A DNA stretch of 56,091 nt, from positions 1 through 56,091 of the IMG/VR virus record IMGVR_UViG_3300010430_000049. One strand, 5' to 3'. The notes under the pieces are model-generated. The model saw only the letters and a program-made list of their open reading frames with translations. It made no database searches and was not told the origin of the DNA. This stretch comes from a virus. The position numbers and the translations under genes are program-made. The number at the start of each line of letters is the position of its first letter. Within the stretch, counting starts at the first letter, position 1. Positions 1 through 56,091 of the stretch are shown piece by piece.

Positions 1-3
1 CGA

Positions 4-150
4 ATGACACACCTCTACTGGCCTCGGCTGCTGCCGGGGCAGATCATCACCACCAAAGACGGCTACGGCAACGGCTACGGCTACGGCAACGGCTACGGCT
101 ACGGCGACGGCCACGGCTACGGCCACGGCTACGGCGGTACAGACTTCTAA
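4..150 (+). CDS. Gly/Tyr-rich repeat protein, array copy at left end of window
   Basis: Function unknown. The 48-residue product begins with the head MTHLYWPRLLPGQIIT, shared with the copies at 55339, 55536, 55814 and 56035, followed by a tail of alternating Gly with Tyr, Asn, Asp or His and ending in GGTDF. Its ATG overlaps the stop of a copy lying off the left edge: bases 2-7 read as a final Glu codon and TGA, as at the junction at 55536. It is the last array member, because the next gene (165) is unrelated and has its own ribosome-binding site. The tail is the shortest of the complete copies and is the only one containing His (GHGYGHGY). It could be structural, aggregating or a decoy; nothing in the sequence decides. 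Confidence 0.75.
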   Translation: MTHLYWPRLLPGQIITTKDGYGNGYGYGNGYGYGDGHGYGHGYGGTDF

Positions 151-164
151 CCAAGGAGAAGACC

Positions 165-416
165 ATGAAGATTGTAGTTATCAACAACGGGTTTGTGTTT
201 GTGTGCGGGGAGTTCTCTCAGTCACAGCACCACGCAACTATGACCAAGGCGAGGTGTATCCGTACGTGGGGTACCTCGAACGGGTTGGGGCAGCTGGCGG
301 TTGGTCCCACCAAGGACACAGTACTCGACGACCAGATACCGATTGTCGAGGTGCCGCAGCACCAGATCGTGTTCACGTTCGACGTCGCGGACGTCTGGGC
401 AAAGCATCTCACATAA
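165..416 (+). CDS. Hypothetical early protein, 83 aa
   Basis: Not recognised. AAGGAG lies a few bases before the ATG, 14 bp after the last Gly/Tyr array member. The product is a small soluble protein with beta-like hydrophobic stretches (MKIVVINNGFVFVCGEF at the start, HQIVFTFDVADVW near the end), with no membrane segment and no metal-binding motif. It sits at the head of a run of small genes before the MoxR-like ATPase, as typical phage early accessory genes do. Confidence 0.7.
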   Translation: MKIVVINNGFVFVCGEFSQSQHHATMTKARCIRTWGTSNGLGQLAVGPTKDTVLDDQIPIVEVPQHQIVFTFDVADVWAKHLT

Positions 417-435
417 CAACCAAGCGGAGGACAAC

Positions 436-600
436 ATGAAACTGTTCGCTATACGGCTGCCTGACGGCAAACTCGTCACTTCGAAGTACACCCGCGAGGT
501 GGTGTACTTCGACGACAAGAAAGAGGCCAAGCGCATGAGGGATCGCCATGATGGTGCCGTCGTGGTGCTCGGACCCGACCACCGTCGCTACAACCACTAA
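436..600 (+). CDS. Hypothetical early protein, 54 aa
   Basis: Not recognised. An open frame extends upstream, but ATG 436 is chosen because GGAGG lies just before it and the gene then starts cleanly after the stop at 416. The product opens MKLFAIRLPDGKLV and contains a charged middle (DDKKEAKRMRDRHDG). It looks like a compact beta-alpha-beta fold, and there are no membrane segments. Confidence 0.65.
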   Translation: MKLFAIRLPDGKLVTSKYTREVVYFDDKKEAKRMRDRHDGAVVVLGPDHRRYNH

Positions 601-627
601 CCACCAACGCATCAAGGAGATTGAATT

Positions 628-1617
628 ATGCGTGCTTCTCTTATCAAATCCACCCTGTCCGCTCTGATCCCCGTCGGTCGTTCCGTCGCTATCGAGGGTG
701 CCCCCGGCGGTGGTAAGACCACCATCGTCCATGAGGTCGCAGAAAGCCTCGGTATGCCCATCGTCGAGCGGCACATGCCGACCATGCTGGTGGAAGACTT
801 CGGTATCCCCTACCCCACCGACAACGGGTTCGAGTACAAGTTGCCCGACTGGTTCCCCTACAAGGGCAAGCCCGGCACCGAGAACGGCGGTGTTCTGCTG
901 TTCGACGACCGCAACCAAGCCAATGCCGACCTACAGAAGGTACTGGCCAACATCCAGCAGGCTCGGACCCTGCATGGCAAGCCGTTGGCGGATGGCTGGA
1001 CCGTGATCTCGACCGGCAACCGCCAGTCTGATCGTGCTGGGGCCAACCGGGTACTGTCCCATCTCCGTAACCGTGAGACGGTGCTCGAGTTCGAGACCCA
1101 TCTGGATGACAGCACCTCGTGGATGATCGACCATGACGTGGCTCCGGAAGTCATCGCCTTTATCCGGTTCCGGCCTCACCTGCTCCATGACTTCGATCCT
1201 CAGCGTGACGTCAACCCGACGCCCCGTAGCTGGGTCGAAGGTGTCAGCGCAGTACTCGGCAAGGTCCCTGCCGAGGCCGAGTACGAGTGCTTCAAGGGTG
1301 CTATCGGTGAGGGTGCAGCGGCTGAGTTCGTTGGGTTCATGAGGATCTACCGCAAGCTGCCCAACCCTGACGCCATCCTCATGAACCCCGACACTGCTGA
1401 CGTGCCGTCTGATCCGGCCACCCTCTACGCCCTGTCCGGTGCCATCGCTGAGCGTGCCAGTGAGAGCAACATGGAACGTGTTTGTCGGTACTGTGAGCGG
1501 ATGCCGGCTGAGTTCTCTGTGCTCAGCATCTCCTACGCTGTCCGTAAGAAGCCCGAACTGGCCAATACGGCGGCCTTCACCAACTGGGCTGTCCGCCATC
1601 AGGACGTGCTGTTCTAG
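628..1617 (+). CDS. MoxR-type AAA+ ATPase
   Basis: ATP-driven remodelling ATPase of the MoxR/RavA kind. Walker A is GAPGGGKT at about residues 24-31, Walker B is VLLFDDRNQ at about 89-97, and a sensor-1-like STGN is at about 128-131. MoxR ATPases usually act as chaperones for a partner with a von Willebrand A domain, and such a partner is encoded at 4144-5253 with a DUF3150-like protein between. AAGGAG precedes the ATG. At 329 residues it has the normal length of the family. The target in the infected cell is unknown. The AAA+ assignment is strong; the MoxR assignment rests mostly on the neighbours. Confidence 0.85.
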   Translation: MRASLIKSTLSALIPVGRSVAIEGAPGGGKTTIVHEVAESLGMPIVERHMPTMLVEDFGIPYPTDNGFEYKLPDWFPYKGKPGTENGGVLLFDDRNQANADLQKVLANIQQARTLHGKPLADGWTVISTGNRQSDRAGANRVLSHLRNRETVLEFETHLDDSTSWMIDHDVAPEVIAFIRFRPHLLHDFDPQRDVNPTPRSWVEGVSAVLGKVPAEAEYECFKGAIGEGAAAEFVGFMRIYRKLPNPDAILMNPDTADVPSDPATLYALSGAIAERASESNMERVCRYCERMPAEFSVLSISYAVRKKPELANTAAFTNWAVRHQDVLF

Positions 1618-1620
1618 GTC

Positions 1621-1648
1621 TTGTTATTGAAATAAGACCTGCTATGAT
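1621..1648 (+). promoter_or_regulatory. Probable sigma70-type promoter for the HNH gene
   Basis: TTGTTA (1621-1626), a 16-nt spacer and TATGAT (1643-1648), with TG one base before the -10 (extended -10). It lies in the 58-bp gap between the MoxR gene and the HNH gene at 1676. Expected transcription start is near 1655, which falls inside the first arm of the inverted repeat annotated next. Confidence 0.5.
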
Positions 1649-1725
1649 ACATGCCATGCAACCAAGGAGGACACGATGAGTGTAGCCGAAAGCAACAAGC
1701 GCCGTGCCAAGCATGGCATGTATCA
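1645..1725 (+). promoter_or_regulatory. 15-bp inverted repeat enclosing RBS and start of HNH gene
   Basis: TGATACATGCCATGC at 1645-1659 is the exact reverse complement of GCATGGCATGTATCA at 1711-1725. The enclosed 51 nt hold the AAGGAGG ribosome-binding site and the ATG at 1676. In a transcript reading through from the MoxR gene the two arms can pair and close off translation initiation. A transcript from the promoter at 1621-1648 would start near 1655 and lack most of the first arm. T4 homing endonuclease genes such as I-TevI use this arrangement to delay expression. Confidence 0.7.
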
Positions 1726-2245
1726 GACGCCCATCTATGCGGTGTGGCAGCAGATGAAGGACCGCTGCACCAACCCCAACAACAGCAGGTACCACCGCTA
1801 CGGCGGACGTGGGATCAAGGTCTGCGACCAGTGGCGGGAGTTCGAGAACTTCTTCGCTGACATGGGCCATGTACCAGAGGGTATGACCCTCGATCGGATC
1901 GACGTGGATGGTGACTATACACCGGATAACTGCCGGTGGGCCACACGTCAGGACCAGCAGAACAACATGAGCACCAACAGGTTGTTCACCCATGAGGGCA
2001 AGACGCAAACGCTTGCCGAGTGGGCGAGGGAACTCGGGCTGGCTTACCACGTCTTGAAGTACCGGCTGAATAAGGGGTGGCAGCCACCGGAACTGTTCAC
2101 CACCGAGAACCTGAAAGGGAAAACAGTGAAGCACCTAGTCGAATACGAGGGGGAGATGATCCCCCTCAAGGAAGCAGCGGAGCGTAGCGGTGTGCCTATG
2201 CAAACGCTGTACTGGAGGATGCGTGTCGGCAAGCCAATCTTCTGA
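1676..2245 (+). CDS. HNH homing endonuclease (phage GGRGI-type)
   Basis: Probable free-standing homing endonuclease. The N-terminal two thirds has the features of the phage HNH family seen also at 48035: YGGRGIKVCDQW at about residues 42-53, then LDRIDVDGDYTPDNCRWAT at about 72-90, which holds the metal-binding catalytic core. The C-terminus carries two helix-turn-helix-like segments (about 110-137 and 160-185) that probably contact DNA. It interrupts the run of early genes, has its own promoter and a hairpin-controlled start, and overlaps the 5' end of the next gene. These are marks of a mobile gene that inserted recently. Confidence 0.88.
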   Translation: MSVAESNKRRAKHGMYQTPIYAVWQQMKDRCTNPNNSRYHRYGGRGIKVCDQWREFENFFADMGHVPEGMTLDRIDVDGDYTPDNCRWATRQDQQNNMSTNRLFTHEGKTQTLAEWARELGLAYHVLKYRLNKGWQPPELFTTENLKGKTVKHLVEYEGEMIPLKEAAERSGVPMQTLYWRMRVGKPIF

Positions 2246-2486
2246 TCCCAAACGTCCGACCTTTGTCCACTGGCTCCGTGCCAGTGGACAACTCGACGCC
2301 GGTGAACTCGGAGCACTCGTCAAGGAGTGGAACCAGATCAAGCACGGCTCTGCTGGCCACGAAGTCTTCACCACCAACCCCATCACGTGGGACCAGTTCG
2401 TCGGCAGCAAGTACCCTCGCAAGGTGGTGACCTATCAAGCGTATCTCCGAGTGACCGGGGCTGCGCCAACCCTCAACAAGGAGTGA
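2223..2486 (+). CDS. Hypothetical protein, 87 aa, GTG start
   Basis: Not recognised. The frame is open from ATG 2190, but GTG 2223 is preferred because GGAGG sits four bases before it; the gene then overlaps the end of the HNH gene by 23 nt. The product is soluble, with FVHWLRASGQL near the start and TTNPITWDQFVGSKYP in the middle. The overlap may mean that the HNH insertion replaced the original start, so the first few residues could be recent. Confidence 0.6.
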   Translation: MSASQSSDPKRPTFVHWLRASGQLDAGELGALVKEWNQIKHGSAGHEVFTTNPITWDQFVGSKYPRKVVTYQAYLRVTGAAPTLNKE

Positions 2487-2490
2487 GCCA

Positions 2491-3105
2491 ATGAGACTGA
2501 CCAAGGACATGCGGAACAACATCCAGCAGAAGATCATGGCCAACGTGCCGGTCATCCACTACCACCCCCTGATGGCCGAGGTCATCCAAGCTGTGCTGTG
2601 CAAGCACATGACGGATGACATTCGCCGGGCCTATGAGGACCCGGCACAGCGGCCCTACCTCTACGCCCAGTGTGTCGAGGTGCGGGACGGCAACGACCGG
2701 ATGACGATCCGGCAGATGAACGACCGCGGGTGCTTTTACGCACCGTATGAGTTCTACGGGCTGCCCCGCGCGCGCAAGGTGATCCGGGTGGATGATGCCT
2801 CTGTCGGCCGCCTCGAGGAGGGGACGCTCGACTACGACCTGTCCCATGCCCTGATCGAGGGCGGGTACTACCGCAAGCACAAGGAACAGGAGCAGCTGTA
2901 CGACAGCGTCCGCCGGCGGGTGGTCAATACCCTGAACAGCGTGACCACCGTCAAGAGGTTGTACGATGTTCTCGAACCTGAGCTGCATCACTTCATCCCC
3001 AAGGAGAACGACAAGAAGGCGGGGCTACCGGCAACGGCAGCACCCTTCGCCGACGACCTGAAGAAACTGGGCGCTGAGCTGCCCACCATCCCGAAGAAAG
3101 GCTGA
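2491..3105 (+). CDS. Conserved phage protein, possibly Nmad5-like
   Basis: The 204-residue product opens MRLTKDMRNNIQQKIMANV, then has a beta-rich middle (YLYAQCVEV, MTIRQMNDRGCFYAPYEFYG) and a charged helical C-terminus ending in PKKG. The opening and overall layout recall phage proteins assigned to the nucleotide-modification-associated group Nmad5, but this is from memory and not certain. If correct, the protein would take part in modifying phage DNA bases. It is preceded by a short 87-aa gene and followed after 3 bp by another small gene, so the set is probably cotranscribed. Confidence 0.55.
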   Translation: MRLTKDMRNNIQQKIMANVPVIHYHPLMAEVIQAVLCKHMTDDIRRAYEDPAQRPYLYAQCVEVRDGNDRMTIRQMNDRGCFYAPYEFYGLPRARKVIRVDDASVGRLEEGTLDYDLSHALIEGGYYRKHKEQEQLYDSVRRRVVNTLNSVTTVKRLYDVLEPELHHFIPKENDKKAGLPATAAPFADDLKKLGAELPTIPKKG

Positions 3106-3108
3106 ACC

Positions 3109-3285
3109 ATGTCCACACAAGTGCTCACAGCAGAGGAGGCTGATGCCCTGTTCGAAGCGGCCGAGTTTGCCCGCAAGAACTCGTGGCACACCAACCACCT
3201 CGGCGACCGTCTCGCCGTGTTGAACAGTGCAGTCCGCAAGCTGCGCCGTGCTACCACCCTCCACCTCGAACCCCCGAAGGACTGA
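3109..3285 (+). CDS. Hypothetical protein, 58 aa
   Basis: Not recognised. It starts at ATG 3109, three bases after the preceding stop, and ends with TGA five bases before the next ATG, so it fits exactly between two good genes. The product is helical and charged: MSTQVLTAEEADALFEAAEF, then a basic segment AVRKLRRATT. Confidence 0.65.
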   Translation: MSTQVLTAEEADALFEAAEFARKNSWHTNHLGDRLAVLNSAVRKLRRATTLHLEPPKD

Positions 3286-3289
3286 CAAC

Positions 3290-4144
3290 ATGAAACTCTC
3301 CGACCGAGCACTCCTTGTGCAACTGAACATCTCCACGTGGTCCGCTAACAAGTTGGATAAGGAGATCAGCAACGAAACCAACGCCATCAAGGGCGTCCAG
3401 CAGAACGCTGGGCGCTACCACAAGAGCCTGCTGCCGATGTGTGGCCTGCTCGATGACATCAAGAAGAAGGCGACCCTGATCCGTACCAAATTCTACGACA
3501 ACACCCTGCCGTGGGGTGTGAAGGGTATCCAGATCCTGCCCACCGCCAACTACCTCGCCTTCATGACTGACTTCCGCAAGGAGAAGGCGGAGTACGAGAC
3601 ACTCGTCAACCGGTTCGTCCCGGCCTATCCCCAGCTGGTACAGGATGCGCAGCGGTTCCTCGGTGCAGCATACAAACCATCCGACTACCCCGAGGCTCAC
3701 GAGATCGCTGACAAGTTCAAGATGGACATGCAGGTCATGCCTGTCCCGAACAACGACTTCCGTGTGAACATCGCCGACGAGGAACTGGAGCGTATCCACG
3801 ACGAGGTGTCGGCCCGTGTCAAGCAGGCTACACAGGGTGCCATGCAGGACGTGTGGCAGCGGCTCTACGACAAGGTGAAGCACTTCGCCGAGAAGATGGA
3901 CGACCCCAAGGCGATCTTCCGTGACTCAACGGTGGAGCACTTGGTGGATCTCTGCGAGCTGCTGCCCCGGCTCAACGTGATGGACGACCCGAACCTCGAG
4001 GCCATGCGGCAAGAGGTCGAGGCCAAGCTGGCTGGGTACCAGCCGGACACCCTCCGTGCCGACGTGAAGGTGCGTCAGACGGTGGCTACTGAAGCGAACG
4101 ACATTGCTGCCCGCATGGCAGCCTTCATGGGAGGACTGAACTGA
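3290..4144 (+). CDS. DUF3150-like protein, partner of MoxR/VWA module
   Basis: The 284-residue product resembles the DUF3150 family: it opens MKLSDRALLVQLNISTWSA, followed by long charged helices. I know this family from phage and bacterial loci next to MoxR ATPases and VWA proteins. ATG 3290 is chosen because an upstream in-frame start would overlap the 58-aa gene. The stop overlaps the ATG of the VWA gene (TGATG), so translation is probably coupled. It is likely an adaptor or substrate-recognition part of the three-protein module; the biochemical role is unknown. Confidence 0.65.
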   Translation: MKLSDRALLVQLNISTWSANKLDKEISNETNAIKGVQQNAGRYHKSLLPMCGLLDDIKKKATLIRTKFYDNTLPWGVKGIQILPTANYLAFMTDFRKEKAEYETLVNRFVPAYPQLVQDAQRFLGAAYKPSDYPEAHEIADKFKMDMQVMPVPNNDFRVNIADEELERIHDEVSARVKQATQGAMQDVWQRLYDKVKHFAEKMDDPKAIFRDSTVEHLVDLCELLPRLNVMDDPNLEAMRQEVEAKLAGYQPDTLRADVKVRQTVATEANDIAARMAAFMGGLN

Positions 4145-5253
4145 TGGACCTGATGAAACGCCTGAGCAAAGCCAAGACCAGCCTGATCCTCGAACATCCG
4201 TTTCTCGGGTCGGTGGCACTCAATATGCCGATGGAACTGAGCGATACCGTCCCGACGGCCGCCACCAACGGCAAGCGGGTGCTGTACAACCCCGAGTTCA
4301 TCGAGCCGCTCACTGACGAGGAGCTCAAGTTCCTCGTGGCTCACGAGTGTATGCACCCCATGCTGGAACACAACTACCGGCGCAACGGCCGTGACCCCAA
4401 GAAGTGGAACATGGCAGCGGACTTCGTCATCAACAAGCTGTTGGTGGACGAGGGTATCGGTAAGTTCATCGAGGGTGGCTGTCTCGATGACACTATCTAC
4501 AACAACGGCGGCGGTACGTCCGACGGTATCTACAACCTGTTGCCTGACGGCGGCGACGGTGACGGCGACGGCGGACCCGGCGGACCCGGCAACGACCTCG
4601 AGGACGGCGAGGGTAGCCAAGCGGAGCAGGCTCAAGAGGCTGCCGAGTGGAAGATCAAGGTGGCCCAAGCGGCACAGGCTGCCAAGATGATGGGCAAGCT
4701 GAGTGCCAACATGGCCCGGCTGGTGGACGAGGTACTCAAGCCCAAGGTTGACTGGCGAGAGCGGCTCCACGCCTTCGTCCAGAAGGCCAAGAACGACCAG
4801 CGCACCTTCGCCCGGCCCAACCGCCGGTTCCTCAGCCAAGGGCTCTACATGCCCACCGTATCCGGTGAAGTGCTGGGCGAGCTGGTGTTCGCTGTCGATA
4901 TGTCCGGGTCCATCAGCCAAGATGAGGCCAACCAGTACGGCGCCGAGTGCCGGGTGGTACACGAGGACGGCAAGCCGTCCAAGCTGCACCTGATCTTCTT
5001 CAGCCACGAGGTCTGCGCTGTCGACACCCTGACACGTGACGACGAGTTCCAGTTCAACCCTCGTGGCGGTGGCGGCACGGCCTTCAGCCCTGTGTTCAAG
5101 TACATCGAGGAGAACGACATCGACCCTGCCGGCATCGTGTTCCTCACCGATCTCTACTGCCACGACTTCGGTGACGCACCTGACTGCCCGGTGCTCTGGG
5201 TGACGACCGGTGCGACCGACGCACCGTTCGGCGAAGTCGTGGAGATGAAATGA
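4144..5253 (+). CDS. VWA-domain protein with metallopeptidase-like N-terminus
   Basis: Two-part protein of 369 residues. The N-terminal part has HECMH at about residues 67-71 followed by NMAADFVIN, matching the putative metallopeptidase domain (DUF2201 type). A Gly/Asp-rich linker (about 123-155) follows. The C-terminal part is a von Willebrand A domain with the MIDAS motif DMSGS at about 252-256. Such proteins pair with MoxR ATPases. Whether the HExxH site cleaves peptides has not been settled for this family. Start and stop overlap the neighbours by a few bases (TGATG before, ATGA after), indicating a coupled operon. Confidence 0.85.
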   Translation: MDLMKRLSKAKTSLILEHPFLGSVALNMPMELSDTVPTAATNGKRVLYNPEFIEPLTDEELKFLVAHECMHPMLEHNYRRNGRDPKKWNMAADFVINKLLVDEGIGKFIEGGCLDDTIYNNGGGTSDGIYNLLPDGGDGDGDGGPGGPGNDLEDGEGSQAEQAQEAAEWKIKVAQAAQAAKMMGKLSANMARLVDEVLKPKVDWRERLHAFVQKAKNDQRTFARPNRRFLSQGLYMPTVSGEVLGELVFAVDMSGSISQDEANQYGAECRVVHEDGKPSKLHLIFFSHEVCAVDTLTRDDEFQFNPRGGGGTAFSPVFKYIEENDIDPAGIVFLTDLYCHDFGDAPDCPVLWVTTGATDAPFGEVVEMK

Positions 5254-5543
5254 TAGCGACACTCGCCATGATGGCGGCCCTCGTGGCCGCCTTCTTCTGG
5301 ATCATCTTCCTGCAATGGAAGCTGACCAGAACCACCAAACGGTTGAGCAAGGTAGACCAACGCCTACACTCGGCACGTCTGACACTTACTGCAACCAAGG
5401 AAGCCAACGAGGCGCTCACGATGGAGACCGAGTTCTTCAAGGGCGTTCTGTTCGACGTAGCTAGGGGAGAAGCACATGTCTGGATCGAAGGTGATGAGCT
5501 CAGAGCAGCGCGAAAGTCTGCTGGAAACACATCGGTACATTAA
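5250..5543 (+). CDS. Small membrane protein with coiled coil
   Basis: One N-terminal membrane helix (MMAALVAAFFWIIFLQW, about residues 7-23) followed by a charged helical segment (KLTRTTKRLSKVDQRLHSA) that could form a coiled coil. The start overlaps the VWA stop (ATGA). The last 68 nt overlap the next gene in another frame, so the true functional C-terminus is uncertain. It could anchor the MoxR/VWA module to the inner membrane, which is inference from position only. Confidence 0.6.
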   Translation: MIATLAMMAALVAAFFWIIFLQWKLTRTTKRLSKVDQRLHSARLTLTATKEANEALTMETEFFKGVLFDVARGEAHVWIEGDELRAARKSAGNTSVH

Positions 5544-6087
5544 CGTCGAGTACTTCGACTGGTGGGACTGTATCGAGTCCGGCTTCAGGGAGGACATGAA
5601 GAAGGTCGGCATCGACGTGGCCCGCATATACTTCAGCGGGTTCTGGTCGCAGGGCGACGGTGCCTGTTTCGCGGGGCGGCTCGACAACGCCCTGACCTAC
5701 CTCGACCACCATCACAAGGGCCAGTTCCCCATGATCCGAAAGCTGTTGGAGCATAGCGGCTGGGTCGGCGTCGAGTGTACACACCAAGGGCACTACTGCC
5801 ACGAGAACTGCACCGCGTTCTGGGTGGATAGCGACACCCTGACCGGTATGCTGCCCCAGCCGACCGAGTTCCACGAGGCCGTCGTCGAACAGTGGCAGGA
5901 CCAGCTGGAGGCCGAGACCGAAGAGCTCGAGGCGGCCGTGATCGAACAATGGCGGACCTACATGCAGGATCTCTACCGCAGGCTCGAGGCTGAGTACGAC
6001 TACCTCGTGAGTGACGAGGCGGTGTGGGATGCGATCGAAGCGAACGAGTTAGATGAAGACGAGGGGAACTGGGATGAAGCTGCCTAG
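5476..6087 (+). CDS. Conserved phage hypothetical protein, 203 aa
   Basis: I recall similar proteins in many phages by the segment IYFSGFWSQGDGACFAG (about residues 51-67), but no function is established. The middle carries histidines and cysteines (YLDHHHKG, CTHQGHYCHENC) that might bind metal, and the C-terminal third is acidic and helical. The ribosome-binding site AGGGGAGAAG precedes ATG 5476. Start and end overlap the neighbouring genes. Confidence 0.7.
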   Translation: MSGSKVMSSEQRESLLETHRYINVEYFDWWDCIESGFREDMKKVGIDVARIYFSGFWSQGDGACFAGRLDNALTYLDHHHKGQFPMIRKLLEHSGWVGVECTHQGHYCHENCTAFWVDSDTLTGMLPQPTEFHEAVVEQWQDQLEAETEELEAAVIEQWRTYMQDLYRRLEAEYDYLVSDEAVWDAIEANELDEDEGNWDEAA

Positions 6088-6328
6088 ACTATTCGCAGCC
6101 TGTGACGACTGCTGGGAGAACGCACCCGAGCAAGGGTGCCACTTCACCGAGTCGGTCGGCTGGTCGTTCATGCACCAGAAGTGGCTGTGTGTCGAGTGCT
6201 GGGAGGAGCTCGACGCCGACGAGCGGACGATACCCTTGGTCTCCGCCAAGGATCTCCTGCCCACCGGGGAAGAACAGATGCAGCGGATGGTCGCTGCAGC
6301 AGCGAAGAAACGAATGGGAGTGAAGTGA
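6074..6328 (+). CDS. Small zinc-ribbon-like protein, 84 aa
   Basis: Two Cys-x2-Cys pairs, CDDC near residue 10 and CVEC near residue 35, suggest one zinc-binding ribbon. The C-terminus is helical and basic. ATG 6074 is preferred over ATG 6053 because AGGGGAA lies just upstream of it, although either is possible. The gene overlaps the preceding one by 14 nt. It may bind DNA, RNA or protein. Confidence 0.65.
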   Translation: MKLPRLFAACDDCWENAPEQGCHFTESVGWSFMHQKWLCVECWEELDADERTIPLVSAKDLLPTGEEQMQRMVAAAAKKRMGVK

Positions 6329-6329
6329 C

Positions 6330-7097
6330 ATGATCTCAAGCTACAAAGCAGCACAGCTGCACATGGAGAAGGCCCGGAGCAAGGTCAAGGGCCGGCCCAT
6401 GAAGGGTTCAGGGTGGCGGCTACACCAAGACGATGACGAGTACCCGGTGCGGGTCTATGACGTGGAGGTGGGGCGGTTCCTTCCTGACAACACGTTCATG
6501 TTCACCATTGACGGCAACCGAGCCTACAGCATAGCGCATACCCTCAGCGGCACGATGCACAGGAACCTACCACTCTCGTGGTTTCGCTACGCCCAGAAGA
6601 AGTACCGCGTGGACCACGTCTACAATATACACGGGCAGGCGTGGCAGCATTTCGCAAAACCCACCAGCGCACCTGAGGTGTACCCCGGCCTCAAGTTCGA
6701 CATGTTCATGGGCAAGTGCCTCAACGCCAAGCCGGACTACAAACCCACGATCAACCCGGAGAAGCGCAAGGAGTGGTTGGCTGCCAGCCGGGCATGGAAG
6801 CGCAAGCTGAAGGCCGCCGCGCGTGTCGGTGTGTTTGACAAGCTGATCGCCGATGAGAAGCGTGACCCTACCCCTTGGACCGAACGGCCGGGGTGGGGTG
6901 ACGACGAGTGGGTTGACACACTATACAAAGCAATCAAGGATGGGGACTGCAGCATCGACCTGCTGCGTATGTTTGTGGCGAGCGCGACGGGTGGGTGGGA
7001 TGTTACATCCGAGTGGATGTACTCATTCGTCGAAGACACTGTGAAGAGACAGAGCGTGGAACTGCGCAAGCGGTTCGGCGTCTTCGAGGGGGAGTGA
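6330..7097 (+). CDS. Hypothetical protein, 255 aa
   Basis: Not recognised. The product is basic in its first third (KARSKVKGRPMKGSGWRLHQ), has a beta-rich segment (VRVYDVEVGRFLPDNTFMFTID), and has Trp-rich helical stretches towards the C-terminus. No membrane segment. The stop overlaps the next start (TGATG). Confidence 0.65.
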   Translation: MISSYKAAQLHMEKARSKVKGRPMKGSGWRLHQDDDEYPVRVYDVEVGRFLPDNTFMFTIDGNRAYSIAHTLSGTMHRNLPLSWFRYAQKKYRVDHVYNIHGQAWQHFAKPTSAPEVYPGLKFDMFMGKCLNAKPDYKPTINPEKRKEWLAASRAWKRKLKAAARVGVFDKLIADEKRDPTPWTERPGWGDDEWVDTLYKAIKDGDCSIDLLRMFVASATGGWDVTSEWMYSFVEDTVKRQSVELRKRFGVFEGE

Positions 7098-7264
7098 TGT
7101 CAGACCCACGCCTTATAGACGTGGCGGCCGAGTGCCGTCGGCTTGAGCGAGAGGTATCGGATGCAGATTGGAACAGCGACCCAAGGCTGGAACAACTGGT
7201 CAGAGAGCTCAATCATTACAAGGACCTACGGGAACAGGGAGTACTCTATGAGCCCAATTTCTAG
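7097..7264 (+). CDS. Hypothetical protein, 55 aa
   Basis: Not recognised. ATG 7097 overlaps the preceding stop and follows GAGGGGGAG, a strong ribosome-binding site. The product is an acidic helical protein (LEREVSDADWNSDPRLEQLV). Its last 17 nt overlap the next gene. Confidence 0.6.
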   Translation: MSDPRLIDVAAECRRLEREVSDADWNSDPRLEQLVRELNHYKDLREQGVLYEPNF

Positions 7265-7715
7265 CGAAGAGACCCGGTGCTGGCAGTACTTGCTGACCAA
7301 TCGGCAGGCCACACCGGCCGATGTAGCGCTGAACTGTGACGTGACCGAGGCATTTGCCTCAGCGCTGGTGGCTCGGATCAGTAGCGAGAACTGGCGGGAG
7401 CCTGTGGAAGGGCTCAAGTTCGACGCCGACAAGCCCCGCTACGACCTGATCCCACCGGAGATCGAGGAAGCAATCGCCAAGGTGTTGACCTTTGGCGCAG
7501 CCAAGTACGGCGAGAGGAACTGGGAGTTGGGTATGAAGTGGGGCCGGCCCTACGCCGCCCTGCGTCGGCACATGGCAGCGTGGTGGTCCGGTGAGGACAA
7601 CGACCCTGAGACCGGCATGAGCCACCTCGCCCATGCGGCGTGCTGTCTAGCATTTCTTACCGCTTTCGAGGCACGGGGGATCGGGACCGATGACAGACCT
7701 ACCAAAGCAGATTGA
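7248..7715 (+). CDS. dATP/dGTP diphosphohydrolase-like protein
   Basis: Residues from about 52 match the phage family with an all-alpha NTP pyrophosphohydrolase-like domain: LKFDADKPRYDLIPPE, VLTFGAAKYGERNW, GEDNDPETGMSHLAHA. The first 50 residues look like a helix-turn-helix-like extension. Members of this group include the MazZ-type enzymes that trim purine dNTPs to dNMPs. ATG 7248 is chosen for GGGAG upstream. With the dCMP deaminase at 7887 it forms a nucleotide-pool module. No PurZ-like gene is visible, so a 2-aminoadenine genome is not supported. Confidence 0.75.
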   Translation: MSPISSEETRCWQYLLTNRQATPADVALNCDVTEAFASALVARISSENWREPVEGLKFDADKPRYDLIPPEIEEAIAKVLTFGAAKYGERNWELGMKWGRPYAALRRHMAAWWSGEDNDPETGMSHLAHAACCLAFLTAFEARGIGTDDRPTKAD

Positions 7716-7890
7716 CAAGAGGGTGCGGCGTGAACTCGCCGCACTCGACCGACCGTGGACGCTGATCAAGAAGCGTGATCACTACTTCGTCCAGATCGAG
7801 GACCAACCGCTGATTTGCGTGGCGAACAACTCATCGAAGCGCAATGACTGGCAGGTGAACAAGACACTGGAGAGGATAAGGAAAGCATGA
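7690..7890 (+). CDS. Small basic protein, 66 aa
   Basis: Not firmly recognised. The pattern LIKKRDHYFVQIEDQPLICVAN followed by a helix with basic residues recalls small HicA-like RNA-binding folds common in phages, but the similarity is weak. Start and stop overlap the diphosphohydrolase and deaminase genes, a packing typical of genuine phage genes. Confidence 0.55.
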   Translation: MTDLPKQIDKRVRRELAALDRPWTLIKKRDHYFVQIEDQPLICVANNSSKRNDWQVNKTLERIRKA

Positions 7891-8333
7891 CTAACCCACT
7901 GGATACACCACGCCTGCAAGAGTGGGCGCTGGGTATGGCACGGCACGTGTCCAAGCTCAGCAAGGACCCGTCGACCAAGGTGGGGGCCGTGATCTTCGAC
8001 CCCAAGCGGCGGCTGGTCAGTGCAGGGTACAACGGGTTTGCACGTGGTGTGCAGGACACCGAGGCCCGGCTGAACGATAGGGACACAAAATACAAGCTGG
8101 TTCTGCACGCCGAGAAGAACGCCATCATGTTTGCCACGGCGTCGACCGAAGGCTGCACGATGATTGTCACCCACCCTTGCTGCGCCCAGTGTGCAGCGCT
8201 GGCGATCCAAGCCGGGATCGCTCATGTCATGTGGCCCAAGCCGGCCAGCGAGTTCCTGTCTCGTTGGGCCGACGACTACGCGTTCTCACTGGCGCAGTTC
8301 GGTGAGGCGGGTGTGCATGTGGAGGAGATATGA
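7887..8333 (+). CDS. dCMP deaminase
   Basis: Converts dCMP to dUMP, supplying dTMP for phage DNA. The zinc site of the cytidine/deoxycytidylate deaminase family is visible: HAEKNAI at about residues 74-80 (His ligand and catalytic Glu), and PCCAQC at about 97-102, whose last Cys pair (99 and 102) fits CxxC. At 148 residues the length is normal. The start overlaps the preceding stop (ATGA). No thymidylate synthase is visible, so the host enzyme presumably completes the path. Confidence 0.88.
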   Translation: MTNPLDTPRLQEWALGMARHVSKLSKDPSTKVGAVIFDPKRRLVSAGYNGFARGVQDTEARLNDRDTKYKLVLHAEKNAIMFATASTEGCTMIVTHPCCAQCAALAIQAGIAHVMWPKPASEFLSRWADDYAFSLAQFGEAGVHVEEI

Positions 8334-8851
8334 TGCACGTAATGATAGACCTTGAGACTATGGGCACTCGGCCCAACGCACCGATCATCGCCATTGGCGC
8401 TGCCATGTTCGACGGTAACGGTATCGTCGATACCTTCTACTGCAACGTCGATCTCGAGAGCGCAGTGGAAGAGGGCGGTGCTATCGTCGATCCCAAGACC
8501 GTGCTGTGGTGGATGGAGCAGGGCGGCGAGGCACGGTCTGCGCTGCGGGAGAACAAGAAGAGGGTCCTCACGGCGCTCTACGAGTTCCGTGACTGGCTCA
8601 AGCCCGTGGAGCCGGAGGGTGTGTGGGGTAACGGTGCCAGCTTCGACAATGTAATCCTGTCCGAGACCTATCGGCGGCTGAACCTGACCCCGCCGTGGCC
8701 CTTCTGGACCGATCGTTGTTACCGGACGATGAAGAACATGTTCCCGCAAATCGAACTGGAGCGCACCGGCGTACACCACAACGCCTTGGACGATGCCAAG
8801 TCACAGGCCAGCCACCTCATAAAGATCTGGCGCGAAGGGATGGGTCGCTGA
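8330..8851 (+). CDS. DEDD-type 3'-5' exonuclease
   Basis: The exonuclease motifs are in order: DLET at about residues 7-10, then NGASFDN near residue 105, then HHNALDDA near residue 146 (DEDDh pattern). This fits the Rv2179c-like exoribonuclease group (PF16473-type) common in phages. It may degrade host RNA or proofread. ATG 8330 overlaps the deaminase stop; ATG 8333 is also possible. Confidence 0.8.
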   Translation: MMHVMIDLETMGTRPNAPIIAIGAAMFDGNGIVDTFYCNVDLESAVEEGGAIVDPKTVLWWMEQGGEARSALRENKKRVLTALYEFRDWLKPVEPEGVWGNGASFDNVILSETYRRLNLTPPWPFWTDRCYRTMKNMFPQIELERTGVHHNALDDAKSQASHLIKIWREGMGR

Positions 8852-9183
8852 TGCCTGTTAATGAGGACCTGTACCGCCAGTGCCTTCTGACCGTGGCGCC
8901 TGATGAGAACCGCCGGGCCAAGCAGAGGGACCGGCCCTATGCCGAGAGTACCGAGACGACCCGGACGCGGAACGCAGCCCGCCAAGAGGCGGCCGAGAAG
9001 ACCCGCACAGCTATCCTGAACGCCATGAAGCCGGGCAAACAGTACTCGTATCTGGACATCGCCAACGTTACCGGCGTGGACCCCCGGGCAATCTCCACAC
9101 ACATGACGTGGCTTGCCAACAGGGACTACGTACTCCGCCGCAGCGGTGGATCCGGCAAGGCTTGGTTGTGGGAGTTGCCTTGA
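8851..9183 (+). CDS. Winged-helix DNA-binding protein, 110 aa
   Basis: The C-terminal half reads as a winged helix: KQYSYLDIANVTGVDPRAIS as helix-turn-helix, then THMTWLANRDYVLRR and a wing ending in the last residues. The N-terminal half is charged and helical. Start and stop both overlap neighbours (TGATG). It could be a regulator or a replication accessory factor, as it lies directly before the polymerase. Confidence 0.65.
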   Translation: MPVNEDLYRQCLLTVAPDENRRAKQRDRPYAESTETTRTRNAARQEAAEKTRTAILNAMKPGKQYSYLDIANVTGVDPRAISTHMTWLANRDYVLRRSGGSGKAWLWELP

Positions 9184-11039
9184 TGGACATAGTTACGATC
9201 GACTTTGAGACCTACTACGACAGGGACTACAGCCTGTCCAAGATGACGACCGAAGCCTACGTCCGTGACCCCCGCTTCGAAGTGATCGGTGTGGCGATCA
9301 AGGTCAATGAGGAAGAGGTTGACTGGTACTCCGGGGCTGACCCCGGAGGCTTCCTCAACGCCATAGACTACAGTGACAAGGCCATCCTCTGCCACAACAC
9401 AGCCTTCGACGGGGCGATCCTGTCGTGGCACTTCGGGATCAAGCCCAAGTTCTGGTTCGACACGCTGAGCATGGCCCGGCCGCTGCACTCGATGACCGTG
9501 GGCGGCAGCCTCAAGGCGCTGGCGACCTACTACAAGCTGGGTGACAAGGGCGACGAGGTGCTGCGCACTATGGGTATGCGGCGGCGGGACTTCACGCCGG
9601 AGCAGATGCAAGCCTTCGCCGACTACTGCACACAGGACGTGGAGCTGACTTACCGCCTATTCCAGAAGATGGCGCGGAAGTTCCCCAAGGAGGAGCTGCT
9701 GGTCATCGACCAGACCATCCGCATGTACACCGAACCGAAGCTGGAGCTGGACCCGGTGGTTCTCGACGCCCACCTCGAAGGGATCTACGAGCGCAAGGAG
9801 AAGCTGCTGGCCAAGCTGGGCGGAGAGGAGAAGGCCAAGAAGTTCCTCATGTCCAACAAGAAGTTCGCTGATTTGCTGCGGGCCTTTGGTGTGGAACCAC
9901 CCATGAAAACCAGCCCGACCACGGGCAAGCAGACCTATGCCTTCGCCAAGAACGACACCCAGTTCACCGAGTTGCTGGAGCACCCCAAGGAAGCGGTGCG
10001 CACGATCGTCGAGGCACGGCTGGGAACCAAGAGCACCATCGAGGAGACACGCACCAAGCGGTTTCTGGAGATCTCCGAACGCGGACCGCTACCCATCATG
10101 CTGAATTATTATGGCGCCCATACTGGGCGGTTCAGCGGCGGGGACAAGGTGAACCTGCAAAACTTGCCGAGAGGGGGTGCGCTGCGCAAGGCGCTGGCTG
10201 CCCCCGACGGGCACGTGGTTGTGGCATGTGACTCCAGCCAGATCGAGGCCCGCCTCGTGGCCTACCTCGCTGGGCAGAACGATCTGGTGCAGTCCTTCCG
10301 TGAGGGCCGGGACGTGTATTCGGAGTTCGCCACCGACGTGTACCAGCGGCCCGTCACCAAAGCCGACAAGGTGGAGAGGCACGTCGGAAAAACGGCAATT
10401 TTAGGACTTGGGTACGGTATGTCGTGGGCAAAGTTCCAGCACTCACTCGCAACCAGCTTTATACCCATGCGTATTGGCGATCACGAGGCACAGCAAATCG
10501 TACGTCTGTACAGGAACAAGTACCACCGCATCCAAGCGTTCTGGAACCGCTGCAACCATGCGCTCGATGGACTCTCTATAGGTGCAAGTGGCGACATGTG
10601 CGACCTGATCGGGTACGATGCGGAGGGTATCGTCTTACCCAACGGTATGCGCATCCGGTACCCTGCCCTGCGCCGCACGGCCAACGGGTTCGAGTATATC
10701 AATGACCCCAGAACCTACCGCAAGTTCATCAGAGCCCGGGTCATGGGTGACGAGACGCCCGAGTTGCCGTGGAAACGTATATATGGAGCGGCCTGCGTGG
10801 AGAACATAACCCAAGCCGTTGCTCGTATCGTCGTGTCCGAGCAGATGGTGAAGATCGGGCGGCGCTACCCCGTCGCCCTGCAGGTCCACGACGAGATCGT
10901 GTGCGTGGTGCCAGAGGAACAGGGTGACGCCTGTAAGCAATACATGATCGACGTCATGTCCACCCCGCCCAAGTGGGCACCCGACCTGCCGGTCGCCTGC
11001 GAAGCAGACATCGGCCCCAATTATGGATCCGCCAAATGA
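9183..11039 (+). CDS. DNA polymerase, family A, with 3'-5' exonuclease
   Basis: Replicative phage polymerase of 618 residues. The exonuclease domain has DFET (about 7-10), HNTAFDG (71-77) and YCTQD (148-152). Polymerase motif A is DSSQIE (350-355), motif B has Arg399, Lys403 and Tyr411 around ILGLGYG, and motif C is HDE (569-571). The residue matching E. coli Pol I Phe762 is Leu407. ATG 9183 is chosen because it overlaps the preceding stop and begins directly with the exonuclease fold; there is no 5' nuclease domain. A longer open frame starts at 9108. Confidence 0.95.
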   Translation: MDIVTIDFETYYDRDYSLSKMTTEAYVRDPRFEVIGVAIKVNEEEVDWYSGADPGGFLNAIDYSDKAILCHNTAFDGAILSWHFGIKPKFWFDTLSMARPLHSMTVGGSLKALATYYKLGDKGDEVLRTMGMRRRDFTPEQMQAFADYCTQDVELTYRLFQKMARKFPKEELLVIDQTIRMYTEPKLELDPVVLDAHLEGIYERKEKLLAKLGGEEKAKKFLMSNKKFADLLRAFGVEPPMKTSPTTGKQTYAFAKNDTQFTELLEHPKEAVRTIVEARLGTKSTIEETRTKRFLEISERGPLPIMLNYYGAHTGRFSGGDKVNLQNLPRGGALRKALAAPDGHVVVACDSSQIEARLVAYLAGQNDLVQSFREGRDVYSEFATDVYQRPVTKADKVERHVGKTAILGLGYGMSWAKFQHSLATSFIPMRIGDHEAQQIVRLYRNKYHRIQAFWNRCNHALDGLSIGASGDMCDLIGYDAEGIVLPNGMRIRYPALRRTANGFEYINDPRTYRKFIRARVMGDETPELPWKRIYGAACVENITQAVARIVVSEQMVKIGRRYPVALQVHDEIVCVVPEEQGDACKQYMIDVMSTPPKWAPDLPVACEADIGPNYGSAK

Positions 11040-11698
11040 CCAAACTCGCCCACTCGTACTCGTCCATCAAGATGTTCGAGAACTGTCCGAAGAACTACTT
11101 CCACCAGCGCATCGAGAAGTCCGTACGCGACCCGGGCAACGCCGTCACCGCCTATGGCGAGCGCATCCACAAGTCGTTGGAGCTCAGGCTCGGCGAAGGC
11201 GAGGGGCTGGACCGGGAGTCCGGCCGCTACGAGGCGCTCTGTGGCAGCATCGAGAAGCTGGCGCTGGGTGCCGACGCACTCACCGTTGAGGAGGAGATGA
11301 CCCTCAACGAGAAGCTGGAGCCCACGGGCTGGTGGGACGCCGACGCATGGCTACGGTCGAAGATCGACGTGCTGGTGCGTGATGGGTCCAAGGCGTACAT
11401 GTTCGACTGGAAGACCGGCAAGCGGCGCCCTGACTTCGACCAGCTCGAGATGTTCGCGGTGCAAGTATTCAAGCACTATCCGCAGGTCGAACAGATCAAG
11501 ACCACCTTCGTCTGGCTCAAGGAGATGAAGATGGATAGCGAGACGTTTACGCGTGCGCAGGAGCCTGCCATCTGGGAGAAAATACTCAGCAAGATCAACA
11601 GGATAGAAGGCGCTCTTGAAGCAGATAACTGGCCTGCCAAGCCGAGCGGGTTGTGCAACTGGTGCCCCTGCAAAAACTTCTGCGAGTACGCAAAATAG
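11036..11698 (+). CDS. PD-(D/E)XK nuclease, RecB/Cas4-like, with Fe-S cysteines
   Basis: The core is IDVLVRDG then FDWKTGK (about residues 114-133), the D...DxK signature of RecB/Cas4-type nucleases, preceded by the helix with AYGERIHKSLE. The C-terminus has CNWCPCKNFC (about 207-216), which with Cys17 may hold a 4Fe-4S cluster as in AddB/Cas4. It probably acts in recombination or end processing. The start overlaps the polymerase stop (ATGA). Confidence 0.82.
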   Translation: MTKLAHSYSSIKMFENCPKNYFHQRIEKSVRDPGNAVTAYGERIHKSLELRLGEGEGLDRESGRYEALCGSIEKLALGADALTVEEEMTLNEKLEPTGWWDADAWLRSKIDVLVRDGSKAYMFDWKTGKRRPDFDQLEMFAVQVFKHYPQVEQIKTTFVWLKEMKMDSETFTRAQEPAIWEKILSKINRIEGALEADNWPAKPSGLCNWCPCKNFCEYAK

Positions 11699-11730
11699 AA
11701 GTTGACATACTATACACAGGAGGTCTAGGT

Positions 11731-12150
11731 ATGGCTAGTCCAGAAGGACGTGTGAAAGCCCGGCTCGACAAGATGTTAAAGGCTGAGGGTGTATGGTTCT
11801 ACAGTCCGCAGGCCGGCCCCTTTGGTGTGGCTGGTATCCCTGACCGGGTGTGTGTTGTGCGTGGCCAGTTCGTCGGCGTCGAGTGTAAGGCCGACAAGAC
11901 CAAGAAGCCCACGGCACTTCAGACGAAGTGCATGGGGGACATCGAGCGAGCGGGCGGCAAATGCTTTGTCGCCTATGATGAAGCGACGATTGGGGACGTA
12001 AGGGAGTACATCCGTGCTCGTAATTCCGAAGGTAAAGGCGTTGGCTCTGAAGCTGAAGCATCCGGAGCGGGTGCTGGCGGCGATCCCGACGGCCAAGGCG
12101 ATCTCTTTTCGTGGGCAGCAACTCGTTGCGGTTCCCCACAAGATCGCTGA
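11731..12150 (+). CDS. VRR-NUC nuclease with C-terminal clamp-binding-like motif
   Basis: Residues 1-96 form a VRR-NUC domain: GIPDRVCVVRGQFVGVECKADK carries the active-site Asp, Glu and Lys, consistent with a Holliday-junction or flap nuclease role. The last 43 residues overlap the helicase gene in another frame, are rich in Gly/Ala/Asp, and contain QGDLF, close to the bacterial sliding-clamp-binding pentamer. AGGAGG precedes ATG 11731. The tail could be an overlap by-product, but the motif at its end argues that it may be used. Confidence 0.8.
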   Translation: MASPEGRVKARLDKMLKAEGVWFYSPQAGPFGVAGIPDRVCVVRGQFVGVECKADKTKKPTALQTKCMGDIERAGGKCFVAYDEATIGDVREYIRARNSEGKGVGSEAEASGAGAGGDPDGQGDLFSWAATRCGSPQDR

Positions 12151-13567
12151 GGCACAGACACTGAGGTCGCTCGGCATCGCCGCGCCCTCGCCGATCCTCC
12201 ACTACTACGACTGGCCCGGGCAGTTCACGCCCTACGACCACCAGCGCATGACAGCATCGTTCCTGACGATGCATCACAAGTGCCTCGTGCTTAACGAGAT
12301 CGGGACCGGCAAGACCCAGAGCGCGCTGTGGGCAGCCGACTACCTGATGAAAACCAAGAGGGTGCGGAAGGTGTTGATCCTGTCTCCGCTGTCGACGCTG
12401 GAGCGGGTGTGGGGTGACGCCATCTTCAAGGGGTTCTTCCACCGCAAGCACGTGGTCCTCCACGGCACGGCGGCCAAGCGGAAGAAGCTGCTCAACACCG
12501 AGGCGGATTTCTACATCATCAACCACGACGGCTTCAACATCATCGCTGACGGCGCCGTGGGCAAGTTCGATCTGGTCATCGTGGACGAGGCGGCCGTGCT
12601 GCGGAACCCATCGACCAGTCGGTACAAGCACTTCAGGAAGTGGATGGCGAAGAACCCGGACACCCGCCTGTGGCTCATGACCGGGACGCCAACGCCCAAC
12701 GACCCGACCGATGCGTGGACGTTGTCACAACTGGTTGAGAGCCCTTATGCACCGCGCACCTACACCGGTTTCCGCGAGCAGGTCATGATGAAGATCGGCC
12801 AGTGGAAGTGGGTGCCGCGCCCAGAGAGTGTGGAGACCGTGAAGAACATCCTGCAGCCGGCCATCCGGTACACGCGGGATGAGTGCTTCGACCTGCCGGA
12901 CACGGTGGTGCAGACCCGCAAAGTGGACCTGACGCCCGAGCAGAAGGGGCACTACACGACGATGATGAAGCGCCTTGTGATCGAGATGGATCAGGGCGAC
13001 GGAACCATCAGCGCGGTGAACGAAGCCGTGAAGGTGCAGAAACTCGTCCAGATCGCGTGTGGCGTGGCCTACACCGACGATGGGCAGGACTTCGAAGTGG
13101 ACTGTTCACCACGGGTGAACGCAGTAAAGGAGGTGATTGAAGAAGCAGGAGAAAAAGTGATCGTGTTTGTCCCCCTTACGGGGACCCTGAACATGCTGGA
13201 GCGTGAGCTGTCCAAGCGGTGGAGCGTGGGTGTCGTCAACGGCGCCGTGTCTTCCAAGAAGCGGGACCAGATCTTCTACGACTTCCAGCACAGCAAAGAC
13301 CCGCGCGTCCTGATCGCTCACCCTGCCACGATGGCACATGGCTTGACCCTGACCTCGGCTTCGACCGTGATCTGGTATGGCCCCATCACCAGCAACGAGC
13401 AATATGTTCAGGCCAACGGGCGCGTCGAGCGTATCGGGAAGAAGCACGTCAGCAACGTGGTCCACATCGAGGCAACTGACCTCGAGCACAAGATGTACCA
13501 CCGGCTGGCCAACAAGCAGAAGCTGCAGGGGCTGCTTCTCGATCTGATCCAACAAGCAACGGAGTGA
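12014..13567 (+). CDS. SNF2-type DEAD/H helicase, GTG start
   Basis: Superfamily 2 ATPase of 517 residues. Walker A is NEIGTGKT (94-101), motif II is DEAA (191-194) in place of DEAH, motif III is MTGTP (222-226), and the C-terminal motif VI region reads NGRVERIGKKH. The N-terminal segment from VKALALKLKHPERV to FTPYDHQ looks like the normal start of the phage family, which supports GTG 12014 despite a 137-nt overlap with the VRR-NUC gene. AGGGAG precedes it. It probably acts in replication or recombination with the neighbouring nucleases. Confidence 0.88.
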   Translation: MLVIPKVKALALKLKHPERVLAAIPTAKAISFRGQQLVAVPHKIAEAQTLRSLGIAAPSPILHYYDWPGQFTPYDHQRMTASFLTMHHKCLVLNEIGTGKTQSALWAADYLMKTKRVRKVLILSPLSTLERVWGDAIFKGFFHRKHVVLHGTAAKRKKLLNTEADFYIINHDGFNIIADGAVGKFDLVIVDEAAVLRNPSTSRYKHFRKWMAKNPDTRLWLMTGTPTPNDPTDAWTLSQLVESPYAPRTYTGFREQVMMKIGQWKWVPRPESVETVKNILQPAIRYTRDECFDLPDTVVQTRKVDLTPEQKGHYTTMMKRLVIEMDQGDGTISAVNEAVKVQKLVQIACGVAYTDDGQDFEVDCSPRVNAVKEVIEEAGEKVIVFVPLTGTLNMLERELSKRWSVGVVNGAVSSKKRDQIFYDFQHSKDPRVLIAHPATMAHGLTLTSASTVIWYGPITSNEQYVQANGRVERIGKKHVSNVVHIEATDLEHKMYHRLANKQKLQGLLLDLIQQATE

Positions 13568-13570
13568 CAG

Positions 13571-13966
13571 ATGACCGTGACAGTCGATGCCGTCATCAAG
13601 AAGTACATGAAGCTGCGCTCGCAGAAGGAGGCCGTCGAGGCTGAGGTCAAGGAGCGCATCAACCAGATCAAGGCTGACATGACCAAACTGGAGGCGTTCC
13701 TCAAAGCGAAGATGGACGCTGACGGGTTGACCTCGTTCAAGTCGGAGCACGGCACCGCGTTCCTCACCACGACCGACTTCGCCAACGTCGATGACTGGGA
13801 CGCCGTGCTGCGGTTCATCCGCGAAGAAGACGCTTACGATATGCTCGAGCGGCGCGTCAGCAAGACCGCAGTCCGTGGCTACATCGAAGCCAACAAGGAA
13901 GTCCCGCCGGGTGTGAAGTACGGCACCAAGCTGGACATCAACATCCGTAAACCTACTGCTCGTTAA
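13571..13966 (+). CDS. Conserved phage protein with N-terminal coiled coil
   Basis: Function not established. The first 50 residues form a charged heptad-like helix, then GLTSFKSEHGTAFL, DDWDAVLRFI and a C-terminal segment with VPPGVKYGT. I recall this pattern from phage replication regions. It lies between the helicase and the ssDNA-binding-like gene, so a replication or recombination accessory role is likely by context. Confidence 0.65.
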   Translation: MTVTVDAVIKKYMKLRSQKEAVEAEVKERINQIKADMTKLEAFLKAKMDADGLTSFKSEHGTAFLTTTDFANVDDWDAVLRFIREEDAYDMLERRVSKTAVRGYIEANKEVPPGVKYGTKLDINIRKPTAR

Positions 13967-13976
13967 GGAGGATCCC

Positions 13977-14963
13977 ATGAGCAACCTGATCCCGACCAAC
14001 ATCCAAGTCCCCGCCCATTTGGCAGCCAAGGTCGGCCAGCCATCGGCGCTGTCGCAGAGCATTGCTGCAGGTATCTCGGCTGGCGCCTCGTTCCCCCGCA
14101 TCTCGATCAAGGGTGCCCGCTTCCGTATCGTCGAAGACGGTACCGAAACCGTGCTGGACACCACGTCGCTGGATGTTGTCATCGTTGGCGCGAACCCCAA
14201 GCTGTCCAAGACCTACTACGCTCGGGCGTGGGACAAGGATGCCGAGCCCACGGCGCCGGACTGCTACTCCCTCGATGGTACCAGCCCGCACCCGGAGGCG
14301 GAGAAGCCGCAGAACGACTTGTGCGCGTCGTGCCCTCACAACGCGTGGGGTTCCAAGATCGGCCCGCAGGGTCAGCAGCTGAAAGCCTGCACGGACCAGA
14401 AGCGGCTCGCTGTTGTGGCTGCTGACGATCCGGACGGACCGATCTATCTGCTGCAGGTGACGCCGGCCGCGCTGAAGGGGCTGAACGCCTACCACAAAGA
14501 GCTCTCCATGCGTGGTATCCCGGCCGAGGTCGTGAAGACCAAGGTGTCGTTCGATACCGACGCGTCCTTCCCCAAGCTGAAGTTCGGCTTCGCCGGGTTC
14601 CTTGACGAGGACGCCTACGCGGCGGTCGAACCTCTCTTTGGGCGTGACGACGTGTTGGAGATCACGGGGGAGAAGCAGCCGACGGTGGCGGCGGAGCCCA
14701 CGCAGCCTCGCAAAGCGGCAGTGAAGGCCAAGCCCGCACCGGAGCCCGAGGTCGAGGAAGAGGTCGAGGAAAAGGCCCCTGCGGTGGAGGAGAAGCCCAA
14801 GCGCGGCTTCGGTGCCAAGGCCGCAGAGGAGCCCAAGGCGGCCGCCAAGCCCAAGGCCAAGCCGAAGCAGGAGCCCAAGGCTGCCGCTGAGGTGGACGAC
14901 GACGTTGCCAGCTTGGCCGACGAGATCTCGGCCCTGATCGGAGACGATGACGACGATGAGTAA
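13977..14963 (+). CDS. Probable single-stranded DNA-binding protein
   Basis: 328 residues. The N-terminal two thirds is beta-rich and has a Cys cluster (CYSLDG near 98, CASCPHN near 119, then a Cys near 141) that may bind zinc. A long linker of Pro, Ala, Lys and Glu (about 232-300) ends in a strongly acidic tail, DDDDDE, the usual protein-docking end of phage ssDNA-binding proteins. AAGGAGG precedes the ATG. The position between helicase and primase supports the call. Confidence 0.65.
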   Translation: MSNLIPTNIQVPAHLAAKVGQPSALSQSIAAGISAGASFPRISIKGARFRIVEDGTETVLDTTSLDVVIVGANPKLSKTYYARAWDKDAEPTAPDCYSLDGTSPHPEAEKPQNDLCASCPHNAWGSKIGPQGQQLKACTDQKRLAVVAADDPDGPIYLLQVTPAALKGLNAYHKELSMRGIPAEVVKTKVSFDTDASFPKLKFGFAGFLDEDAYAAVEPLFGRDDVLEITGEKQPTVAAEPTQPRKAAVKAKPAPEPEVEEEVEEKAPAVEEKPKRGFGAKAAEEPKAAAKPKAKPKQEPKAAAEVDDDVASLADEISALIGDDDDDE

Positions 14964-15240
14964 TGCACCCCTCGACTTCGAGAAGGTGGAGCTGGTCCGC
15001 GAGCGCATGGAACTGACCGTAAAGGATATGTGCAAGCTGCTCGAAGTGTCCCGCCTCACCTACTACAGGTGGGTGAATGGCGGATCCATCCGGGAGCGCA
15101 ACGAGAAGAGGGTGAAAGACATCCTGCGCCAGCTCCTGCCCATCCTGAAAGATGGTACTTGGCCCCCCGAAGGGGCCAAGTACTGGACGAGCGAGCATAG
15201 GCTCAACACGCTGCTTGAGATTTTACGGACCAGAGCGTAG
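14947..15240 (+). CDS. Helix-turn-helix DNA-binding protein, 97 aa
   Basis: ELTVKDMCKLLEVSRLTYYRWV at about residues 22-43 is a clear helix-turn-helix of the Cro/MerR-like kind. The remainder is basic and helical. The start lies inside the end of the SSB-like gene; ATG 14956 is also possible. A strong hairpin follows the stop. It could regulate early-to-late switching or act in replication initiation. Confidence 0.7.
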   Translation: MTTMSNAPLDFEKVELVRERMELTVKDMCKLLEVSRLTYYRWVNGGSIRERNEKRVKDILRQLLPILKDGTWPPEGAKYWTSEHRLNTLLEILRTRA

Positions 15241-15251
15241 TGTTGTCAGAC

Positions 15252-15273
15252 GGGGGAGGCCGACGCCTCCCCC
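15252..15273 (+). terminator. 9-bp hairpin after HTH gene, no U-tract
   Basis: GGGGGAGGC (15252-15260), loop CGAC, GCCTCCCCC (15265-15273). The stem is perfect, but no run of T follows on the plus strand. It is more likely a pause, processing or mRNA-end-protecting hairpin than an intrinsic terminator. Confidence 0.5.
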
Positions 15274-15295
15274 GCATCAGGGTAGGACGTGACAC

Positions 15296-18151
15296 ATGAA
15301 TACGTTGGATTTTCTCCAGCGTGTTCTGCCCACAGCAGGCGAGTACTGCAGGTTCACACTCTCCGGTAAGCGGAACCGGTTCTTCGGCGATCTGTCCGAG
15401 ATGGTGGACCACATAGCAGACCTCGACCAGCGCGGGCAGGATGCGTACTTCGCCATCTCCAGCTTCATGGACGATAGCAGTCGCCGAAACGTCAACGTGC
15501 AGGCGACAAAGGTCATCACGATCGACGTGGACTGTGGGGACGACAAACCATTCCCCACGTGGAAGGAAGGTCTGAAGGCTCTCGGCAAATTCGTCGCAGA
15601 TGCGAAGCTCCCCAAACCCCTGATCGTGCGGTCGGGCAACGGGCTGCACGTGTACTGGGTACTGGACCGGGATCTGGACCGGGACGAGTGGACCCCTCTG
15701 GCCCGGGCGATGAAAGCCGCAACCGAGTCACACAAATTCGATGTGGATCCTACGAAGACGGCTGACCCGTCGCTGGTGCTCCGCCCGGTAGGCACCCACA
15801 ACTTCAAGGACCCGACCAAGCCCAAGGAGGTGAAGGTCCTGCTCGACGGCGGCGACACCACCGTGGAGCGGATGCGCAAGGCGCTGGCCTACTTCTACAA
15901 CCCGACGGTCGCTCCGACCAAAAAGAAGAACAACGGCCTGCTGGATAGCCTCGCAGTGCAGAGCGACATGCCGCCCGCTATCGGCAGCCTCGTGGCCGAG
16001 AAGTGCCAGCAGATACAGTGGGCGAGCGAGAACCAAGAGAAGGTGTCCGAGCCGCTGTGGTACGCTCTGATCGGCGTGGCCGCGTTCTGTGAGGAGCCGG
16101 AGGAGACGGCCAAGCGGTGGAGCGAAAACCACCCGGGCTACTCCGAGAGCGCTACGCTCAAGAAGATGGAGCATTGGCGGGCCGAAGCCACTGGTCCAAC
16201 AACCTGCGCCAAGTTCGAGAGCGAGCGCCCTGTGGGGTGCAAGGGTTGCCCGTTCGCCGGGAAGATCGGGAGTCCAGCGCGTCTGGGTGTGCGGCACAAG
16301 GAGGTCGACACCAGCGCCGAGGCCCCGGAGCAGGCCGCTACCGAGGTGCAGATACCCAAGCCGTTCAAGCGGACGAGCAAGGGCATCATGGCTACCATCG
16401 ACGATACCGAGATAACCATAGCCCCGTTCGATCTGTACCCGCTCAGCTATGGGTATGACGAACACCTCGGCTACGAGGTTGCGCAGTACATGTGGGACCG
16501 CCCACATGTAGGATGGAAGGTCCTGACGCTGCGGCAAGCCTATCTGGCTGAAGGCACCTACCGGGAGTTTGTCGGAACGATCGCTGACCAAGGTATAGTT
16601 CTGGATACCAAGAGACAGACGGAGTACTTTCAGTTCATGCTACGCTCATACATGAATGAGTTGCGCAAGGTCCGCACCGTCACCAACATGTACGCCACCA
16701 TGGGGTGGAAGGAAGACAACAAGGTCTTCGTTCTGGGTGACGACCTCTACCGCTACGACAGTGCCGGCACCGTGGTGAAAGACACCATCAAACTGGCAGC
16801 ACACGTGAACCGCGCAGGTAGCGACATGTTCACGGTAAAGGGTAGCTTCGACACATGGAAGGCCGGGACCACGGCGCTCAGGAAGGGCAAGCTGTACCCG
16901 CACCAGTTTTCCATCGGTATCGGGTTCGCCTCGATCCTCATGCAGTTCACCGGCCTCAAGGGCACGACCGTGTCGTTCTACGGCCCATCCGGTAGCGGCA
17001 AGTCACTGGCACAGGTCATGCAGCAATCGGTCTGGGGCGACCCCGAGAAGCTGCACTTCCAATCCAAGTTCACTGCGAACTCGCTGTTCAACCGTTTCGG
17101 TATGTACGGCAACCTGCCCATGACGGTGGATGAGGCCACCCAGATGACCGACAAAGATGTTGGTGATTACCTGTACTGGGTCAGCCAAGGGCGGGACAAG
17201 GCCCGCCTCGACCGCGCTGCCGTAGAGAAGGCCCCGAGAGAGTGGGCGCTGTTCTCCACGCTATCTACTAACAAGCCGATCTCCAGCAAGCTGGTGTCGG
17301 CGGGCGACGAAGCGGATGCACAGCTTGCGCGTCTGCTAGAGCTGCGGGTCGACCCTTCGCCAGTGTTCGCAAAAGGTACCGACGCCGGTCGGAAACTCCA
17401 CCGGCTGTTTACCGAGAACTACGGCCATGCCGGACGCGTGTTCGTCCAACGCATCATGGAGATCGGGGAAGCCGGTATCCGCGCCATGATCGCTCAGGCC
17501 ATGGACGATTTCGTCAAGGAGTATGGCAAGCGGTTCACAGGTGTTGAGAGATACTGGGAAGTGTCGATCGTACTCGTGGATCTCGCCCTGCGGCTGGCCC
17601 ATGAATGGGGCCTGATCGATTACCAGCGTGGCGCGTGCATACGCTGGGCCCTGAGCCAGCTCGACGACATGCGCGAGATCGTCGAGGAAAACCACATGGA
17701 TGTGTTCGACCTTCTGGCACGGTACGTCAACGAACACATACGCAATACGCTGCTGGTGTACCACGACCCGGGTAAGGACCCGCATGTGAACCGGGAGCTA
17801 CTGCCCTCTGGACCGATCCGGGTGCGCATCGACGGCTACCGCCGTGCCGGGTCTGACAAACTGGTCTCCGGAACCATGCTCCTAGAGCGCACGCACTTCC
17901 GTCAGTGGTTCGCAAAGCACGGCGGAAACCCACGCGAGCTCATTACGCAGCTCATCATCGACAAGGCGGACAGGACCCCGACATCCAAGAAGGCATCGCT
18001 CGGGAAGAACGCGCCGATCTCGCCCCCGCAGTGCTACGTCATCGGCGTAGACCTCAACCACCCACGGCTGGTGTCGATCCTCGAAGGTGTCGAGCGGAAG
18101 CAGGAGAACGTCAACCTCGGCACCGTGGTCGACCTGTCTGTGAGGCGCTGA
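15296..18151 (+). CDS. Primase-helicase, AEP-like primase plus superfamily helicase
   Basis: 951 residues. The N-terminal domain has DVD (77-79), then SGNGLHVYW with His118, then a third acidic region near 150-165, matching archaeo-eukaryotic/RepB-type primases. A middle segment has cysteines near PVGCKGCPF that may bind zinc. The C-terminal helicase, DUF927-like, has Walker A GPSGSGKS (563-570) and DEATQM after it. It synthesises primers and unwinds DNA for the family A polymerase. It is the last gene of the early block and meets the late block head-on. Confidence 0.85.
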   Translation: MNTLDFLQRVLPTAGEYCRFTLSGKRNRFFGDLSEMVDHIADLDQRGQDAYFAISSFMDDSSRRNVNVQATKVITIDVDCGDDKPFPTWKEGLKALGKFVADAKLPKPLIVRSGNGLHVYWVLDRDLDRDEWTPLARAMKAATESHKFDVDPTKTADPSLVLRPVGTHNFKDPTKPKEVKVLLDGGDTTVERMRKALAYFYNPTVAPTKKKNNGLLDSLAVQSDMPPAIGSLVAEKCQQIQWASENQEKVSEPLWYALIGVAAFCEEPEETAKRWSENHPGYSESATLKKMEHWRAEATGPTTCAKFESERPVGCKGCPFAGKIGSPARLGVRHKEVDTSAEAPEQAATEVQIPKPFKRTSKGIMATIDDTEITIAPFDLYPLSYGYDEHLGYEVAQYMWDRPHVGWKVLTLRQAYLAEGTYREFVGTIADQGIVLDTKRQTEYFQFMLRSYMNELRKVRTVTNMYATMGWKEDNKVFVLGDDLYRYDSAGTVVKDTIKLAAHVNRAGSDMFTVKGSFDTWKAGTTALRKGKLYPHQFSIGIGFASILMQFTGLKGTTVSFYGPSGSGKSLAQVMQQSVWGDPEKLHFQSKFTANSLFNRFGMYGNLPMTVDEATQMTDKDVGDYLYWVSQGRDKARLDRAAVEKAPREWALFSTLSTNKPISSKLVSAGDEADAQLARLLELRVDPSPVFAKGTDAGRKLHRLFTENYGHAGRVFVQRIMEIGEAGIRAMIAQAMDDFVKEYGKRFTGVERYWEVSIVLVDLALRLAHEWGLIDYQRGACIRWALSQLDDMREIVEENHMDVFDLLARYVNEHIRNTLLVYHDPGKDPHVNRELLPSGPIRVRIDGYRRAGSDKLVSGTMLLERTHFRQWFAKHGGNPRELITQLIIDKADRTPTSKKASLGKNAPISPPQCYVIGVDLNHPRLVSILEGVERKQENVNLGTVVDLSVRR

Positions 18152-18153
18152 TC

Positions 18154-21100
18154 TTAGTAGCCTAGCAACTCGATCGCCTGTTGGTACTGTTCACGGGTGG
18201 TCTTGGGTGCATACCGCGTGGTGCGCTCTGTGGCAGTCCGGCGGGCATCCCGCAGACGGCGAAGGGCGTTCTGTTGGAAGTTCGAGATCTCCAGCCCGGT
18301 ACCCCGGGCCTCGCGGTTCCACTCGCGCACTTCCCGTACCACTTGGTTGGCCTGTGCTGTGTCGCCACGCAGGCGGGCCTGTACGTAGGCGTTGTAGAAG
18401 GCCGCCGCCATATCCCGCTGGTAGTTCGACACTCGTTGGGATACCCGGATCAGACCGTACTGCTCAGCCGCAGCGGTTGGGTAGAAGCCCAGCGCCCGAG
18501 CTATGACTTCCATGGCACTCAGTTCGTCCGAGACGATGTAGCCACGGCGATCTACAACACCACCGCTTTCGACATAGGCCAGCGCATCGGCCCAAGCCCG
18601 GACCATGGTGACAGGTGCATTCCGCGCCAATCCCTCGAGGGAGGCAGGCCGGTCGGAGAGGCCCGCCGTATAGGCAGCCCATTGACCGGCTCCAGACACT
18701 GTGCTGAGAAGCCCCTGAGCCGCGCCGGCGACAGGTCCAGCAATACTCAGAAGTTCTCTGCCTACATCGGCGCCCGGGAGGAAGATGCTGGTGCCGGGGA
18801 ACAGATCGCCCAGAGAGGTACGGCCACCCACGTCACCCGGCACTATGGCGTTCACGAGACCATTCATCAGTAGCGGTGACATGCCGGGCATGATCGAGTC
18901 AATGGCGCGGGCGATCTCCAGCCGGAGGCTTGGTGTCTTGAGGCCCAGCCGCGCTGCGACAGTGTCTGCCAAGTCCTCAAGGTCCTCCGCGAAGGGCAGA
19001 CCAGAGAGCCCGGAGAGAGCGATGAGACCCCCGAGCATCATCAGTTGGCCCTTGCGCGGTAGGTTGCGCAGAAGCTGGACCGACATCGTCGGGAAAATCT
19101 TGTACATGTAGAGGAACTGCTGCGGCCCACCGCGCCACAGGGCGGGGCGGTTCATCACGGAGTATTCACCCAGCGTATCCTCAGCCGTTTTGACCGCGAA
19201 CTCACGTGCCTCGCGCATGGCGATCTCAGGTTCTTTCCCCGCTTGGATACCACGGTCATACTGCAGGCGGTACGCGGCCAGCAGCGTGGCACGCCGCGCC
19301 GATTGTTCGGTGCGATTGAAGAACACCATCCAGCCGTCGATGAATTTCTGAGAAGCAGCGCTGGTCATGCGGCCACGAGCGGACGAGATCAGCGAGTTCG
19401 ACAGGGCCGGAATAGCCACGCCCTCCTCGATTTCGCGGGCGAGGAACAGAGCCTCATCGCTGGTCAGCCCCGCCTTGCGCAGTGCCTGCTCGTCTTGTGC
19501 CAACGATCTGTAGTACGTCGCTGTGTTCTTCTCAGCGTCCAGCGTGCCGGGCGCACCGACTTGGCGCAGCGCCTTGAACATTGCCGCTTGGGCCGGACCA
19601 AACCCGAACCCGCCACCGAAGGCCGTGCTCGGGTTATACGTCGCCAGATAGGGCAGCGTGTTGGTGCCCAATGAGATCAGGTTCAGCGCTGCCGTGGCGG
19701 GCGAAGCACCAAGCTGCATCATCGAGGTGGCGGCACGGACCTGCGAGGCCACATCACCCGAACCGAAGTCGGATTCGTCGAGGTTCTTCTGGCTCTCCAT
19801 GAAAGCCAGCGCCTTTGCTGCCTCGGAGTAGTACCGCTGGGACATACCCACGCCATCTTTATCTTCGCGCAAGGTGTTCTTGCGCTGGTAGACGTACTCA
19901 TCATAGGCGACCGCTGCCACCCGGACGGCAGCGGTCGCGTTCGGGTCGGCCAAGGCTGCTTCATACGCAGACTTCAACCGGTCCAGCTTGGCTGTGTCGT
20001 CGGCGTTCCACAGCTTGCGGGTCTGGTCGAGATTCATGTTCATCAGGCGGTCAAGGTCAGGGCGCACCACCGTCTTGGCGATAGTGGATGCGCGGGATTC
20101 GATGTGCCCCGAGATCGCCTTGGCTGCATCGGTATCGGCCCCCGGCTGAAACGTACGCTGCAACCGGTTACGCGCCCGGCTGTTCTGCCGAGTCAGAGTG
20201 ACAACCACTTCTTCCATCTTACGAGGATCGAGGTTGATACTGAAGCGGCGCAGACCAATTATGAACTCGTTGAGGTTTAGCTGCGGCGGCGCGGAGATGG
20301 CGTCCACAGCCTGCTCGGCCTTGGCCACCAGCTTCACCTTCTTCACCTTGTAGACCCGGTCGGCGCTGTCCCAGACAGCCACGTCGTGGGTGGTGCCATC
20401 GAACAACTCGTTGACACGGTCACGCAGAACCGCAGCCTCACCGACGCTGGCAATCTGGTGGTATGAAAGCTGCTGCTGGAATGTGTCCTTCATCTTGAGG
20501 ATGCGACCCGTATCTGGGTCCACGGCAGTCATGCGAACTTGGAACCGGCCCTCGCGCAGCACCGGAGTGTAGCCTGTGGCGATAGTGCGCTCTGTGAAAA
20601 ACCCGTTGTCGTTCCGCGAGATCTCGTCCACCGCGATCTCTTTGACCTTGTTCTGGACGACGAACTTCTCTTGGTCAGTGCGTGGCGAGAAGCGGGTCTT
20701 GAAGTCCTCGATGCGGGTGGTGAGGTCGTCGTGGTCGGCCTGATCGAAGTAAGTCAGCACAGCCGCATTGCGGTCGCTGCCCTTGGTGGCGATCAGGGCC
20801 GCGTTCACAGCCACGAGGAAGTCGTCCGCGTCCTTCATGGACTGCGCGTCGATGACCACCTGACCATCTTCGCTGATCGTCAGGTTGTTGGTATATAGGT
20901 CGCGGTACTTCTCGTTCATGCGCAGCAGGAACTGGCGGTCCAGCGCCGTCATCCGGTTGCCCATCGCCTCGTCGATCTCGTAAAGCTGGTTGTCCACGGT
21001 CTTGAGGTGCGCGGTGTAGTGCGCCTTGAGCAGCTCAACTTCCATCCGCTCCACCTGTTCCCGGGCGGCGACATAGGATTTCCACTCGATGCTATCTGCG

Positions 21101-24100
21101 GTGAGGTTGGGTACACCGGGGAAGCGTTCTTCGCGTGGTTGGAGGAAGGTCTCAGCGTCGATCTGGACCTTGTAGTCCGTCTCGATTGCCTTGCGCTCTG
21201 CATCCGTCTTGGCTTGTGCCGACTCGTTGTCACGCCGGGTGCGCAATTCGGCCCGCTTGGCGTCGGTCATCGGCACGTCGTCGTAGACCGTGTAGGCAAA
21301 GCCGTCACGGAACTCTTTGACGGTGCGACGACCCTGCTTGCGCAGTTCTTCCAGACGGGCTTTGTTGACCGTCGGCTCGCCATCGACAAGCTGGATCAGA
21401 CCGGGCCGACGGGCGTCGGGCTTTATGTCGAACTTCGACACAGCGTACCGCTGCGCCGCGTAGATCATGGAGTCCACGGTCTCTTTCTGGCTGCGGGTCA
21501 CACCGTCGCCAAGGCGCGTCACCCCGAGGTTCAGGCTCGGGTTGAGGTACATGGCCATCGCCTCGTTGGCCTCGTTCTTATAGCGCATTGACAGGCGATT
21601 CGCGCCGAGCACCAACTCGTAGAACTTCTTGAGGCCCGGGTTCTGCTTGGCCCGGTAGTTGGTCAGGCTGAACACGTCTGCCTTGAGCCGGTCCCAAGTA
21701 TCCGCGATGTTGCGGAAGTTGGAGATCAGCCCCTCCTTGGTATACGGCAGAGTGGACCCATCGAGATTGCCAGCGATGATACCCATACCAGACAGGGTGT
21801 TGGCCGGCGCGAAGCGGCCGGTGCCGTCCGGGTCCATTCCGCTCTCGATGCTGTGCAGGCGCTGGGCGATCGCGGCGTTGTCGAACACACCACTGGTCTC
21901 TCCATTGCGCACGTACCGACGGGCTTGGGTCACTAGGTAGCGGGCCGCATCGTCACCGAACTTCACGCCCAGCTTGTTTAGGGCGTTCTTCAGTGTGTTC
22001 CAGATGCGAGCAATCAGGCTGGTGTCCAACACGGCGGCGAAGTCCGCGAGGTATTCCTCAACCGCTTCTGCTTTGCTCAGGCCCCGGGCAGCCACGGCAG
22101 CATCGGCAGCGCTGCGCACCACCTCGCTGGTATCGTAGACGGCATCCATCAGCGAGTTGAACTGTGCCTGCGGCAGCAGCCCGCGCATACCGAAGTGCCC
22201 CATGGTTTCGTGGGCCAGCACGGCTTTCAGGTGCGCTTCATCGACGATGTTGTCGGTAAAGATCAGGACGTTGCCGTCTCCGAACGAGTACCCGGAAGCC
22301 TGTACTGTGGCGAAGTCACCTTGTGGGCGGGCCGCGTCGGCCTCGGCAAACAACTCGGGGGCCTTGCGCTGGAGCTCCTCGATATTGCGGTACACCCGCA
22401 CCTTCGGTTTGGTGGCCAACCGGGCGAGAAAGTTGCTCGTGACCAGCTTGGCTTTGCCCATCGGGATGGGGTTAGTAATAACGTTGTAGCTGGACAACTT
22501 GGTGCGCCCCGTGGCTTTACTCACCACCGGGCGGATGCCGTCAGCGTTACGCGGGCCACGGACAAAGAAGCCCGGCGAGTTCTCGTCGATGAAGCTACCC
22601 AGTGTCTCGCCTGCGTACTGCGGGTTGGTGCCCTTTATGTTGTTCCAAGCATCGCGCAGCTTCGAGCGAATCATCGGTGTCACATCGCGCAGCTTACCTG
22701 CGTTCAGGTCCTCCAGCGTCTGGACGACGATCTGGGTGTCCATGTCTGCGCCGAGCACATCCTCGGGCTTCACACTCGCATCTTTGCGCTGCGCCCTGTA
22801 CAGGTCCTTGGCCGCACGAACCTGCGTAGCGACAGCCGGATCCGCCTCCATAGCAGCGATGAAGGTATCAGCCCGCTGCTTCATAGCCTTGGTGCCGTTC
22901 TTGGCCCAGAAGAACACATCGGTCATGTTCTCCACAAACGCCTTGTCGGTCGTCGCAGTTTCAACCTCGGTAATCGCATCTTCGAGGAACGCGGCTTCGT
23001 CTGCCGCAGCGGGACCCTCTTCCGCACGCGCCACGGCTTCTGTCCCCGCAGTCGGTGTGGGTTCAACAGCGGCCTCGGGCTCCGCCGAGGTGACGGGCTC
23101 CAACTCGCGGCGACCACCACGCCCTTCTACGACTTGGACTTCCGGCTCAGGCGCAACTTCTGTCGCTACTTCTTGGGCTTCCTCGACACGCGATCCGGCA
23201 GCTTCTTGCCCTTGGGTGTCTTCGCCTCGAACTCCTTTGCCAGCTTTGGGTCCTTGGCGTAGAGTGCGCGCCTTTGCGCCTTGCTCTTGAACGGCATCCT
23301 TCTTCCTCCGTCTGAGTTTGCCACCCTTGGGCGGAGTAGGGGGTGTGGGCTCCGGTTCGGGCGCAGCCTCCGGCTCGATGATCGTCGGAGCTTCCATCAG
23401 AGGCTGCGCCCGCCCCGGGCGAACCCGACGCCGCAGGTCGTCAAACAAGGCTTGGTCTGCTGTCCCGTCAGACACGGCCTCGGACCACTGCTGCTGAGCA
23501 GTCGGGGTGAGCCTGTCGAAGGTAACACGAGAGCCTTCGGGGCGCAATTGCTCCCATGCCACTTCGGCGTCGATTAGCTGTTGACGCTCGGCTTCGCGCT
23601 GTTGTTCGGCCTGCCGCTGCGCGGCCTCGAACTCCGCCTCACGGCGGGCACGGGTGGCCGCTGCCTCCTCGGCCTGCTGGCGCAGGCGGTTCTGCGCCGC
23701 CCGACGCGCCTCAAGGATCGGCCCAAGCTGGGACGCAATCGCCGTTGGTTGTGTCGTCAGCTCCATCCGGCGCTGGCCGGCGGCCTCAAGCTCTGCCTGC
23801 GTAGCCTCTGGCGGTGCGGCGACCTCCGGGCGCGGGGCACCAGCGAGCCGCTGCCCTGTGAGACGGGCCTGCGTAGCTACGGGCACACCCGCTTCCGCCG
23901 GGGTGAACATCTCTCCTTGCCCGGGCTCGGCGCGCTGCTGGGGCAGTAGCGGCATAGGTACTACCCGCTGCTCGGGAAGCAGCTGCAGGGGTAGGGGTAA
24001 TTCAGGCTGCGTCTCTGCAGCAGTCGGTGCGGGCCTCGGCGGACCAGCGTATTCTGTCGTCGGTGCAGGCTGTACCGTGGGTACAAATAGTCCTAGCTGT

Positions 24101-25536
24101 TCGGGCCCAAGTGGCAACTCCAGCTGGGTCTCTGCAGATGCCGCAGGCTGCGGGGCCGGACCCGCATATTCAGTGCGGGGCGCGGCCTGTGCCGGCAATT
24201 CCTCAAACAACCCCAACTGCTCAGGCGTGGCCTGCGGATCGAGCGTGGCACCATTGAGGGCATCCACCGGCTGGCCGGAGTCGACGTCGCGGCGCGGCGG
24301 GGGCGGGGGTGTGTCTGTCTGAACTTCGGGTGAAGCGATCGCACCGAGCGGACCGCCCAGCAGGAAGCCAGCGCCGAAGGAGATGAGAGCCTCTTCGCCA
24401 TACTTACGCGCAAAGGCGGGGGCGATCGCCATCCAGTCGCCTTCGGTCATCAGTGCCCGCAGCTCGGGGTCGAAGGCCACACGGTCAACAACGACAGCGG
24501 TGGTCTCTGCCAGACCTTCCACGGCGCCAGCGCCTACGCCGCGAGTGATGCGGCTACCGAGCGATTTACCAGCGACATCTCCGAGCACCTGCCGGAAGGC
24601 TGGTGACAGTCCGCGCGCCAGCCACGCAGCACCGAAGGTCTGTGCGGCCGTCTTGCCAAGCGCGGCAGCGAGGATCTCGCCTTGCACACCGGAGTCAGTG
24701 ACGTCCAGATCGGGGTTGGCCTCTGCAGCCTCCCACGAAGACTGGAGCTCCATCGGCAAAATGGAGAGCGCGACACCCGCGAGTGCCCCGACAGGGCCGC
24801 CAACTGCAGCGCCCGCAAGACCGGCGCCAATTGCCGTCGCTAATGTGGGTGCCGACTGAATCGTGGCAGTGCCGATCTTGCCGGGTAGCCCTTGCTGCCC
24901 AGAGATAGCAGCCGAGCGCGCCTCTTCGGCGGGCGACAGGCCGATAGCCTCACCAAGACCGACCAGTGCCTGCCCAGCCTCCTCAGCCCCCAGCATCTGA
25001 AGGCCGCGACCGACGCCGCCGACAAGCCCCTCACCCACGTTCTGCAGACCGACGCCGATATTCCCGGCAAACCCACGCCCCTCGGAGATGGAGGAGAGAT
25101 ACCGACCATACTGGTCGGGCCTCAGCCGCCGCCAATCGGGCGCGGCCGTCTGGGGGCCTCCTTGCTGGTTGAGGAACTCGGGCGATTGTAGCGCTACATC
25201 ATACTCTTCCTCGCCGAACTCCACGCCACCGACGGAGTACCGTCCGAGCATAGGGCTGTAGAAGATGTCTAGTGGTCCTAACCGCGCCGGGGCCTCCGGG
25301 GCTGGCGCCTCCGGGGCGGCCACCTGCACAGGCGGCGCGCGCAATTCCATAGGAACAAAACCCGTCGAGGTCGACGGGGGTACAAGCCCGAGTGCTCTGT
25401 CGGCGGTGGTCGTCGTAATCTGCGACGTGCCAAGCGCAGCCCGCGCAGGATCGTAGGGCGTGCGGGGGTCGGCAGACCAACCCAACCCCATGGCCTGCAT
25501 CCTCGGATCAAAGAAGAGCGAGCTGTCTTGTGGCAC
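18154..25536 (-). CDS. Giant ejected-type virion protein with zincin motif
   Basis: 2460 residues, the last gene of the late block. The first 100 residues are unrecognised; 160-400 contain several Gly/Ala-rich hydrophobic helices; 400-860 are low complexity (Pro, Glu, Gln, Ala) with two copies of EQLGLF (440 and 480 region); HETMGH at 1109-1114 with EEYLADF about 50 residues later matches the zincin-like domain of large polyvalent phage proteins; the last 600 residues are helical with further hydrophobic segments. Such proteins are packed in the capsid and enter the host with the DNA. Whether it is a protease is not known. The stop lies 2 bp from the stop of the primase gene. Confidence 0.8.
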   Translation of the reverse strand: MPQDSSLFFDPRMQAMGLGWSADPRTPYDPARAALGTSQITTTTADRALGLVPPSTSTGFVPMELRAPPVQVAAPEAPAPEAPARLGPLDIFYSPMLGRYSVGGVEFGEEEYDVALQSPEFLNQQGGPQTAAPDWRRLRPDQYGRYLSSISEGRGFAGNIGVGLQNVGEGLVGGVGRGLQMLGAEEAGQALVGLGEAIGLSPAEEARSAAISGQQGLPGKIGTATIQSAPTLATAIGAGLAGAAVGGPVGALAGVALSILPMELQSSWEAAEANPDLDVTDSGVQGEILAAALGKTAAQTFGAAWLARGLSPAFRQVLGDVAGKSLGSRITRGVGAGAVEGLAETTAVVVDRVAFDPELRALMTEGDWMAIAPAFARKYGEEALISFGAGFLLGGPLGAIASPEVQTDTPPPPPRRDVDSGQPVDALNGATLDPQATPEQLGLFEELPAQAAPRTEYAGPAPQPAASAETQLELPLGPEQLGLFVPTVQPAPTTEYAGPPRPAPTAAETQPELPLPLQLLPEQRVVPMPLLPQQRAEPGQGEMFTPAEAGVPVATQARLTGQRLAGAPRPEVAAPPEATQAELEAAGQRRMELTTQPTAIASQLGPILEARRAAQNRLRQQAEEAAATRARREAEFEAAQRQAEQQREAERQQLIDAEVAWEQLRPEGSRVTFDRLTPTAQQQWSEAVSDGTADQALFDDLRRRVRPGRAQPLMEAPTIIEPEAAPEPEPTPPTPPKGGKLRRRKKDAVQEQGAKARTLRQGPKAGKGVRGEDTQGQEAAGSRVEEAQEVATEVAPEPEVQVVEGRGGRRELEPVTSAEPEAAVEPTPTAGTEAVARAEEGPAAADEAAFLEDAITEVETATTDKAFVENMTDVFFWAKNGTKAMKQRADTFIAAMEADPAVATQVRAAKDLYRAQRKDASVKPEDVLGADMDTQIVVQTLEDLNAGKLRDVTPMIRSKLRDAWNNIKGTNPQYAGETLGSFIDENSPGFFVRGPRNADGIRPVVSKATGRTKLSSYNVITNPIPMGKAKLVTSNFLARLATKPKVRVYRNIEELQRKAPELFAEADAARPQGDFATVQASGYSFGDGNVLIFTDNIVDEAHLKAVLAHETMGHFGMRGLLPQAQFNSLMDAVYDTSEVVRSAADAAVAARGLSKAEAVEEYLADFAAVLDTSLIARIWNTLKNALNKLGVKFGDDAARYLVTQARRYVRNGETSGVFDNAAIAQRLHSIESGMDPDGTGRFAPANTLSGMGIIAGNLDGSTLPYTKEGLISNFRNIADTWDRLKADVFSLTNYRAKQNPGLKKFYELVLGANRLSMRYKNEANEAMAMYLNPSLNLGVTRLGDGVTRSQKETVDSMIYAAQRYAVSKFDIKPDARRPGLIQLVDGEPTVNKARLEELRKQGRRTVKEFRDGFAYTVYDDVPMTDAKRAELRTRRDNESAQAKTDAERKAIETDYKVQIDAETFLQPREERFPGVPNLTADSIEWKSYVAAREQVERMEVELLKAHYTAHLKTVDNQLYEIDEAMGNRMTALDRQFLLRMNEKYRDLYTNNLTISEDGQVVIDAQSMKDADDFLVAVNAALIATKGSDRNAAVLTYFDQADHDDLTTRIEDFKTRFSPRTDQEKFVVQNKVKEIAVDEISRNDNGFFTERTIATGYTPVLREGRFQVRMTAVDPDTGRILKMKDTFQQQLSYHQIASVGEAAVLRDRVNELFDGTTHDVAVWDSADRVYKVKKVKLVAKAEQAVDAISAPPQLNLNEFIIGLRRFSINLDPRKMEEVVVTLTRQNSRARNRLQRTFQPGADTDAAKAISGHIESRASTIAKTVVRPDLDRLMNMNLDQTRKLWNADDTAKLDRLKSAYEAALADPNATAAVRVAAVAYDEYVYQRKNTLREDKDGVGMSQRYYSEAAKALAFMESQKNLDESDFGSGDVASQVRAATSMMQLGASPATAALNLISLGTNTLPYLATYNPSTAFGGGFGFGPAQAAMFKALRQVGAPGTLDAEKNTATYYRSLAQDEQALRKAGLTSDEALFLAREIEEGVAIPALSNSLISSARGRMTSAASQKFIDGWMVFFNRTEQSARRATLLAAYRLQYDRGIQAGKEPEIAMREAREFAVKTAEDTLGEYSVMNRPALWRGGPQQFLYMYKIFPTMSVQLLRNLPRKGQLMMLGGLIALSGLSGLPFAEDLEDLADTVAARLGLKTPSLRLEIARAIDSIMPGMSPLLMNGLVNAIVPGDVGGRTSLGDLFPGTSIFLPGADVGRELLSIAGPVAGAAQGLLSTVSGAGQWAAYTAGLSDRPASLEGLARNAPVTMVRAWADALAYVESGGVVDRRGYIVSDELSAMEVIARALGFYPTAAAEQYGLIRVSQRVSNYQRDMAAAFYNAYVQARLRGDTAQANQVVREVREWNREARGTGLEISNFQQNALRRLRDARRTATERTTRYAPKTTREQYQQAIELLGY

Positions 25537-25539
25537 GGC

Positions 25540-27429
25540 TTACTCTCCTTGCTGCGGCGGGACCACGAGTCCAGCGGTTACGTCTGGGCCCTGATAAGCC
25601 GTGATTACGTATACGTATTCGTTAGTGTCGGGGTCTTGGACAGCCTGCAGGATGCGTATGTCCCCTGCCTCCGTCTGAATAAAGTACTGCGGGTTTGCGT
25701 TCGCATCTTGGCTGGTATTGACGAGCGTCCACCTCGTGGGGACGGGTAGACCCTGCGCCCTTGCTTGGGCGGCAGCGCGTTCTGCGGCTGCCTGTTGAGC
25801 CGCGAGTTCACCGGCCGTTTCGCCGAACGCTTCGGCTTGTGCTTCTTCGCGGATCTGGGCGATGCCGGCCATGCGGTCTTGGTATGCCGCATCGAAGTAA
25901 GCCCGCGCCGCGCTTTCGAGCTCGGCGGCATCCATGTTGACCAGCCGCGTGTCGGGGTGCGGCCGCCCATCGATCGTCAGAGAGAATTTACCGTCCTGCT
26001 GCGGAACGACAGCGATATTCCCACCCATATAGTAGGAGAACAGGGCACCCAGCCGCTGCCCGTTATTGTAAACCATGGCGTCGTTTACCGCCTGCTGACC
26101 TTCCATGAAGATCAGCGTTTCATCCAGCTTGGCGATTCTGTCCCGGAACAGGTTAGCTTGGTCCCAGAAACCCCTCTCGGCAAACTTGGTGTACGCATCG
26201 ACCAGTTGCTCGCGCATCGCGTAGGATTCCTGAAGCCTCTGTGACAGGCGCGGCGGGTTAGACACCATGTCGAATGTAAAGCGGGTCGGGCTGCTCGGGC
26301 TGCGCGTCGTATAGGTCACGTCGGTCGCAGGGTCATTCACCGTGGGGTCATCCACCGTGGGCTCATCCTCCGGCGCTTCGTCGGTTATGACCGACGTGCG
26401 TTCGGCGTCTTCCTCGGCCTGTTTCATGATCGCCGCGAACTCGGCGGGATCCATGTCGAACTGCTCCGGCGTCATCCCGGCCGTGGCACTCAGCCCGCCC
26501 CGCAGGTTCGTACGCGCGATGTTGTAGGCTTGGTCGGAGAACTGTTCTAGATCGACGGCCAGATCAATAAGCCCCGTCGCCGCTGCGCCCACACCCAGAA
26601 TATCCGCAACCACACCTGCCAGCGCCGAACCAGCCGCTGTGCCCACACCCAGAGGGCGGTCAACAACGACGCCTGCGGCAGTGCGCAGTTCTTGTCCAAG
26701 AGCGGCCGCCTCAGCTGCGCGCTCCGTGCGGAGGTCTATTGCCTCCTGCCGCCTCTCTTGTTCCGGCGTAAGTGCGGCCTGTCCAGCACGTACGAGATCT
26801 ACGCGCTGCCGCGAATACTCTGGGAAAGTAATCTCCCCCGCAACGAACGCATTATACAGTTCATCCAGACTGCCATACGACGTAGCCGGCGTAGCCAGCG
26901 TGTCCGCACCCGAACCACCGGCGAGGGTCGTGTCCCCAGCCCCGGGGATCGTAAGGCCAGCAGCTGGCATTTGCCCGGGCACCGTAGGGCGGCCGCTATA
27001 TGGTGTAGTCGGAGCAGGCGTAACAGTCGTGCCGAACGACAGATCCGCACCCGGACCGGTAAATGTTGGGGTCGTTGCTGGTTGTGTCGCTACCCCCGGA
27101 GTCCCTGTCGTGGGTGCGGTAGGAAGAGCGATTGCGGATGTGCGCTCCAGCCCAAGGCCCGCCGTTTCGGCGAGGAGCCGGTTGAGTTCGTCCTGCCTGC
27201 GCTTGGATTCCGCAGCCGCTGCAGCAGCCCGAGCACGGTCTGCCTTGGCCATCTCGAACTGCTCTTGTGCCCGCGCCTCTGCAGAGGCGCGCAAATCCAT
27301 GGCCTGCTCGCGTTCGCGCCGTTGCTGTGCGGTGGTGAGCCCCGCACGAAAAGCCTGCCCTGTCCCACGCGTCGGTGCAGAGATACCACCGAGCACGTAC
27401 GTCCCGGGTGAAACGAAACTCAGGGCCAT
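25540..27429 (-). CDS. Internal virion protein, 629 aa
   Basis: Not recognised by domain. An open frame extends to 27567, but ATG 27429 (MALSFVSPGTYVLGG) avoids overlap with the preceding gene. The product has a charged helical segment with many Ala, Arg and Glu (about 30-90), a Pro/Thr-rich stretch (about 100-180), a hydrophobic Gly/Ala helix near 270-300 and a beta-rich C-terminus. Its place between two other internal proteins and the giant protein suggests part of the ejection apparatus. Confidence 0.7.
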   Translation of the reverse strand: MALSFVSPGTYVLGGISAPTRGTGQAFRAGLTTAQQRREREQAMDLRASAEARAQEQFEMAKADRARAAAAAAESKRRQDELNRLLAETAGLGLERTSAIALPTAPTTGTPGVATQPATTPTFTGPGADLSFGTTVTPAPTTPYSGRPTVPGQMPAAGLTIPGAGDTTLAGGSGADTLATPATSYGSLDELYNAFVAGEITFPEYSRQRVDLVRAGQAALTPEQERRQEAIDLRTERAAEAAALGQELRTAAGVVVDRPLGVGTAAGSALAGVVADILGVGAAATGLIDLAVDLEQFSDQAYNIARTNLRGGLSATAGMTPEQFDMDPAEFAAIMKQAEEDAERTSVITDEAPEDEPTVDDPTVNDPATDVTYTTRSPSSPTRFTFDMVSNPPRLSQRLQESYAMREQLVDAYTKFAERGFWDQANLFRDRIAKLDETLIFMEGQQAVNDAMVYNNGQRLGALFSYYMGGNIAVVPQQDGKFSLTIDGRPHPDTRLVNMDAAELESAARAYFDAAYQDRMAGIAQIREEAQAEAFGETAGELAAQQAAAERAAAQARAQGLPVPTRWTLVNTSQDANANPQYFIQTEAGDIRILQAVQDPDTNEYVYVITAYQGPDVTAGLVVPPQQGE

Positions 27430-27442
27430 GTGGTGACTCCTA

Positions 27443-28357
27443 TCAAGAGATGCTGCCGAAGATGTCGCCGGCCGTCTCTGCGAGATCATCGTAGAACGAG
27501 TACTGCCGTTCTTGCAGGGCTTCGTACGTCGGCATGGCGAGCCCCGCATATCCTGTGGGCGCGGCACTGGGTAGTGCGGCCAGACCTGCCTGCATCAGTT
27601 GCGTCTGAGTCTGACGACCACGTGCTTCTTCGGCGGCGGCGGCCGTCGCGCCAGCCTGTGCGCTGCGGATCCCGGACCGACGCTGGGCAAACGCGGCCTC
27701 CTCACCACCCATACCCCGAGTCTGCTCCGCCAGCTGGCGCTCGGCGGCGATCTTGGTCTGGGCGTATGCCTGCTCGGGACGGGGGGCCTGTTGCTCGGCC
27801 ATCTGCATAAGCTGTTCGGCCTCTGCGACCTTCGTCTCGAACAGTTCTTGGTTCGTGGCCGCCGTCTGCTCCAGCTCCGCAAGAAGTGCCTGCTCCTCCG
27901 CAGTCAGAGATTGGGGCGGTCTGCCAAACACCGTTAGCGCGAGCTGTGTTAGCGCTGCCGGGTCTGTTAGCGCGGCAACGGCTGTATCGAGAAGTCCGGA
28001 AGTAGCCGCCTGCCCTGCGACCTGCCCTGCGGCCTGCCCTGCGGCCTGCCCTGCAGTTTGTCCTGCAGTCTGCCCCGCAGTCTGCAATCCGGCTGCCGCA
28101 GTCTCAGTGGCTGCGCCTGTGGCAGCACCTAGTGCGGGCGCGGCGGCGCTAACCAACCCGGCGGTTCCGCCGATGAGGGCACCTTGGCCGAACTCTCCTC
28201 CGGCAAGCACGGAACCAAGCCCGCCGCCGAGCGCGCTCACGGCGGTGGTAATCGCGGCAGTAGCGAAGGCGCTGGTCGCGCCAAGGGCGGCAGTGATCGC
28301 GGGGGCAGCGAATGAGCTGGCCAACAGCGCGCCACCGATAGCAGCAATCTGGGGCAT
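27443..28357 (-). CDS. Internal virion protein with AGQ repeats, 304 aa
   Basis: The N-terminal third is highly hydrophobic and Ala/Gly-rich (LLASSFAAPAITAALGA and following), then six tandem xAGQ tetrads at residues 93-116, then a long charged helix and a C-terminus ending in YDDLAETAGDIFG. Proteins of this make-up are found in the internal core of short-tailed phages and cross or line membranes during DNA entry. The role is inferred from composition and position. Confidence 0.68.
   Translation of the reverse strand: MPQIAAIGGALLASSFAAPAITAALGATSAFATAAITTAVSALGGGLGSVLAGGEFGQGALIGGTAGLVSAAAPALGAATGAATETAAAGLQTAGQTAGQTAGQAAGQAAGQVAGQAATSGLLDTAVAALTDPAALTQLALTVFGRPPQSLTAEEQALLAELEQTAATNQELFETKVAEAEQLMQMAEQQAPRPEQAYAQTKIAAERQLAEQTRGMGGEEAAFAQRRSGIRSAQAGATAAAAEEARGRQTQTQLMQAGLAALPSAAPTGYAGLAMPTYEALQERQYSFYDDLAETAGDIFGSIS
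28010..28081 (-). repeat. Six 12-bp repeats coding (T/A/V)AGQ
   Basis: Six tandem 12-bp units encoding TAGQ three times, AAGQ twice and VAGQ once, inside the 304-aa internal protein. Third positions vary between units, so the repeat is kept at protein level. Copy number may differ between related phages. Confidence 0.8.
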
Positions 28358-28366
28358 GTCGACCTC

Positions 28367-28822
28367 CTACAAGTCCAACCCAAGTTTCACGGCCGATTGC
28401 GGTTTTCCAAACGGCGCCATGAACTTCTTCATATAGATCGCAGCATTACGATCATTCGTCTCAGTGTACAATGATACCACACCATTGGCCCGAAGCCAGT
28501 CAAAGATATGCGGCAGGTAGTGGTGCAAGAAGATGCGCATGTTCCGGCCACCCATACCAAGGATGTTGGCTATATTCCGGCGTGGCACAGGGATTATCTG
28601 TATCGCCATAGCCAGCCGTAGCTCCCCATCTGCAAAGAAACCGAACACGCAGCACTGGTTGTCCAGTGCCATATGGAGGATGTCGTCCGCTTCACACACC
28701 CCGGCCGTAATCTCGCAGCTGTCGTACGACGCCTGAAAGATAGGGCGCAGCTCAGACCACAGAGCCTCCACGCGCTCCGGTGACAGCATCTCGCAGGTAA
28801 GTTCAGCCTTTGTCGTCGCCAT
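28367..28822 (-). CDS. GNAT-fold-like internal virion protein, 151 aa
   Basis: ATG 28822 (MATTKAEL) is preferred over 28873, which would extend far into the preceding gene. The middle has a GNAT-like layout: CVFGFFADGELRLAMAIQIIPVP, then NIANILGMGGRN and VSLYTETNDRNAAIYMKKF, which resembles an acetyltransferase end (NxxAxxxYxKxF). T7-like phages have a small core protein with such a fold that may have lost enzyme activity. Position among internal proteins supports a virion role. Confidence 0.65.
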   Translation of the reverse strand: MATTKAELTCEMLSPERVEALWSELRPIFQASYDSCEITAGVCEADDILHMALDNQCCVFGFFADGELRLAMAIQIIPVPRRNIANILGMGGRNMRIFLHHYLPHIFDWLRANGVVSLYTETNDRNAAIYMKKFMAPFGKPQSAVKLGLDL

Positions 28823-29585
28823 TGTCGCTATACTGGGCCAGTAGTTTGTCGAAGAACTCCGTCCCCTTGGCACGCACGACGTGCTTGGGGATCACGTACT
28901 CGCCTTCGTGGGCGTTGATCGGGATCGAGCCGTCCGGGTTGGCGCTTTTCTCAGGCAGCGGTCCACCCTTGGCCATTTGGGGGCGTACACCCGGAGCCTG
29001 CGCGGGCATACCGCCCTGCCCTCTGAGCACAGCCTCGCCGCCGAGGATGATAAGGAACAAGAACGACGGGTCGTAGCTCGGGCTGAGGCTGTCCGGTGTA
29101 GCCATACCACGTTCGATCGCGAGGGCGCGTAGCTGAGGGTACATGTCCGGGTTCCGCAGCGCGGCGCGTGCCATCTGCACACCCATGCGCAGATCTTCCA
29201 GCGTGAACTGCCCCTGCTGGATCGCCTGCATAAGCTGCTGACGGACCTGCTCGACGGCCTGCGGGTTCTCGCGCAGGATCCGTTCGGCCTCGGCCTCCAG
29301 ATTCTCAGGGCGCAGCACCTGTTGCGGGTCGGCCGGTTGCATCTGCCCGGGCATCGCCATGCCTGCGGGGCGCTGCGGCTGGCCGCCGGGGCCCACCATT
29401 CCCCCCATCTGGTAGGCTGGCATCGGCGCTGCCGCCTGTGGGGTGGGGGCCATCATGGCACTGGCAAGCCCAGTCCCCCGGGACTGGGGCGCCGCAGGGG
29501 CGGCCCGCGTGTTATCCATCAAGGCTTGGAGCACGCTGGGCATCGCCGGTGCAGCCGTGCGATTTTGGGGGCGTTTCTGTGCCAT
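28803..29585 (-). CDS. Virion-associated protein, Met/Pro/Gln-rich, 260 aa
   Basis: The N-terminal half is rich in Ala, Pro, Met, Gln and Gly (low complexity), followed by a helical stretch (ENLEAEAERILRENPQAVEQ) and the C-terminal motif INAHEGEYVIP, which I recall from phage virion-associated proteins. No catalytic site is visible. The gene overlaps the next by 20 nt. Confidence 0.65.
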   Translation of the reverse strand: MAQKRPQNRTAAPAMPSVLQALMDNTRAAPAAPQSRGTGLASAMMAPTPQAAAPMPAYQMGGMVGPGGQPQRPAGMAMPGQMQPADPQQVLRPENLEAEAERILRENPQAVEQVRQQLMQAIQQGQFTLEDLRMGVQMARAALRNPDMYPQLRALAIERGMATPDSLSPSYDPSFLFLIILGGEAVLRGQGGMPAQAPGVRPQMAKGGPLPEKSANPDGSIPINAHEGEYVIPKHVVRAKGTEFFDKLLAQYSDNGDDKG

Positions 29586-29588
29586 GGT

Positions 29589-29945
29589 CTATCCCTTCAG
29601 TTCCGTTATGAGCACCTCGATAGTTGCCCGTAAGTTTGCCACATCGTTGGCCAGCCGCTGCACATCATTGACGAGTGCGGTGTAATCTTCAAGGACCGGG
29701 ACATTGGTGCCGCTAAGCGAGACACCTGAACCACGGGCAGATACCCGCGTCATTGTCTGGGTCGGAGGAGTCGCCACGCGGATGGAGGACCGGGTCAGCG
29801 CCGCGCTGGCAAGGTCTGGTTCACCACGCGACGCGGTCAGAAGCTCCACGTTCTCCTTGAGTGCGGTGAGCGTGCGGACGAGCCACTCCTCGGCGCCGGC
29901 CTGCGGGGCGCTGGGTATCGCAGTGAATCGAGTGCGTGAGACCAT
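29589..29945 (-). CDS. Small tail-associated protein, 118 aa
   Basis: Not recognised. A mixed N-terminal half and a C-terminal coiled-coil-like helix (LVNDVQRLANDVANLRATIEVL, residues about 91-112). The start overlaps the stop of the nozzle gene (ATGA). It may be a tail or core connector by position. Confidence 0.6.
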   Translation of the reverse strand: MVSRTRFTAIPSAPQAGAEEWLVRTLTALKENVELLTASRGEPDLASAALTRSSIRVATPPTQTMTRVSARGSGVSLSGTNVPVLEDYTALVNDVQRLANDVANLRATIEVLITELKG

Positions 29946-32575
29946 CAGATTTCCCTCAGACCGGTTGGGGTTTCTGCGAGGCGTATCGACCGTAGCCGTG
30001 TGGACCCAGACACACCCACCTCAAACTTGTCCGCGCGATACCCGGCAGGCAGGCGGAACGGCTGCGCATCCGACACTTCGTGCGTAAGTATGAGCTCACC
30101 GTCGACCCAGAACTTGAAGGTTATGGTGGCGTCTACGTCCCACGTGGTCTCCGTAGCCTCCCATGTGGTCTCGATAGTTTCCCACACCGGTGAGGGTTCG
30201 CCATAATCTGCGTCGACTTGCGCAGCACCGACGTTGAGCGGGTTGTCGGGTACTATGACCTTCGACTTCCACTCATAGGTCGACGCCGGCTGCGCAAGAT
30301 CATCCCAGCGATAGACTACGCCCGAAGTCCCGGCGGCGTAGTACAGGTTGTTGGTCGTGGGGTCGAACCATGTGGCCGTCGGTTGGATGGGTACGGTCAG
30401 GTCGACAAAGAAACCGCCTACCTTTGCATCTTGCTCGAAGCTGAGGCCGCCGGTCGAGTGCCACGCGAGGTAGGTATCCTTGTAGGCAGTCCCGATGATC
30501 GTGCTCGGGTCGAGGTCGGCGTTCCAAGTGTCGCTGTTGTACAGGACACGCGTTGCGAGCTGCGCGCCAGTGGCCGTGGAGTAAAGCGCAAGCCCGTCAT
30601 GGGTCGCGTACATGATACCGAGTCCGGTCACCGCAATGCTACGCTTGCTCAGGCAGGGGTAGCGCGCGTCCATACGCTGCATACCAATCACGGCGGGGTC
30701 GCTGCCTTGTGCGAGGTATGGGTAGTCTGTGGTGAGGATGAACAGGTATCCGGACAGAGTAGCCAGCCCCACGATCGTATGGGGGACGGACCGTTTATAC
30801 TGACGAGGCCACGCATGGTACTGCCCGGGCTCCGAGAAATATACCTCGTTGCCGGCGAAGCCGACGAGTATGTTGTTGTTATATACCGTGAGCCCTTTCA
30901 GGTCGTCCGGCGGCGGTTCGTAGTCGTCCGTAGTCAGGGCGTTCAGCAGGCTCTCGACCGCGAAGTCATCGATAAAGTCGTATGAGGTTTCGCCCCAGTA
31001 GCGGGGATCTGACGTCCCCGGATTTTCCGACACATCATGGTAGAGGTATCCGCCGACGCGCCCCACACCGTCTCCGCCGGTGAATGTGAATGTGAACTCG
31101 TCGATGACTTCGTCGACCTCCGCACCGGCTACGCCGCCAGCGATCTTGAAGTAGCTGCCGACAGCGAGGTTGTGCGGCTCGGCGGTTGTGACCGTGCTCC
31201 CGCTGTAGCCGGTGACGAGGACCGGGAACCAGAGCGTGGCCAACCGGAGATACTCCGTGTCAGAGACAGACGACAGAGTCCTGTATAGGCGAATACCCCG
31301 AATGAAGTTCTTACCCGAGGGGCGCGTGGTAGGCAGATTGCTTATGGTGACCTGCTGCCCCTCTTTTATGAACAGTGCTTCGGAGGGTTCTGAGCCCACC
31401 GACTCCTCCTCCCACGGGGTGAACCATGTGTAGAGGTAGGTCCGCGCCTGTGTGTCCCCGGCGAGATCCAGTCTCCCGGAAGTGCTTAGCGTCTCGCTGA
31501 CCTGAAACCCCGGGCTCGGGTAGGTGATCGTGGAGTCGTCGATGACTGTGACCTCCACGGAGTTTGCGTTCAGGTTCGTGATGTCCCACGTCACGTCCCC
31601 CGATGTGGTCAGCGCACTCGCCGCCTCTACACGGAACGTATCTGGGTCTACAACCGACGTCACCGTGAAGATGTTCGACACGGCGTCACCGCTGGTGAAC
31701 CGCAGAAGGACGCTGCTGCCGGCCGACAGGCCATGACCGGTGATCGTCACGGTGACCGTGGTATCGGCTTGGCTGTACGTGCCCTCTATCGTTGTGAACC
31801 CGTTTACGGTGACAAAGGCGCCGCTCTTCAGGCCATGCGGGGCGAACTTCAGGGCTACAAGACCGCCGGATGTGTACGCGGAATACCCGCTCGTACCGTC
31901 GATCGTATTGAGCGTGAAGTTGTTGGCGTCCAGAACCGTGATGCCGTAGGTGTAACCGTTGAGTTCGACCGTCCCCCCAACGGCAGTGATGTAGACCAGA
32001 TCCCCGGTCGAAAAGCCGTGGTCTACACAAGTGATCTGCATGGGGTTGGTGAGAAGTACGCCCGTTATCTCCTTGAGTTCACCGCCAGTTTTCAGTGTGA
32101 CGATGCCGGATGCATCCCGCGCGTAGGAGGCAGACACACGGGTGGCGAACTCTTGCGCCACAGCCTCGGGGGTCGCAGTGGGTAGCGGTAGCCCGAGCTC
32201 GTAGTAGTCTGTCGGATACGGTGCTGCACCTGATGTAGCGAGAGAATACGTCGAGACACGTGGCTCTCCGTCACCGGTGTAATAGAACCGCTGTTCGGCT
32301 ACGTCGGACTCACCGGCTGGGGTAGCGACGTCCACGTCTGTCGTCCACGCGAGCCATACGGGGTCGTTGGTGACAGGGTTCCGGAGAGCGTACAGGGTCT
32401 TTGGCTCCGCTCCCAGCGGGGCGTGAGCGCCGGCCACCCCGACGGTGGGGTAAGGGATCAAGTCGCCAGAATACAGCTTTACGTTCGTCGCGATCTGCGC
32501 CGACGTATTAGGGAGAAGCTCCGGCGCGATGCGCGGAGCTTTCCCAAGGAACTTCTGGAGCTTGACGCCTGCCAT
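29945..32575 (-). CDS. Tail nozzle-like protein with FCCH-type repeats, 876 aa
   Basis: Opens MAGVKLQKFLGKAPRIAPELLP, typical of nozzle (tail tubular B-like) proteins of short-tailed phages. Residues about 180-240 match the E1-FCCH-type module often found in these proteins (HGFSTGDLVYITAVGG followed by LDANNFTLN), with two more degenerate copies further on (HGLSAGSSVLL, HNLAVGSYFKIAGG). The C-terminal half is beta-rich with repeated Trp/Tyr/Gly blades, consistent with a beta-propeller. It would form the distal tail tube. Confidence 0.75.
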   Translation of the reverse strand: MAGVKLQKFLGKAPRIAPELLPNTSAQIATNVKLYSGDLIPYPTVGVAGAHAPLGAEPKTLYALRNPVTNDPVWLAWTTDVDVATPAGESDVAEQRFYYTGDGEPRVSTYSLATSGAAPYPTDYYELGLPLPTATPEAVAQEFATRVSASYARDASGIVTLKTGGELKEITGVLLTNPMQITCVDHGFSTGDLVYITAVGGTVELNGYTYGITVLDANNFTLNTIDGTSGYSAYTSGGLVALKFAPHGLKSGAFVTVNGFTTIEGTYSQADTTVTVTITGHGLSAGSSVLLRFTSGDAVSNIFTVTSVVDPDTFRVEAASALTTSGDVTWDITNLNANSVEVTVIDDSTITYPSPGFQVSETLSTSGRLDLAGDTQARTYLYTWFTPWEEESVGSEPSEALFIKEGQQVTISNLPTTRPSGKNFIRGIRLYRTLSSVSDTEYLRLATLWFPVLVTGYSGSTVTTAEPHNLAVGSYFKIAGGVAGAEVDEVIDEFTFTFTGGDGVGRVGGYLYHDVSENPGTSDPRYWGETSYDFIDDFAVESLLNALTTDDYEPPPDDLKGLTVYNNNILVGFAGNEVYFSEPGQYHAWPRQYKRSVPHTIVGLATLSGYLFILTTDYPYLAQGSDPAVIGMQRMDARYPCLSKRSIAVTGLGIMYATHDGLALYSTATGAQLATRVLYNSDTWNADLDPSTIIGTAYKDTYLAWHSTGGLSFEQDAKVGGFFVDLTVPIQPTATWFDPTTNNLYYAAGTSGVVYRWDDLAQPASTYEWKSKVIVPDNPLNVGAAQVDADYGEPSPVWETIETTWEATETTWDVDATITFKFWVDGELILTHEVSDAQPFRLPAGYRADKFEVGVSGSTRLRSIRLAETPTGLREI

Positions 32576-32578
32576 CTC

Positions 32579-32716
32579 TTACTTCTTGCGCTTCGCAGCT
32601 TCTTTCTTTGCGCACTTGCCTGCGGCGCGGCACTTTGCCGGGCTGGGGCACGAGGCGCAAGGTTTGAACACCATGCCGCCCTTCTTGTAGCTCATCGGCT
32701 TCTTCTTGTTCATCAT
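32579..32716 (-). CDS. Tiny Cys/Lys-rich protein, 45 aa
   Basis: Two adjacent ATGs (32716 and 32713) follow AAGGA. The product is Lys-rich and has four cysteines (CASC, CRAAGKC), perhaps one zinc site, and ends in a run of basic residues. It lies exactly between the nozzle gene and the lysis genes. Similar tiny basic Cys-rich proteins occur beside tail genes of aquatic phages; function unknown. Confidence 0.6.
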   Translation of the reverse strand: MMNKKKPMSYKKGGMVFKPCASCPSPAKCRAAGKCAKKEAAKRKK

Positions 32717-32734
32717 CTGTAGAGTCCTTTCACC

Positions 32735-32935
32735 CTAGTTTATACCACACCCAGCGTCGATCTGCTGGATCAAAAGTGCGCCCGTAACCACTGAACGATC
32801 GCCGCCATCCTCCGCAAGTGCCGCCGCGTGCGCCGTTCGGCTGGCGCTCGTGGCATCACATATCGCTGCCTGATTTACCACGCTCGTGCAGGAAGCGACG
32901 GGCCAGAGCAGGGTCATCGCCAAGGTGTACTTCAT
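32735..32935 (-). CDS. Probable outer-membrane spanin lipoprotein (o-spanin)
   Basis: 66 residues: a short signal segment MKYTLAMTLLWPVASC in which VASC fits a lipobox with Cys16 as lipidated residue, then a short periplasmic tail with LAEDGGDRSVVTG. The gene overlaps the 3' end of the preceding membrane-helix gene in another frame, the usual layout of Rz/Rz1 pairs. GGGAG precedes the ATG. It would fuse the inner and outer membrane at the last lysis step. Confidence 0.65.
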   Translation of the reverse strand: MKYTLAMTLLWPVASCTSVVNQAAICDATSASRTAHAAALAEDGGDRSVVTGALLIQQIDAGCGIN

Positions 32936-33083
32936 CGATCCGCTCCCTTGTCTCGCGGTATGCCTCGTCCTCGCGCCGCTCCGCCTTCTGGCGGCCGTCC
33001 CGACGCCCGGCGGCGTAGACCCCCAGCGCGGCGAGAAGCAGCGCGGCGAGAGCAGCCAGCCAGTCCTTGAGGCGGGGGATCAC
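32856..33083 (-). CDS. Probable inner-membrane spanin (i-spanin), GTG start
   Basis: 75 residues: one N-terminal membrane helix (WLAALAALLLAALGVYAAG) followed by a charged helix (RRDGRQKAERREDEAYRETRERIDEV) able to form a periplasmic coiled coil. GTG 33083 overlaps the preceding stop (GTGA) and gives the membrane helix at the proper place; the longer ATG frame would add 60 arginine-rich residues out of keeping with the family. Short for an i-spanin, so the call is moderate. Confidence 0.65.
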   Translation of the reverse strand: MIPRLKDWLAALAALLLAALGVYAAGRRDGRQKAERREDEAYRETRERIDEVHLGDDPALARRFLHERGKSGSDM

Positions 33084-33286
33084 CCTTCCACTCCGCTCTC
33101 GCAGAAGGCGGCGAAGTCCGTCACCGTCCAACCGCGCTGCGCCATGTGGATTCTGACCTGCATCTCGAGCGCAGGAAGTCCGGCGCGGCACTCCTCGACC
33201 TCGACCATGACGGCCTGCGGCGGCAGCTCTTGGCAGATTTCCTGCCCCATGTAGACCGCGCACATGGCGATAAAGATAAGAGACAT
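33080..33286 (-). CDS. Small protein with hydrophobic N-terminus, lysis region
   Basis: 68 residues beginning MSLIFIAMCAVYMGQEICQ, a possible signal or membrane segment, then a soluble part with three further cysteines (EECRAG, FAAFCESG). It is coupled to both neighbours by overlapping start/stop codons. It may be an exported lysis accessory; not recognised. Confidence 0.55.
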   Translation of the reverse strand: MSLIFIAMCAVYMGQEICQELPPQAVMVEVEECRAGLPALEMQVRIHMAQRGWTVTDFAAFCESGVEG

Positions 33287-33987
33287 CAGCGCACCCCTCT
33301 GGCCCAGTGCCGCAGCCGCTCGCGGAAGATGAGCAGCAGGAACAGCCCCGCCACGCAGGCCGCGACGATCACTACAAGCTGCGCCGTGCCGTCCAGCTCG
33401 GATACAGCAGCGACCACCCCCGTTCCGCCGCTCACAGCGACGGCTGCCGCGCCGCCGATGGTCTTGCTGGACGCAGGATTTTCCCTCAGCGCGTCGGGCT
33501 TGGTGCTGGTCTCAGCGACCGACACTCCATCCGGGTCCCCGAGGAAGAGCGCGACCTCCGCCTCGCGACGACGCACGAGGCCCCGCAGAACCTTACCTCC
33601 GGCCTTGTTCCACCACAGCATGGCCTCCGCCGTGCCCTCGTCGTCGCGCGCGTTGAACCGCTTCAGCGCGGTGGATTTCTTGAACGCACCGACGCCGATG
33701 TTGTAGGCCAGCGAAAGCAGAGCGCCGAACTGGTGCGGCTCGGGGTAGCGGGAGAACGCAGGCCAGATCTGATCAGCGAAGCGCGCCAGTGTCCGCTCCA
33801 GATATTCGTCTGCCTCGCGCTGTGTGATCTCCATCCCCATCACCACGACGACGCCGGGGAGCGCCCCAGTCGTCAGGCCGTAGCCGATGGTGGCGACGCC
33901 GACCGGGTCGAGATACGCCTTGAGGCGACAGCCTTCGAATTCCTTCACCAGATCGATGGCGGCTTGGGGGATGTCCGGGCGCTTCAT
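33286..33987 (-). CDS. Endolysin, GH24 lysozyme with C-terminal membrane anchor
   Basis: T4-type lysozyme that cleaves peptidoglycan glycan strands. The catalytic triad Glu18, Asp27, Thr33 has exactly the spacing of T4 lysozyme (Glu11, Asp20, Thr26), within KEFEGCRLKAYLD and ATIGYG. The enzyme domain ends near residue 155. A C-terminal extension holds two hydrophobic segments (TIGGAAAVAVSGGTGVVAAV and VVIVAACVAGLFLLLIF), so the enzyme is probably membrane-bound. Start and stop overlap neighbours in the lysis cassette. Confidence 0.9.
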   Translation of the reverse strand: MKRPDIPQAAIDLVKEFEGCRLKAYLDPVGVATIGYGLTTGALPGVVVVMGMEITQREADEYLERTLARFADQIWPAFSRYPEPHQFGALLSLAYNIGVGAFKKSTALKRFNARDDEGTAEAMLWWNKAGGKVLRGLVRRREAEVALFLGDPDGVSVAETSTKPDALRENPASSKTIGGAAAVAVSGGTGVVAAVSELDGTAQLVVIVAACVAGLFLLLIFRERLRHWARGVR

Positions 33988-34292
33988 CTCGTCTCCCTCA
34001 GAAAACGCATGATCTCATTGACCGTCGTCTCCACCCGCTCGATGCTGGCCTGCTGCGCGGCGATGCGCTCTTCCAGCCGGGTGATGGCCTGATTGTCGAG
34101 GATGCGCCCGTTCTCGATTGCGGCAATGCGCTTTGCGTGAGTATCCTGCACGGTCGCCAGCGACTTTACGCTGGCGTTCAGGTTTCCGGCCCACCACAGG
34201 CCCCCGACGCCGTAGCCGAGGAGCACCGTCAGGATGCTGACAAGAAGACCGTATTCCTTAGCCCAGTGGCGCTTCTGTTCGTCGCTCGGCAT
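33984..34292 (-). CDS. Membrane protein with coiled coil, possible holin or lysis accessory
   Basis: 102 residues: a membrane helix (LLVSILTVLLGYGVGGLWWAG, about 16-36) and then a long coiled-coil-like helix to the end. It directly precedes the lysozyme with overlapping codons. One membrane span plus coiled coil is atypical for a classical holin, so an accessory or pinholin-like role is equally possible. Confidence 0.6.
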   Translation of the reverse strand: MPSDEQKRHWAKEYGLLVSILTVLLGYGVGGLWWAGNLNASVKSLATVQDTHAKRIAAIENGRILDNQAITRLEERIAAQQASIERVETTVNEIMRFLRETR

Positions 34293-34312
34293 GTCGTCCT
34301 CTACATCTAACC

Positions 34313-36946
34313 TTAACTATTCTGGCGGGCGTTGAGTATGTTCGACGTCGAGGGTCCGGACCCGAACGTGAAGGCGGTACCGCCTGCCGCCGTGGTATGA
34401 GTGGCGTTGTCTTTCACAACGACGAGGTACTGACCTGTATGGTCAGCGCCGCCGCTACCCGAGGCATCGACGAAAAGGTTCGTATCGAGGTCGTTGTAGT
34501 TCATGAATAGGCGCAGCACGGCTGCCGTCCCCGTAAAATCTGTGAGGTTCGGTAGGTAGAACGCCTTTGCCACACAGGTACTGGCGCCCGTACCAAAGGC
34601 GTTGCTATAACCCAACCCGCTCACCACGGTATTTCCGCTGAGGTCTACCGCAAAGTTTCTGAAGTCGGATGCATTTGCCGTGGCCGCAGCCACCATATAT
34701 GTGTTGTCCACATACGCTATCGCCGTCAGAACTTGCGCGGGGTTTACAAAGGTGGTGCCCACATGCGCGAACACATAATTGTCACGGAAAGCGCCGAACA
34801 GATCCCGGGAATTGGGCGTGTTCGGGTTATATCCGGGATTATTGCCGGGGTTTAATGGTCCCACGCCAGAAGCACCGGCGCGCAGTCCGACCAAGTTGGC
34901 GCCGACTTGGTTGACGATCTGTACCTTGATCAGGAACTGATTGTTCTCGATTATGGCAGGCTCATCCTGACAGTCGAGGCCGTACCAAGCCCCGCCGTAC
35001 GCCTGAATCATATAGAAAAGTCCGCCAGACGTCGTCCTGTCGATAGCAAACACGTTGTTGCGGATGGTCATCTGTCCAGCCGCCTGTGTCTTCACCCAGC
35101 GGCCCTGCCCATTCCGGATGTCACAGCCTTCCATGATGAACTCGCCGGGGTAGTAGGCTGATAGAGCTCCACTATAGCTGTAACCCCCCACGAGTCGGGT
35201 CTTGTAGACCACGCAGTCTGCGTCTTTCGCAGAGGCTGGCGCGATGTTCGCCGTGTTACCCAGAAATACCCCGTTTACTTTGGTGTTGATTAGCCGCGTC
35301 TTGAACGCTTCGCCCATCCATATACCCGTCGTCATGGCAGCATATACACCACTGCCATCAGGGACACCCCAACCTTGTGGGTCTACACCACTGGGGTCAA
35401 TGTACCGGACAACGTTATGGACCTCACAGTCTTCTATATGCAGGGATTGATACTCGAAAGGTCCGCCGGCGCTATACCAACCTTCACACCCTATACCCAC
35501 GGCACACCAAACCAATGCAGAGCTGTACTGGTCGATGTCGGTGCTCCACTCCCCTTGGGAGTTGTAGTTCGGATTATACACCCGGGTGCGTTTGATCGAT
35601 ATGGTGGAGCCAGCACTTGTTGCTCGTGTGATGAGTCCGGAGGAGTACCGGCCAGCGGCGCCGTCCTGTGCGTCCAGAAACATGTCGCAGTCGACATCCC
35701 AGTCGAGGTGCTCGATATTCAGGAACCAGAGGAACGCACCCTTGGTGCCGACGTTCCGTGCGGTTGGCCCGATAGTCTTCGGGAAGAACCGAATGTTCTC
35801 GCCCTTGACCTGTAGTGTGCCCTTGCCGACGACGTTATAGGTCTTATACCCCACAAAGGTCTGGTGTTTGCCGAGATCTACCCGGTTGCCGTAGGTCAGG
35901 GCGTCGAGGACCCCATCCATACCGTCATCGTTTGTACCCAGAGCATACGTGCTTGTGTCGTTGACTCCGGACCCATACATTCTGGGCGTTACCCAGTCCG
36001 ACACATCCGGTTGATAGTAGACGATAGAGGCGTCATCCGTCGGAATGGCCACGCTGCCGCCGTGGAGAGGGGTACCGCTGTACTTGGTGTACGCCTTTGC
36101 GTAGCCGAACTCACCGGCGTAGCCGAACCCGCCGAGAAAGATCGTGTCCGGCGCATCAGCAACAGTGGCAAAGCTATACGCCTCGGCCTCAGCCTTTGTG
36201 GCGAAGACATTGGCAGCAGCCTCACCCTCTGGAAGCCAACCGATCGTCACGGTCTTGGTGCCGGCGACAGTGGTGAGCTCGATATTGGGCCCGGCCGCCA
36301 GATTCAGCGTATCGCCAACGGCGTTAGCCACCACATTATCTTCGCCGGGGGTGGAGACGTTAATGGTGCGCCACGCGTGCGCCGCCGCCTGCGCCTGTGC
36401 AGCCTCTTGGAGCGCACCCTCGACATCGGTGGCGGTGTAATACCCACCAGCGTCCGTAATCTGCGTCGTGCCGGCCTGCGCAGCCTCTTGGAGGGCACCC
36501 TCTACGTCGGTGGCGGTGTAGTACCCACCAGCATCCGTGATCTGCGTCGTGCCGGCCTGCGCGGCCTCCTGAAGGGCGCCTTCGACATCGGTGGCGGTGT
36601 AGTATCCGCCGGCGTCCGTGATGCTGATCTCGTCGGCGGAATCGAACGCGGCGGCCGCGTCGAGGATTGAGGCGGCCGTAACGCGCATCTCGACAAGGGC
36701 CCCGGCAGCAAAGCCTGCGGCCGACGTACCGTCCTGTGCCCGCACAACCGTCAGTGCATTCCCGGCCCGGGCGGTGACCTTGATGATCTCAGTGGTGCCA
36801 GCGGGCGACATGAGGGTCGCATAGAAGTACTCCGCACCCGTCAGCGACGGGAACTGGTCACCATCGGCAACCGCCAGCCCGGTGTCGGAGGCAGAGATCG
36901 GGGTAGTCAGCGTGCTGGAGACGTTGTTCTTGAGTACGATCGTCAT
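34313..36946 (-). CDS. Tailspike-like protein with beta-helix, 877 aa
   Basis: Residues 1-100 are a virion-binding adaptor domain paralogous to the whole 108-aa protein at 36954 (shared EYFYATL, IIKVTAR, VVRAQDG). Three 27-residue repeats occupy 109-189. After about 250, Gly/Asn/Val-rich turns such as IRNNVFAID, IENNQFLI and FRDNYVF recur, the signature of a right-handed parallel beta-helix of pectate-lyase type found in depolymerising tailspikes. It probably binds, and may cleave, a host surface polysaccharide. Confidence 0.8.
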   Translation of the reverse strand: MTIVLKNNVSSTLTTPISASDTGLAVADGDQFPSLTGAEYFYATLMSPAGTTEIIKVTARAGNALTVVRAQDGTSAAGFAAGALVEMRVTAASILDAAAAFDSADEISITDAGGYYTATDVEGALQEAAQAGTTQITDAGGYYTATDVEGALQEAAQAGTTQITDAGGYYTATDVEGALQEAAQAQAAAHAWRTINVSTPGEDNVVANAVGDTLNLAAGPNIELTTVAGTKTVTIGWLPEGEAAANVFATKAEAEAYSFATVADAPDTIFLGGFGYAGEFGYAKAYTKYSGTPLHGGSVAIPTDDASIVYYQPDVSDWVTPRMYGSGVNDTSTYALGTNDDGMDGVLDALTYGNRVDLGKHQTFVGYKTYNVVGKGTLQVKGENIRFFPKTIGPTARNVGTKGAFLWFLNIEHLDWDVDCDMFLDAQDGAAGRYSSGLITRATSAGSTISIKRTRVYNPNYNSQGEWSTDIDQYSSALVWCAVGIGCEGWYSAGGPFEYQSLHIEDCEVHNVVRYIDPSGVDPQGWGVPDGSGVYAAMTTGIWMGEAFKTRLINTKVNGVFLGNTANIAPASAKDADCVVYKTRLVGGYSYSGALSAYYPGEFIMEGCDIRNGQGRWVKTQAAGQMTIRNNVFAIDRTTSGGLFYMIQAYGGAWYGLDCQDEPAIIENNQFLIKVQIVNQVGANLVGLRAGASGVGPLNPGNNPGYNPNTPNSRDLFGAFRDNYVFAHVGTTFVNPAQVLTAIAYVDNTYMVAAATANASDFRNFAVDLSGNTVVSGLGYSNAFGTGASTCVAKAFYLPNLTDFTGTAAVLRLFMNYNDLDTNLFVDASGSGGADHTGQYLVVVKDNATHTTAAGGTAFTFGSGPSTSNILNARQNS
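36380..36622 (-). repeat. Three 81-bp repeats in the tailspike gene
   Basis: Three tandem units of 27 codons, each beginning ITDAGGYYTATDVEGALQE; the last diverges in its final few residues. Third codon positions differ between units while the amino acids stay the same, so selection acts on the protein. They probably form a trimeric stalk between the adaptor and the beta-helix. Confidence 0.85.
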
Positions 36947-36953
36947 GGTGTCC

Positions 36954-37280
36954 TCACGGCGTCAGGGCGGCCAGCCCATCCACAATCTCTTGCAATGCGG
37001 CTGCAGTCATCCGAAGTTCGACACGGCTACTCGCCGCGAAGGGGATCGCCAGTGTGCCCTCCTGCGCCCGCACGATCGTCATCGTGTCGTCGGTCCTCGC
37101 AGTAACCTTCACGATCTCCATATTGTCGTTGAGATCCTGCAGGGTCGCGTAGAAGTAATCGCTCCCACCGAGCTCCGGGAAGAGCGCCCCGGTTCCAGAA
37201 GCTACGGACATCGAAGTGGCGATGCTGCTAAGATCCGCCGCCAGCGTCGTGGTCGCGTTGTTGGAAAACTTCAGCCCCAT
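36954..37280 (-). CDS. Fibre-adaptor paralogue, 108 aa
   Basis: Consists only of the adaptor domain that begins the tailspike downstream: DYFYATL, MEIVKVTARTDD, TIVRAQEGT and a C-terminal RVELRMTAAALQE. This suggests a tandem duplication after which one copy either lost or never gained a fibre. It may bind the virion as a stand-alone adaptor or fill unoccupied fibre positions. Confidence 0.72.
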   Translation of the reverse strand: MGLKFSNNATTTLAADLSSIATSMSVASGTGALFPELGGSDYFYATLQDLNDNMEIVKVTARTDDTMTIVRAQEGTLAIPFAASSRVELRMTAAALQEIVDGLAALTP

Positions 37281-37287
37281 GGTCCCC

Positions 37288-38058
37288 TCACGCGAACTTC
37301 GGGGCAGTAGCGCGTACGGTGCCCCTCATGTTTCCAAGATTAGCCCGTGCCCGGCGTTCTGTCATCTCGCGGATGAACTGCTTGGCGTGATAGGCCGCAA
37401 GCTCTCTGTCCGACCACGTGACCTTCGGCAGCACAAGCAGGTACTGCAGGGCGCTGTGCAGGATGGCTTCCTCGAGTTCGTTGAACACGGCCTCATCCAT
37501 GCCGGTCGCATCCCGGGATGGCTTCAGTGCATAGAACATCCGGATGTTATGCGTCTCGCTGTCGTCCGGCAGCGGCAGAACAATATACCTGTTGGGGGTA
37601 AGTTGGGTAATTGCCCGGGGTGAAGAGGCATCTGCGAGTGCGCCGGCGGGCAGCACAAACGAAGAGCCAGCGTTGAACTCGTCGACGTTGAACTCCTCGG
37701 TGTTGAGCGCATCGTCCGGCGTCGAGTTCCATAGGGTTCCGAGATCCTGCCCACTGTAGAGATCGGCCCACTCGGGGAACCGGAACAGCGCCTGCTCCAG
37801 CGTCAGCTTCTCGAGCGGCCGGTCGTTCACGAGCGCGTCAAACAGCACATGCACTTCGGTGTTCGCGGGCTTGTCGTAGGCATATTCGTGGACACCGGGC
37901 AACAGCGCGAACGTGGGCTGGACATAGCGCCAGATGAGCGTGCGCTCACAGACGCGGATCGCCGCATCGCGGATATACTGGATCATCGTCTGCTGGGGAC
38001 AGCCGGGCACGCTTGGGTTCAAGCGGGGAACCAATGAGGCAAAGGTGCGGTCGGGCAC
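37288..38058 (-). CDS. Head-tail adaptor / tail tubular A-like protein, 256 aa
   Basis: Pattern of short-tailed phage adaptor proteins: helical N-terminus (MIQYIRDAAIRVCERTLIWRY), a beta-strand middle, and YIVLPLPDDSETHNIRMFYALKPS followed by a helix with ELEEAILHSALQYLL. It directly follows another adaptor-like gene with a one-base overlap. Likely joins the portal to the nozzle. Confidence 0.65.
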   Translation of the reverse strand: MPDRTFASLVPRLNPSVPGCPQQTMIQYIRDAAIRVCERTLIWRYVQPTFALLPGVHEYAYDKPANTEVHVLFDALVNDRPLEKLTLEQALFRFPEWADLYSGQDLGTLWNSTPDDALNTEEFNVDEFNAGSSFVLPAGALADASSPRAITQLTPNRYIVLPLPDDSETHNIRMFYALKPSRDATGMDEAVFNELEEAILHSALQYLLVLPKVTWSDRELAAYHAKQFIREMTERRARANLGNMRGTVRATAPKFA

Positions 38059-38702
38059 TAGCCTATACTCCTCGGATCCAGCCCTGCGTCTTCGTTATCG
38101 GTCAGCTCCCGAGACCCCAGAGATAGCCCCATGCTCTGTGTGAAGGAGTCGTAGAACAGCTTTGCGCGACCGGAGTTGACGTGCTCATCGTCGATAGACT
38201 CTGCAAGGAATACCGTGCCGTCCACGACAGTCGGGAAGTACGCATCAATCGGTGCCGTGATCGTGTCGCCCAGAGCGTAGTCTGTCGGTACCTTGGCGTA
38301 TTCTGCCGTCAGTATAACACCAGCTTCGGGGGCAGGGTAGAGGAAATACACGTTGGGGTTCCGCACGTGCCGCATGAAGTTCACCGGCGCACCGGCAGCC
38401 TCACTACGCCACCCGGGGTATGTCTGGTCGAAGACCTCGCGGTCCACCTCGGTGATCGTGTTGCCACCCTTCACGGCGAAGACCTCGACCAGTCGGATCG
38501 AGTCCGCCGGCATGGTCTGTACGGTGGTATTGGGTGTCGTGCTGACGTCGCCGAGCTGCAGAAACAGATCCGGACGACCCATCGCCATACGCTTCAGGGT
38601 CTGGTTCACAAACCCCAGCAGGATGCTGTCTGTGTAGCGTTGCGGGGCGCGCGTGTCGTTTATGAGGCGCCGCACCTCGGCTATGACGTCAGCAGGTGTC
38701 AT
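38058..38702 (-). CDS. Head-tail adaptor protein (DUF6682-like), 214 aa
   Basis: Opens MTPADVIAEVRRLINDTRAP and continues TDSILLGFVNQTLKRMAM, a pattern I recall from phage adaptor proteins of the DUF6682 kind. The middle holds PVNFMRHVRNPNVYFLYPAP, and the C-terminus SGRAKLFYDSFTQSM. It lies downstream of coat genes and upstream of the second adaptor, the usual place of a connector. The start overlaps the previous stop. Confidence 0.68.
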   Translation of the reverse strand: MTPADVIAEVRRLINDTRAPQRYTDSILLGFVNQTLKRMAMGRPDLFLQLGDVSTTPNTTVQTMPADSIRLVEVFAVKGGNTITEVDREVFDQTYPGWRSEAAGAPVNFMRHVRNPNVYFLYPAPEAGVILTAEYAKVPTDYALGDTITAPIDAYFPTVVDGTVFLAESIDDEHVNSGRAKLFYDSFTQSMGLSLGSRELTDNEDAGLDPRSIG

Positions 38703-38968
38703 TCGGGTAGATCCCTCGATGCGTCGGCCTCGATCTCCGGGGCAACATAACGCGGTTCATCCTGCGTGTCATCCGTAGACAGATCGAGCGGCTTGGTCTT
38801 GCGCTTGGCCCGCGTCTTCTTGACCTGCTCGACCTGCGTTGCCTTCAGGAACCGCTCGGGGAATGCCTCCTCCTCGGTCACGGGTTCGCACAACGGGTTC
38901 TGGGCGAGGATCTCGTTCCAGCCGTAGATGAAGCCGTCGTTCTTGTTGCGGAGAAACATCTTGCTCAT
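38699..38968 (-). CDS. Hypothetical structural-region protein, 89 aa
   Basis: ATG 38968 (MSKMFLRNKNDGFIYGWNE) is preferred over 39004 because GAGGAAAG precedes it and because its ATG overlaps the stop of the tiny gene upstream. The C-terminal half is charged and disordered-like (QVKKTRAKRKTKPLDLSTDD). Not recognised. Confidence 0.65.
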   Translation of the reverse strand: MSKMFLRNKNDGFIYGWNEILAQNPLCEPVTEEEAFPERFLKATQVEQVKKTRAKRKTKPLDLSTDDTQDEPRYVAPEIEADASRDLPE

Positions 38969-39039
38969 TTCGCTTTCCTCTTGCCAGATGGCGTGACCGG
39001 CCATGACTTGCGGGCCGGGCCCGTCTTCTTTGCTGCCAT
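38965..39039 (-). CDS. Tiny basic protein, 24 aa, coupled at both ends
   Basis: Starts at ATG 39039, overlapping the TGA of the upstream gene (TGATG), and ends in TGA overlapping the ATG of the downstream gene (ATGA). The product starts MAAKKTGPARKSWP and is very basic with no hydrophobic stretch. The double overlap suggests real, coupled translation, although the short length limits confidence. Confidence 0.5.
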   Translation of the reverse strand: MAAKKTGPARKSWPVTPSGKRKAK

Positions 39040-39314
39040 CACCACTTAACTTTGTCTGACCAAAATGCCGCAGACATCTTGCCCTTGGCGATGTTCTTGC
39101 CGTGCCGGGCTTTGAACGAGGCGCGCTTCTTCTTCATGGCTTCGGACTCGCCGGCCTTGGGTTTACCTGCCGTCTTCGCGCCCTGTTCGCCGAACCGGAT
39201 GATCTTCTCCTTACCGCCCGAGCACGCCTTGACGACGTGCGACTTCTTGGGGTGGCCCGGAGTGCGCTTCGGCGAGTTGCATTTCATCTTCGATTTGTCG
39301 ACCCGGGCTGCCAT
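39039..39314 (-). CDS. Conserved basic phage protein, 91 aa
   Basis: Recognised as a widespread small phage protein in structural regions: MKCNSPKRTPGHPKKSHVVK, EKIIRFGEQGAKTAGKP, SFKARHGKNIAKGKMSAAFW. The function is not established. It is strongly basic, and two Cys (CNSP, ACSGG) may matter. Start and stop overlap both neighbours. Confidence 0.75.
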   Translation of the reverse strand: MAARVDKSKMKCNSPKRTPGHPKKSHVVKACSGGKEKIIRFGEQGAKTAGKPKAGESEAMKKKRASFKARHGKNIAKGKMSAAFWSDKVKW

Positions 39315-40246
39315 CAGCTTGCGGCTCCCTTCAGTACGAGGAAGTTGATGACCGGTGTGTTGGTAGGGGTAGCCGAGTTGTTCACATTATGGATGGAGAT
39401 CTTGCACGACCCGTTGGCCGTCGCTGTCACCGTCACATCGTACTGTGCAGAGGTCAGTCCGGAAGCGAAGCTCACGAGTACCATATCCGTCGCAGCGATA
39501 TAGCTGTTGGTGAGCGTGAACTCTTGCGAGGTTAGTCCGGCGATCGACCCCGCGACCAGCGTAATCTGGCCAGACAGCTTGTTGAGCGTCACCCCCGTCG
39601 TCCGGCTGGTGGTCTGAGTAACGGTGCCGCCGGTGCCGGTCGGGTAGCCAAATTTTCCGCCGAGGTTTACCGCGCCCGTCCCCTTGGGCGTGATGTCGAT
39701 GCTGATGTTAGCGTCGGTGCCGTCAGCCAGCAGATCGTTCGCGGTCAGCGTCAGTCCGGCCGCCGCTGCGTCCGTGAAGAACGAGGTCGAGGTGATCGAT
39801 GTGATACCGGTGAAGGCGCCGGAGAACGATACACCCGAGATCGATCCGCCCGTAATCGTAACGTTGTCGCTGTTCTGGGTAGCCATGGACCCAAGGCCCA
39901 TGTTCGTCCGTGCGCCGGCTGCGGTCGACGCGCCGGTGCCGCCATCGGCGATGGCAAGGTCCGTGATACCTGAGATTGTCCCCCCAGAGATGGTCACGCT
40001 CGGGAGAGAGATCGTCCCGGAGCCGTTGGGGAGAAGTGCTACGTTGCCGTCGGTGTTGAGCGCGCTGATCGTGTTACCGTCAATGCGCAGGTTGTCGATC
40101 GAGATCGAGCCGGTGCCGACCTTCAAAGCCGTCGGTACACCGCCGCCGCCGTAGATCGTTTTCTCCGTAGCATCCGGTCCGCCATCCACGTGCAGAAGCT
40201 GCTCGTAGGTGTCCTTGACGTTATTCCCGGTGAGGTTTGTAGCCAT
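39314..40246 (-). CDS. Structural fibre protein, head or tail, 310 aa
   Basis: Beta-rich with repeated Thr/Ser/Gly strands and the motif ADGGTGASTAAGARTNMGLG, usual in phage fibres. The C-terminal domain (FTLTNSYIAATDMVLVSFA) resembles a small trimerising tip. It follows the decoration-like gene and a hairpin, and may be a head fibre because of its place among coat genes. Confidence 0.68.
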   Translation of the reverse strand: MATNLTGNNVKDTYEQLLHVDGGPDATEKTIYGGGGVPTALKVGTGSISIDNLRIDGNTISALNTDGNVALLPNGSGTISLPSVTISGGTISGITDLAIADGGTGASTAAGARTNMGLGSMATQNSDNVTITGGSISGVSFSGAFTGITSITSTSFFTDAAAAGLTLTANDLLADGTDANISIDITPKGTGAVNLGGKFGYPTGTGGTVTQTTSRTTGVTLNKLSGQITLVAGSIAGLTSQEFTLTNSYIAATDMVLVSFASGLTSAQYDVTVTATANGSCKISIHNVNNSATPTNTPVINFLVLKGAAS

Positions 40247-40268
40247 CAGAAGGTACTCCGGAGAGGGA

Positions 40269-40290
40269 GGTAGGGGCCGAAGCCCCTACC
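40269..40290 (-). terminator. 9-bp UUCG hairpin after decoration gene
   Basis: On the minus strand: GGTAGGGGC, loop TTCG, GCCCCTACC. It begins one base after the stop of the 161-aa gene. The UUCG tetraloop is very stable. No T-run follows, so it more likely protects or attenuates coat mRNA than ends it completely. Confidence 0.6.
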
Positions 40291-40291
40291 C

Positions 40292-40777
40292 TTATTCGCA
40301 GTCGACCACGAGTGCCCACACCGTCATGACCGCCGTGTCGGCAGCGTTGACAGTCTTGACGTCGATGGTGTCCGCCGAGGCGTAGTACTTACCCCACGGC
40401 AGCGCAGGCGACAGGGTATTCGGGGTTCCCTCCGAAATCGTCACCTGCGACGACGAGTAGCCCGCAGCCGTGTTAGCGTTCACGCCGTCGAGGTAGCCGT
40501 CGGGGTCATCCCCATCGCCCACGTCGATCGTCAGCGTGCCGCCTTCAGCGGTCGTGACATCCAGACCCACGGCCAAGACCTGAGTCTTGGCGGGGATACG
40601 GATGACCTCGAGCACGTCGCCTGCAGTAAGGGCGGTCGCCCCGGCAGCAGCGCGGGCCGCAGTGATAGCCGCGAAGTCGAGCTCAACGGCCAGCTTGGTG
40701 ACGGCGCGCGTACCCTTCTCAAGATACGCAGCCGCCGTGCCTTTGTTGAAGCCCAGCGAGTCAGTGTAAGTCGGCAT
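40292..40777 (-). CDS. Probable capsid decoration protein, 161 aa
   Basis: Directly downstream of the major coat gene. The product is beta-rich and Ala/Thr/Asp-rich, with VLEVIRIPAKTQVLAVGLDVTTAEGG and a C-terminus VMTVWALVVDCE; this layout is common in phage head decoration proteins. No enzyme motifs. The ATG 40777 lies 13 bp after the coat stop. Confidence 0.65.
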   Translation of the reverse strand: MPTYTDSLGFNKGTAAAYLEKGTRAVTKLAVELDFAAITAARAAAGATALTAGDVLEVIRIPAKTQVLAVGLDVTTAEGGTLTIDVGDGDDPDGYLDGVNANTAAGYSSSQVTISEGTPNTLSPALPWGKYYASADTIDVKTVNAADTAVMTVWALVVDCE

Positions 40778-40790
40778 GTGTCAGCCCTCC

Positions 40791-41714
40791 TTAGAACGAG
40801 ACCACGGCCTGCGCGATGGCTTCCGGCTTCACAACCTTGTAGCCATAGACCTGCAGTCCGCGAATGATGTTGCCGAAAGTCGACTCAGCGCGAAGCGACT
40901 CCATCTCCGTCATCTGCGATGCGAAGGTGAAGCCCATCTTGTGGCCAGCGATGATGCTGTACTTGCCGGTGTCGACATACAGGTTGTGCGACACGTAGAT
41001 CGTGAAGCGATCGATCATGCCGAGACGACCGTTGCGCACCACCGAGGTACCATCGCCGGTGAGCGATGCGTCCTTCAGCTCCGACTTCTTGATGAGGCCA
41101 GCCATCTTGGCCGGGATCACAAGGTAGCGGTCTGCCTCGGGGACATTCGCCTCATCGAGGACGGTGCCCATGTCGACGATCAGGTCGACAACCGGGGTGG
41201 TGCTGCTGGCGCCATCCTTCGTGACCGTCAGCGGAGAGCCGGTGGTACCGAGGTTGAACGAGGCCGACTGCTCGCCTGCGGTGGCACCTTTGTTGGTGGC
41301 CGCAATGCCGGGCAGCAGGTCGGTCAGGACGCGCTGATCGATCTTGATCTTCATACGCTCGGAGGCGTCTTTCGACCAAGTATCCATCAGGTTGATGTCC
41401 GACTGAACCTTGTCCACGTCGTCCTCGACGCAGGCGAAATACTCACCCTTGTCGATGACAAGCTGCAGCTTCGGCTTGTCGGGGTTCTCGACAGTCAGGG
41501 TCTGACCCTTGACGTAGTCCCGAATGGTGATCTCCGGGGTGGTACGGATGTTGACCGTGTCACCCATGTTGCGGATCTCGCCTTCGTAGTCGGTGTTCGA
41601 GATCGCTGCGAGCACAGTGGCATCGTAGAAGTTCTCGATCAGTTTGCCCGACCAGATCTCGGGGATGAAGTTGCCGCTGTAGTTCGGGCGGCCGCCGGCG
41701 ACAGGAAACGCCAT
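40791..41714 (-). CDS. Major capsid protein
   Basis: 307 residues, following the scaffold gene. Sequence segments such as GNFIPEIWSGKLIENFYDATVL, KGQTLTVENPDKPKLQLVID and a C-terminal GFTFASQMTEMESLRAESTFG are typical of HK97-fold coat proteins of the P22-like/podovirus kind. A good ribosome-binding site (TAGGAG) precedes it. The strong hairpin after the next gene suggests coat and decoration share an abundant mRNA. Confidence 0.85.
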   Translation of the reverse strand: MAFPVAGGRPNYSGNFIPEIWSGKLIENFYDATVLAAISNTDYEGEIRNMGDTVNIRTTPEITIRDYVKGQTLTVENPDKPKLQLVIDKGEYFACVEDDVDKVQSDINLMDTWSKDASERMKIKIDQRVLTDLLPGIAATNKGATAGEQSASFNLGTTGSPLTVTKDGASSTTPVVDLIVDMGTVLDEANVPEADRYLVIPAKMAGLIKKSELKDASLTGDGTSVVRNGRLGMIDRFTIYVSHNLYVDTGKYSIIAGHKMGFTFASQMTEMESLRAESTFGNIIRGLQVYGYKVVKPEAIAQAVVSF

Positions 41715-41728
41715 ATTTAGCTCCTAGA

Positions 41729-42748
41729 TCATGCAGTTACGATACGACCTTCACGCTGTGCAGCGAAAATGTCGCGCTCTATGCGGTCGCGCTCAGCCTC
41801 CTTGCCCTTGTACTTACCACGCTGAACATCGGTAAAGAAGTTCCTGATGTCTGCCTGCGTGTAGGTCTTGGGCTCTCCGGCAGTCTTGTTCCCGCCAGAC
41901 CGCCCCTTGCCGGGTGCGACCTGCTTCTCAAGTTCCGAAGTAGACTGTGCCGTCCGCGTGCTCCGAGCATTCGGTACACCGGCCTGCCCTTTCCAAGTGG
42001 TGAAGAAGTTCACGACCCTGCGGGCGTCCAGATTGCGCTGCGCATCCTCGAGATACGTCTGGCGCGGTACGCCTGTAAGGGGGTCCACCTCAAGAAGCCA
42101 CGACTGAAATTCCTGACCGGTGTTGATGTCCTGCCAGTCGGGAACCGCCGTCTGTAGCTCCGACCAAAACTGCTGCTCGCTCGATACGGCCTGCCGCTGT
42201 GACAGTTGCTGCACCTTGGGCACAACGTTTGCCTGCATCTGCTGTATCATGTTGCGAAGCTGAGCATTCTCCTGCTTGAGTGCCCCGGCTTCCTCGCGGA
42301 AAACACGGCGCATTACGTCGATAGAGTCTCCGTAATCCTCGATGTCTTGCTCGGTGATGAGCTTCTCTGCGGATTCCTTGGCCTGCTCTGCAGGCTTGGA
42401 GGTCATCGACGCCAGCAGCTGCTCCAGCTGCTGCACGCGGTTGGTCAGTTCACGCCGTTCGGCGTGAAGGCGTGGAACCTCAGCGTTGTACATCCCCTGC
42501 AGGGAACGCCACCGCTGTTCGTAGGTCTCCTCTTCATCCTTGTCACCCTCGGCTTTCTGCTCTTCCTGCCGGGGTGCGGGTGCTTGCTCCTCTGCACTGT
42601 CGGTAGTATGCGCTGTCGACGTAGCCTCAACAGCATCCTCAGCGGCCTCGGCGACATCTGCGCCGGCCCCCTCGGTAGTCTTGTTGAGTTCGTCGTACAG
42701 TTTGTTCACTGCCTCAGACTGCTTCTGAACTTGCGCCGGTAGTGCCAT
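41729..42748 (-). CDS. Scaffolding protein
   Basis: 339 residues, highly charged and helical: an acidic Ala/Glu-rich N-terminus, a heptad-like segment (ELTNRVQQLEQLLASM, about residues 99-114), a long central helix and a basic C-terminus (KYKGKEAERDRIERDIFAAQ). The composition and the place between portal and coat genes are characteristic. It directs procapsid assembly and is then removed. Confidence 0.82.
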   Translation of the reverse strand: MALPAQVQKQSEAVNKLYDELNKTTEGAGADVAEAAEDAVEATSTAHTTDSAEEQAPAPRQEEQKAEGDKDEEETYEQRWRSLQGMYNAEVPRLHAERRELTNRVQQLEQLLASMTSKPAEQAKESAEKLITEQDIEDYGDSIDVMRRVFREEAGALKQENAQLRNMIQQMQANVVPKVQQLSQRQAVSSEQQFWSELQTAVPDWQDINTGQEFQSWLLEVDPLTGVPRQTYLEDAQRNLDARRVVNFFTTWKGQAGVPNARSTRTAQSTSELEKQVAPGKGRSGGNKTAGEPKTYTQADIRNFFTDVQRGKYKGKEAERDRIERDIFAAQREGRIVTA

Positions 42749-42795
42749 CGTGAACGCTCCTTATCGGTGTGCGTAATCTGCAGCTATCCTATGGA

Positions 42796-43005
42796 TTATG
42801 CCGCCCAGTCAGGGGACTTTTCGAATGTGTCGTGAAGCTCCTTGAGAACCTGACACCGCCCCTGTGCAAGAGTCACGTTCTGCCCAACACTGGGTAGCTG
42901 CTCCAGTTCTGCGCGATACCAATCCCTTAGCCACTCATGTAACTCGGGAAACTGGCGTCTTGTCAGAGCCATCGCTTTCACTACGTTCGGGCCCGGCCGC
43001 TTCAT
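42796..43005 (-). CDS. Hypothetical protein, 69 aa, next to portal
   Basis: Small helical protein (MALTRRQFPELHEWLRDWYRAELEQLP). The start overlaps the portal stop (ATGA). Not recognised; similar small genes lie between portal and scaffold in many short-tailed phages. Confidence 0.65.
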   Translation of the reverse strand: MKRPGPNVVKAMALTRRQFPELHEWLRDWYRAELEQLPSVGQNVTLAQGRCQVLKELHDTFEKSPDWAA

Positions 43006-45062
43006 GCCGAACCCCCAGTATTACGATTCATCACCGTGTTGGCCTGTTGGCCACCCATCGGCATTCCGCCGGGGAATGTCGGTGTGCCTTCGCCACCGCC
43101 CTGAGTCCCCATCTGCGCCGCAGCTGCCTGAGCACGCTGCTTGTCCTCGTAGGACATCTTCTCCCGGGAAGGTATGACCTCATCGACCGGCATCTGCAGG
43201 CCCTTGGCCACCTCGCGCAGGATGGCCGCCCGGCCGTCCGTGCCCATGATCTCGATGTCGATCGGGTTGGCCGTGGCGTTGAGGAACTCGACGCGGCGGA
43301 TGTTCACCGTCTCCTTGACCGCGAGGTTAATCGCCCCGCGCGCCACGATCTCGGCATCACCCTTGATCGACTCGTCCGGATCATACCGCATGTTGTAGAC
43401 GAACTGCCGCCGCACGATGGGGTGCGTGACGTCGTTGTCTATGTGCATGACCACCTGCCGAATACCCTTGCCGGCAGACCCCATGAGCATGGACAGGCCC
43501 GAGGCTGTACGCCCGGCGCCCTGAACGTTCAGATCGCCGTAGACATACGCCGGGATGCCGGAGTGATCGTCGGCGAGTCTGGAGAACCGATCATAGACAC
43601 CCATCAACTCGTTGGCGCGAGAATCTGGCTGAGCAAAGCGCACGGCCGGCGCACTGGATCCCAGCGGATCGTTCATGACCTGCCAGATCTTCCACGGGTG
43701 CAGCTGGGTGATGTCCTCGTTCGGTGGGATCCGTTCGAGGTTCACCTCGACCTGCGGGCCGGATGCCAGCGCCATGTTGTTGACGAGCGAGCGCGCCGCA
43801 GCGTTGCACACATTCTGCAGGTCTTCGATGATCTCCGGGATCCCTTTGCCCCAGAAGGCGCCGGGTTGCTTGATGAAGCTGGTCTTGGCGTAGGGCTTCT
43901 CCCCGAGCGGGTCGTAGTTCAGCACGGCCTTGATGACGTAATTCCCTACGATCCACACGTTGGCGTCATACTCACGCGCCGGATCCGGAACCTCATCTTC
44001 GCTCAGCCCCCACTCGCGAAGCATCTCCCCGCTGACCTGCCCCCAAAACTCGAGGGCGTCGAACATCTCGGTCGGGGAGTTGTACGCGTAGAACTTGCGC
44101 TCCTCCTCTTCCTTCTGCAGCTCGACATCCTCGTTGATCCACGACTGGCCGTTCCCGATCTCCAACACCTTGCGGATCGCATCGTCATCGTATCCCGGCA
44201 CGCCGATCAGATCGGCCAATTCCATACGGCTCATGTGGTGGTGCTCGAACAGGTATCCGTCCGAGATGTTGGTGATGCCGGGCTCTGGATAGATCCGGAA
44301 GGGGTCAACCCGCTCGTACTCCGGCCCGAGCCTCTCTGCCGCCTCTACCAGCGTCGAACCATCGGGGGCTTTCGTGTAGTTCAGGACGCGCTGCCGGCGC
44401 ACTACCGGGCCCTTCACGAAGCCACATGGGAATGTCACGAGGTCAGTGATGAACTCGTTGAACGCCTGCGCCCAGCCGCCCTGCTCAAACTGATCCTCGA
44501 TCTTGTAGCGCATCTTGTCGGCGCGATTCTGGGCTTCCTGAAGCAGGGAGAACCGGTAGTCCTGAGCCACCATCTCACGCAGCGCCGCCATGTCTTCCTG
44601 TGCGGGCGCCTGACCGGTCTGCTGCATGATCTCTACAAGGCGCCGCGCTACGGCTTGCTGCAGCTGGCTCTCGGCGTCGGGAGGCAGGTCAGGGATCGTC
44701 GTGGGTTGCAGGTCCCACGGGGGCGTGCCTTGATCCAGCAGGATGTCCCGCAGCCAGCTCTCGGCAGCACGGCACTTCACCTCCGTTATCATCATGTAGA
44801 TCTCGGAGCCGCCCTGCGCGCGGATCTGCTGGAGTTTGTCCGCCTCATACTCACCGTTGCGCTGGCGCATCGCGCGCAGCATTATGTACTCGATAGGTTT
44901 CTTGGCGATACGAGCGGCGTCCCAGCACTCCCGCAGATACGCTGTCAGTCCGAGAATGAACGGATCATTCTGGCGGGCAGCAAGCTCACGGTCGATGCGC
45001 TCCTGCTCCTCACGGGCAAGAGTGCTGTTGTCGACTACACGGAGCATTGTCAATCCGGCCAT
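43002..45062 (-). CDS. Portal protein
   Basis: 686 residues, the usual size of podovirus portals. The N-terminus has ECWDAARIAKKPIEYIMLRAMR; the middle has LVEAAERLGPEYERVDPFRIYPEP, seen in portal proteins; then GRTASGLSMLMGSAGKGIRQV near residue 520, followed by a helical C-terminus with Gly/Met-rich end. It forms the dodecameric DNA entry channel. It lies upstream of scaffold and coat as expected. Confidence 0.88.
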   Translation of the reverse strand: MAGLTMLRVVDNSTLAREEQERIDRELAARQNDPFILGLTAYLRECWDAARIAKKPIEYIMLRAMRQRNGEYEADKLQQIRAQGGSEIYMMITEVKCRAAESWLRDILLDQGTPPWDLQPTTIPDLPPDAESQLQQAVARRLVEIMQQTGQAPAQEDMAALREMVAQDYRFSLLQEAQNRADKMRYKIEDQFEQGGWAQAFNEFITDLVTFPCGFVKGPVVRRQRVLNYTKAPDGSTLVEAAERLGPEYERVDPFRIYPEPGITNISDGYLFEHHHMSRMELADLIGVPGYDDDAIRKVLEIGNGQSWINEDVELQKEEEERKFYAYNSPTEMFDALEFWGQVSGEMLREWGLSEDEVPDPAREYDANVWIVGNYVIKAVLNYDPLGEKPYAKTSFIKQPGAFWGKGIPEIIEDLQNVCNAAARSLVNNMALASGPQVEVNLERIPPNEDITQLHPWKIWQVMNDPLGSSAPAVRFAQPDSRANELMGVYDRFSRLADDHSGIPAYVYGDLNVQGAGRTASGLSMLMGSAGKGIRQVVMHIDNDVTHPIVRRQFVYNMRYDPDESIKGDAEIVARGAINLAVKETVNIRRVEFLNATANPIDIEIMGTDGRAAILREVAKGLQMPVDEVIPSREKMSYEDKQRAQAAAAQMGTQGGGEGTPTFPGGMPMGGQQANTVMNRNTGGSA

Positions 45063-45093
45063 GTTAAGACTTTACACATCTGGGGGCTCATCT

Positions 45094-45612
45094 TCAAGAC
45101 CACACGTTAGCTGGGCTGCGGATCGTATCCGGGTCGATCAGTTCCACGCCGTTCATGACATAAGCCAGTTCCTCGCGGTTCTTGTCAGTCACGAGCTGGC
45201 CGTGGGAATGGTAGTTGAGCAGAGGCCATTTCCACGTCCCCCGCGCCACGATGCCCGGCCCGAGCAGAATGTTGGCATGGTAGCGGCTGTCGAACACGGG
45301 CGCAGTTAGTTCGTTGCCGTCATCGTCGTAGGTGCCCGGCGTTTTCATGATCCGGGGCATGGGTGCAGAACGCGGGTCGTAACTGTAGGGCCGTTCCTCC
45401 ACGGCATCCACGTCGCGGCCATAGGTCATCTGCCCGGTGGCAAGGTCGAGGAACATCAACTCCGCGCCAATTAAGGTGTTGTGCATCACCTCTCGGCTGG
45501 TAGCCCGGCCCATCATCAGGATGCGTCCACCGCGCCAGCTTGCCAGAAGAGGAATGGCATCGGGGAAGTCGGCGTCCACAACGGAGTAGTCTGCTGGGGA
45601 AAGATAGATCAT
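45094..45612 (-). CDS. Hypothetical structural-region protein, 172 aa
   Basis: Not recognised. Mixed alpha/beta, with LLASWRGGRILMMGRAT and NILLGPGIVARGTWKWPLLNYHSHG. The start overlaps the stop of the fibre gene (ATGA) and the portal gene follows after 31 bp. May be a virion component or assembly factor. Confidence 0.65.
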   Translation of the reverse strand: MIYLSPADYSVVDADFPDAIPLLASWRGGRILMMGRATSREVMHNTLIGAELMFLDLATGQMTYGRDVDAVEERPYSYDPRSAPMPRIMKTPGTYDDDGNELTAPVFDSRYHANILLGPGIVARGTWKWPLLNYHSHGQLVTDKNREELAYVMNGVELIDPDTIRSPANVWS

Positions 45613-47465
45613 GACGACGCGGCCTCCAAGTCTGCGGACGTTGGGGAGCCGGTCCCAAATCGAAACTCCCTCACAAAACCGTGGAACTCTTGATTTGTGA
45701 AATCGAGAGGATCGCCGGGAAGCGTCGGAACTTCTGTCATTGTAACTGAAACGTAAGTGCCGCCGTTAACCGAGCCGCCATGCTCTGTTGTCGTAAAGCG
45801 GTGAGCAAACCGAGCGTCAAAGATTGTGTAGCCGGTGGATATGTTGTTTCCGATTACTACACCAACAGCTCCATCATCCGGCGTTCTGGCGACCACTCTG
45901 AGCTTATTATTTTCATGGCGGATCCAGAATTCGTCTGGTCCGTGTTCTATTGCCATCCAGTCTTGCCGTGTGTTTTCGTCCCACATACGCACGTCCACCA
46001 GTATCCACCACGGCGTAGTGTCGGTAAGTGCGGGAATGTTTGCGCGGGCAATAGTCAGCGTCTCTGCTGCGCGGGTGACTGTGGAGCCGTTGGTGGGAAT
46101 GTAGGAGGTTGGGAAGGAGCCTGCTTCGGCCTGGATATTGGTGCAAACAATCCCCGACACCCCGTCGCCAGTGTATACTGGATTTCCGACCGAAGGTGTG
46201 GGAGTGTTGCTGAGAGAAATGAACGCCAGACCAGTCAGCAAGTTGCTGCTATTGTCATAGGCCATCCAGCAGCGGTATTTCCCGCCGCCCAAGTTTATCA
46301 TATCCGCGCCAGCAATACCTGCGCCCTGCGCCGATACTGTCCCAGACACCAAGTTAAAACAGGCCCATCCGTTTGTAACGCCGCCGCCAAATGTCCGCAG
46401 GATCGGATAGCGCGTGCTGCCTGATCCCGTGGCCTCAAAATCTGCTGAGATGGTGTAAAGACTGGCGGGCGGCGTGGTTGTATCCTGCGAAACGCGATGG
46501 TCCGTGCTGGCCGACGTTTCCGTGATAGTGGTGGCCGTAACGGTTACTCCGTCCTTTGTGGACCACCAAGCATTTGTCAGGTCGCTGGAATACTGGATGA
46601 GATTCGTCGCCGCAGCACTTTCCAACTGCAAGCCGCCCTTGGTCCATGCCGCTCCGTTGTAGTAGTAGGCATTGCGTCGGGCCACGCCATCAGCAGCCGT
46701 TTGCAGTGTGCCGCTGCTGTCGAAATAGGTGGCCGTGCCCGAGCGGGAGAACGTGAACAGGTCGCCAAACGTGGTATCACTGGACGCCTTGCGGAAATAC
46801 TCGCCCGCAGTCGTGGCGTCGGAGGCAAGCGTGAAGGCTGCGACCAGTTCGGGGGACGCACCGCCGATGGCGTAGGCGTCGGAGACGACCGTCTTCGTGT
46901 CTGACCACGCCCCCGCGCCCACGGCGTTGACCGCGCGGATCTCTACGTCCACGCCATCCGCTGCCGTGATCGTGTGGGTGCCCGTCGTCGTCTCGCCGGT
47001 GCTGACCGCAGTGCCGCCGTCCACGCGATACTCGATGTCGGTGATGGCGCTGCCGCCGTCATCCGGCAAGCTATTTAGCGTCAACTCGTCGACAGCCACG
47101 GTCCACATGTTCGAGGTAAATGCCGCCGGTGCAATCGCCACGGCTGTTTGCGACAGCGTCCAGACCCGCTCGTTCGCCGCGCTGTCCGTCACCGTCACGG
47201 TGACCTCTACCTCGTCGCCTGCCTCAACGGTATCCGTCTGCGCCGCGCCGACTGCGTTGACCGTTACCGCGACGACAACCGTGCTGATCGTGCCAGCGGT
47301 CGAGGCGTAATTCGAAGTCTGGTCGATATTCGCCGAAAACCCGTCCTCGATCACGTCGCCGTCACTCAGCGCCGCTAACACGGGTGTAACGGTCGCCGTG
47401 ATGATTGGCGGCGTGATCGATCCGCCGCGTCTGCGGCGCAGGAGCAGGGGGAGGTTAAACCCCAT
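45609..47465 (-). CDS. Putative receptor-binding fibre with Ig/lectin-like domains, 618 aa
   Basis: The N-terminus has a short basic segment (LLLRRRRGGS), then Ig- or fibronectin-like beta repeats up to about residue 195 (for example VEAGDEVEVTVTVTDSAAN, DIEYRVDGGTAVSTGETTTGTHTI). The rest has a concanavalin-like jelly-roll pattern (YNGAAWTKGGLQLESAAATNLI, CTNIQAEAGSFPTSYIPT), common in tail fibres that bind cell-surface sugars. It lies apart from the other fibre genes, beside the terminase, which could reflect separate acquisition. Confidence 0.7.
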   Translation of the reverse strand: MGFNLPLLLRRRRGGSITPPIITATVTPVLAALSDGDVIEDGFSANIDQTSNYASTAGTISTVVVAVTVNAVGAAQTDTVEAGDEVEVTVTVTDSAANERVWTLSQTAVAIAPAAFTSNMWTVAVDELTLNSLPDDGGSAITDIEYRVDGGTAVSTGETTTGTHTITAADGVDVEIRAVNAVGAGAWSDTKTVVSDAYAIGGASPELVAAFTLASDATTAGEYFRKASSDTTFGDLFTFSRSGTATYFDSSGTLQTAADGVARRNAYYYNGAAWTKGGLQLESAAATNLIQYSSDLTNAWWSTKDGVTVTATTITETSASTDHRVSQDTTTPPASLYTISADFEATGSGSTRYPILRTFGGGVTNGWACFNLVSGTVSAQGAGIAGADMINLGGGKYRCWMAYDNSSNLLTGLAFISLSNTPTPSVGNPVYTGDGVSGIVCTNIQAEAGSFPTSYIPTNGSTVTRAAETLTIARANIPALTDTTPWWILVDVRMWDENTRQDWMAIEHGPDEFWIRHENNKLRVVARTPDDGAVGVVIGNNISTGYTIFDARFAHRFTTTEHGGSVNGGTYVSVTMTEVPTLPGDPLDFTNQEFHGFVREFRFGTGSPTSADLEAASS

Positions 47466-47811
47466 GGCTGCCCCGCAGAACCACGATCACATCGATGGAG
47501 TCGCCAGTGCCGCCCGTGATAACCGGCTTGATGTAGGCTGCCGACAGCGAGAGCTCGAAGTACCCGGTCGCCGTCATGGTCACGGTATCCCCCAGTACGT
47601 CCTTGGCGTCGACCCAGTTTGTCCCGTCGTTGCTGACCTGCAGCTTCACCGTCGCCCCACCGAAGGTACCCACGGCCTGCATCGAAGCAGCGAGGCCGTA
47701 TTGCTGGGACACGGTGAATGGGTTGATGGTGTCGCCTGTGGCAGCCCCGGACCAGACCAGACGGGGTACGCCCGCGATCGCGGTGTTGGTGGCAGGGGTG
47801 ATCGTGGCCAT
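47455..47811 (-). CDS. Small structural protein, 118 aa
   Basis: A single beta-sandwich-like domain: VKLQVSNDGTNWVDAKDVLG, MTATGYFELSL, YIKPVITGGTGDSID. Such domains are frequent in phage virion proteins that bind fibres. GGAGG precedes the ATG. Its stop overlaps the start of the large fibre gene, so the two are probably made together. Confidence 0.65.
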   Translation of the reverse strand: MATITPATNTAIAGVPRLVWSGAATGDTINPFTVSQQYGLAASMQAVGTFGGATVKLQVSNDGTNWVDAKDVLGDTVTMTATGYFELSLSAAYIKPVITGGTGDSIDVIVVLRGSHGV

Positions 47812-47841
47812 GGTGTCCTCCAGACTGCGCTGGGCGTAATC

Positions 47842-47868
47842 TATACCTAAACCGGTTTATAGACAAGC
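47842..47868 (-). promoter_or_regulatory. Possible promoter with AAACCGGTTT palindrome
   Basis: On the minus strand TTGTCT, a short spacer of about 15 nt, and TATAGA. The spacer contains the perfect palindrome AAACCGGTTT (47849-47858), which could be an operator. It lies just downstream of a terminator and just before the 118-aa/fibre pair, a sensible place to restart transcription. The spacing is short for sigma70, so confidence is low. Confidence 0.35.
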
Positions 47869-47872
47869 CAGA

Positions 47873-47892
47873 GAAAAAGCCCCCGCCGGGGG
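47873..47892 (-). terminator. Intrinsic terminator on minus strand
   Basis: Minus strand: CCCCC, loop GGC, GGGGG, then C and TTTTT. It ends transcripts that come from the terminase and HNH genes before the fibre genes. The intergenic stretch 47893-48034 (about 140 bp) between it and the HNH gene shows no further gene or clear structure. Confidence 0.7.
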
Positions 47893-48034
47893 AGGATCCG
47901 ACAGGGGCCAGTAGTCGAGCGAGTTTCCAACAGGGAGGTCGGAAGTGACGTGGTCTGTATATTACGTCCACCCGGCGGCTGCAACCCTTTTCACCGTCCG
48001 CGCCTGCATATTGTGGATCCCGTCGAGCGAAGCA

Positions 48035-48559
48035 CTAGGTCTTGCGTCCACCCTTATAGGTCCGGGTATTGCGCGCCTGCTCTACCCGTGTGGCCCACCG
48101 CACATTTCCCGGCTCGTAGTCCCCGTCGTTGTCGATCCGATCAACTGTATGCTTTGGTGACGGTCTCGGGCCGATATGGTCGAAGAACGCTTGGAAGTCA
48201 TCTTGCCACTCTACGCAGACTGTAATCCCCCGCCCACCGTAGTTCTTATACCCTACAGCTCTCGGATAGTTGCACCGCTCGCGCATTGCCGTCCACGCGC
48301 GATATTCCGGCGATGCTTTGCCACCGGGCAAAGCCCTACTCTGACCATGCGTCCGTAACCGCTTACTGGTTGTCTCTCTTAGGAGACAACCACAAGACCG
48401 TATCTTCCCGGTCCGTAGGTTCTGGCTCATCACGTACTTACTGCCACCGCACTCGCAGGTGCAACGCCAGTAAATCTCTTTGCGCCCGTAAAGGCGGGTG
48501 TAGTCATGCGCAGTCAAGCGACCGAACTTCTGGTCGGATATGTCTATGAACTTTCCCAT
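48035..48559 (-). CDS. HNH homing endonuclease (GGRGI-type) with N-terminal zinc motif
   Basis: Same family as the gene at 1676: YGGRGITVCVEW at about residues 107-118, VDRIDNDGDYEPGNVRWAT at about 139-157. The N-terminus adds a Cys cluster (CTCEC at 33-37, SCGC at 55-58), probably a zinc-binding DNA-contact element of the kind seen in related phage endonucleases. No strong ribosome-binding site is present and the ATG lies in a small hairpin (TCCCA with TGGGA at 48554-48567), suggesting weak expression. It stands between terminase and fibre genes as a free-standing mobile gene. Confidence 0.88.
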   Translation of the reverse strand: MGKFIDISDQKFGRLTAHDYTRLYGRKEIYWRCTCECGGSKYVMSQNLRTGKIRSCGCLLRETTSKRLRTHGQSRALPGGKASPEYRAWTAMRERCNYPRAVGYKNYGGRGITVCVEWQDDFQAFFDHIGPRPSPKHTVDRIDNDGDYEPGNVRWATRVEQARNTRTYKGGRKT

Positions 48560-48586
48560 ATGTGGGAGTATGAACTACTGAATGGG

Positions 48587-50854
48587 TTATGTCCACCCCA
48601 TAGACGAAACAGCCTTAACTTGTCTGCGGCTAGCAAGCTCGGCGCCTCCACCGGCGGACGAAACGTGCAGCATCAGGTACTGGAGTGCTTCGGCCACGTG
48701 ACTGTGCCGTCCGGCCGCCCCCGTCTTGTCGATCTTCCCGTTCTTGTCGAACCGGTACCCGCCCATCATCGCGGCCTTGAGCCGCGTACACCGTGGGTCC
48801 ACGAGGAACGCACTGTCCCCATCCACCTGCCTCATGAGGTAGTCGTCGACCGCGTTGAGGCGTGCGCTGACCTTGTTGGTCTTGGCCGGTATGACCTTGA
48901 GCCCTTCTGCCCTGATTATGTCGACCGCGCTCCGCTCGTCGGTCTGTGCCCTCTGCACGCCTGCCGGGTCAACGACCACAAGGATGGGGCTGCCTGAGAA
49001 ACGCTCGAGCAGCAACGGCTTGAGCATTGTGCGGACGAACCGTTGTACGCCCATGTCGAAGCTGACCAGCTCGTCATAGACAAGCGCCCGCCCGCGAGGA
49101 TCCTGTTGCCCCAGAACGGCCGCCGGCGTCAACCCCAGATCCATCCCCACGACGATCGGCCGCGTGCCGTTGATGATTGGCCGCAGGCGCGACGACGCCA
49201 TGTGGTAGTCCGCACGAAAGTACTGGTACACCGGCTGCCCTGCCGAGCTCAGCCCGTACTCGCCATCGATGAAGACCCGGATGTACTCCTCCGACCGGCC
49301 TTGGGTATCATAATACCCCTCTGGCAGGTTCTCGATGTTCTCGGCATAGACGCTCCGCCCCGAGGGCTGCTTGAACACATCCCATCCGTTGTCATTGGGG
49401 CTGACCCCGTCCTTGTGGTCGAGATGCTCCATCTGGTAGTACCACCACGTGTCCATGGTCGGCGGGTTGGTGTCCCCCCACATTCCGAACCACGTAGGTC
49501 CGCCGTCCTTGGAAGACGGGAATCGCCCGATCCGCTTCGACATGGCGTCCACGATCTCCGGGTGGATGTCCCTGCACTCGTTGAACCACGCGAACGTAAG
49601 TTCCAGTGAGTTCAGGTTGGCCACGTCGTCCGCGTCGTCCAGCGCCCGGAACATGATCTCGCACTCGATGTCCCCCACCTCGAAGAAGTAGGTCTTGGTG
49701 GTGCGCATGTACCGCCCGCACACCCCCGGCGGGAACCAGTCTAGAAACGTCTTGATCGTCGTGTCCTGAAGCTGACGCGCCGTCTCGCGGACGATCGCTG
49801 CCCGTGTCCTGCGCTTGCCCGTCGTCTGGTCTGGCTCCTGCATGGCCGCCCGGCGCACGATCTCGAAGCTGCAGGTCACGGACTTACCCGAGTTGTGGTG
49901 GATCGTCCCGTCAACCGTGACGTAGTTGTTCGTGTCCAGAACCTGCATATCCCAATAGGACCGCTTGACGGTCTCCCGGGTAACCGATACGATGGTCCCG
50001 TCGGATATGTAGGGGATGTGAGATGAACGAGAACACACGGAAAATTGTGGCGCTGTCAGATGGAACGCGGTCTTCTGTTGAGATAGCTGAGCTTGTTGGG
50101 CTGTCACCCCGCTATGTGCGCAAAGTGATGCTGCGTATGGACCTGCCAAGGCTGGGTGAGGGTGCGCAACCCGGCGCATCCAATCACCAATACAGGTCAG
50201 GACGCCGTGTAGACCATGACGGGTACGTTCTTGTAACCGCCCCGGCAGACCATCCGTACGCCCGGCAACGGACCAACCGTACAGGGAAGCTGATCTACGA
50301 ACACCGCCTAGTCCTTGAACAAACTCTAGGTCGATACCTTCTTCCCGAAGAAGTTGTAGACCACGTTGACGGGCTGACTCTGCATAACGCTCCAGATAAC
50401 CTACGGCTGTTCTCGTCGAATGCGGAGCATCTTTCAGAGACAACGGCTGGCCGCACAAAGCTGTGGTCAGCGCAGGGGCGCCAGAACATAGGGACAAGGA
50501 CTGACCGGGGCAGAGCGATCCAACCCGTTGATAGCTACGGTCAGCGGCGTAAGTCAGGTGATGTTCGTTTGCGGCAAATCCTCCTTGCGGCGTTGTCACT
50601 CGGATCAGATAGTCCGTACCTTTTGGGAACGCACCACCACACCAAGAAAGCTGGAATCGACATGTCTTGTCGTTCCACGATACAACGCGCATTGGACGAT
50701 CTATACGCCAGATGGGTATAGGACCGTGCTCAGTCAGAACCAACGTGTCGGGTGCAACGCACCCCACGGGGCCCATCAGAACCCGCATCTTTGCGTCTGA
50801 TGCCATGAACTTCTCGCCCGTGGGCGGCGGCGTGTAGTCTATATCCAGTGGCAT
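48587..50854 (-). CDS. terL: Terminase large subunit, interrupted by intein
   Basis: Precursor of 755 residues. Residues 1-31 and 322-755 join to a terminase of 465 residues, in which GPVG (28-31) and SGKS (322-325) make the Walker A motif GPVGSGKS. Downstream are the ATPase segment LTFAWFNECRD and the nuclease segment GMDLGLTPAA ... VVVDPAG ... DDYLM of RNase H-like terminase nucleases. Residues 32-321 are an intein. Packaging would require protein splicing, since the unspliced form has a broken ATP-binding loop. The start overlaps the stop of the 55-aa gene before it (TGATG). Confidence 0.93.
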   Translation of the reverse strand: MPLDIDYTPPPTGEKFMASDAKMRVLMGPVGCVAPDTLVLTEHGPIPIWRIDRPMRVVSWNDKTCRFQLSWCGGAFPKGTDYLIRVTTPQGGFAANEHHLTYAADRSYQRVGSLCPGQSLSLCSGAPALTTALCGQPLSLKDAPHSTRTAVGYLERYAESARQRGLQLLREEGIDLEFVQGLGGVRRSASLYGWSVAGRTDGLPGRLQERTRHGLHGVLTCIGDWMRRVAHPHPALAGPYAASLCAHSGVTAQQAQLSQQKTAFHLTAPQFSVCSRSSHIPYISDGTIVSVTRETVKRSYWDMQVLDTNNYVTVDGTIHHNSGKSVTCSFEIVRRAAMQEPDQTTGKRRTRAAIVRETARQLQDTTIKTFLDWFPPGVCGRYMRTTKTYFFEVGDIECEIMFRALDDADDVANLNSLELTFAWFNECRDIHPEIVDAMSKRIGRFPSSKDGGPTWFGMWGDTNPPTMDTWWYYQMEHLDHKDGVSPNDNGWDVFKQPSGRSVYAENIENLPEGYYDTQGRSEEYIRVFIDGEYGLSSAGQPVYQYFRADYHMASSRLRPIINGTRPIVVGMDLGLTPAAVLGQQDPRGRALVYDELVSFDMGVQRFVRTMLKPLLLERFSGSPILVVVDPAGVQRAQTDERSAVDIIRAEGLKVIPAKTNKVSARLNAVDDYLMRQVDGDSAFLVDPRCTRLKAAMMGGYRFDKNGKIDKTGAAGRHSHVAEALQYLMLHVSSAGGGAELASRRQVKAVSSMGWT
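49965..49993 (+). promoter_or_regulatory. Promoter for antisense HNH gene, inside intein coding sequence
   Basis: TTGACG (49965-49970), 17-nt spacer, TACGAT (49988-49993). The -35 matches five of six and the -10 four of six consensus bases, with ideal spacing. It is followed by a GGGGA ribosome-binding site and the ATG at 50023. On the other strand the same bases encode the intein C-terminal splicing block. Confidence 0.5.
50023..50721 (+). CDS. HNH homing endonuclease, nested antisense in the terL intein
   Basis: 232 residues. The N-terminus (about 15-42) is a helix-turn-helix: RSSVEIAELVGLSPRYVRKV. The middle is an HNH_3-type domain: GYVLVTAPADHPYA (67-80), YEHRLVLEQTLGRYL (92-106), VVDHVDGLTLHNAPDNLRLF (111-130), with His94, Asp113-His114, Asn122 and Asn126 as active-site candidates. 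The C-terminal 75 residues lie opposite the N-terminal splicing domain of the intein. It has its own promoter and GGGGA before the ATG. It presumably mobilises the intein by cutting terL genes without it. Confidence 0.9.
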   Translation: MNENTRKIVALSDGTRSSVEIAELVGLSPRYVRKVMLRMDLPRLGEGAQPGASNHQYRSGRRVDHDGYVLVTAPADHPYARQRTNRTGKLIYEHRLVLEQTLGRYLLPEEVVDHVDGLTLHNAPDNLRLFSSNAEHLSETTAGRTKLWSAQGRQNIGTRTDRGRAIQPVDSYGQRRKSGDVRLRQILLAALSLGSDSPYLLGTHHHTKKAGIDMSCRSTIQRALDDLYARWV

Positions 50855-51021
50855 CAGTGAACCTCCGCCTCACGCCCGTCCAGCGAGTGGTGTATGTAGA
50901 CCAGCCCCTCTGCCTCGAGATCCATTGTCGGGTAACACCAGCACTCCGGGGAGCACTCGTGCTCCTTCAGGTCATTCATGGGGATAACATGCCAGCCGTA
51001 AACATCCGGGTCGTCATCCAT
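50854..51021 (-). CDS. Small Cys-containing protein upstream of terL, 55 aa
   Basis: Fits exactly between the 72-aa gene and terL, overlapping both. The product has HECSPECWCYP (residues about 21-31), a His/Cys cluster that may bind zinc, and ends VYIHHSLDGREAEVH. Similar small proteins occur before terL in aquatic phages, from memory. Function unknown. Confidence 0.7.
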   Translation of the reverse strand: MDDDPDVYGWHVIPMNDLKEHECSPECWCYPTMDLEAEGLVYIHHSLDGREAEVH

Positions 51022-51232
51022 ACGTGCGTTCCTTTACCAGTATCACCACGATTTCCCTCGGGCGTCCTTTTGGGCGTCGGTGCGTTCTGCCACGTGGGGG
51101 GATGATTTTCGTCCTGTACGAGTGGCCTTCGCCTTCAAGCGCCGTGCGTAGTTCTTCATGCTCTCGTAGCGTCTGCAAGCGGACTGCCGGAGATCCCTCA
51201 TAGGTACTGTCAAAACTCGTCAGTATGCTCAA
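51014..51232 (-). CDS. Small basic protein, 72 aa
   Basis: Not recognised. It overlaps the small-terminase gene by 23 nt and the next gene by 8 nt. The C-terminal half is basic (IIPPRGRTHRRPKGRPREIVVILV), suggesting nucleic acid binding, possibly as a packaging accessory. Confidence 0.6.
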   Translation of the reverse strand: MSILTSFDSTYEGSPAVRLQTLREHEELRTALEGEGHSYRTKIIPPRGRTHRRPKGRPREIVVILVKERTYG

Positions 51233-51692
51233 TCAGGTCGCCCTCCGGCTCGGCGGTGGCCGTCACCACCATGGGGGGTGCGTTGTTCCCGAAGTTGATG
51301 TTGATCTTCACCCCGCCGGCAGCACCCGCGTTGGCCTCCTCGACCTTGGCCTCCAGCCCCGCCCACTTCACCGTGGACTTGATGAGGTCAGCCTTCACCG
51401 CCGGGGAGACATCAGGGCTATGGATCAGACCCCACGAGGTCGTGAGGAGCTCCTCAGCCTGCGCCCGGGCCTTGAGCTTGAAGGTCAGCCCCTTGTCCCG
51501 GATGTCGTCGCGGTAGGCTTCCACCTGCTTGAGGAAGACCTTGTCCTTGTTGAATACCAGCAGGTCACTGGCGGTGATCCCATGCCGCTGCTTGATCTCG
51601 TCGAGCGACTCCCCGCTACCCTCCAACGCGAGAGCCACGTCGAAGGCCAGCCGGTTCGTCCACTTGGTATGATGCAGCGGCAGCGAGTCCAT
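51210..51692 (-). CDS. terS: Probable terminase small subunit, 160 aa
   Basis: First gene of the late block. Begins MDSLPLHHTKWTNRLAFDVAL, with a helix-turn-helix-like segment ESLDEIKQRHGITASDLLVF (about residues 29-48), a long charged helix and a Gly-rich C-terminus. This is the normal position and architecture for a DNA-recognising small terminase. ATG 51692 is chosen because the segment before it is Pro/Arg-rich and unlike coding sequence; a longer start exists at 51761. No strong ribosome-binding site is visible. Confidence 0.68.
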   Translation of the reverse strand: MDSLPLHHTKWTNRLAFDVALALEGSGESLDEIKQRHGITASDLLVFNKDKVFLKQVEAYRDDIRDKGLTFKLKARAQAEELLTTSWGLIHSPDVSPAVKADLIKSTVKWAGLEAKVEEANAGAAGGVKININFGNNAPPMVVTATAEPEGDLIEHTDEF

Positions 51693-52077
51693 GGTGCGAA
51701 GATAGCGCGGGGGTGGGGGGTCTGGCAAGCGGGTAGCGCGTAAAGTAGACGAAGTATACATATGGCTTGGGGTAGGGCCTTAAAACTATACACGCTCCTT
51801 TTTTGGGGTCGTGCTTTGAGGGGTTTACTACAATACCGGGGCGGGTCGGCAAGCCGAGTCCATGTGCCCCCCTCCCCCGACGCCGAGCGGCGCCGCCGAA
51901 CGTGACACGGCGCGGCCCAGAAGCCCATAAAACAAGGCGGATTTGACATATCGTGTCGACTATGGCCTATTGATTGTACCGAACGGCAGACGACACGCCG
52001 CTAGGGACGCCAGCCCGGCGGGGCTGACGGTCTTTGACATAGGGTTCGCAACCCACATGGCCTAGGAGAAACAAGCC
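51693..52077. promoter_or_regulatory. Divergent control region between late and early blocks
   Basis: 385 bp without a clear gene, between terS on the minus strand and the gene at 52078 on the plus strand. It holds TTTGACATA twice on the plus strand (51942 and 52033), each followed by ATGGCCTA (51962 and 52057), a GGGTT-CGC-AACCC hairpin at about 52041-52053, GC-rich palindromic sequence near 51885-51925, and an AT-richer stretch near 51745-51800 that may drive terS. No consensus -10 is found at the right distance, so start sites are not assigned. Confidence 0.45.
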
Positions 52078-52452
52078 ATGACTAACATTCAGCCCAAGAC
52101 GTGGGAAGGCAACTTCGCGATCGTCGAGAAAAAGGCAGGCTCGGGCGTCTTTACGCTCCAGCCGCGCCAGAACGGCAAGTATTCGGCCGAAAATCTGGCC
52201 GATGCGCTCAAGGCGCTCATCAGCGCCAAGGTCAAGCTCGACGGCTGGAAGGTCTGGCTCGACGGTCAGTTTTCCACCGAGCTTGCCAAGGGGCAGGACG
52301 TGACGGCAGCGCAGCTTGCCAAGGTCCTCAAGGAAGCCGACGACGTGCAGCTCGCCTTCGTCAAGCGACCGTTCCCGCAGCCCAAGCTGAAGTTCACCAA
52401 AGGCGACGGCGCCGCCCCTCGGGCAGCCAAGTCGAACCTGCGGGAACTCTAA
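52078..52452 (+). CDS. Hypothetical early protein, 124 aa
   Basis: Not recognised. TAGGAGA precedes the ATG. The product has a beta-rich start (WEGNFAIVEKKAGSGVFTLQP), a helix (AENLADALKALISAKV), and a Lys-rich, disordered C-terminus (KLKFTKGDGAAPRAAKSN). It is the first gene of the right-hand early block and is followed by a strong hairpin, so it is probably expressed highly. Confidence 0.7.
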   Translation: MTNIQPKTWEGNFAIVEKKAGSGVFTLQPRQNGKYSAENLADALKALISAKVKLDGWKVWLDGQFSTELAKGQDVTAAQLAKVLKEADDVQLAFVKRPFPQPKLKFTKGDGAAPRAAKSNLREL

Positions 52453-52459
52453 GACAACA

Positions 52460-52481
52460 GGCGGAGCCGCAAGGCTCCGCC
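52460..52481 (+). terminator. 9-bp GCAA hairpin
   Basis: GGCGGAGCC, loop GCAA (a GNRA tetraloop), GGCTCCGCC. It begins seven bases after the stop of the 124-aa gene and has no T-run after it, so it is likely an mRNA-stabilising or attenuating hairpin. Confidence 0.55.
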
Positions 52482-52503
52482 TCCCCTCAACAGGAGAAGT
52501 GAT

Positions 52504-52695
52504 ATGACACGGAAAGAACTGCGCGACCGCCAAGACAAGCACGATGCCCACGTATCGAAGATCGGGCAGCGGGAAGCCGCTCGATATTTGCGGAGCAAGG
52601 AACAGGCGATACCGCCCACGCGAGGGAACATGCGAGCAGCGCTTGCGCTACTTATCCTCGCAGCATCGATCATCGTGATCGGCCTCGCCCTCTGA
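52504..52695 (+). CDS. Small membrane protein, 63 aa
   Basis: A charged N-terminal part (MTRKELRDRQDKHDAHVSK) followed by one C-terminal membrane helix (ALALLILAASIIVIGLAL, the last 18 residues), so it is a tail-anchored protein. AGGAGAAG precedes the ATG. An intrinsic terminator follows. Function unknown; might modify the host membrane early. Confidence 0.65.
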   Translation: MTRKELRDRQDKHDAHVSKIGQREAARYLRSKEQAIPPTRGNMRAALALLILAASIIVIGLAL

Positions 52696-52702
52696 CCATC
52701 GA

Positions 52703-52736
52703 CCCGCCCGGAACACCACCGGGCGGGTTTTCTTTT
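52703..52736 (+). terminator. Intrinsic terminator
   Basis: CCCGCCCGG (52703-52711), loop AACACCA, CCGGGCGGG (52719-52727), then TTTTCTTTT. A textbook rho-independent terminator that closes the two-gene unit 52078-52695. Confidence 0.9.
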
Positions 52737-52739
52737 GTC

Positions 52740-53536
52740 TGCAGCACAGCGGACCTCGCGCACGCGCGGAGTCTTTCAGCTCTGCTCGCTACGCTCGCCA
52801 TACGTCGGGGGCCTTTAGCACGCACGACCCAGTGCCGCCCTAACTTAACGCCATTGGTCGGGGCCTGTGTCTACTTCCAACAAACTATATGTGTAAACTG
52901 AAAGTTATAGGTTAAGTGCTGACCTATATAAAAGCACTTTTTCAATGAAATCAATAGGTTAACCCCCTAAAGTTACAGACCCGTATATGCGTTTTTTGTT
53001 TACATATCTCAGAGAGTGAACACAAACCATATAAAAGTATACATGTAACGTTTGTTTGGGACCCCAATAAACCAAGGGGCTGGGGCATATACCAGCGGGG
53101 GAGAGGTAGTGTATAGTATATTGTTATATATAATCTATCTATCTATCTGCAAAAATCATACTGTTCGAGCGTAGGTGGTATCATCATACCCCACGACCTC
53201 AACACACACACCCCAAACATACCGTGTTTACTTAAAAATAGATAGATACCCCCAATTTTCAGCCTAACCCGTTGGTCCCAAACACTTTTTTCCTATCTAT
53301 CTACCTTTACGTAACAAACTTAACAACTAGATAGTCCTTTATTATCAAGCACTTACAAACTTAACAGTAAACTTATACCCCTAAAAAATAGATAGTCTCG
53401 CGTTACGTTCCTTCTGATTATACCTAAATCCCCCCGGATTTGACACGCCGGCCCCGAGATGCGAACTTGGCTTCGCCGCCGGGGCAGACCCCGCTGGTAA
53501 ACAAAATCCCTTCTAACCGTCCAAGTGGAGACTATC
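52740..53536. other. AT-rich non-coding region, candidate origin/early control region
   Basis: About 800 bp with no plausible gene. From about 52860 the composition becomes strongly AT-rich, in contrast to the GC-rich genes around it. It contains an AAGTGCT/AGCACTT inverted repeat followed by T (52914-52940), ATAGGTTAA twice (52907, 52954), runs of T and TATA-like sequence (53110-53135), several TAGATAG/CTATCTA elements, and ACAAACTTAACA twice (53314, 53355). The last 100 bp are again GC-rich and contain CGGATTTGACA (53435-53445), also present at 51938-51948. Confidence 0.6.
53133..53395. repeat. Dispersed TAGATAG/CTATCTA iterons
   Basis: Elements at 53133-53148 (four ATCT units), 53239-53248, 53293-53303, 53328-53334 and 53389-53395, in both orientations. 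The last two each follow a copy of ACAAACTTAACA. Clustered short repeats in an AT-rich segment are typical of replication origins or of binding sites for a regulator. Confidence 0.65.
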
Positions 53537-53764
53537 ATGAAACTGGACACGCTATCGGTCCAAGCGACCGCTTCTACTGAAGTTTACACCAACATCACCC
53601 AAGTGATCCGTGATTACCATGCTGGTAAGCCGGTACTTGCCCGTGGTTACGGCCCTCTGTCTGGCCTCACTGTTGACTGCTACGAAGAGTCGAGCCTCAA
53701 GGATATGGGCTACACCCGGATCGAGTTTCGTCTCGGTGCTCAGTCCAAGGAGGTGGTGCTGTGA
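53537..53764 (+). CDS. Hypothetical early protein, 75 aa
   Basis: Not recognised. GGAG lies six bases before ATG 53537. The product is beta-rich with VIRDYHAGKPVLARGYGPLSG and a C-terminus YTRIEFRLGAQSKEVVL. It is the first gene after the AT-rich region. The stop overlaps the next start (GTGA). Confidence 0.68.
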   Translation: MKLDTLSVQATASTEVYTNITQVIRDYHAGKPVLARGYGPLSGLTVDCYEESSLKDMGYTRIEFRLGAQSKEVVL

Positions 53765-54108
53765 CGCTGGACACTGACTTCTTGGCCCTTATCGACGACC
53801 TTCTTGGTGACACCGCTGTCACTACCGATACCCAGCCTACGACAGGCTGGGTAAAGCTCGCTGACCTCACTGAGTCCGACACTCATCGTATCCTTACGGT
53901 CCGTCCTCGTCGACGGACCTACTTGCACCAGTCTGACGCTGGTTATGACTGGGCTGTTGGTAAGGAGTTCATCATCACTACCCAGTCCAGCCCTTACAAA
54001 GGGCAAGTGGTCGCTGTGGACGAGGTACGTAACCTCAAGCGGTATGGGTATACCCACCTCCATATCCACTACAACGTCAGTTCTGCCCCTCTGGAATTGG
54101 AGCTTTAA
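53761..54108 (+). CDS. Hypothetical early protein, 115 aa, GTG start
   Basis: Not recognised. GTG 53761 overlaps the preceding stop and is preceded by AAGGAGG. The acidic N-terminus is helical (TLDTDFLALIDDLLGD), then a beta-rich part with TVRPRRRTYLHQSD and YTHLHIHYNVSS. Soluble. Confidence 0.66.
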   Translation: MTLDTDFLALIDDLLGDTAVTTDTQPTTGWVKLADLTESDTHRILTVRPRRRTYLHQSDAGYDWAVGKEFIITTQSSPYKGQVVAVDEVRNLKRYGYTHLHIHYNVSSAPLELEL

Positions 54109-54109
54109 T

Positions 54110-54433
54110 ATGATCTCTCGTACTACCGAACAGCAGATCCGTGATGAATGGCAGCGTAAGGCTGACTGTATCAACCAAGGGTTCTACATCGAGTTCGATG
54201 AGTACAGTCTGGAACAGACTGCCGAGGTTCTGTCTGTTATCAACCCCGGTCGATCCTCTATCGACCACATCAAGGACATGGTCAGGGCCAATATGTGGGA
54301 CGGTACTACGTCCCTTGGTACTGCTGGCTGGGAAGCCACTGGTTACTTCCCTGACCATAAGCCCGGTGTCATGGTGGTTCGCTTGTCGGTGAACGCCTAT
54401 ACCGTGGCGGCCTACCTCAAGAAGCAGAAATGA
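54110..54433 (+). CDS. Hypothetical early protein, 107 aa
   Basis: Not recognised. ATG 54110 follows the preceding stop by one base, with TTGGAG upstream. Helical first half (EQQIRDEWQRKADCINQGF), beta-like second half (GVMVVRLSVNAYTVAAYL). Stop overlaps the next ATG. Confidence 0.66.
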   Translation: MISRTTEQQIRDEWQRKADCINQGFYIEFDEYSLEQTAEVLSVINPGRSSIDHIKDMVRANMWDGTTSLGTAGWEATGYFPDHKPGVMVVRLSVNAYTVAAYLKKQK

Positions 54434-54537
54434 GCGTCGAAACAGACCACCACACCGGTGGTCTGTCTGCGTTGGTTGGCTACCAGCGTACTGATGAGAC
54501 AAGCCCCGATTTACAGGAGACCAACGATGTTCGGTAG
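54430..54537 (+). CDS. Possible leader peptide, 35 aa
   Basis: ATG 54430 overlaps the preceding stop (ATGA), and the TAG at 54535 overlaps the first codons of the next gene. The frame runs through the hairpin at 54443-54465. It may be a real tiny gene or a leader whose translation opens the hairpin and couples to the next gene. It is short and unrecognised. Confidence 0.35.
   Translation: MSVETDHHTGGLSALVGYQRTDETSPDLQETNDVR
54443..54465 (+). promoter_or_regulatory. 9-bp hairpin between early genes
   Basis: CAGACCACC, loop ACACC, GGTGGTCTG. Perfect stem with no T-run, located within the possible leader peptide and 60 bp before the start of the 271-aa gene. It could attenuate transcription or control translation. 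Confidence 0.5.
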
Positions 54538-55342
54538 CAATCTCGAACTCCCCGGCGGTCGTATGCTCAGCTACGACTCCGCCCTCAAGAAATACAACTC
54601 GATCAAGCCCATCCGTGGTCGATCCGACCAGAACACGAGGCCCTTGGCACGACGGTCCAACGACAACCTGACCATTCGTCAGGACGAAACCACTGGCGGC
54701 ATCGTGGTTCGGCTCTACCAGACCGACATCATCACCTACAAGAACGACCAGAACAACCTCATTGAGCTGGATCCCTACCCCTCTGTCCTCACCAACCGTG
54801 TGGTCTGGTCGCTCCTTGGCCCTCATGTCTCGTCCCTATGGTCGGACCGGGACTACCCTCTGCCCAACCACATCGCTGAAGTGGGTGGTCGGTACTACAA
54901 CACCCCGAGTTATGCCCTCATCCAGCCCGACGAGAGCGGCTGGACGCTGGTCGGGGGTAACGAACCGTTCGAGGTGCCGAGGCTCAACCGCAAAGAGGCC
55001 AAGCGGGTCCTCAAGGAGGTCGGGTACTACACGTTCCAGACGTGGCTCAACACGTTGATACGACTGGGCAACGATCCGAGGGCTGAGAGCCGCGGCTGGT
55101 CTACACCAAGACCTGTCGAGTGGTCCCCTCACTACGCCATGAAGTACCTCACCGCTGGTGAGGAGGGCTGGCGAGAGCTCGCTGGGCGGATGAGACAGGG
55201 GGTGGACGTCAAGAGGGAGCTGGAGAGCCTGCGGCTGGCTGTCTACAAGTCCGAGCTCTGCTACGACACCGAGACGGTGCCGTACTTCGAGGACTACCGA
55301 TCCCTACAGAATGCACTCAACCAGATGCGGAGGGCTGGGTGA
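54527..55342 (+). CDS. Conserved phage hypothetical protein, 271 aa
   Basis: ATG 54527 is chosen for the preceding CAGGAGA; the frame is open from 54458. Opens MFGSNLELPGGRMLSYDSAL. The middle has VVRLYQTDIITYKNDQNNLIEL and VWSLLGPHVSSLW, and the C-terminal half is helical and charged (RKEAKRVLKEVGYYTFQTWL). I recall proteins with a similar start in aquatic phages, but without a function. The stop overlaps the GTG of the first Gly/Tyr array gene. Confidence 0.72.
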   Translation: MFGSNLELPGGRMLSYDSALKKYNSIKPIRGRSDQNTRPLARRSNDNLTIRQDETTGGIVVRLYQTDIITYKNDQNNLIELDPYPSVLTNRVVWSLLGPHVSSLWSDRDYPLPNHIAEVGGRYYNTPSYALIQPDESGWTLVGGNEPFEVPRLNRKEAKRVLKEVGYYTFQTWLNTLIRLGNDPRAESRGWSTPRPVEWSPHYAMKYLTAGEEGWRELAGRMRQGVDVKRELESLRLAVYKSELCYDTETVPYFEDYRSLQNALNQMRRAG

Positions 55343-55539
55343 CACACCTCTACTGGCCTCGGCTGCTGCCGGGGCAGATCATCACCGCTAAAGACGGCAA
55401 CGGCTACGGCCTCGGCGGCAACGGCTACGGCTACGGCTACGGCAGCGGCTACGGCTACGGCTACGGCTACGGCAGCGGCAGCGGCTACGGCGACGGCAAC
55501 GGCTACGGCAACGGCAACGGCAACGGTGGTAACGAATGA
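55339..55539 (+). CDS. Gly/Tyr-rich repeat protein, array copy 1, GTG start
   Basis: 66 residues. Head MTHLYWPRLLPGQIITAKD, then an irregular repeat of NG, YG, LG, SG and DG dipeptides, ending GNGGNE. It starts with GTG overlapping the preceding stop, whereas the other copies use ATG. As the first of the array it is also the only one translated directly after an unrelated gene. No ribosome-binding site of its own is visible, so it depends on coupling. Confidence 0.78.
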   Translation: MTHLYWPRLLPGQIITAKDGNGYGLGGNGYGYGYGSGYGYGYGYGSGSGYGDGNGYGNGNGNGGNE

Positions 55540-55817
55540 CACACCTGTACTGGCCTCGGCTGCTGCCGGGGCAGATCATCACCGCCAAAGACGGCAACGG
55601 CTACGGCAACGGCAACGGCCTCGGCAATGGCCTCGGCTACGGCTACGGCAGCGGCTACGGCTACGGCAACGGCCTCGGCAATGGCCTCGGCTACGGCTAC
55701 GGCTACGGCTACGGTTACGGCAACGGCTACGTCTACGGCTACGTCTACGTCTACGGCTACGGCGACGGCTACGTCTACGGCTACGGCGACGGCGACGGCG
55801 ACGGTGGTAACAAATGA
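55536..55817 (+). CDS. Gly/Tyr-rich repeat protein, array copy 2
   Basis: 93 residues, the longest copy. The same 19-residue head, then LGNGLGYGYGSGYGYG-type repeats with Val-Tyr interruptions (GYVYGYVYVYG), ending GDGDGGNK. The ATG overlaps the stop of copy 1. Confidence 0.8.
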   Translation: MTHLYWPRLLPGQIITAKDGNGYGNGNGLGNGLGYGYGSGYGYGNGLGNGLGYGYGYGYGYGNGYVYGYVYVYGYGDGYVYGYGDGDGDGGNK

Positions 55818-56038
55818 CACACCTGTACTGGCCTCGGCTGCTGCCGGGGCAGATCATCACCGCTAAAGACGGCAACGGCTACGGCCTCGGCGGCAACGGC
55901 TACGGCTACGGTTACGGTCGCGGCAACGGCTACGGCTACGGTTACGGTCGCGGCTACGGCTACGGCTACGGCTACGGCTACGGTTACGGCAACGGCTACG
56001 TCTACGGCTACGGCGACGGCGACGGTGGTAACAAATGA
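55814..56038 (+). CDS. Gly/Tyr-rich repeat protein, array copy 3
   Basis: 74 residues. The tail begins like copy 1 (GNGYGLGGNGYGYGYG) and ends like copy 2 (GYVYGYGDGDGGNK), as if it were a recombinant of the two, and contains two GRG units. The ATG overlaps the stop of copy 2. Confidence 0.8.
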   Translation: MTHLYWPRLLPGQIITAKDGNGYGLGGNGYGYGYGRGNGYGYGYGRGYGYGYGYGYGYGNGYVYGYGDGDGGNK

Positions 56039-56091
56039 CACACCTGTACTGGCCTCGGCTGCTGCCGGGGCAGATCATCACCGCTAAAGAC
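56035..56091 (+). CDS. Gly/Tyr-rich repeat protein, array copy 4, cut by window end
   Basis: Only the 19-residue head MTHLYWPRLLPGQIITAKD is present before the sequence ends. The ATG overlaps the stop of copy 3. It differs at several bases from the copy at 4-60, so the window ends are not an exact terminal repeat; the array continues through missing sequence. Confidence 0.78.
   Translation, partial: MTHLYWPRLLPGQIITAKD

Follow-up and report, generated by a model that had tools for sequence, protein, structure and literature searches.

In mobile inteins, according to the textbook view, the splicing domain and the homing endonuclease are fused in one protein. How, then, can an intein carry an endonuclease whose gene lies on the other strand? 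This question is raised by a large terminase (TerL) gene in a viral sequence of 56,091 nucleotides (IMG/VR record IMGVR_UViG_3300010430_000049, positions 1–56,091; the whole stretch analyzed is referred to as the window), for which a reading made from the sequence only had proposed an intein with an HNH endonuclease gene nested antisense inside it. Our analysis supports the view that this locus is a mobile intein with its homing endonuclease encoded on the opposite strand, a reading to which we assign a probability of roughly 0.85.

The TerL precursor gene (48587–50854, minus strand; phage_term_2, phrog_10250) runs without a stop for 755 codons, as originally described, and is open through the intein. 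Over the C-extein, its product is 44% identical to a protein of Pseudomonas phage Rollin. The N-extein (50762–50854, minus strand) consists of 31 codons and ends in LMGPVG, the first half of the Walker A motif. It is followed by the 290-codon intein (49892–50761, minus strand), which extends from Cys1 (codon 50759–50761) to His-His-Asn290 (Asn codon 49892–49894) and is delimited by its catalytic residues, profile, and fold. The C-extein (48587–49891, minus strand) starts with Ser at position +1 (SGKS...) and continues to the terL stop, as supported by the open frame and by empty-site relatives. Taking the 290 amino acids out of the precursor regains the Walker A loop GPVG^SGKS, and the empty-site relatives read GPVGSGKS. 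Elsewhere in the window, positions 18154–25536 (minus strand) form a single open frame of 2460 codons.

AlphaFold2 predicts two splicing domains with pLDDT values of ~95: an N-terminal domain (intein residues 1–95; 50477–50761, minus strand), which is also supported by alignment, and a C-terminal domain (residues 250–290, YWDMQVLDTNNYVTVDGTIHHN; 49892–50014, minus strand). A predicted disordered linker (residues 153–246; 50024–50305, minus strand; pLDDT ~31) lies antisense to the N-terminal part of the HNH gene. The intein model matches solved intein structures with a target TM of ~0.8, indicating a Hint fold, and a PDB search with the profile of the intein family alignment retrieves the Spl DnaX mini-intein (E 1.2e-5). 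The Pfam Intein_splicing profile matches the window intein weakly (E 0.12) and 38 of 49 family members, with a best E of 6.8e-9. Of the intein blocks and catalytic residues listed in the sequence-only reading, Cys1, the terminal His-Asn (HHN290), and Ser+1 were found as described; block B, which reads NEHH and not TxxH, proved non-canonical. Apart from a canonical block B, the insert has the features that define an intein, and from the conserved catalytic residues and the modelled fold we infer protein splicing of the TerL precursor. Removal of the insert as RNA, by a self-splicing intron, is exceedingly improbable and was rejected: although antisense endonuclease genes are known in group I introns (PMC9548176), a search of both strands of 49500–51100 for a catalytic RNA core gave no Rfam match at E 0.5, and the frame is continuous and contains the intein catalytic residues.

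The HNH gene (50023–50721, plus strand) begins with ATG, comprises 232 codons, and lies antisense and wholly inside the intein, in agreement with its first description as an HNH_3-type gene. Its HTH-HNH product matches HNH_3 (E 7.9e-7) and phrog_10730 (E 3.6e-60), retains conserved motif residues, and, modelled alone with AlphaFold2, reaches a mean pLDDT of 89.9; the best fold match of the model is the homing endonuclease I-HmuI, which is a weak one (E 0.14, probability 0.96). The endonuclease is not in frame with the splicing domain, as had been recognized, but antisense to it, with its own start and its own signals. The gene had also been thought to be confined to the region between the splicing halves. 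This did not hold, as HNH codons ~157–232 face intein residues ~15–91, that is, blocks A–B. Directly downstream of terL, the window contains another HNH gene (48035–48559, minus strand), which belongs to a different family (phrog_374, E 7e-60) and likely encodes a free-standing homing endonuclease.

A tblastn search of phage genomes with the HNH protein returned nine records with a nearly full-length relative, from Pectobacterium phages Taid, Pappous, Ymer, Abuela, Sabo, Koroua, and Amona, Dickeya phage Setonix, and Pseudoalteromonas phage PHS3. Six of these phage loci were translated, and all six have a terL frame that crosses the HNH gene without a stop. More relatives came from scans of IMG/VR and GTDB genomes, and removal of near-copies left 172 distinct HNH genes. 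The same antisense frame is stop-free in 169 of these, against means of 8.4 and 9.2 stops in the other two frames of that strand. Three genes depart from the pattern, namely L182 with one stop, L406, and L093; the last looks like a free-standing HTH-HNH gene. The HNH gene of L092 had appeared broken because its tblastn match extended beyond its stop; this was rejected, the HNH frame being intact. A recognizable intein end (HN followed by S, T, or C) is present in the antisense frame of 160 of the 169 open loci, with Ser at the +1 position in 143, Thr in 12, and Cys in 5; in the nine further open loci, the C-terminal junction was unmatched by the search pattern. The antisense-HNH intein is thus a large family, with the same arrangement in well over 100 phage and prophage sequences.

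In nearly all relatives, the insertion site is the Walker A motif, in very different TerLs. Two insertions (L252:2472–4973 and L335:2652–4922) occupy the Walker A motif of SNF2-like helicases, and the arrangement is therefore not limited to terminases; a scan seeded with the L252 HNH protein returned five relatives only. Intein relatives without an HNH gene were absent from the 80 loci kept, which were collected with search patterns biased towards the antisense-HNH family. In three loci (L045, L192, and L244), TerL bears a further intein-like insert close to its C-terminal end; the A, B, F, and G blocks of this insert are of the usual kind and leave no space for an endonuclease. Bacterial hosts, in which the element resides in prophages, include Enterobacter cloacae, Acinetobacter, and Escherichia coli MEI003. 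In the latter (L407, chromosome positions 148232–155239), RefSeq labels terL as incomplete or pseudo and the antisense HNH gene as an ordinary gene, and in the Pectobacterium phages the HNH gene is without annotation. Intein-bearing terL loci of this kind are probably widely mis-annotated.

Long antisense frames are common in high-GC genomes, and together with the weak Pfam match of the window intein this could suggest that codon usage and HNH conservation keep the frame open as a by-product, with the intein as a degenerate remnant. We compared the HNH genes with a null model in which synonymous codons were shuffled within each gene, so that protein and codon usage were kept. For the window gene alone, the antisense openness has a P of 0.0045, and over 53 non-redundant HNH genes no antisense stop was seen against 387 expected. 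These counts are not independent, since the genes are related; at 46 to 92% identity to the window HNH, or less among themselves, and in several TerL types, shared descent without selection is nevertheless insufficient as a reason. Furthermore, wobble freedom is lost only opposite the splicing domain, and Cys1 and H288-H289-N290 are invariant in 49/49 inteins of the overlapping family, in which the end of the HNH gene overprints the N-terminal splicing domain. The by-product explanation is therefore very unlikely. The open frame instead agrees with the original proposal of a composite element with its splicing protein and endonuclease on opposite strands, the latter with its own promoter and ribosome-binding site.

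The register of the two frames allows the constraint on each strand to be separated, as the HNH wobble position faces intein codon position 2, and the intein wobble position faces HNH position 2. Opposite the linker, divergence is 0.61 at intein position 2 and 0.20 at the intein wobble position, and the constraint acts on the HNH strand only. Opposite the N-terminal splicing domain (intein residues 17–76), divergence is 0.18, 0.24, and 0.20 at the three positions, all of which are constrained; for comparison, wobble divergence of intein and extein codons outside the HNH gene is 0.47–0.64. Both codon-position contrasts have a permutation P of 5e-5. This constraint on both strands means that ~76 HNH codons and intein blocks A–B are the same DNA: in the stretch 50491–50718, where HNH codons 157–232 (plus strand) face intein residues ~15–91 (minus strand), the C-terminal third of the HNH protein and the N-terminal splicing domain are a true case of dual coding, and both proteins depend on common base pairs.

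Dual coding likely has a cost, to judge from block B. The window intein has N65 at the position of the block B Thr, and among the 49 inteins of the overlapping family this position holds Thr in 2 and S, A, N, or L in 47, while H68 is invariant; in the non-overlapping sister family, all 56 inteins have the Thr of TxxH. As 47 of 49 overlapping members lack the usual Thr, their splicing could be slow or impaired. One may ask whether the insert splices at all, or whether it is a homing insertion of the ShiLan type, with the antisense reading merely tolerated as a loop of unspliced TerL. Such insertions with hidden out-of-frame HNH genes do exist (PMC11855218), and the intein linker is disordered in the AlphaFold2 model. 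We nonetheless consider this unlikely, since both splicing halves have the intein fold, Cys1, HN, and S/T/C+1 are conserved in 160 relatives, and the insert is constrained on the terL strand and interrupts the Walker A loop in an ATPase that is essential for packaging.

Comparison of the two intein families gives a clue to the origin of the overlap. They are related (profile comparison E 1.9e-31), and the tree, whose root is not secure, groups the overlapping family as a single clade (support 100/99) with the non-overlapping family as its sister. In the sister family, the HNH gene stops short of Cys1 by a median of 68 codons, and the HNH protein of the aligned member L091 lacks the C-terminal domain. 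Since the overlapping family is one clade and the aligned sister member lacks the domain, we lean towards the view that overprinting of the strand opposite the N-terminal splicing domain gave rise to the C-terminal domain of HNH. If so, endonuclease and splicing would be entangled in an essential phage gene through the base pairs that they share, and decay of the overprinted part of the endonuclease would be hindered; the C-terminal splicing codons similarly accommodate the HNH promoter and the putative operator. The sequence-only reading had pictured a mini-intein colonized by a free-standing HNH gene. Descent from a free-standing HTH-HNH gene is plausible in the light of L093, but the picture needs revision in that the locus is one of a large family and that, in the overlapping subfamily, the HNH gene is not limited to the gap but extends over the N-terminal splicing domain.

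The predicted expression signals of the HNH gene comprise a -35 box TTGACG (49965–49970, plus strand), a -10 box TACGAT after a 17-nt spacer (49988–49993, plus strand), and a Shine-Dalgarno-like AGGGG 7 nt upstream of the ATG (50011–50015, plus strand). The promoter had been proposed on the window sequence, where taken alone it is weak (one match found versus 0.5 expected by chance); conservation lends it weight, as a sigma-70-like promoter with at least 9/12 matches occurs in 30 of 53 relatives versus 5.6 expected, nearly always with a 17-nt spacer. Moreover, the Val codon opposite the -35 box is GTC in 22/22 relatives, compared with 24% GTC elsewhere, and such a locked codon points to selection on nucleotides and not on the amino acid. 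The proposed ribosome-binding site was borne out by a Shine-Dalgarno core in 41 of 53 relatives versus 4 expected, the AGGGG of the window being a variant outside that count. By these sequence patterns, the HNH gene has its own conserved sigma-70-like promoter and Shine-Dalgarno sequence within the C-terminal splicing codons of the intein.

Directly 3' of the -10 box lies a motif that resembles the uninterrupted terL Walker A site and is a putative operator (49994–50010, plus strand). Relative to the uninterrupted site (GGNCCNGTNGG...), the insertion codon is altered, and identity is 11/17 in the window and up to 14/17 in relatives. The 17-mer that best matches the joined site of its own locus begins at -29 or -26, counted from the HNH start, in 29 of the 32 loci whose exteins are of the P[VIFL]G type; where the exteins are of another type, it begins at -26 in 7 of 21. 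Among three tests of motif type, the P[VIFL]G class gave a P of 8e-18 but represents one clade, and the other two were weak (P 0.02 and 0.03). Over a long region, the match of the internal motif to its own homing site is diluted, with own exceeding cross in 59 of 95 comparisons. In a fixed register, the signal is clearer, and own and same-type sites match equally well, so the motif tracks the extein type and not the individual locus. As the motif overlaps the expected transcription start, the HNH protein would be a candidate repressor of its own gene, and we put the chance that 49994–50010 is an autorepression site at about even.

The search for the same insertion site in other terminases, as the sequence-only reading had suggested, was informative. 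Among TerL relatives of at least 81% identity, an exact empty site is found in 67 and the intein in 12, and the nearest empty-site relative is 94% identical. HNH genes that are 60–70% identical sit in TerLs that are 23–37% identical. Presence and absence at one site, together with such incongruent histories, point to horizontal mobility of the intein and its HNH gene. The exact empty sites and the promoter motif lend indirect support to the Walker A codons as the homing target. At L160:3851–5854, the N-terminal half of the HNH gene is deleted while the intein frame is still open, a possible stage of endonuclease decay that would fit an element passing through gain and decay. In other phages, HNH genes adjoining terminases take part in packaging (PMC11855218), and the HNH protein could accordingly be a packaging or defence nuclease that lies antisense to terL by chance. 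However, 67 of 79 close TerL relatives lack the intein and HNH together, which means that HNH is not needed for packaging, and the gene travels with the intein, into helicases too. A role other than homing is thus improbable.

For a mobile intein with an opposite-strand endonuclease, we propose the following mechanism. The terL mRNA (minus strand) would be translated through the entire insert, the two splicing halves would fold together, connected by a disordered linker that is read antisense to the N-terminal part of HNH, and self-excision of the intein would restore the Walker A loop of the terminase. From the plus strand, the sigma-70-like promoter and Shine-Dalgarno sequence would yield the separate HTH-HNH protein, possibly early, with the minus-strand transcript late, as the sequence-only reading had suggested. 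Judging from the empty sites, the site-like motif, and the incongruent histories, this protein most likely cleaves terL copies that lack the intein, at their Walker A codons, upon which repair would copy the element in; it may also repress itself through the site-like motif at its promoter. In the overlapping subfamily, as the codon-position constraint shows, the last ~76 HNH codons overprint the N-terminal splicing domain. Here, each of the two functions of a mobile intein has its own protein, encoded on its own strand of one stretch of DNA, an arrangement that annotation misreads. The family offers a natural, strongly supported case of antisense dual coding for two folded domains. It also opens to experiment the birth of domains by overprinting, the means by which a homing gene escapes decay, and the regulation of an endonuclease gene that lies antisense to a late operon.

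The sequence-only reading knew of no intein with its endonuclease on the opposite strand, and our search of the open-licence literature likewise turned up no intein described with an antisense endonuclease. Several known systems share parts of the arrangement. Fractured genes, in which split inteins accompany a free-standing endonuclease, were reportedly described by Dassa et al. in 2009. They have intein halves and a separately expressed endonuclease in common with the present family, but their host gene is split in two, whereas here one 755-codon precursor frame is continuous. I-DsqI is encoded by an antisense homing endonuclease gene in a nuclear group I intron (PMC9548176). Introns of this type also combine a self-splicing element with an antisense homing endonuclease; they lie in rDNA and splice as RNA, which removes any need for an open frame on the sense strand, and there is no dual coding of two proteins (PMC9548176). 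The ShiLan domain is a hidden out-of-frame HNH insertion in phage methylases (PMC11855218). Like the present element, it is mobile and open in the host frame, with the HNH gene in another frame; its HNH gene uses the third frame of the host gene, without a splicing domain or a detectable ribosome-binding site, whereas here the gene is on the opposite strand, an intein is present, and Shine-Dalgarno sequence and promoter are conserved.

The putative operator has a parallel in I-TevI, in which a homing-site-like sequence with 15/20 identity overlaps the endonuclease promoter (reviewed in PMC2988022). The geometry is common to both, with a site-like motif of up to 14/17 in our family; I-TevI is a GIY-YIG enzyme of a group I intron for which repression is proven, whereas here repression is suggested by the position of the motif. 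Finally, large inteins, among them TerL inteins of mycobacteriophages, contain an in-frame homing endonuclease domain (PMC5050341). They share with the present family the Hint domain, the insertion in a TerL ATPase motif, an endonuclease between or within the splicing halves, and a sporadic presence. In contrast to these inteins, the endonuclease is here a separate protein of the opposite strand with its own predicted promoter, and part of its gene overprints the splicing domain. With reference to the open-licence literature, the antisense-HNH intein is therefore a widespread, previously undescribed form of mobile intein.
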